Of a stretch of DNA of 15,558 nt, positions 1-15,558 are shown in pieces. A program made the position numbers and the translations under genes. The notes beneath the pieces were generated by a model. That model did not search any database. It had not been told where the DNA came from and worked only from the letters and a program-made list of their open reading frames with translations. Position 1 is the stretch's first letter. Each line of letters starts with the position of its first letter. This DNA is from JADFSZ01 sp022560555 [NCBI: PVC group bacterium] (GTDB lineage Bacteria; GCA-001730085; JADFSZ01), in NCBI GenBank assembly GCA_022560555.1, contig JADFSZ010000017.1:1-15558 (forward strand), given 5' to 3'.

Positions 1-1146
1 TTGGAGATAGTTGAAGCGCTTTTGGATGAGACAAGTATTGAACTGGAGGAAGTTAGCCAGGTAAAGACGAAATTTGAGAGTCGTGTTGCCGAGTTGGATG
101 CGATGTTCAGAAGCGTCAATCAGGAAGTGATTGCTCTTGAAAAATCTCTTAAAGGGGTTGAAACAGAAAGAGATATATCGATTAAAGCCCAAGATAAATG
201 GCAGTCAAAATTTCTCGCATTAGACAAAAAAATCTCTCAGGATCAATATTTGGCTCGGCTTATCCAAGAGACGGCCCTGTCAAAATCAGCCGCTGACAAA
301 TATCGGGAGCTTCTTGTCCAGAAGAATCAGGAAATTGTATTTCTTCAAATGGAGTTGGATATGCAGAAGGTCGAGAGCGATGAGGACGGGGTTTCCAATC
401 GTGTTATAGCGAGTCTTTCTCGGGAGCTGGCTGCTGAAAAATTGCAAGCGAGGGACGTCAATAATTTACTGGAAGCTCAAAAAGAAAAGCAGGGTATTTT
501 GAATGACAAGTTGATCCTTTATGAGAATGCTCAAAAGAAACTTATCGCGCGTTATGATGACCAGATCCAAAACCTAAAGGAGTCCCTGGGAAACTTAAGC
601 GAAAAAGTAACATTGAAATCAGAGGAAAATAGTTTGCTCAAGCATAAACTCGATTCCATTGTTCAGGTTTTTACAAATCAAGTGGAGCGGATCAATCTGA
701 CGAAATCAGCCTTAGACTCAGAGTTAATCCGCGCAAAACATTTGATTAATCAGGAACAAAATTCTGTGGCTTTGCGGCCTATCCTTGTTCCAAAACCTGA
801 AGACCGGTACGCTTCACCCTCACAAATTGAGAAAAGAGGGAACTCCCCTCAAAAGATGTCCATCAAGTTGAATACGAGTTTATCGGATCTCGTTGGCTCA
901 ACTGATTTGCTTGAGGCGCGTATACTTTCTTCAAGCAAAGGTGATCAAGATTTTGTTATTTTAGATAAAGGCCGTACGGATGGAATATATGAAGGTTTGA
1001 TTCTGGATGTATGGGATGCAAATGGCAAAATAGGCGATGTTTCTATTATTCAAACACGCGATAATGTATCCGCGGCTAAAGTCCGCTCTTTAGAACAAGG
1101 AAAAATCATTCAGGAAGGGCATCGTGTTATTAGCAAGGAGTTGTAA
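1..1146 (+). CDS. Coiled-coil protein with small C-terminal beta-rich domain, probably 5'-partial
   Basis: The frame is open from the first base of the window to TAA at 1144-1146, giving 381 residues. The first codon is TTG, but no upstream sequence is visible to judge a ribosome site, and the protein begins directly in coiled coil, so the true N-terminus (perhaps a membrane anchor) probably lies outside. Residues about 1-250 are heptad-like and rich in E, K, Q and L, a long coiled coil. Residues about 255-295 are a polar linker. Residues about 300-381 form a compact domain with the run ILDKGRTDGIYEGLILDV, which recalls the beta domain of MreC-type proteins (a stretch ending in a constant-function 'KG..DGI..G..V' pattern). 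This resemblance is by eye only. It may be an envelope or scaffold protein partnering the large signalling protein that follows in the same frame. Function not recognised. Confidence 0.75.
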   Translation: MEIVEALLDETSIELEEVSQVKTKFESRVAELDAMFRSVNQEVIALEKSLKGVETERDISIKAQDKWQSKFLALDKKISQDQYLARLIQETALSKSAADKYRELLVQKNQEIVFLQMELDMQKVESDEDGVSNRVIASLSRELAAEKLQARDVNNLLEAQKEKQGILNDKLILYENAQKKLIARYDDQIQNLKESLGNLSEKVTLKSEENSLLKHKLDSIVQVFTNQVERINLTKSALDSELIRAKHLINQEQNSVALRPILVPKPEDRYASPSQIEKRGNSPQKMSIKLNTSLSDLVGSTDLLEARILSSSKGDQDFVILDKGRTDGIYEGLILDVWDANGKIGDVSIIQTRDNVSAAKVRSLEQGKIIQEGHRVISKEL

Positions 1147-1182
1147 TTTGCTCATCCTGACAAACCAACGTTCATTTCTCCT

Positions 1183-4100
1183 ATGGCCGAAGATCGCCGT
1201 CTAAAACAAATCGCTTCTCTTTCCCAGGACGAATTATATCAATTAGCCATGATTGATGAGCTCACGGGTGTTTATAACCGTCGAGCACTCCTAACCTACC
1301 TGGATGAACTTATTAAAAGCGCCGAATTAAGCAATGGAACCGTATCTCTTTTGGTTCTTGATATTGATAAGTTCAAATCTATCAATGATACCTATGGACA
1401 TTTAACCGGAGATAAAGCCATTGTTGAAATTGCCAATTTTCTAACAGAGGGTGTTCGTGAAAATGATATTGTTGCCAGATACGGTGGAGACGAGTTTGTG
1501 GTAATTCTGCCTGATGCTCCGGAAGAGAGAGCCGGACAAATAGCGGAACGTATTCGTGAACAAGTGGCTCAAAAGAAATTTATGGCTCATGACAGTAATC
1601 AAGAGATTAAAATGAGTTTAAGTTTTGGTCTGGCTGTCTATCCACAGGATGCAAAGGAATCCAAAAAACTTTTTACTCAAGCTGACCGGGCTCTTTACGC
1701 ATCTAAACGTGCCGGAAGAAATAAATTGTCACGGATCTCGGATGTGTCTTATATTCTCGAAAAAGAGGAAAACCTTAACGTATGTTTGAATGATCCGCCT
1801 TTAGTCGGCCGTGACGCGCAGATGCAAACGATAATGCGGGCCTATGAGGAGGCAAAAGGAGGTCGAAGGAAATTTATGATTATCCAATCTAAGCCCGGGT
1901 TTGGTAAATCTAAAATGCTGGACGGCCTCAATAAAAATGTCCAAGGAAACACGGATACATTTATGCATATCTTTCGATGCCGGCGCGAAGAAATCTCATT
2001 GCCGTACCAACCGATCATCGATTTTATAAAAGAAGTTGTTTCCGAAGCCGGGCATAAATATAGAGATAAATTAGAGGAAGTCTTTATAAAACTCCAGATT
2101 GAAGAACAGGCTGTTCTCGCAGATACTATCCGAGAGTTATCTTCATTCCGAAAAGATACATCGGAAATGATTGTTGCCGAAGACAAGAAGAGAAATATTC
2201 TTTTAAAGGGTTTGTCTCAGATGTTTATCAATATGAGCCAGGATCAAACTATTATATTGGCTTTTGACAATATACAAAGAGCCGATGCCGCGACATTGCA
2301 CCTCTTGAATAGTTTGTTTTCATTCAAAGAGGAGTTTCCGTTATATTTGGTCGCGACTTGTGATGAAGCGGAACAAGGTTCTCAAGGACCTGATACGATG
2401 TTTAATTTTTCAAAATTATTGGATCAACTAAAGAATAAAATTGTTGTTTCCCGGATTGAGCTCGGGCTTTTGACAGAAAACGATTCCAATGCATTGCTGA
2501 TAGGTTTATTTGACAGCCAGGATTTAAACAAAAATTTTGCCAAAGCTATATATCTTCAAACAAAGGGGAATGTACGATTTATTATCGATTTTATCCGTCA
2601 ACTTAAGAAGAGCAATGTTATACGAATGGAAGAGGGCTCTTGGCAATTTGGAGAAATTGGCGAAAAAGATTTTGCCAAGTCCTATGACACAATTATGAAT
2701 GATATTGTCAGTCACATTGATCCGGAGGTTTTACGGATTCTTGTTGATGCTGCCGGAATCGGTCAGGATTTTAGCTTGGATACGCTTGCGAAACTGGAAG
2801 ATGAAAATATAGGGCAAGTCCAGGACGCGCTTGATAAAGCTAGGAGAGCGAATATCATTGAGCCTCAAAATGCTCAGGAAACACAGTTTAGTTTTGTCAG
2901 TGAAGAGATGAAAACTTTTATTTGGAGCCAGGTAGACGCTACATACCGAAAAAATCTTCATAAACGTATCGGAGAAATCGTAGAATTTGAATATAAAGAC
3001 AATATTGATGATGTGGCCAGTGAATTGGCTTATCGATATAGTGAAGCCGATATGAAGGATAAGGCCAAAATATACGCGGATCGTGCTGCTAAGCGCGCTG
3101 AAAGCCTTTTTTCCAATGAGGAGGCCCTGCAATTTTTTGAAGAACTGATCGAAAGTTTAGATCTTAATATCGGAACAACCGAAGAGGAAATCAAAGAAGA
3201 ACATATCTCGATTGTTTTTAATATTCTCCAATCTTTTAAGTCTGCTGTGAGAAATATCGCTGTATATCCCGTGGGACATAAGATGCGGGGCGACTCTAAC
3301 CAGGCTTTATGGGCGTCCTGTGAGGAGTTGTTTCAATTTTATTATTCGGTTAGTTTTGCTCGTACGAGCCTGGACACCGGGAAAGACAGTCTTCTTATCA
3401 ATGGACGCGAGATTCCGGGTAAAAGAGGTGATGTGGTTTCATTAGCAGCAGGGGTTTTAAAGTTGTTACAGGAGAACAATATCGAAAGCATCATCTTTAA
3501 TCGTGGAATCAGCTTAGAGGAAATCTCCGTGTTTTTACAACTCACAAGTCTCGGAGTAGAAAAGTTAAAGGCGATAGGGGGTCTCAAGGAAACGATGACG
3601 CGTAACAGTATTAAAAATATTAAAATCGACGAGGTTCGTTATCGAAAAATTTTAACGGCTGAAGAAGAAGTCGAACGCAGAAAATCCTTATTAAAAGATA
3701 TGGTCTCAAGCGAATTCTTAATGGATGAATTTATGAAGACGGGTATTGGCGGTGAAAATATGCAAGCTGAGCTTATAAACAATCCTAAAGCCATCATTGA
3801 CTATGTCAAAAGCCATCCGGAGGAATTTAATAAGATTTTCATAGAGGGAAAAGGGGGTGCGGTGATTAGTGGTGTTGAGTCCGCGCTTCAGCAGGCAGAG
3901 GGGAAAGGGGATATAGGAGATTTGTATGATTTGCTAAATAAGGTCAGTGTGAGCAATTTAGCTCGAAATGATCAGCTTCAAAAAATATTTGACGAAATTG
4001 TGAAGTTAAAAGAGACTGTTGCTGATGCTGAAGCAAAAGGCAAAATTAATATAGAAATTCAAAAAATCATGGAGGGACTGAAAGGGAAAGGCGTCAGCGA

Positions 4101-5880
4101 TGAAGACAAAAAGAAACTCTTGGCCGAAAAAATTTCGGAAATACCACAAGATATATCAGACAAAGGATTAAAGACCCAATGGGAATCTGACATATCCCAA
4201 TTTCTCGGCTCTTTAAAAAGCGATGATTCTTTAGGCGCATCGTTGAGCCAGGCGATAGAGTTTTTAGGTGATATTCGAAAAAAAATACCTTCAGGCGATG
4301 GGGGAGATGTTTTACGAAAAAAGATGGATCAAATTGTTTTGGAAATCTCACGCCTGGTTTCAAACGCCGATCAGGTGCAAGCACTTGAAGTGGGCCTGGA
4401 AAGTTTAGGGAAGATCGTTGCTCCTCTTAAAAAAGAAACCCAAAACAAAAAAGTTGTCGAGAATCTTGAGAAAATTACTTCGGCTATTCAAGGTAAAAAG
4501 ATTTCTTTCAGGTCTAAAGGCCCAGAAGCAAGGAAAGCCAGGGCTGATTCCGGTATATTGTCCGAGGAAGAAGAATCCCTTGCGTTAAAAATGCTTCTTC
4601 GCCTAAGTCAGGATATGATTATCGATATGATTGTTTCTGAGTTTGATGAGACGTCCGGATCTCTCTTAGGGCTGCGGGGGCTGATTAAGAACATTCTGGA
4701 CAAAACGCCTCTACGAAAGGAATTTATACAGGATTTTATTCAAAAATTGGTTGAAAAGGGCGCTTCTGAAAATAGTTGCGATTTTTTACTAACGAAAAAG
4801 GATTGGGCCAAAGACCTAAAAGCCAAGAAAATTAACAGTCTTATCTCAAGTGAACCTGAGTACACTTGTTACGTAGGATTGAATGAAAATTTTTATCCCC
4901 TTGTAGAAGATCTTGTCCGTGACAAAGAAATCGAGGAACTAGGGCAGGTGCTTGGCCGGTTTTCAGAAATATTTGCGTCTAAGCGCATAGGCGTAAAATT
5001 TTATGCTTTGGACTTTTTCCCAAAACTAATTGAGTGTTTATGTGTTCACGACCACTTTAGTTTAGTTGATGACATGATTACGTGTTTCATTGATACGATG
5101 GCCAAAGAATCTTCCAAAGATGTTTTGCACGAATACTTTACTTTCGTCACCGGATATTTAGATCGCATCATTGTCAGTGAAGATATGAAAAAACTTCAAA
5201 GCTTTTTTATGCAGTTGGATAGCACTGTTCGAGAAAATTCGAAAGCCGCGGACTATCTCGCTCAATTGCACCAAGTCATCGTTAAACACCCCTATTTTGA
5301 AGAAGTGATCAAAATAGTGATGAAAGGATCTATGGATCCCATGTATTTTGCGGCTTTTGATATTTGCAGCGCATTAGGAGATCGAACTATTCCCGTTCTA
5401 CTGAGGCAGTTCGAATCTTATTCTTTAACGGAGGGCTCAGATTATGATCAGTTTCAGATGTATTTTAATATCTCTGAAGTCATTAAAAGCATCGACTCAG
5501 AGAAAGCATACAAAGTTATTAAGGAAAAACTATTTGATGATCGATGGTATGTGGTGAGTAATATTGTCCGTTTGATGGGCATTATCAAAAAGGATGATTT
5601 TGTTCAATCTCTCATGTATCCTCTGAACCATGATGACGCTCGTGTGCGTATGGAAGTTGTGCAGGCTTTGGGAGAAATTGGCACGCCTGATGCTTTAGCC
5701 GCGCTTGCCACAATCTTTACAGATTCGGACCCGAAGGTGAAGCGAACGGCACTGAGTAGCCTCTTGAAAATCGGCTCGAGCGCGGTTATTCCCATTATCC
5801 AGATCGCGCTCAAAGATTCTGATGTCAGTGAAGAAGCCAAGCAGGCGTTAGCGTCTTTGGAAAGCAAAGGAATATCTTAG
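1183..5880 (+). CDS. Diguanylate cyclase fused to STAND/AAA_16-like NTPase, helical modules and HEAT repeats
   Basis: A 1565-residue multidomain signalling protein. Residues about 22-185 are a GGDEF domain (DELTGVYNRR, LDIDKFKSINDTYGH). The active site GGDEF is at 101-105, and the product-inhibition site R92-E-N-D95 lies exactly five residues upstream, so it should make c-di-GMP with feedback control. Residues about 205-480 look like an AAA_16/STAND NTPase: P-loop at 236-243 (SKPGFGKS, first position S instead of G/A) and Walker B near D362-N363 in FDNIQRADAATLHLL, matching the usual DDLQWAD pattern. A winged-helix/TPR-like part follows (about 500-665). Residues about 675-830 are an unnamed module with YPVGH at 695-699. 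About 880-1120 is charged and helical, and the C-terminus (about 1400-1560) has HEAT repeats. ATG 1183 has no Shine-Dalgarno. The next in-frame ATG (1249) would cut into the GGDEF domain. Domain types are confident; the biological signal is unknown. Confidence 0.9.
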   Translation: MAEDRRLKQIASLSQDELYQLAMIDELTGVYNRRALLTYLDELIKSAELSNGTVSLLVLDIDKFKSINDTYGHLTGDKAIVEIANFLTEGVRENDIVARYGGDEFVVILPDAPEERAGQIAERIREQVAQKKFMAHDSNQEIKMSLSFGLAVYPQDAKESKKLFTQADRALYASKRAGRNKLSRISDVSYILEKEENLNVCLNDPPLVGRDAQMQTIMRAYEEAKGGRRKFMIIQSKPGFGKSKMLDGLNKNVQGNTDTFMHIFRCRREEISLPYQPIIDFIKEVVSEAGHKYRDKLEEVFIKLQIEEQAVLADTIRELSSFRKDTSEMIVAEDKKRNILLKGLSQMFINMSQDQTIILAFDNIQRADAATLHLLNSLFSFKEEFPLYLVATCDEAEQGSQGPDTMFNFSKLLDQLKNKIVVSRIELGLLTENDSNALLIGLFDSQDLNKNFAKAIYLQTKGNVRFIIDFIRQLKKSNVIRMEEGSWQFGEIGEKDFAKSYDTIMNDIVSHIDPEVLRILVDAAGIGQDFSLDTLAKLEDENIGQVQDALDKARRANIIEPQNAQETQFSFVSEEMKTFIWSQVDATYRKNLHKRIGEIVEFEYKDNIDDVASELAYRYSEADMKDKAKIYADRAAKRAESLFSNEEALQFFEELIESLDLNIGTTEEEIKEEHISIVFNILQSFKSAVRNIAVYPVGHKMRGDSNQALWASCEELFQFYYSVSFARTSLDTGKDSLLINGREIPGKRGDVVSLAAGVLKLLQENNIESIIFNRGISLEEISVFLQLTSLGVEKLKAIGGLKETMTRNSIKNIKIDEVRYRKILTAEEEVERRKSLLKDMVSSEFLMDEFMKTGIGGENMQAELINNPKAIIDYVKSHPEEFNKIFIEGKGGAVISGVESALQQAEGKGDIGDLYDLLNKVSVSNLARNDQLQKIFDEIVKLKETVADAEAKGKINIEIQKIMEGLKGKGVSDEDKKKLLAEKISEIPQDISDKGLKTQWESDISQFLGSLKSDDSLGASLSQAIEFLGDIRKKIPSGDGGDVLRKKMDQIVLEISRLVSNADQVQALEVGLESLGKIVAPLKKETQNKKVVENLEKITSAIQGKKISFRSKGPEARKARADSGILSEEEESLALKMLLRLSQDMIIDMIVSEFDETSGSLLGLRGLIKNILDKTPLRKEFIQDFIQKLVEKGASENSCDFLLTKKDWAKDLKAKKINSLISSEPEYTCYVGLNENFYPLVEDLVRDKEIEELGQVLGRFSEIFASKRIGVKFYALDFFPKLIECLCVHDHFSLVDDMITCFIDTMAKESSKDVLHEYFTFVTGYLDRIIVSEDMKKLQSFFMQLDSTVRENSKAADYLAQLHQVIVKHPYFEEVIKIVMKGSMDPMYFAAFDICSALGDRTIPVLLRQFESYSLTEGSDYDQFQMYFNISEVIKSIDSEKAYKVIKEKLFDDRWYVVSNIVRLMGIIKKDDFVQSLMYPLNHDDARVRMEVVQALGEIGTPDALAALATIFTDSDPKVKRTALSSLLKIGSSAVIPIIQIALKDSDVSEEAKQALASLESKGIS

Positions 5881-5913
5881 GAAGTTAAGGCAGGGGAAGA
5901 TAGGATTATAAAA

Positions 5914-5937
5914 AAAGGGGAGCTTTAACTCCCCTTT
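5914..5937 (-). terminator. Rho-independent terminator, better formed for leftward transcription
   Basis: A perfect 9-bp stem (5914-5922 with 5929-5937, core GGGGAG/CTCCCC) encloses a 6-nt loop. On the - strand the stem runs into an uninterrupted T tract (seven A on the + strand at 5910-5916). On the + strand only TTT follows before AAGC. It can serve the preceding + gene weakly, but its strong direction is leftward, where no protein gene is visible to its right. It may be a bidirectional barrier or the end of a small antisense-direction RNA. Confidence 0.75.
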
Positions 5938-5988
5938 AAGCTTGAGCAAGCTTAAGATTACAGAAATTAGCATTAAAGATAATCTTAA
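5936..5988. other. Two further overlapping hairpins next to the terminator
   Basis: Hairpin 2 pairs TTAAGCTT (5936-5943) with AAGCTTAA (5948-5955) around the loop GAGC. Hairpin 3 pairs TTAAGATTA (5952-5960) with TAATCTTAA (5980-5988) around 19 nt. Neighbouring hairpins share bases (5936-5937 between the terminator and hairpin 2, 5952-5955 between 2 and 3), so adjacent pairs compete to form. This is direct base pairing seen in the sequence. A structured RNA or a tandem terminator region is the inference. The rest of the spacer, 5989-6060, shows nothing recognisable. Confidence 0.5.
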
Positions 5989-6042
5989 ACCCTCTCAGGC
6001 CCATAATATGACAACACTCCCGAGTATTTAAGTAGCATATTT

Positions 6043-6071
6043 TTTATGGATAAGTCAATTTTTTCTATAAT
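6043..6071 (+). promoter_or_regulatory. Probable promoter of the small membrane protein gene
   Basis: A perfect -10 hexamer TATAAT lies at 6066-6071. The hexamer 17 nt upstream, TTTATG at 6043-6048, is a poor -35 (three of six matches), so the call rests on the -10 alone. A start near 6076-6078 would give a leader of about 46 nt. That leader contains a 7-bp hairpin (6079-6085 with 6094-6100, one G-T wobble) just before the polypurine ribosome site. Confidence 0.5.
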
Positions 6072-6099
6072 TTGTACGCGGTTTTATTAAGCGAAAATC

Positions 6100-6123
6100 G
6101 AAAAAAGGGGGAGGGGGAGGAGA
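6100..6123 (+). promoter_or_regulatory. Polypurine ribosome-binding region
   Basis: Every base from 6100 to 6124 is a purine: an A run, two runs of five G and a final GGAGGAGA next to ATG 6124. Several registers match the anti-Shine-Dalgarno sequence. The GGAGG at 6116-6120 leaves only 3 nt to the ATG, whereas AGGGGG at 6112-6117 leaves 6 nt. The tract decides the start codon and suggests strong translation, and its G runs could also fold back or pair. Confidence 0.7.
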
Positions 6124-6387
6124 ATGCTTAAGGATTTGGTTATTCAGGTCCCTATCGTTAATCTGTTGATTTGTATCGCCCTTATGACAGGCCTGATTGT
6201 TATGGCACGTCTGAAGTTTAGTGTCCTTGTATTTTATTTAAGCGCTTTTCACTGGGTATTTTTTGCCAACCGCTCCAGGATAGAGGCGTTATCGGATACA
6301 GAGACACTATATATGGGGAGTTTTATTATTTCAGGTATTGGGATGGTCGCCCTGCTCATTTGGATGTTTATGAGTGATATTGATTGA
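6124..6387 (+). CDS. Small membrane protein, three predicted transmembrane segments
   Basis: The product has 87 residues. Three hydrophobic stretches are visible: about 10-28 (PIVNLLICIALMTGLIVMA), about 32-48 (FSVLVFYLSAFHWVFFA) and about 64-83 (YMGSFIISGIGMVALLIWMF), with short charged linkers (RLK, NRSRIEALSDTE) and an acidic tail MSDID. No enzymatic motif or family is recognised. The start is fixed by the polypurine ribosome site directly upstream and by the TATAAT element 53 nt upstream of the ATG. It stands alone between a terminator region and the gpsA promoter, so it is probably monocistronic or read through into gpsA. The strong translation signal and coherent membrane topology argue that it is a real gene. 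Topology suggests an inner-membrane protein, but no function can be given. Confidence 0.75.
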   Translation: MLKDLVIQVPIVNLLICIALMTGLIVMARLKFSVLVFYLSAFHWVFFANRSRIEALSDTETLYMGSFIISGIGMVALLIWMFMSDID

Positions 6388-6392
6388 TCCTA

Positions 6393-6415
6393 TAATATTT
6401 ATAAGGTAAATATTA
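6393..6415 (+). other. AT-only hairpin after the small membrane gene
   Basis: TAATATTTA (6393-6401) pairs perfectly with TAAATATTA (6407-6415) around the loop TAAGG, starting 6 nt after the stop codon. With no GC pairs and no T tract it is a poor intrinsic terminator. It may protect the 3' end, or be chance in an AT-rich spacer. Confidence 0.3.
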
Positions 6416-6500
6416 CTAGATCTTTATGTAATATTATCTTGCTTCTTCTTTGCCTCGTCTGCCCCGTGCTCCTTAACCTGAAAACACACTGATTTTCTGC

Positions 6501-6529
6501 TTGTCATAAAATCGTAAAATGTATATACT
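6501..6529 (+). promoter_or_regulatory. Sigma70-type promoter of gpsA
   Basis: The -35 TTGTCA (6501-6506) and -10 TATACT (6524-6529) are separated by exactly 17 nt, each one mismatch from consensus. The predicted transcription start (about 6535-6538) falls on or just before ATG 6538, so there is no room for a 5' leader. No Shine-Dalgarno precedes the ATG. Together these point to a leaderless gpsA transcript. Confidence 0.7.
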
Positions 6530-6537
6530 AATTGTTT

Positions 6538-7539
6538 ATGCCAAAAGACTTAAATGTAACTATACTTGGTGCAGGGAGTTGGGGAACAACTTTGGCTGTT
6601 CATTTAGATCGCAAAGGTTGTTCGGTAAAGTTGTGGGAAGCTTTTGACGATTACGCGCAAATTCTTATTGAAACACGTGTAAATGAAAAATATTTGCCGA
6701 ACACTACCATAGCCCCAAACATTGAGATTACTTCGGTGCTCGAGAATGTTATTCCTGAAGCTGATGTTATTGTTGTTGCGATTCCGACTCAATATGTTCG
6801 AAATGTTTTTACGAGCGTAAAGGAAAAGTTTGATTCGATTAAGGCGATGATTGTTAGTGTGTCCAAGGGGATTGAGGTCAAAAGCCTTAAGAGGATTTCT
6901 GAGATGACGAGCGAATTTTATCCGGATCTCGACTTTGTTGTTCTTTCAGGGCCGAGTCATGCGGAAGAAGTTAGTCGTAGAATTCCGACAAGTGTTGTGG
7001 CTGCGTCCAAAAATCAGGAGGCGGCCAAGATTGTTCAAGAACTGTTTATGGATGATTACTTCCGGGTTTATACCAATAAGGATGTTGTTGGTGTAGAACT
7101 AGGCGGAAGCTTAAAAAACGTGATTGCTTTGGCATGCGGCATTTCTGATGGGTTAGGATTTGGGGACAATTCCAGGGCCGCTCTCATCACAAGGGGCCTA
7201 GCCGAGATGACCCGGCTGGCTGGCGCCCTCGGTGCGGATCGAAAAACTTTGTCAGGCTTAGCCGGCGTCGGAGACCTCATTGTAACTTGTAACAGTGAAC
7301 ATAGTCGAAACAGGAGAGTCGGCCGCGCTATTGGAGAGGGCAAAACATTAACAGATATTTTGACGCACATGAACATGATCGCTGAAGGGGTTGAAACATC
7401 AAAATCGGTCAAGCGTTTGGGCGAAAAATTGGGTGTAGAAATGCCTATTTGCGAACAAGTGTATCAGGTTTTATTTAATCATAAGGACCCGCATATTGCC
7501 GTGCGTGAGTTGATGTTAAGGGATCCAAAGGAAGAGTAA
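6538..7539 (+). CDS. gpsA: NAD(P)+-dependent glycerol-3-phosphate dehydrogenase
   Basis: This cytoplasmic enzyme reduces dihydroxyacetone phosphate to sn-glycerol 3-phosphate for phospholipid synthesis. The 333-residue length matches the family. The N-terminal Rossmann motif is GAGSWG at 11-16. Further landmarks are VVLSGPSHAEEV, the block GGSLKNVIALACGISDGLGFGDN with catalytic lysine K193, and LAGVGDLIVTC towards the C-terminus. ATG 6538 is preferred over an in-frame TTG at 6532, because the promoter's -10 ends at 6529 and a transcript would begin near the ATG. The spacer to tRNA-Pro is 65 nt and filled with heptad repeats. The small membrane gene lies upstream in the same direction. Nothing is missing from the active site. 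Confidence 0.96.
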   Translation: MPKDLNVTILGAGSWGTTLAVHLDRKGCSVKLWEAFDDYAQILIETRVNEKYLPNTTIAPNIEITSVLENVIPEADVIVVAIPTQYVRNVFTSVKEKFDSIKAMIVSVSKGIEVKSLKRISEMTSEFYPDLDFVVLSGPSHAEEVSRRIPTSVVAASKNQEAAKIVQELFMDDYFRVYTNKDVVGVELGGSLKNVIALACGISDGLGFGDNSRAALITRGLAEMTRLAGALGADRKTLSGLAGVGDLIVTCNSEHSRNRRVGRAIGEGKTLTDILTHMNMIAEGVETSKSVKRLGEKLGVEMPICEQVYQVLFNHKDPHIAVRELMLRDPKEE

Positions 7540-7541
7540 AG

Positions 7542-7595
7542 CAAGTTTCAAAGTCTCCGGTTTCCAGTTTTTGATCAAAGCTTGTAACTGGAAAC
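7542..7595 (+). repeat. Heptad repeat with inverted copy, gpsA/tRNA spacer
   Basis: Four 7-nt units follow the gpsA stop without interruption: CAAGTTT (7542), CAAAGTC (7549), TCCGGTT (7556), TCCAGTT (7563). The last returns inverted as AACTGGA at 7586-7592. The inverted pair is embedded in a perfect 10-bp stem, GTTTCCAGTT (7560-7569) with AACTGGAAAC (7586-7595), around a 16-nt loop that itself contains the palindrome TTTGATCAAA. It could end gpsA transcripts, but no T tract follows directly. Confidence 0.6.
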
Positions 7596-7604
7596 GATGT
7601 TTTC

Positions 7605-7678
7605 CGGGGCGTAGCGCAGCTTGGTAGCGCGCACCCTTGGGGTGGGTGAGGTCGCTGGTTCAAATCCAGTCGTCCCGA
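7605..7678 (+). tRNA. tRNA-Pro, anticodon GGG
   Basis: A 74-nt cloverleaf can be built in full. The acceptor stem CGGGGCG (7605-7611) pairs with CGTCCCG (7671-7677) with one G-T, and the discriminator A is at 7678. The D stem is GCGC/GCGC, and the anticodon stem CACCC/GGGTG holds loop TTGGGGT with anticodon GGG at 7639-7641. The T arm is GCTGG-TTCAAAT-CCAGT. The variable loop has 5 nt. A first C pairing with G is typical of bacterial tRNA-Pro. The 3' CCA is not encoded, so a CCA-adding enzyme must finish it. It reads CCC and CCU codons. It lies inside a gpsA-hom run on the same strand, with no convincing promoter of its own. Confidence 0.97.
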
Positions 7679-7685
7679 TATTTTA

Positions 7686-7713
7686 AGTCCAGAGTGTTGA
7701 GTTCGGAGTAAAA
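7686..7713 (+). repeat. Heptad repeat, tRNA/hom spacer
   Basis: Four head-to-tail 7-nt units share AGT at their first three positions: AGTCCAG, AGTGTTG, AGTTCGG, AGTAAAA, starting at 7686, 7693, 7700 and 7707. The last four positions drift. The array starts 8 nt after the tRNA and ends 16 nt before the hom start. Confidence 0.55.
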
Positions 7714-7729
7714 ACAAAGTGAGAGAACC

Positions 7730-9016
7730 ATGGAAGAAATTAAAATAGGGCTTTTAGGCTTAGGCACGGTCGGAAAAGGGGTCGTTAAACTCCTTGAGCA
7801 GAGCGCGACTGTTATTGAGCAACGCTTAGGCAAAAAGATCGTCTTAAAGAAAGTCGCGATTAAAGATCTTAAAAAAGAGCGTGACGTGTTTTTGCCCGAA
7901 GGAGTTTTAACGGATCAGGCCGAAGACGTTGTGAATGATCCGGAAATATCGATCGTTATTGAATTGATTGGGGGGACAGACGCTGCTAAGAAACTCACTC
8001 TCAAGGCTCTCAAAAATAAAAAGCATGTTGTAACGGCTAATAAAGCGCTCATCGCGGAAGAAGGTGACGTGGTTATTAAGACCGCTCTGGATCATAAGGT
8101 CGCTTATATGTTTGAGGCGAGTGTTGGCGGAGGAATCCCCATATTGAGATCTCTGAGGGATGGGTTGGTTGCCAACCGGACAGAATCTATTTATGGAATT
8201 ATTAATGGGACGGCAAATTATATTTTGTCGAAAATGTCAGACGAGGGAATTGAATTTGATCAGGCCTTGAAAGAGGCGAAAGAAAAAGGGTATGCTGAAG
8301 CGGATCCCAGCCTCGATATAGATGGGATTGATTCGGCGCATAAGCTCAAAATTTTGACACTTCTCGGATTTGGACTTAAAGTAAATATGAATGATATCTT
8401 CGTTCAGGGTATTCGAAATATTACCTTAAGCGATATCGTTTATGCTGAAGAATTAGGCTACAAAATAAAGTTGTTAGCGATCGCTAAAGAGATTGGCGTG
8501 GAAATAGAAGTCCGGGTGCATCCGACCTTGATTCCCGAGGATCATCTGCTTGCGGCCGTGAATGATGTGTATAACGCGATTTGCGTGACCGGGAACGCTG
8601 CCGGACAAAATATCTTTTTGGGATTAGGTGCCGGAGATATGCCGACAGCAAGCGCGGTATTAAGTGATGTGATAGAAATCGCTCGTGATCCCACGCGGAG
8701 TTTTCATGAGCATATGCCAATGGTGAATACACTCAAGTCTATTCGCAAAATTGACGAAGTGATCTCGAAATATTATATTCGATTGTCAGTCGTTGATCAG
8801 CCCGGAGTATTATCCGGAATTGCCAATATTTTAGGTGAGCACAATATCAGCATTGCGTCCGTCATTCAAAAAGAACGTAATGTGGGGGATACGGTTCCGC
8901 TGATTATGATGACGCATGAGGCCAAGGAACACGAAATTTGCCAAGCCATGGACGTGATTGACCGCTTACCGGTTGTTGATCGCAAAAGCATGGTTATTCG
9001 GGTCGAAATGATCTAG
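7730..9016 (+). CDS. hom: Homoserine dehydrogenase with C-terminal ACT domain
   Basis: Reduces aspartate semialdehyde to homoserine, the branch step towards threonine and methionine. The 428 residues match the monofunctional bacterial form. The N-terminal NAD(P) motif is GLLGLGTVGKGV. VVTANKALIA follows, then the catalytic block EADPSLDIDGIDSAHKLKIL with K205 as the expected catalytic lysine. The last ~80 residues (from about 345, IRLSVVDQPGVLSGIANILG) are an ACT domain, so feedback inhibition, usually by threonine, is likely. ATG 7730 is preceded only by a weak GAGAGAA. It is the first protein gene after tRNA-Pro and is followed 44 nt later by thrC, clearly a threonine-pathway group. No key residue is missing. 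Confidence 0.96.
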   Translation: MEEIKIGLLGLGTVGKGVVKLLEQSATVIEQRLGKKIVLKKVAIKDLKKERDVFLPEGVLTDQAEDVVNDPEISIVIELIGGTDAAKKLTLKALKNKKHVVTANKALIAEEGDVVIKTALDHKVAYMFEASVGGGIPILRSLRDGLVANRTESIYGIINGTANYILSKMSDEGIEFDQALKEAKEKGYAEADPSLDIDGIDSAHKLKILTLLGFGLKVNMNDIFVQGIRNITLSDIVYAEELGYKIKLLAIAKEIGVEIEVRVHPTLIPEDHLLAAVNDVYNAICVTGNAAGQNIFLGLGAGDMPTASAVLSDVIEIARDPTRSFHEHMPMVNTLKSIRKIDEVISKYYIRLSVVDQPGVLSGIANILGEHNISIASVIQKERNVGDTVPLIMMTHEAKEHEICQAMDVIDRLPVVDRKSMVIRVEMI

Positions 9017-9022
9017 AGACCG

Positions 9023-9064
9023 TAATTTGTAAATCATAAATTGTAAATAGTAAGTGGGTAATGG
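9023..9064 (+). repeat. Heptad repeat running into the thrC start codon
   Basis: Five clean 7-nt units start at 9023: TAATTTG, TAAATCA, TAAATTG, TAAATAG, TAAGTGG. They are followed by GTAATGG (9058) and TAATGAA (9065). The array fills nearly the whole spacer after hom, and its last units supply two in-frame ATG codons (9061 and 9067). The GTGGG at 9054-9058 is the only Shine-Dalgarno-like stretch and lies within the array. Confidence 0.6.
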
Positions 9065-10122
9065 TAATGAAAAAAGGAATTATACACACATACCGGGAAT
9101 ATTTACCGGTGACAGATCAAACACCCGTAATATCGCTGCAAGAGGGGGGGACTCCCTTGATTCACGCGAAAAACTTGAGTGCTCAGCTAAAATCTCCCTT
9201 GTCGGTATATCTCAAATGTGAGGGGATGAATCCGTCAGGATCATTTAAAGATCGCGGGATGACGCTGGCTGTATCTAAAGCGCTCGAGAAGGGAGCCAAG
9301 GCTGTGATGTGTGCGTCTACAGGGAATACATCGGCATCAGCCGCGGCATATGCCGCGAAATCAGGCATAAAGTGTGTGGTGATTATTCCGGAGGGAAATA
9401 TCGCTTTAGGGAAATTGTCGCAAGCTCTCGTTCATGGGGCGCAAGTCATTTCCATTAAGGGCAACTTTGACGATGCTTTACGGATTGCCCGGGAAGTTAC
9501 CGGAGGGTTTCCTATTGAATTGGTCAATTCAATTAATCCGTATCGCATTGAAGGGCAAAAAACCGGAGCATTTGAAATCTGTGATCAATTGGGGAAAGCA
9601 CCGGATTATCATGTTTTACCGGTAGGAAACGCCGGCAATATTACGGCTTATTGGAAGGGATATAAAGAGTATCGTGACAAAGGACGTATTAAAGAATTGC
9701 CTGTCATGCTGGGATTCCAATCGGCGGGAGCGGCTCCGATCGTGTTGGGTAAAGTTGTAAAAAACCCCCGGACCATTGCAACGGCGATTCGTATCGGGAA
9801 CCCTGCCGGTTGGAAACAGGCCGAAGAGGCCCGGGATGAATCAAAAGGATTGATTGATTCCGTAACGGATGATGAAATTATTGAAGCATACAAATTATTA
9901 GCAAAGTCAGAAGGTGTGTTTTGTGAACCGGCATCAGCCGCCGCGGTTGCCGGAATAATCAAGAAAGATCGTGAGGGCTATTTCGGTAGTGAACGTAAAA
10001 CGGCTGTGGCTGTTCTGACGGGACATGGATTGAAAGATCCCGATCGCGCGATAGGAGTATCCGAATTACCGGTAAGTCTCGCCGCGAATGTGGAGACGAT
10101 AGCGCAAGCGATCGGTTTTTAA
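9061..10122 (+). CDS. thrC: Threonine synthase (PLP enzyme)
   Basis: Converts O-phosphohomoserine to threonine and phosphate. The 353-residue length fits the short bacterial threonine synthase class. The pyridoxal-phosphate lysine is K63 in [11 protein letters not shown], and the phosphate-binding loop follows in [15 protein letters not shown]. The Gly-rich [15 protein letters not shown] and the C-terminal [13 protein letters not shown] are standard. ATG 9061 is taken as the start, but ATG 9067 two codons later is equally possible, as it is better spaced (8 nt) from GTGGG at 9054-9058. The enzyme needs phosphohomoserine, yet no classical homoserine kinase is visible. The gene immediately downstream is the candidate for that step. 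Confidence 0.96.
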
Positions 10123-10134
10123 AATCAATTATTT

Positions 10135-10140
10135 AAGGAG
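10135..10140 (+). promoter_or_regulatory. Shine-Dalgarno of the mutase-like gene
   Basis: AAGGAG ends 8 nt before ATG 10149, the best ribosome site among the threonine-cluster gene starts (one internal site in lysC is stronger). This is the only spacer from gpsA to valS longer than 20 nt without a short repeat. Confidence 0.8.
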
Positions 10141-10148
10141 TACGGGTT

Positions 10149-11360
10149 ATGAAATATGTGGTTGTCGTACCGGATGGAATGGCAGATCATCCCTTAGAGG
10201 AGTTTGATAACAAGACGCCGTTAGAAATCGCGCGGACGCCGAATATGGATCGTTTAGCGGCCGATGGAATTGTCGGACGCGTGAAGACTGTTCCTGACGC
10301 CTTGGAGCCGGGAAGTGACGTGGCCAATTTATCGATATTGGGATATGATCCGTTAAAATATTATTCAGGGCGCGGGCCGCTGGAAGCGGCCAGTATGGGA
10401 ATCTTTCTCGGGGATGAGGATGTGGCTTTTCGATGCAACTTTGTCACGACTTCTGACGATAAGTTAACAGATTACAGCGCGGGACATATTTCGACCCCGG
10501 AAGCCGAGAAATTGATAGATGTTCTGAATCAACATCTTTCCAATGCTGGCCTCAAGTTTTATCCCGGAGTCGGATACCGCCATTTGATGGTGATGAATGA
10601 CCCCGATGGGATGTTTGAGGTCAAGTCTGTAAAAAGTTATCCTCCGCACAACCATATGGGGAAAAATATCCGGAAGTTGTTCTCGAGATCTAAAGGCGGG
10701 AAAATAATTCGTGATATTGTTTTGAAATCACGCGAAATTCTTGATGGGCACGAAATCAACGCCACGCGAATTGATTTGGGGGAAAACCCCGCGAATCTTA
10801 TTTGGCTTTGGGGTCAGGGAAAAAAACCCGCCATGCCGCTTTTTTACAAAAAGTATGGTGTGAATGGAGCTGTGATTTCTGCCGTTGATCTGATTAAGGG
10901 AATCGCGAAGTGTATTGGATTGACGTCCATTGATGTTCCGGGAGCCACGGGATATTATGATACGGATTACGCGGCTAAAGCGAGCTATGGCATTGAATCT
11001 CTCAAAGAAAACGATTTTCTTTTTTTGCATATTGAAGCGCCGGATGAGGCCGGACATAACGGAGATTTGCAGGCAAAGATCACCGCTATCGAAAATATTG
11101 ATTCGAAGATTTTAGGTCCGCTTCTTAAGGCGCTTGATAAACACGGAGAATATCGGATTGTTGTATTGCCGGATCATCCTACACCGGTCATGCTTAGATG
11201 CCATACGCATGAGCCTGTGCCCTTTGTGCTTTACGGAACGGATTTTGAATCAAACGGGATAGGTGTTTACAGTGAAAAAGCGTCCGAAAAAAGTTTCCAG
11301 AACTATGAATCCGGTCCGGAACTATTGATGGCATTGTTTGGAAAAATAAAGAAGCCGTAA
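10149..11360 (+). CDS. Archaeal-type cofactor-independent phosphoglycerate mutase family; probable homoserine kinase
   Basis: A 403-residue alkaline-phosphatase-superfamily protein of the ApgM type. Expected two-metal site residues are visible: D9 in VVPDGMAD, S56 in EPGSDVANLSILGYDP, D299/H303 in PDEAGHNGD, D342/H343 in LPDHPTP and H354 in HTHEP. General annotation would be 2,3-bisphosphoglycerate-independent phosphoglycerate mutase. However, a bacterial subgroup of this family found beside threonine genes is annotated in TIGRFAMs as a proposed homoserine kinase (TIGR02535). This copy sits exactly between thrC and lysC, next to hom, where thrB is absent. I infer homoserine phosphorylation as its main role. 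The sequence alone cannot tell kinase from mutase. It is preceded by a good ribosome site and followed by lysC after 24 nt. Confidence 0.88.
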   Translation: MKYVVVVPDGMADHPLEEFDNKTPLEIARTPNMDRLAADGIVGRVKTVPDALEPGSDVANLSILGYDPLKYYSGRGPLEAASMGIFLGDEDVAFRCNFVTTSDDKLTDYSAGHISTPEAEKLIDVLNQHLSNAGLKFYPGVGYRHLMVMNDPDGMFEVKSVKSYPPHNHMGKNIRKLFSRSKGGKIIRDIVLKSREILDGHEINATRIDLGENPANLIWLWGQGKKPAMPLFYKKYGVNGAVISAVDLIKGIAKCIGLTSIDVPGATGYYDTDYAAKASYGIESLKENDFLFLHIEAPDEAGHNGDLQAKITAIENIDSKILGPLLKALDKHGEYRIVVLPDHPTPVMLRCHTHEPVPFVLYGTDFESNGIGVYSEKASEKSFQNYESGPELLMALFGKIKKP

Positions 11361-11377
11361 ATTTACGAATTACAGGT
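11357..11377 (+). repeat. Possible short heptad repeat, apgM-like/lysC spacer
   Basis: GTAAATT (11357), TACGAAT (11364) and TACAGGT (11371) line up at 7-nt spacing, with TA in common and overlap with the preceding stop codon. Three degenerate units are weak evidence alone. They are listed because four other spacers in this window show the same period. Confidence 0.3.
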
Positions 11378-11384
11378 TTTTGAA

Positions 11385-12605
11385 ATGAGTTTAATTGTTC
11401 AAAAATACGGAGGGACATCTGTTGGTACTGCCGACAGGATCAAGGCTGTTGCGAAGAGAATCGTTGAGACGAAAGAGCAAGGACATGATGTGATTGTTGT
11501 TGTGTCAGCGATGGGAAAAACGACGGATCAATTGATCTCTTTAGCCAAACAGATTACGGAGTATCCAAACCCGAGAGAAATGGATATGCTCTTATCCACC
11601 GGAGAGCAGATCTCAATCTCTTTGTTAGCGATGGCTCTGCATGATTTGGGACAAAAGGCCACGTCGCTGACAGGAGCGCAAATCGGACTTTTGACAGATA
11701 ATGTTCACACAAAGGCTAAAATTGTGGGAATGAAACCGGATAAGATTATCCAATTACTTGAACAAGGCCACATTATTATTGTCGCCGGATTTCAGGGGAT
11801 GACACCCGACTTTGATGTTACAACTTTGGGTCGAGGTGGGTCGGATACTTCGGCTGTTGCTGTTGCGTCAATTCTCAAAGCCGAGAGATGTGTGATCTAT
11901 ACAGATGTTGACGGAATTTATACGGCCGATCCCCGATATGTTCCCAAAGCCCGAAAATTAAAAATGATTTCGTACGGAGAAATGCTGGAACTTGCGAGTT
12001 TGGGCGCAAAAGTGATGAGTTCACGCTCCATTGAATTTGGCAAAAAATACGGTGTGCCCATTGTTGTCCGGTCGAGTTTTAATGACGAAGACGGGACTGT
12101 AATCACCGAGGAGGGAGAACGTATGGAAGACGTTGTTGTAACAGGAGTTGCACTGGACAAAGATGAAGCAAAAATAACGATTCAGCAGGTTTCGGATCAG
12201 CCGGGTATCGCGGCCCGGATTTTTAGAGTTTTGGCGGATGAAGGCATTAATATTGATATGATTGTACAGAACATCAGTGATAAGGGGCTAACGGATGTGT
12301 CGTTTACGACACCTGTAGCTGAGCTTAAAAAGGCTATTTCTGTCTCTGAGAAAATCGTGAAAGATATTGGGGCCAGCCGTGTGGTTTCTAACGACAAAAT
12401 CGCGAAGTTGTCCGTGATTGGTGCCGGTATGCGGAGTCATCCCGGTGTGGCCGCCGATATGTTTGAAGCTTTGGCTGAGGAAAAAATTAATATTGAAATG
12501 ATCACGACATCCGAGATACGGATTTCCTGTGTGATATCCGAGGAAGATGCCGAACGGGCGGCACGGGCCGTTCATACTAAATTTAAACTGGACCGTGAAG
12601 GATAA
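11385..12605 (+). CDS. lysC: Aspartate kinase, alpha subunit with two ACT domains
   Basis: Phosphorylates aspartate, the first step to lysine, threonine and methionine. The 406 residues match the Bacillus/Corynebacterium-type enzyme. The N-terminal substrate motif is KYGGTSVG (7-14). STGEQISISLLA, the TTLGRGGSDTSAVAVA block and YTDVDGIYTADPR (ATP/catalytic region) follow. Two ACT domains start near 263 (ITIQQVSDQPGIAARIFRVL) and near 344 (KLSVIGAGMRSHPGVAADMF) and form the effector site for lysine and/or threonine. ATG 11385 has only a weak AGG upstream. A perfect internal ribosome site and ATG at 12123 should give a separate regulatory subunit. It lies 24 nt after the mutase-like gene and 112 nt before cimA. 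Confidence 0.97.
   Translation: MSLIVQKYGGTSVGTADRIKAVAKRIVETKEQGHDVIVVVSAMGKTTDQLISLAKQITEYPNPREMDMLLSTGEQISISLLAMALHDLGQKATSLTGAQIGLLTDNVHTKAKIVGMKPDKIIQLLEQGHIIIVAGFQGMTPDFDVTTLGRGGSDTSAVAVASILKAERCVIYTDVDGIYTADPRYVPKARKLKMISYGEMLELASLGAKVMSSRSIEFGKKYGVPIVVRSSFNDEDGTVITEEGERMEDVVVTGVALDKDEAKITIQQVSDQPGIAARIFRVLADEGINIDMIVQNISDKGLTDVSFTTPVAELKKAISVSEKIVKDIGASRVVSNDKIAKLSVIGAGMRSHPGVAADMFEALAEEKINIEMITTSEIRISCVISEEDAERAARAVHTKFKLDREG
12109..12114 (+). promoter_or_regulatory. Internal Shine-Dalgarno for aspartate kinase beta subunit
   Basis: A full-consensus AGGAGG lies inside lysC, 8 nt before the in-frame ATG at 12123. It is stronger than the site in front of lysC itself. Codons here read E-E-G-E-R-M, which do not require this exact sequence. 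Confidence 0.7.
12123..12605 (+). CDS. lysC: Aspartate kinase beta subunit (internal in-frame start)
   Basis: In-frame ATG at codon 247 of lysC with a perfect AGGAGG at 8-nt spacing would give a 160-residue product (MEDVVVTGVALDKDEAKITI...) made only of the two ACT domains. Bacillus subtilis aspartokinase II and Corynebacterium glutamicum LysC are known alpha2beta2 enzymes whose beta subunit is made from just such an internal start at nearly the same place, giving about 160-172 residues. The position and the local sequence after the methionine fit that arrangement. The beta chain would bind the feedback amino acid with the alpha chain. The site is seen directly; actual use is inferred. Confidence 0.7.
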   Translation: MEDVVVTGVALDKDEAKITIQQVSDQPGIAARIFRVLADEGINIDMIVQNISDKGLTDVSFTTPVAELKKAISVSEKIVKDIGASRVVSNDKIAKLSVIGAGMRSHPGVAADMFEALAEEKINIEMITTSEIRISCVISEEDAERAARAVHTKFKLDREG

Positions 12606-12610
12606 AATGC

Positions 12611-12702
12611 ATTTTTAGTGAAGATATTTTTTAATGAAAAATATTTTCAATGAAACAATAGTTTTAATGAGAAAATAGTTTTAGTGAAATTTTTTTTAAT
12701 AA
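12611..12702 (+). repeat. Six imperfect 16-17 nt AT-rich repeats, lysC/cimA spacer
   Basis: Six copies of a unit close to TTTTAATGAAAAATA are marked by A(A/G)TGA or AATAA at 12617, 12633, 12649, 12666, 12683 and 12698 (spacings 16, 16, 17, 17, 15). The region is almost entirely A and T, and contains a small inverted repeat TGAAAA-ATA-TTTTCA (12635-12649). It fills the 112-nt gap before cimA. No convincing promoter or terminator was found in it. This spacer differs from the 7-nt period seen elsewhere. Confidence 0.65.
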
Positions 12703-12717
12703 ACACGGAAACATTAT

Positions 12718-14277
12718 ATGAGAACCATCAAGATCTATGACACAACTCTGAGAGACGGCACACAGGCGGAAGGGGTATCTTTATCGCTTCTTGATAAAAT
12801 TGCCATCACGAAAAAACTTGATGAAATCGGTATTCATTATATTGAAGGCGGGTGGCCTGGATCTAATCCGAAAGACATTGCGTATTTTAAAGAGGTCCAA
12901 AAACTCAAATTGAAAAATTCTTTGATTGCCGCGTTTGGCAGTACGCATCGGGCAAGTGTGAAAGTTGAAGAAGAGCAGAATATGAGGGCTCTCATTGAGG
13001 CCAATACGCCTGTGATCACGATTTTCGGCAAAACCTGGGATCTTCATGTACGGGTAGTGCTTCGGATAAGTGATGATAAAAATCTCGAAATCATTCATAA
13101 TTCCGTAAAATTTCTTAAGAAGAAAAAGAAAGAAGTTATTTATGACGCTGAGCATTTTTTTGACGGATATAAAACGAATCCCGAATATGCCTTAAAAACG
13201 CTTGGGGCCGCTTTGGAGGGAGGAGCCGACTGGCTTGTGCTGTGTGACACAAACGGCGGGACTTTGGTCGGAGAATTGCAGAAAATCGTGCGTGAGGTCA
13301 GAAAAACGTTTGACTGTAAGCTGGGTATTCACACGCACAATGACAGCGGTGTCGGTGTTGCTAACGCGATCGCAGCGATTGATGAAGGCTGCAATCAGGT
13401 CCAGGGGACGATTAATGGGATCGGAGAACGCTGCGGAAACGCGAATCTTTGCTCTATTGTCCCGAATATTAAGTTAAAGCTGAAGCTCAACTGTCTGACA
13501 TCACCGCAATTAAAAAAATTGTACGATTTATCCCATTATGTTAACGAGCTTGCGAATCTAATCCCGGACGAACGGCAGCCGTATATTGGCGCGAGTGCGT
13601 TTGCTCACAAAGGAGGGATGCATGTCAACGCCGTTGAGAAAGATGCGGCGACATTTGAGCATATTCCCCCTGAATTGGTTGGGAATAAAAGAAGAATTCT
13701 TTTATCAGAATTGGCGGGGAAGAGTAATGTGATTTTGATCGCGCGCCAGCTGGGTATTGAGCTGAAGGATAATGACAAAGTTTATAAGGACGTTCTTAAG
13801 CGCATTAAGGAACTGGAAAATGAGGGTTACGAGTTTGAAGGAGCCGAGGCTTCATTTAAACTTCTCGTGAAAAAAGCGATGGGGAAATACAAACCGCTTT
13901 TTCGATCGGCAGGATTTCGTGTGGTTGTAGAAAAAAAAGAAGACGGATGTCTGATCAGTGAAGCTACAGTTAAAATCATTATTAAAGATAAAGAAATCCT
14001 TATGACGGCTGAAGGAGACGGTCCCGTGAACGCGCTTGATACGGCTCTTCGCAAAGCGTTGCGGGGACATTACCCCGAGATCTCTAAGGTACATCTCAAG
14101 GACTACAAGGTCCGTGTGCTGGATGCCAAGGAGGGTACGGCGGCGAAAGTCCGTGTGCATATCGAATCCGGTGATCAGCACGACAACTGGAATACGGTGG
14201 GTGTATCCGAAAATATTATCGAAGCGAGTTGGTGGGCTTTGGTTGATAGTATTGAATACAAACTTCTGAAAGATTAA
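12718..14277 (+). CDS. cimA: (R)-citramalate synthase
   Basis: Condenses pyruvate with acetyl-CoA to citramalate, the first step of the threonine-independent route to 2-oxobutyrate and isoleucine. Length is 519 residues. The DRE-TIM start is YDTTLRDGTQAEG, and the metal-binding HTHND is at 205-209 with GERCGNANL following. GGWPGSNPKD and FGKTWDLHV are features that separate CimA from 2-isopropylmalate synthase and homocitrate synthase. FAHKGGMHVNAV is also present. The C-terminal ~140 residues form the LeuA-type dimer/regulatory domain, so isoleucine feedback is likely. ATG 12718 has no clear Shine-Dalgarno (only GGAA). It ends 132 nt before valS. The enzyme is complete. Confidence 0.95.
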   Translation: MRTIKIYDTTLRDGTQAEGVSLSLLDKIAITKKLDEIGIHYIEGGWPGSNPKDIAYFKEVQKLKLKNSLIAAFGSTHRASVKVEEEQNMRALIEANTPVITIFGKTWDLHVRVVLRISDDKNLEIIHNSVKFLKKKKKEVIYDAEHFFDGYKTNPEYALKTLGAALEGGADWLVLCDTNGGTLVGELQKIVREVRKTFDCKLGIHTHNDSGVGVANAIAAIDEGCNQVQGTINGIGERCGNANLCSIVPNIKLKLKLNCLTSPQLKKLYDLSHYVNELANLIPDERQPYIGASAFAHKGGMHVNAVEKDAATFEHIPPELVGNKRRILLSELAGKSNVILIARQLGIELKDNDKVYKDVLKRIKELENEGYEFEGAEASFKLLVKKAMGKYKPLFRSAGFRVVVEKKEDGCLISEATVKIIIKDKEILMTAEGDGPVNALDTALRKALRGHYPEISKVHLKDYKVRVLDAKEGTAAKVRVHIESGDQHDNWNTVGVSENIIEASWWALVDSIEYKLLKD

Positions 14278-14283
14278 CATAAA

Positions 14284-14353
14284 AATGACGAATGTCAAAA
14301 TCCGAATGACAAATCAAAAATGATAAACGTCAAAATACCAATGATAAATGGTT
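14284..14353 (+). repeat. Ten-unit heptad repeat, cimA/valS spacer
   Basis: Ten consecutive 7-nt units run without a single slip from 14284, 7 nt after the cimA stop: AATGACG, AATGTCA, AAATCCG, AATGACA, AATCAAA, AATGATA, AACGTCA, AAATACC, AATGATA, AATGGTT. The consensus is about AATGACA. A higher-order copy is also visible: units 2-4 (14291-14311) and 7-9 (14326-14346) match at 17 of 21 positions. Confidence 0.75.
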
Positions 14354-14365
14354 TAATACACGCAC

Positions 14366-14393
14366 TTTGTCATTAGTCATTTGAGCTTTGTCA
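14366..14393 (-). repeat. Four inverted heptads facing the ten-unit array
   Basis: Read on the - strand the units are TGACAAA, GCTCAAA, TGACTAA, TGACAAA, again exactly 7 nt each and the same word (AATGACA rotated) as the + strand array. TTTGTCATT at 14366-14374 pairs perfectly with AATGACAAA at 14305-14313. The two arrays together can fold into one large imperfect hairpin before valS. Confidence 0.65.
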
Positions 14394-14409
14394 CACCCCC
14401 GTGGGTTTC

Positions 14410-15558
14410 ATGGAACTTTCTAAAAGATACAATCCCAAGGACGTTGAAGAAAAATGGTATCAGTATTGGGACGAAAACAATTTTTTTCAACCCAAAGATG
14501 ATCCTAAGGCTCCGACGTATACGATTGTCATCCCTCCTCCGAATATCACGGGTGTGCTTCATATGGGACACGCCCTCAACAATACCATCCAGGATGTTCT
14601 TATCCGTTTTAAGCGTATGCAAGGATTCCGGACGCTGTGGATTCCGGGAACGGATCACGCCGGTATTGCCACGCAGAATATGGTAGAGAAGAGCCTTCAT
14701 AAAAAAAATAAAAAGCGGACCGATTATTCACAGGAAGAATTTATCAATCTTATTTGGGAATGGAAAGAAAAACACGGCAACACTATTATCGGTCAATTGA
14801 AGAAACTGGGATGTTCCTGTGATTGGAGCCGCGAACGTTTTACGATGGATGAACGTTTGAGTTATGCCGTTTTTGAATCATTTAAACGGCTTTATGATAA
14901 GGGGCTTATTTATCAGGGTGAATATATCATTAATTGGTGTCCCAGGTGCCGGACGGCGTTATCGGACGAAGAAGCCGAAAAACAAGAGCAGGATGGGGTT
15001 CTCTATTATATTCGGTATCCGATCATAGATTCAGATGAAAGTCTTGTTGTCGCGACAACGCGTCCCGAGACCATGCTGGGAGATACGGCTGTAGCGGTCA
15101 ATCCGAAGGACAAGAGATACAAGAAATATATCGGCAAAAATATTAAACTGCCGCTGACAGATCGGGTCATTCCGATCATAGCGGATGAGTTTGTGGATCC
15201 TGGTTTTGGGACCGGAGCCGTAAAAGTAACTCCCGCACATGATCCGAATGATTTTCAAATGGGCCAAAAGCACTCCTTAGAATTTGTGGTCATTATGGAT
15301 GAGCTCGCGGTGATGAATAAGGAAGCCGGGAAAAAATATGAGGGGATGGACCGCTTCAAATGCCGCAAGCAGGTGATCCAGGATTTGCAAAAGCAGGCTC
15401 TGTTTGTGGAAAAAAAACCTCACAGGCATGCTGTGGGGCGGTGCTACCGGTGCGAAACGATTGTAGAACCGTACATTTCGAATCAATGGTTTGTCAAAAT
15501 GGAGCCTCTGGCCCGTGCCGCGATCAAGGTCGTTGAAGAAGGAAAAATCAAATTTTAC
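14410..15558 (+). CDS. valS: Valyl-tRNA synthetase, N-terminal part (3'-partial)
   Basis: Charges tRNA-Val with valine. The frame from ATG 14410 stays open to the window end, giving 383 codons out of the roughly 850-950 usual for ValRS. The class I signature HMGH is at 51-54 in PPPNITGVLHMGHALN. DHAGIATQ, WCPRCRTALSDEE and the editing-domain motif VATTRPETMLGDTAVAVNP, with TPAHDPNDFQMG, follow in order. The KMSKS loop and anticodon domain lie beyond the window. An in-frame GTG at 14401 is an alternative start, but the family begins near MELSKRYNP. Only a weak GTGGG precedes the ATG. No T-box leader is visible; the spacer is taken up by heptad repeats. Confidence 0.96.
   Translation, partial: MELSKRYNPKDVEEKWYQYWDENNFFQPKDDPKAPTYTIVIPPPNITGVLHMGHALNNTIQDVLIRFKRMQGFRTLWIPGTDHAGIATQNMVEKSLHKKNKKRTDYSQEEFINLIWEWKEKHGNTIIGQLKKLGCSCDWSRERFTMDERLSYAVFESFKRLYDKGLIYQGEYIINWCPRCRTALSDEEAEKQEQDGVLYYIRYPIIDSDESLVVATTRPETMLGDTAVAVNPKDKRYKKYIGKNIKLPLTDRVIPIIADEFVDPGFGTGAVKVTPAHDPNDFQMGQKHSLEFVVIMDELAVMNKEAGKKYEGMDRFKCRKQVIQDLQKQALFVEKKPHRHAVGRCYRCETIVEPYISNQWFVKMEPLARAAIKVVEEGKIKFY

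What the first reader, a model, noticed from the sequence alone, without database searches (positions are those of the whole stretch)
7542..14393. Intergenic spacers built from degenerate 7-nt repeats, each with its own word
Four spacers of one gene run, plus a weak fifth, show the same strict 7-nt period with different words: CAAGTTT/TCCAGTT after gpsA (7542-7569), AGTnnnG before hom (7686-7713), TAAATTG before thrC (9023-9057), weakly TACGAAT before lysC (11357-11377) and AATGACA before valS (14284-14353). A fixed period with a changing word suggests a common generating or maintaining process, not copies of one mobile repeat. Heptameric short tandem repeats are known in cyanobacteria, but there one word is spread through the genome. 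The repeats flank genes closely without entering coding sequence, except at thrC and at the mutase-like gene's stop codon.
Basis: partly seen in the sequence, partly recalled or inferred. Interest (0 to 1): 0.65.

Follow-up and report, generated by a model that had tools for sequence, protein, structure and literature searches.

The report
Seven-base repeat hairpins between genes
Some gaps between genes in this uncultured bacterium are filled with worn seven-base tandem repeats, in part as two mirror-image arms that could fold together; this is a sharper form of a known but poorly explained habit of bacterial DNA.

Summary
The 7-nt period is real and occurs across the genome. In a sample of the window's own genome, 21 of 336 spacers carry a strong local lag-7 array; dinucleotide shuffles give 0.4, lags 3-6 and 8-13 give 0-4. 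In the window, the gpsA, thrC and valS spacers are individually significant; hom is weak and lysC is not significant.

"Each with its own word" is not right. The thrC and gpsA arrays match words found at many other places of the genome; hom does so only at the mismatch limit; for AATGACA (valS) no excess was shown.

Similar arrays occur in uncultured bacteria of several phyla, but no excess was seen in the one same-phylum genome sampled or in 12 NZ_ records. Two close relatives differ by one 7-nt unit at one array and by a whole hairpin at another junction.

Best reading: 7-nt slippage plus local inverted copying, probably mostly neutral. New variant of a known kind.

The parts
6532..7539 (+). 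gpsA, NAD-dependent glycerol-3-phosphate dehydrogenase
   Evidence: Pfam PF07479, PF01210
7552..7596 (.). AGTTTCC-type heptad hairpin: arm 7552-7567 (+, 2 mismatches), arm 7581-7596 (-, 3 mismatches)
   Evidence: lag-7 p 0.007, fold z -1.4; facing word pair
7605..7678 (+). tRNA-Pro (GGG) between gpsA and hom
   Evidence: ARAGORN
7692..7709 (+). weak AGTTCGG-type heptads before hom
   Evidence: lag-7 p 0.12; 7693-7708 matches the AGTTCGG word with 3 mismatches, the limit used
7730..9016 (+). hom, homoserine dehydrogenase with ACT domain
   Evidence: Pfam PF00742, PF03447, PF01842
9022..9053 (+). GTAAATN heptad array before thrC, one arm only
   Evidence: lag-7 score 13, 0 of 300 shuffles; two hits of the genome-wide GTAAATS word with 2 mismatches each
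9061..10122 (+). thrC, threonine synthase-like PLP enzyme
10149..11360 (+). 2,3-bisphosphoglycerate-independent phosphoglycerate mutase-like gene
   Evidence: Pfam PF10143, PF01676
11356..11367 (.). 12-bp perfect palindrome containing the mutase stop codon; GTAAAT facing ATTTAC
   Evidence: read directly from the sequence; lag-7 not significant here
11385..12605 (+). lysC, aspartate kinase
   Evidence: Pfam PF00696 and ACT domains
12612..12687 (.). separate repeat class, period 17 nt
   Evidence: TRF 5.6 copies of a 17-nt unit at 12611-12700; lag-17 score 27
12718..14277 (+). cimA-like, LeuA/citramalate synthase family
   Evidence: Pfam PF00682, PF08502; gene name is inference
14284..14334 (+). 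AATGACA heptad array, 5' arm of the valS-spacer hairpin
   Evidence: lag-7 p 0.003
14366..14390 (+). TTTGTCA heptads, 3' arm complementary to the AATGACA array
   Evidence: array score 8 with the inverted word; spacer fold z -2.5
14410..15558 (+). valS-like class I aminoacyl-tRNA synthetase (cut by window end)
   Evidence: Pfam PF00133

Best explanation
These are heptanucleotide tandem repeats of the kind known from cyanobacteria, Xanthomonas and Beggiatoaceae. Arrays arise and change length in spacers by slipped-strand replication in steps of 7 nt; such loops are larger than bacterial MutS repairs. Some arrays are doubled into hairpins by local inverted copying (the two arms of one spacer match each other better than arrays at other loci), and a small set of words has come to occupy many spacers of the genome. 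Point mutation then blurs units that stay in register. Location at gene junctions mainly reflects where such growth is tolerated; some hairpins may incidentally act on mRNA. Shown: the period, recurrence of words, paired arms in a minority of elements with fixed facing orientation, and, in one pair of close relatives of another lineage, a 7-nt length difference and a present/absent hairpin. Inferred: slippage as the source, inverted copying, near-neutrality, and why 7 rather than 6 or 8.
For: Own genome: 21 of 336 unbiased spacers with lag-7 score >=12, shuffles 0.4, lags 3-6 and 8-13 0-4; 6 of 490 called ORFs (528,801 nt) carry such an array, 5 of them at the called 5' end. 80 named loci: lag 7 in 27 of 518 spacers, next lag 14 (15) and lag 9 (13). 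Close relatives L070/L071 (96.8% identity over 2,477 nt, lower elsewhere): in an otherwise nearly identical spacer one has three CAGCCTN units and the other two, and after cimA one has a 203-nt spacer with a heptad hairpin where the other has about 25 nt. Arms: inverted words at rotation distance <=1 in 8 of 46 within-spacer pairs against 4.7% of between-spacer pairs (own genome), 5 of 50 against 2.2% (named loci); 13 of 40 array elements fold with z below -2, none above +2 (30 shuffles each). Literature: heptamers are over-represented among bacterial SSRs and a link to the polymerase's DNA footprint has been proposed (PMC4692102, passages, citing a 2007 paper that I take to be one not held); unit 7 has raised medians in five phyla, more than any other long unit (PMC4060949, section 9 part 1); E. 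coli MutS repairs loops up to four nt, and 7-nt loops are not repaired by mismatch repair in S. pombe (PMC5427490, passages).
Against: Simple slippage does not predict that the same words recur at dozens of places or that arms always face each other; in several arrays units alternate between two variants. The pooled spacer autocorrelation does not single out lag 7 (lag 9 is higher). Sharing of unit order between loci is only marginal: 44 array pairs with a common stretch >=14 nt, unit-shuffled mean 26.7, maximum 46 in 40 trials, which neither proves nor excludes copying between loci. Facing pairs of one word are a minority: 10 of 49 clusters in the fetched stretches. Only one pair of close relatives was available, and not from the window's lineage. 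The one same-phylum genome sampled (175 kb) shows 3 of 90 spacers at >=12 against 1.1 in shuffles and none at >=14, so the process is sporadic for an unknown reason. Two Y1 transposase genes of other array-bearing genomes do have heptad arrays beside them, which favours the mobile rival; I moved 0.02 to it after checking this.
Confidence: 0.53

Rival explanations
1. Selected RNA or DNA elements: heptad hairpins are intercistronic mRNA structures, or arrays of binding sites for a protein that contacts nucleic acid every 7 nt; words are shared because one reader recognises them.
For: A few words recur across the genome; some arms are complementary; orientation within a word family is fixed, 18 of 18 two-strand clusters counted by eye, 10 of 10 by script on fetched stretches; array spacers lie mostly between co-directional genes, 29 of the 34 with both neighbours called.
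Against: The co-directional excess is not significant (29 of 34 against 237 of 326 overall, Fisher p 0.10). A facing pair reads the same on either strand, so it does not follow transcription. 27 of 40 elements do not fold with z below -2. A whole hairpin is missing in a close relative. Word against gene function was not tested.
Confidence: 0.22
2. Small non-autonomous mobile hairpins (REPIN- or MITE-like) spread by a transposase such as the Y1 HUH enzymes present in the genome.
For: Dispersed words, hairpins with fixed facing orientation, presence/absence at one junction between close relatives. Y1_Tnp matches in 8 of 8 genomes searched, 3 in the window's genome. In G061 a lag-7 array of score 14 lies directly before a Y1 gene (L229), and in G062 one of score 10 lies beside another (L226).
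Against: None of the three Y1 genes of the window's genome has a heptad array (score >=7) in the flanking spacers read; one of them is at a contig edge with only 54 nt read, which hold a short piece resembling the ACTGGAA word. G061 and G062 were searched because they carry arrays, so neighbours may be chance. The same-phylum genome without excess has short Y1 matches too. No element ends or target duplication were established.
Confidence: 0.15
3. Loss of mismatch repair lets the repeats grow.
For: mutS of the window's genome is split into two overlapping frames; no MutS_I match in array-bearing G060.
Against: MutS_I found in 7 of 8 genomes; array-bearing G040, G059, G061, G062 have open frames of 889-908 aa. 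The split could be an assembly error. 7-nt loops are outside the reported range of MutS anyway.
Confidence: 0.04
4. Telomerase-like or retron-like reverse transcription of short templates writes the heptads.
For: Would explain a fixed unit length with varying words (inference only).
Against: RVT_1 found in 3 of 8 genomes (G061, G062, G063), not in G000, G001, G040, G059, G060, although G000, G040, G059 and G060 carry arrays.
Confidence: 0.02

Closest known systems
Cyanobacterial tandem heptanucleotides (STRR; Calothrix, Nostoc, Microcystis)
   Same: 7-nt unit, intergenic, several words per genome; Microcystis mixes words
   Different: Here units are more degenerate and some words form facing arms; cyanobacterial details known to me only from the passages and from recall (the name STRR is recalled)
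TAACTGA direct repeats of Beggiatoaceae (PMC4679880)
   Same: Intergenic heptads, sporadic across phyla, indels mostly in 7-nt increments between two Cyanothece strains
   Different: One exact word, related heptamers rarely repeated; 169 direct sets and one indirect in the BOGUAY genome, mostly just before start codons
GGGAATC repeats of Xanthomonas (PMC4692102)
   Same: Heptamers with five well-conserved positions, intergenic, length variable between relatives, some inverted pairs in convergent orientation
   Different: One G-rich word able to form quadruplexes; the words here are not G-rich
Phase-variable heptanucleotide repeats (HMW1A of Haemophilus, neuO of E. coli K1; seen only in the listing)
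   Same: 7-nt tandem unit
   Different: Tied to single phase-variable genes; here dispersed, degenerate, in spacers of housekeeping genes
REP / REPIN / BIME elements (recalled; listing)
   Same: Dispersed extragenic hairpins
   Different: REPs have one conserved sequence and no 7-nt tandem structure; link to a transposase gene not established here

Membership tests
Heptanucleotide tandem repeats (long SSR, unit 7) | Period 7 in excess over neighbouring periods | tested here: met
   As local arrays; in the pooled autocorrelation lag 9 is higher than lag 7
Heptanucleotide tandem repeats (long SSR, unit 7) | Mostly intergenic | tested here: met
   21 of 336 spacers (65.5 kb) against 6 of 490 ORFs (529 kb), 5 of these at the called 5' end
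Heptanucleotide tandem repeats (long SSR, unit 7) | Length variation in steps of one unit between relatives | tested here: met
   One case in one pair of close relatives, not of the window's lineage
Single-word heptad family (TAACTGA type) | One conserved word, others rarely repeated | tested here: not met
   At least GTAAATS, AGTTCGG, AGTTTCC in one genome
REP/REPIN element moved by a RAYT | Transposase gene flanked by the element | tested here: inconclusive
   Not at the three Y1 loci of the window's genome (one at a contig edge); arrays beside a Y1 gene in L229 and L226 of two other genomes
REP/REPIN element moved by a RAYT | Conserved element sequence with defined ends | tested here: inconclusive
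   Words shared, unit order only marginally; no ends defined
Protein-binding direct-repeat operators (SARP type) | Binding by a regulator | not testable with these tools
   no binding data

The most novel reading that the evidence does not exclude
The genome keeps a small lexicon of heptad words, built in part into facing (word, loop, complement) hairpins, because a dedicated DNA- or RNA-acting machine reads and rewrites spacers in a 7-nt register; the same machine works with other words in unrelated uncultured phyla.
Probability: 0.1. Interest if true: 0.75.

Novelty: new variant of a known kind. Interest (0 to 1): 0.42.

Why it matters
Why bacterial long simple repeats prefer a unit of exactly 7 has, in the papers seen here, a proposed but not a tested answer. 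Genomes that carry several words in one fixed period, some in facing hairpins, next to a same-phylum genome without an excess, give a comparison for finding what sets the number 7. It also warns that spacer motifs in such genomes should not be taken for regulator sites on sight.

Tried and rejected
Orthologous comparison inside the window's own lineage: not possible. Among 59 genomes offered as relatives (the window's own among them) one was of the same phylum; in the 175 kb of it read, lag-7 arrays are not in clear excess. Genus searches around three array-bearing genomes returned only themselves; for two of these the tool says it tells no kinship, so this is not proof of absence. The one usable pair came from the named loci; that they are congeneric would be a guess from identity.

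Y1 transposases beside arrays: none at the three loci of the window's genome, two cases in other genomes. Reverse transcriptases: no RVT_1 match in the window's genome. Mismatch-repair loss: MutS_I in 7 of 8, mutS split in the window's genome. Viral contigs with thrC: nothing. Literature: the typed word strings and two phrases gave 21 papers; the word strings hit only papers that by title are eukaryotic, the phrases also bacterial phase-variation papers; further searches. Recurrence of AATGACA (10 against 10) was uninformative because its reversed control resembles another word of this genome.

Sampling choices: the window, L010-L016 and L179 were left out of the counts called unbiased, because seven contigs had been chosen for an AATGACA match and the window for the finding; 12 of 100 fetched stretches were wholly masked and dropped. 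Genes were called by a longest-ORF rule (at least 80 aa), so short genes and tRNAs count as spacer and some array sequence counts as ORF. The count of 18 clusters was made by eye from printed tables (opposite strands within 300 nt); the script confirms the 10 that lie in fetched stretches.
Full report
OBSERVATION. The window is contig 156 of a 1.66-Mb, 222-contig genome and carries gpsA, tRNA-Pro, hom, thrC, a phosphoglycerate mutase-like gene, lysC, a cimA-like gene and valS, all on one strand (some gene names are context, the families are Pfam). Against 300 dinucleotide shuffles of each spacer, lag 7 is significant before tRNA-Pro (p 0.007), before thrC (0 of 300) and before valS (0.003); before hom it is weak (0.12) and before lysC not significant (0.107) (no correction for the 7 spacers and 9 lags). 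Among the other lags from 4 to 12 the lowest value is 0.023, lag 4 in the 26-nt thrC-mutase gap.

GENOME-WIDE. From 89 unmasked stretches (748,949 nt, window included) I took 390 spacers; 336 of these (65,513 nt) come from stretches not chosen for a repeat. Local arrays were scored +1 per lag match and -1 per mismatch. At score 12 or more lag 7 has 21 spacers; lags 3, 4, 5, 6, 8, 9, 10, 11, 12, 13 have 1, 0, 0, 1, 2, 2, 1, 0, 4, 1; lag 14 has 12, lag 21 has 4; shuffles give 0.4 at lag 7. Lag 17 has 7, a different repeat (see noticed in passing). Of 490 called ORFs of at least 150 aa (528,801 nt) 6 carry a lag-7 array of score 12 or more; lags 5 and 8 give 0 and 1, so there is an excess there too, but 5 of the 6 lie within 21 nt of the called 5' end, where the longest-ORF rule probably runs into the spacer.

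RESULT AGAINST. Few spacers carry arrays, so the pooled figure is diluted.

WORDS. A 15-mer of the thrC-type word occurs exactly at 12 places and at 85 with up to 2 mismatches (reversed control 16); AGTTCGG 63 against 11 and AGTTTCC 37 against 13, each 16 nt at up to 3 mismatches. The window's arrays are in those tables with 2 mismatches (thrC, two hits), 3 (hom) and 2 and 3 (gpsA). Words can grade into one another in register, for instance GTAAATG into ACAAATG in L016. Array words at different loci of the genome are identical up to rotation in 1.4% of direct and 0.8% of inverted pairs, random spacer heptamers 0.1%. Pairs of arrays sharing a stretch of 14 nt or more number 44; dinucleotide shuffles give 0.2, but shuffling the order of units gives 26.7 (maximum 46 in 40 trials), so word sharing is clear and sharing of unit order is not proven.

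HAIRPINS. In the window the AATGACA array before valS is followed by TTTGTCA heptads, its complement, at 14366-14390; the spacer folds with z -2.5. Within one spacer, inverted word pairs at distance 0-1 are 8 of 46 against 4.7% between spacers; direct pairs are 3 of 46 against 5.1%. In named loci the inverted figure is 5 of 50 against 2.2%, the direct 2 of 50 against 2.2%. Of 40 array elements folded (15 own, 25 named; 30 shuffles each), 13 have z below -2 and none above +2. For three word families, wherever one word lies on both strands within 300 nt the arms face each other: 10 of 10, 5 of 5 and 3 of 3, counted by eye; a script on the fetched stretches gives 4 of 4, 4 of 4 and 2 of 2, out of 21, 22 and 6 clusters in all, so one-strand clusters are the majority. 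A facing pair looks the same from either strand, so this is not set by transcription.

ELSEWHERE. In 80 named loci brought in by the cimA-like protein, lag-7 arrays at score 12 or more occur in 27 of 518 spacers, lag 14 in 15, lag 9 in 13, lag 8 in 5, lag 6 in 3. They lie in 15 loci, whose titles include Omnitrophota, Nitrospirota, Deltaproteobacteria, Verrucomicrobia, Elusimicrobia, Clostridia and FCPU426. All 27 are in the 68 non-NZ records; the 12 NZ records (105 spacers, few phyla) have none, and the same-phylum genome has 3 of 90 against 1.1 in shuffles. One word, CAGTGAA, is abundant in two of five array-bearing genomes: 61 hits against 6 and 37 against 1 for the reversed control; in the other three it is not clearly so (0 against 8, 5 against 6, 16 against 9).

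TURNOVER. L070 and L071 share 96.8% identity over 2,477 nt ending just past cimA, 81-95% in other blocks. In a nearly identical spacer L070 has three CAGCCTN units where L071 has two, a 7-nt difference. After cimA L070 has a 203-nt spacer with a heptad hairpin, L071 about 25 nt. This is one pair only, and other spacers of the pair also carry unrelated indels.

MECHANISM. I favour slippage in 7-nt steps plus local inverted copying. That heptamers are over-represented among bacterial SSRs, and a proposed link to the polymerase footprint, are in PMC4692102 (passages). PMC4060949 (section 9 part 1) gives raised phylum medians for unit 7 in Bacteroidetes, Chloroflexi, Verrucomicrobia, Deferribacteres and Planctomycetes, and zero in the other 18 groups of its table. 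PMC5427490 (passages) states that E. coli MutS handles loops up to four nt and that S. pombe heptanucleotide loops are not repaired by mismatch repair. None of this explains the fixed facing of arms or the shared lexicon; those are the open points. Reverse transcriptase and loss of mutS did not give a general cause. A transposase neighbour was not found in the window's genome, but arrays do lie beside a Y1 gene in L229 (score 14) and L226 (score 10); on checking this I moved 0.02 of confidence from the best reading to the mobile rival.

KNOWN OR NEW. Several words per genome (Calothrix, Microcystis), inverted pairs (Xanthomonas) and 7-nt indels (Cyanothece) are each in print. What I did not find in the passages read or in the listings of searches is facing heptad hairpins of fixed orientation with several words in one genome, or their spread in uncultured phyla. 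The searched library lacks most subscription journals.

Noticed in passing
window 12612-12687; L015 12269-12330; L033 468-557; L180 4419-4478; L187 262-331 and 8696-8759; L197 5304-5389; L206 3731-3782: A second degenerate tandem repeat class with period 16-18 nt (A+T-rich units) sits in gene junctions, e.g. lysC-cimA in the window; by eye the units look related between loci.
   Followed up: partly
L009 6106-8759: mutS of the window's genome is split into two overlapping frames of 184 and 710 aa; mutL downstream is one frame of 598 aa. Could be real or an assembly error.
   Followed up: partly
L083 1319-1690: In a Thermodesulfovibrionia contig two similar CAGTGAA hairpins flank one small ORF (78 aa) just upstream of a threonine synthase-like ORF (named by resemblance, not scanned).
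   Followed up: no
window 11356-11367: The mutase stop codon lies inside a 12-bp perfect palindrome made of the GTAAAT word facing its complement, perhaps a minimal facing pair.
   Followed up: no
G063:C29:3141-3231; G000 C101, C114, C135, C138: Units alternate between two variants in several arrays, giving a 14-nt super-period.
   Followed up: no
L229 1226-1467; L226 815-1022: Heptad arrays (scores 14 and 10) lie beside Y1 transposase genes in two other genomes.
   Followed up: no
L070 2640-2915 versus L071 2190-2315: Another spacer of the two close relatives differs by about 150 nt of unrelated, partly palindromic sequence.
   Followed up: no
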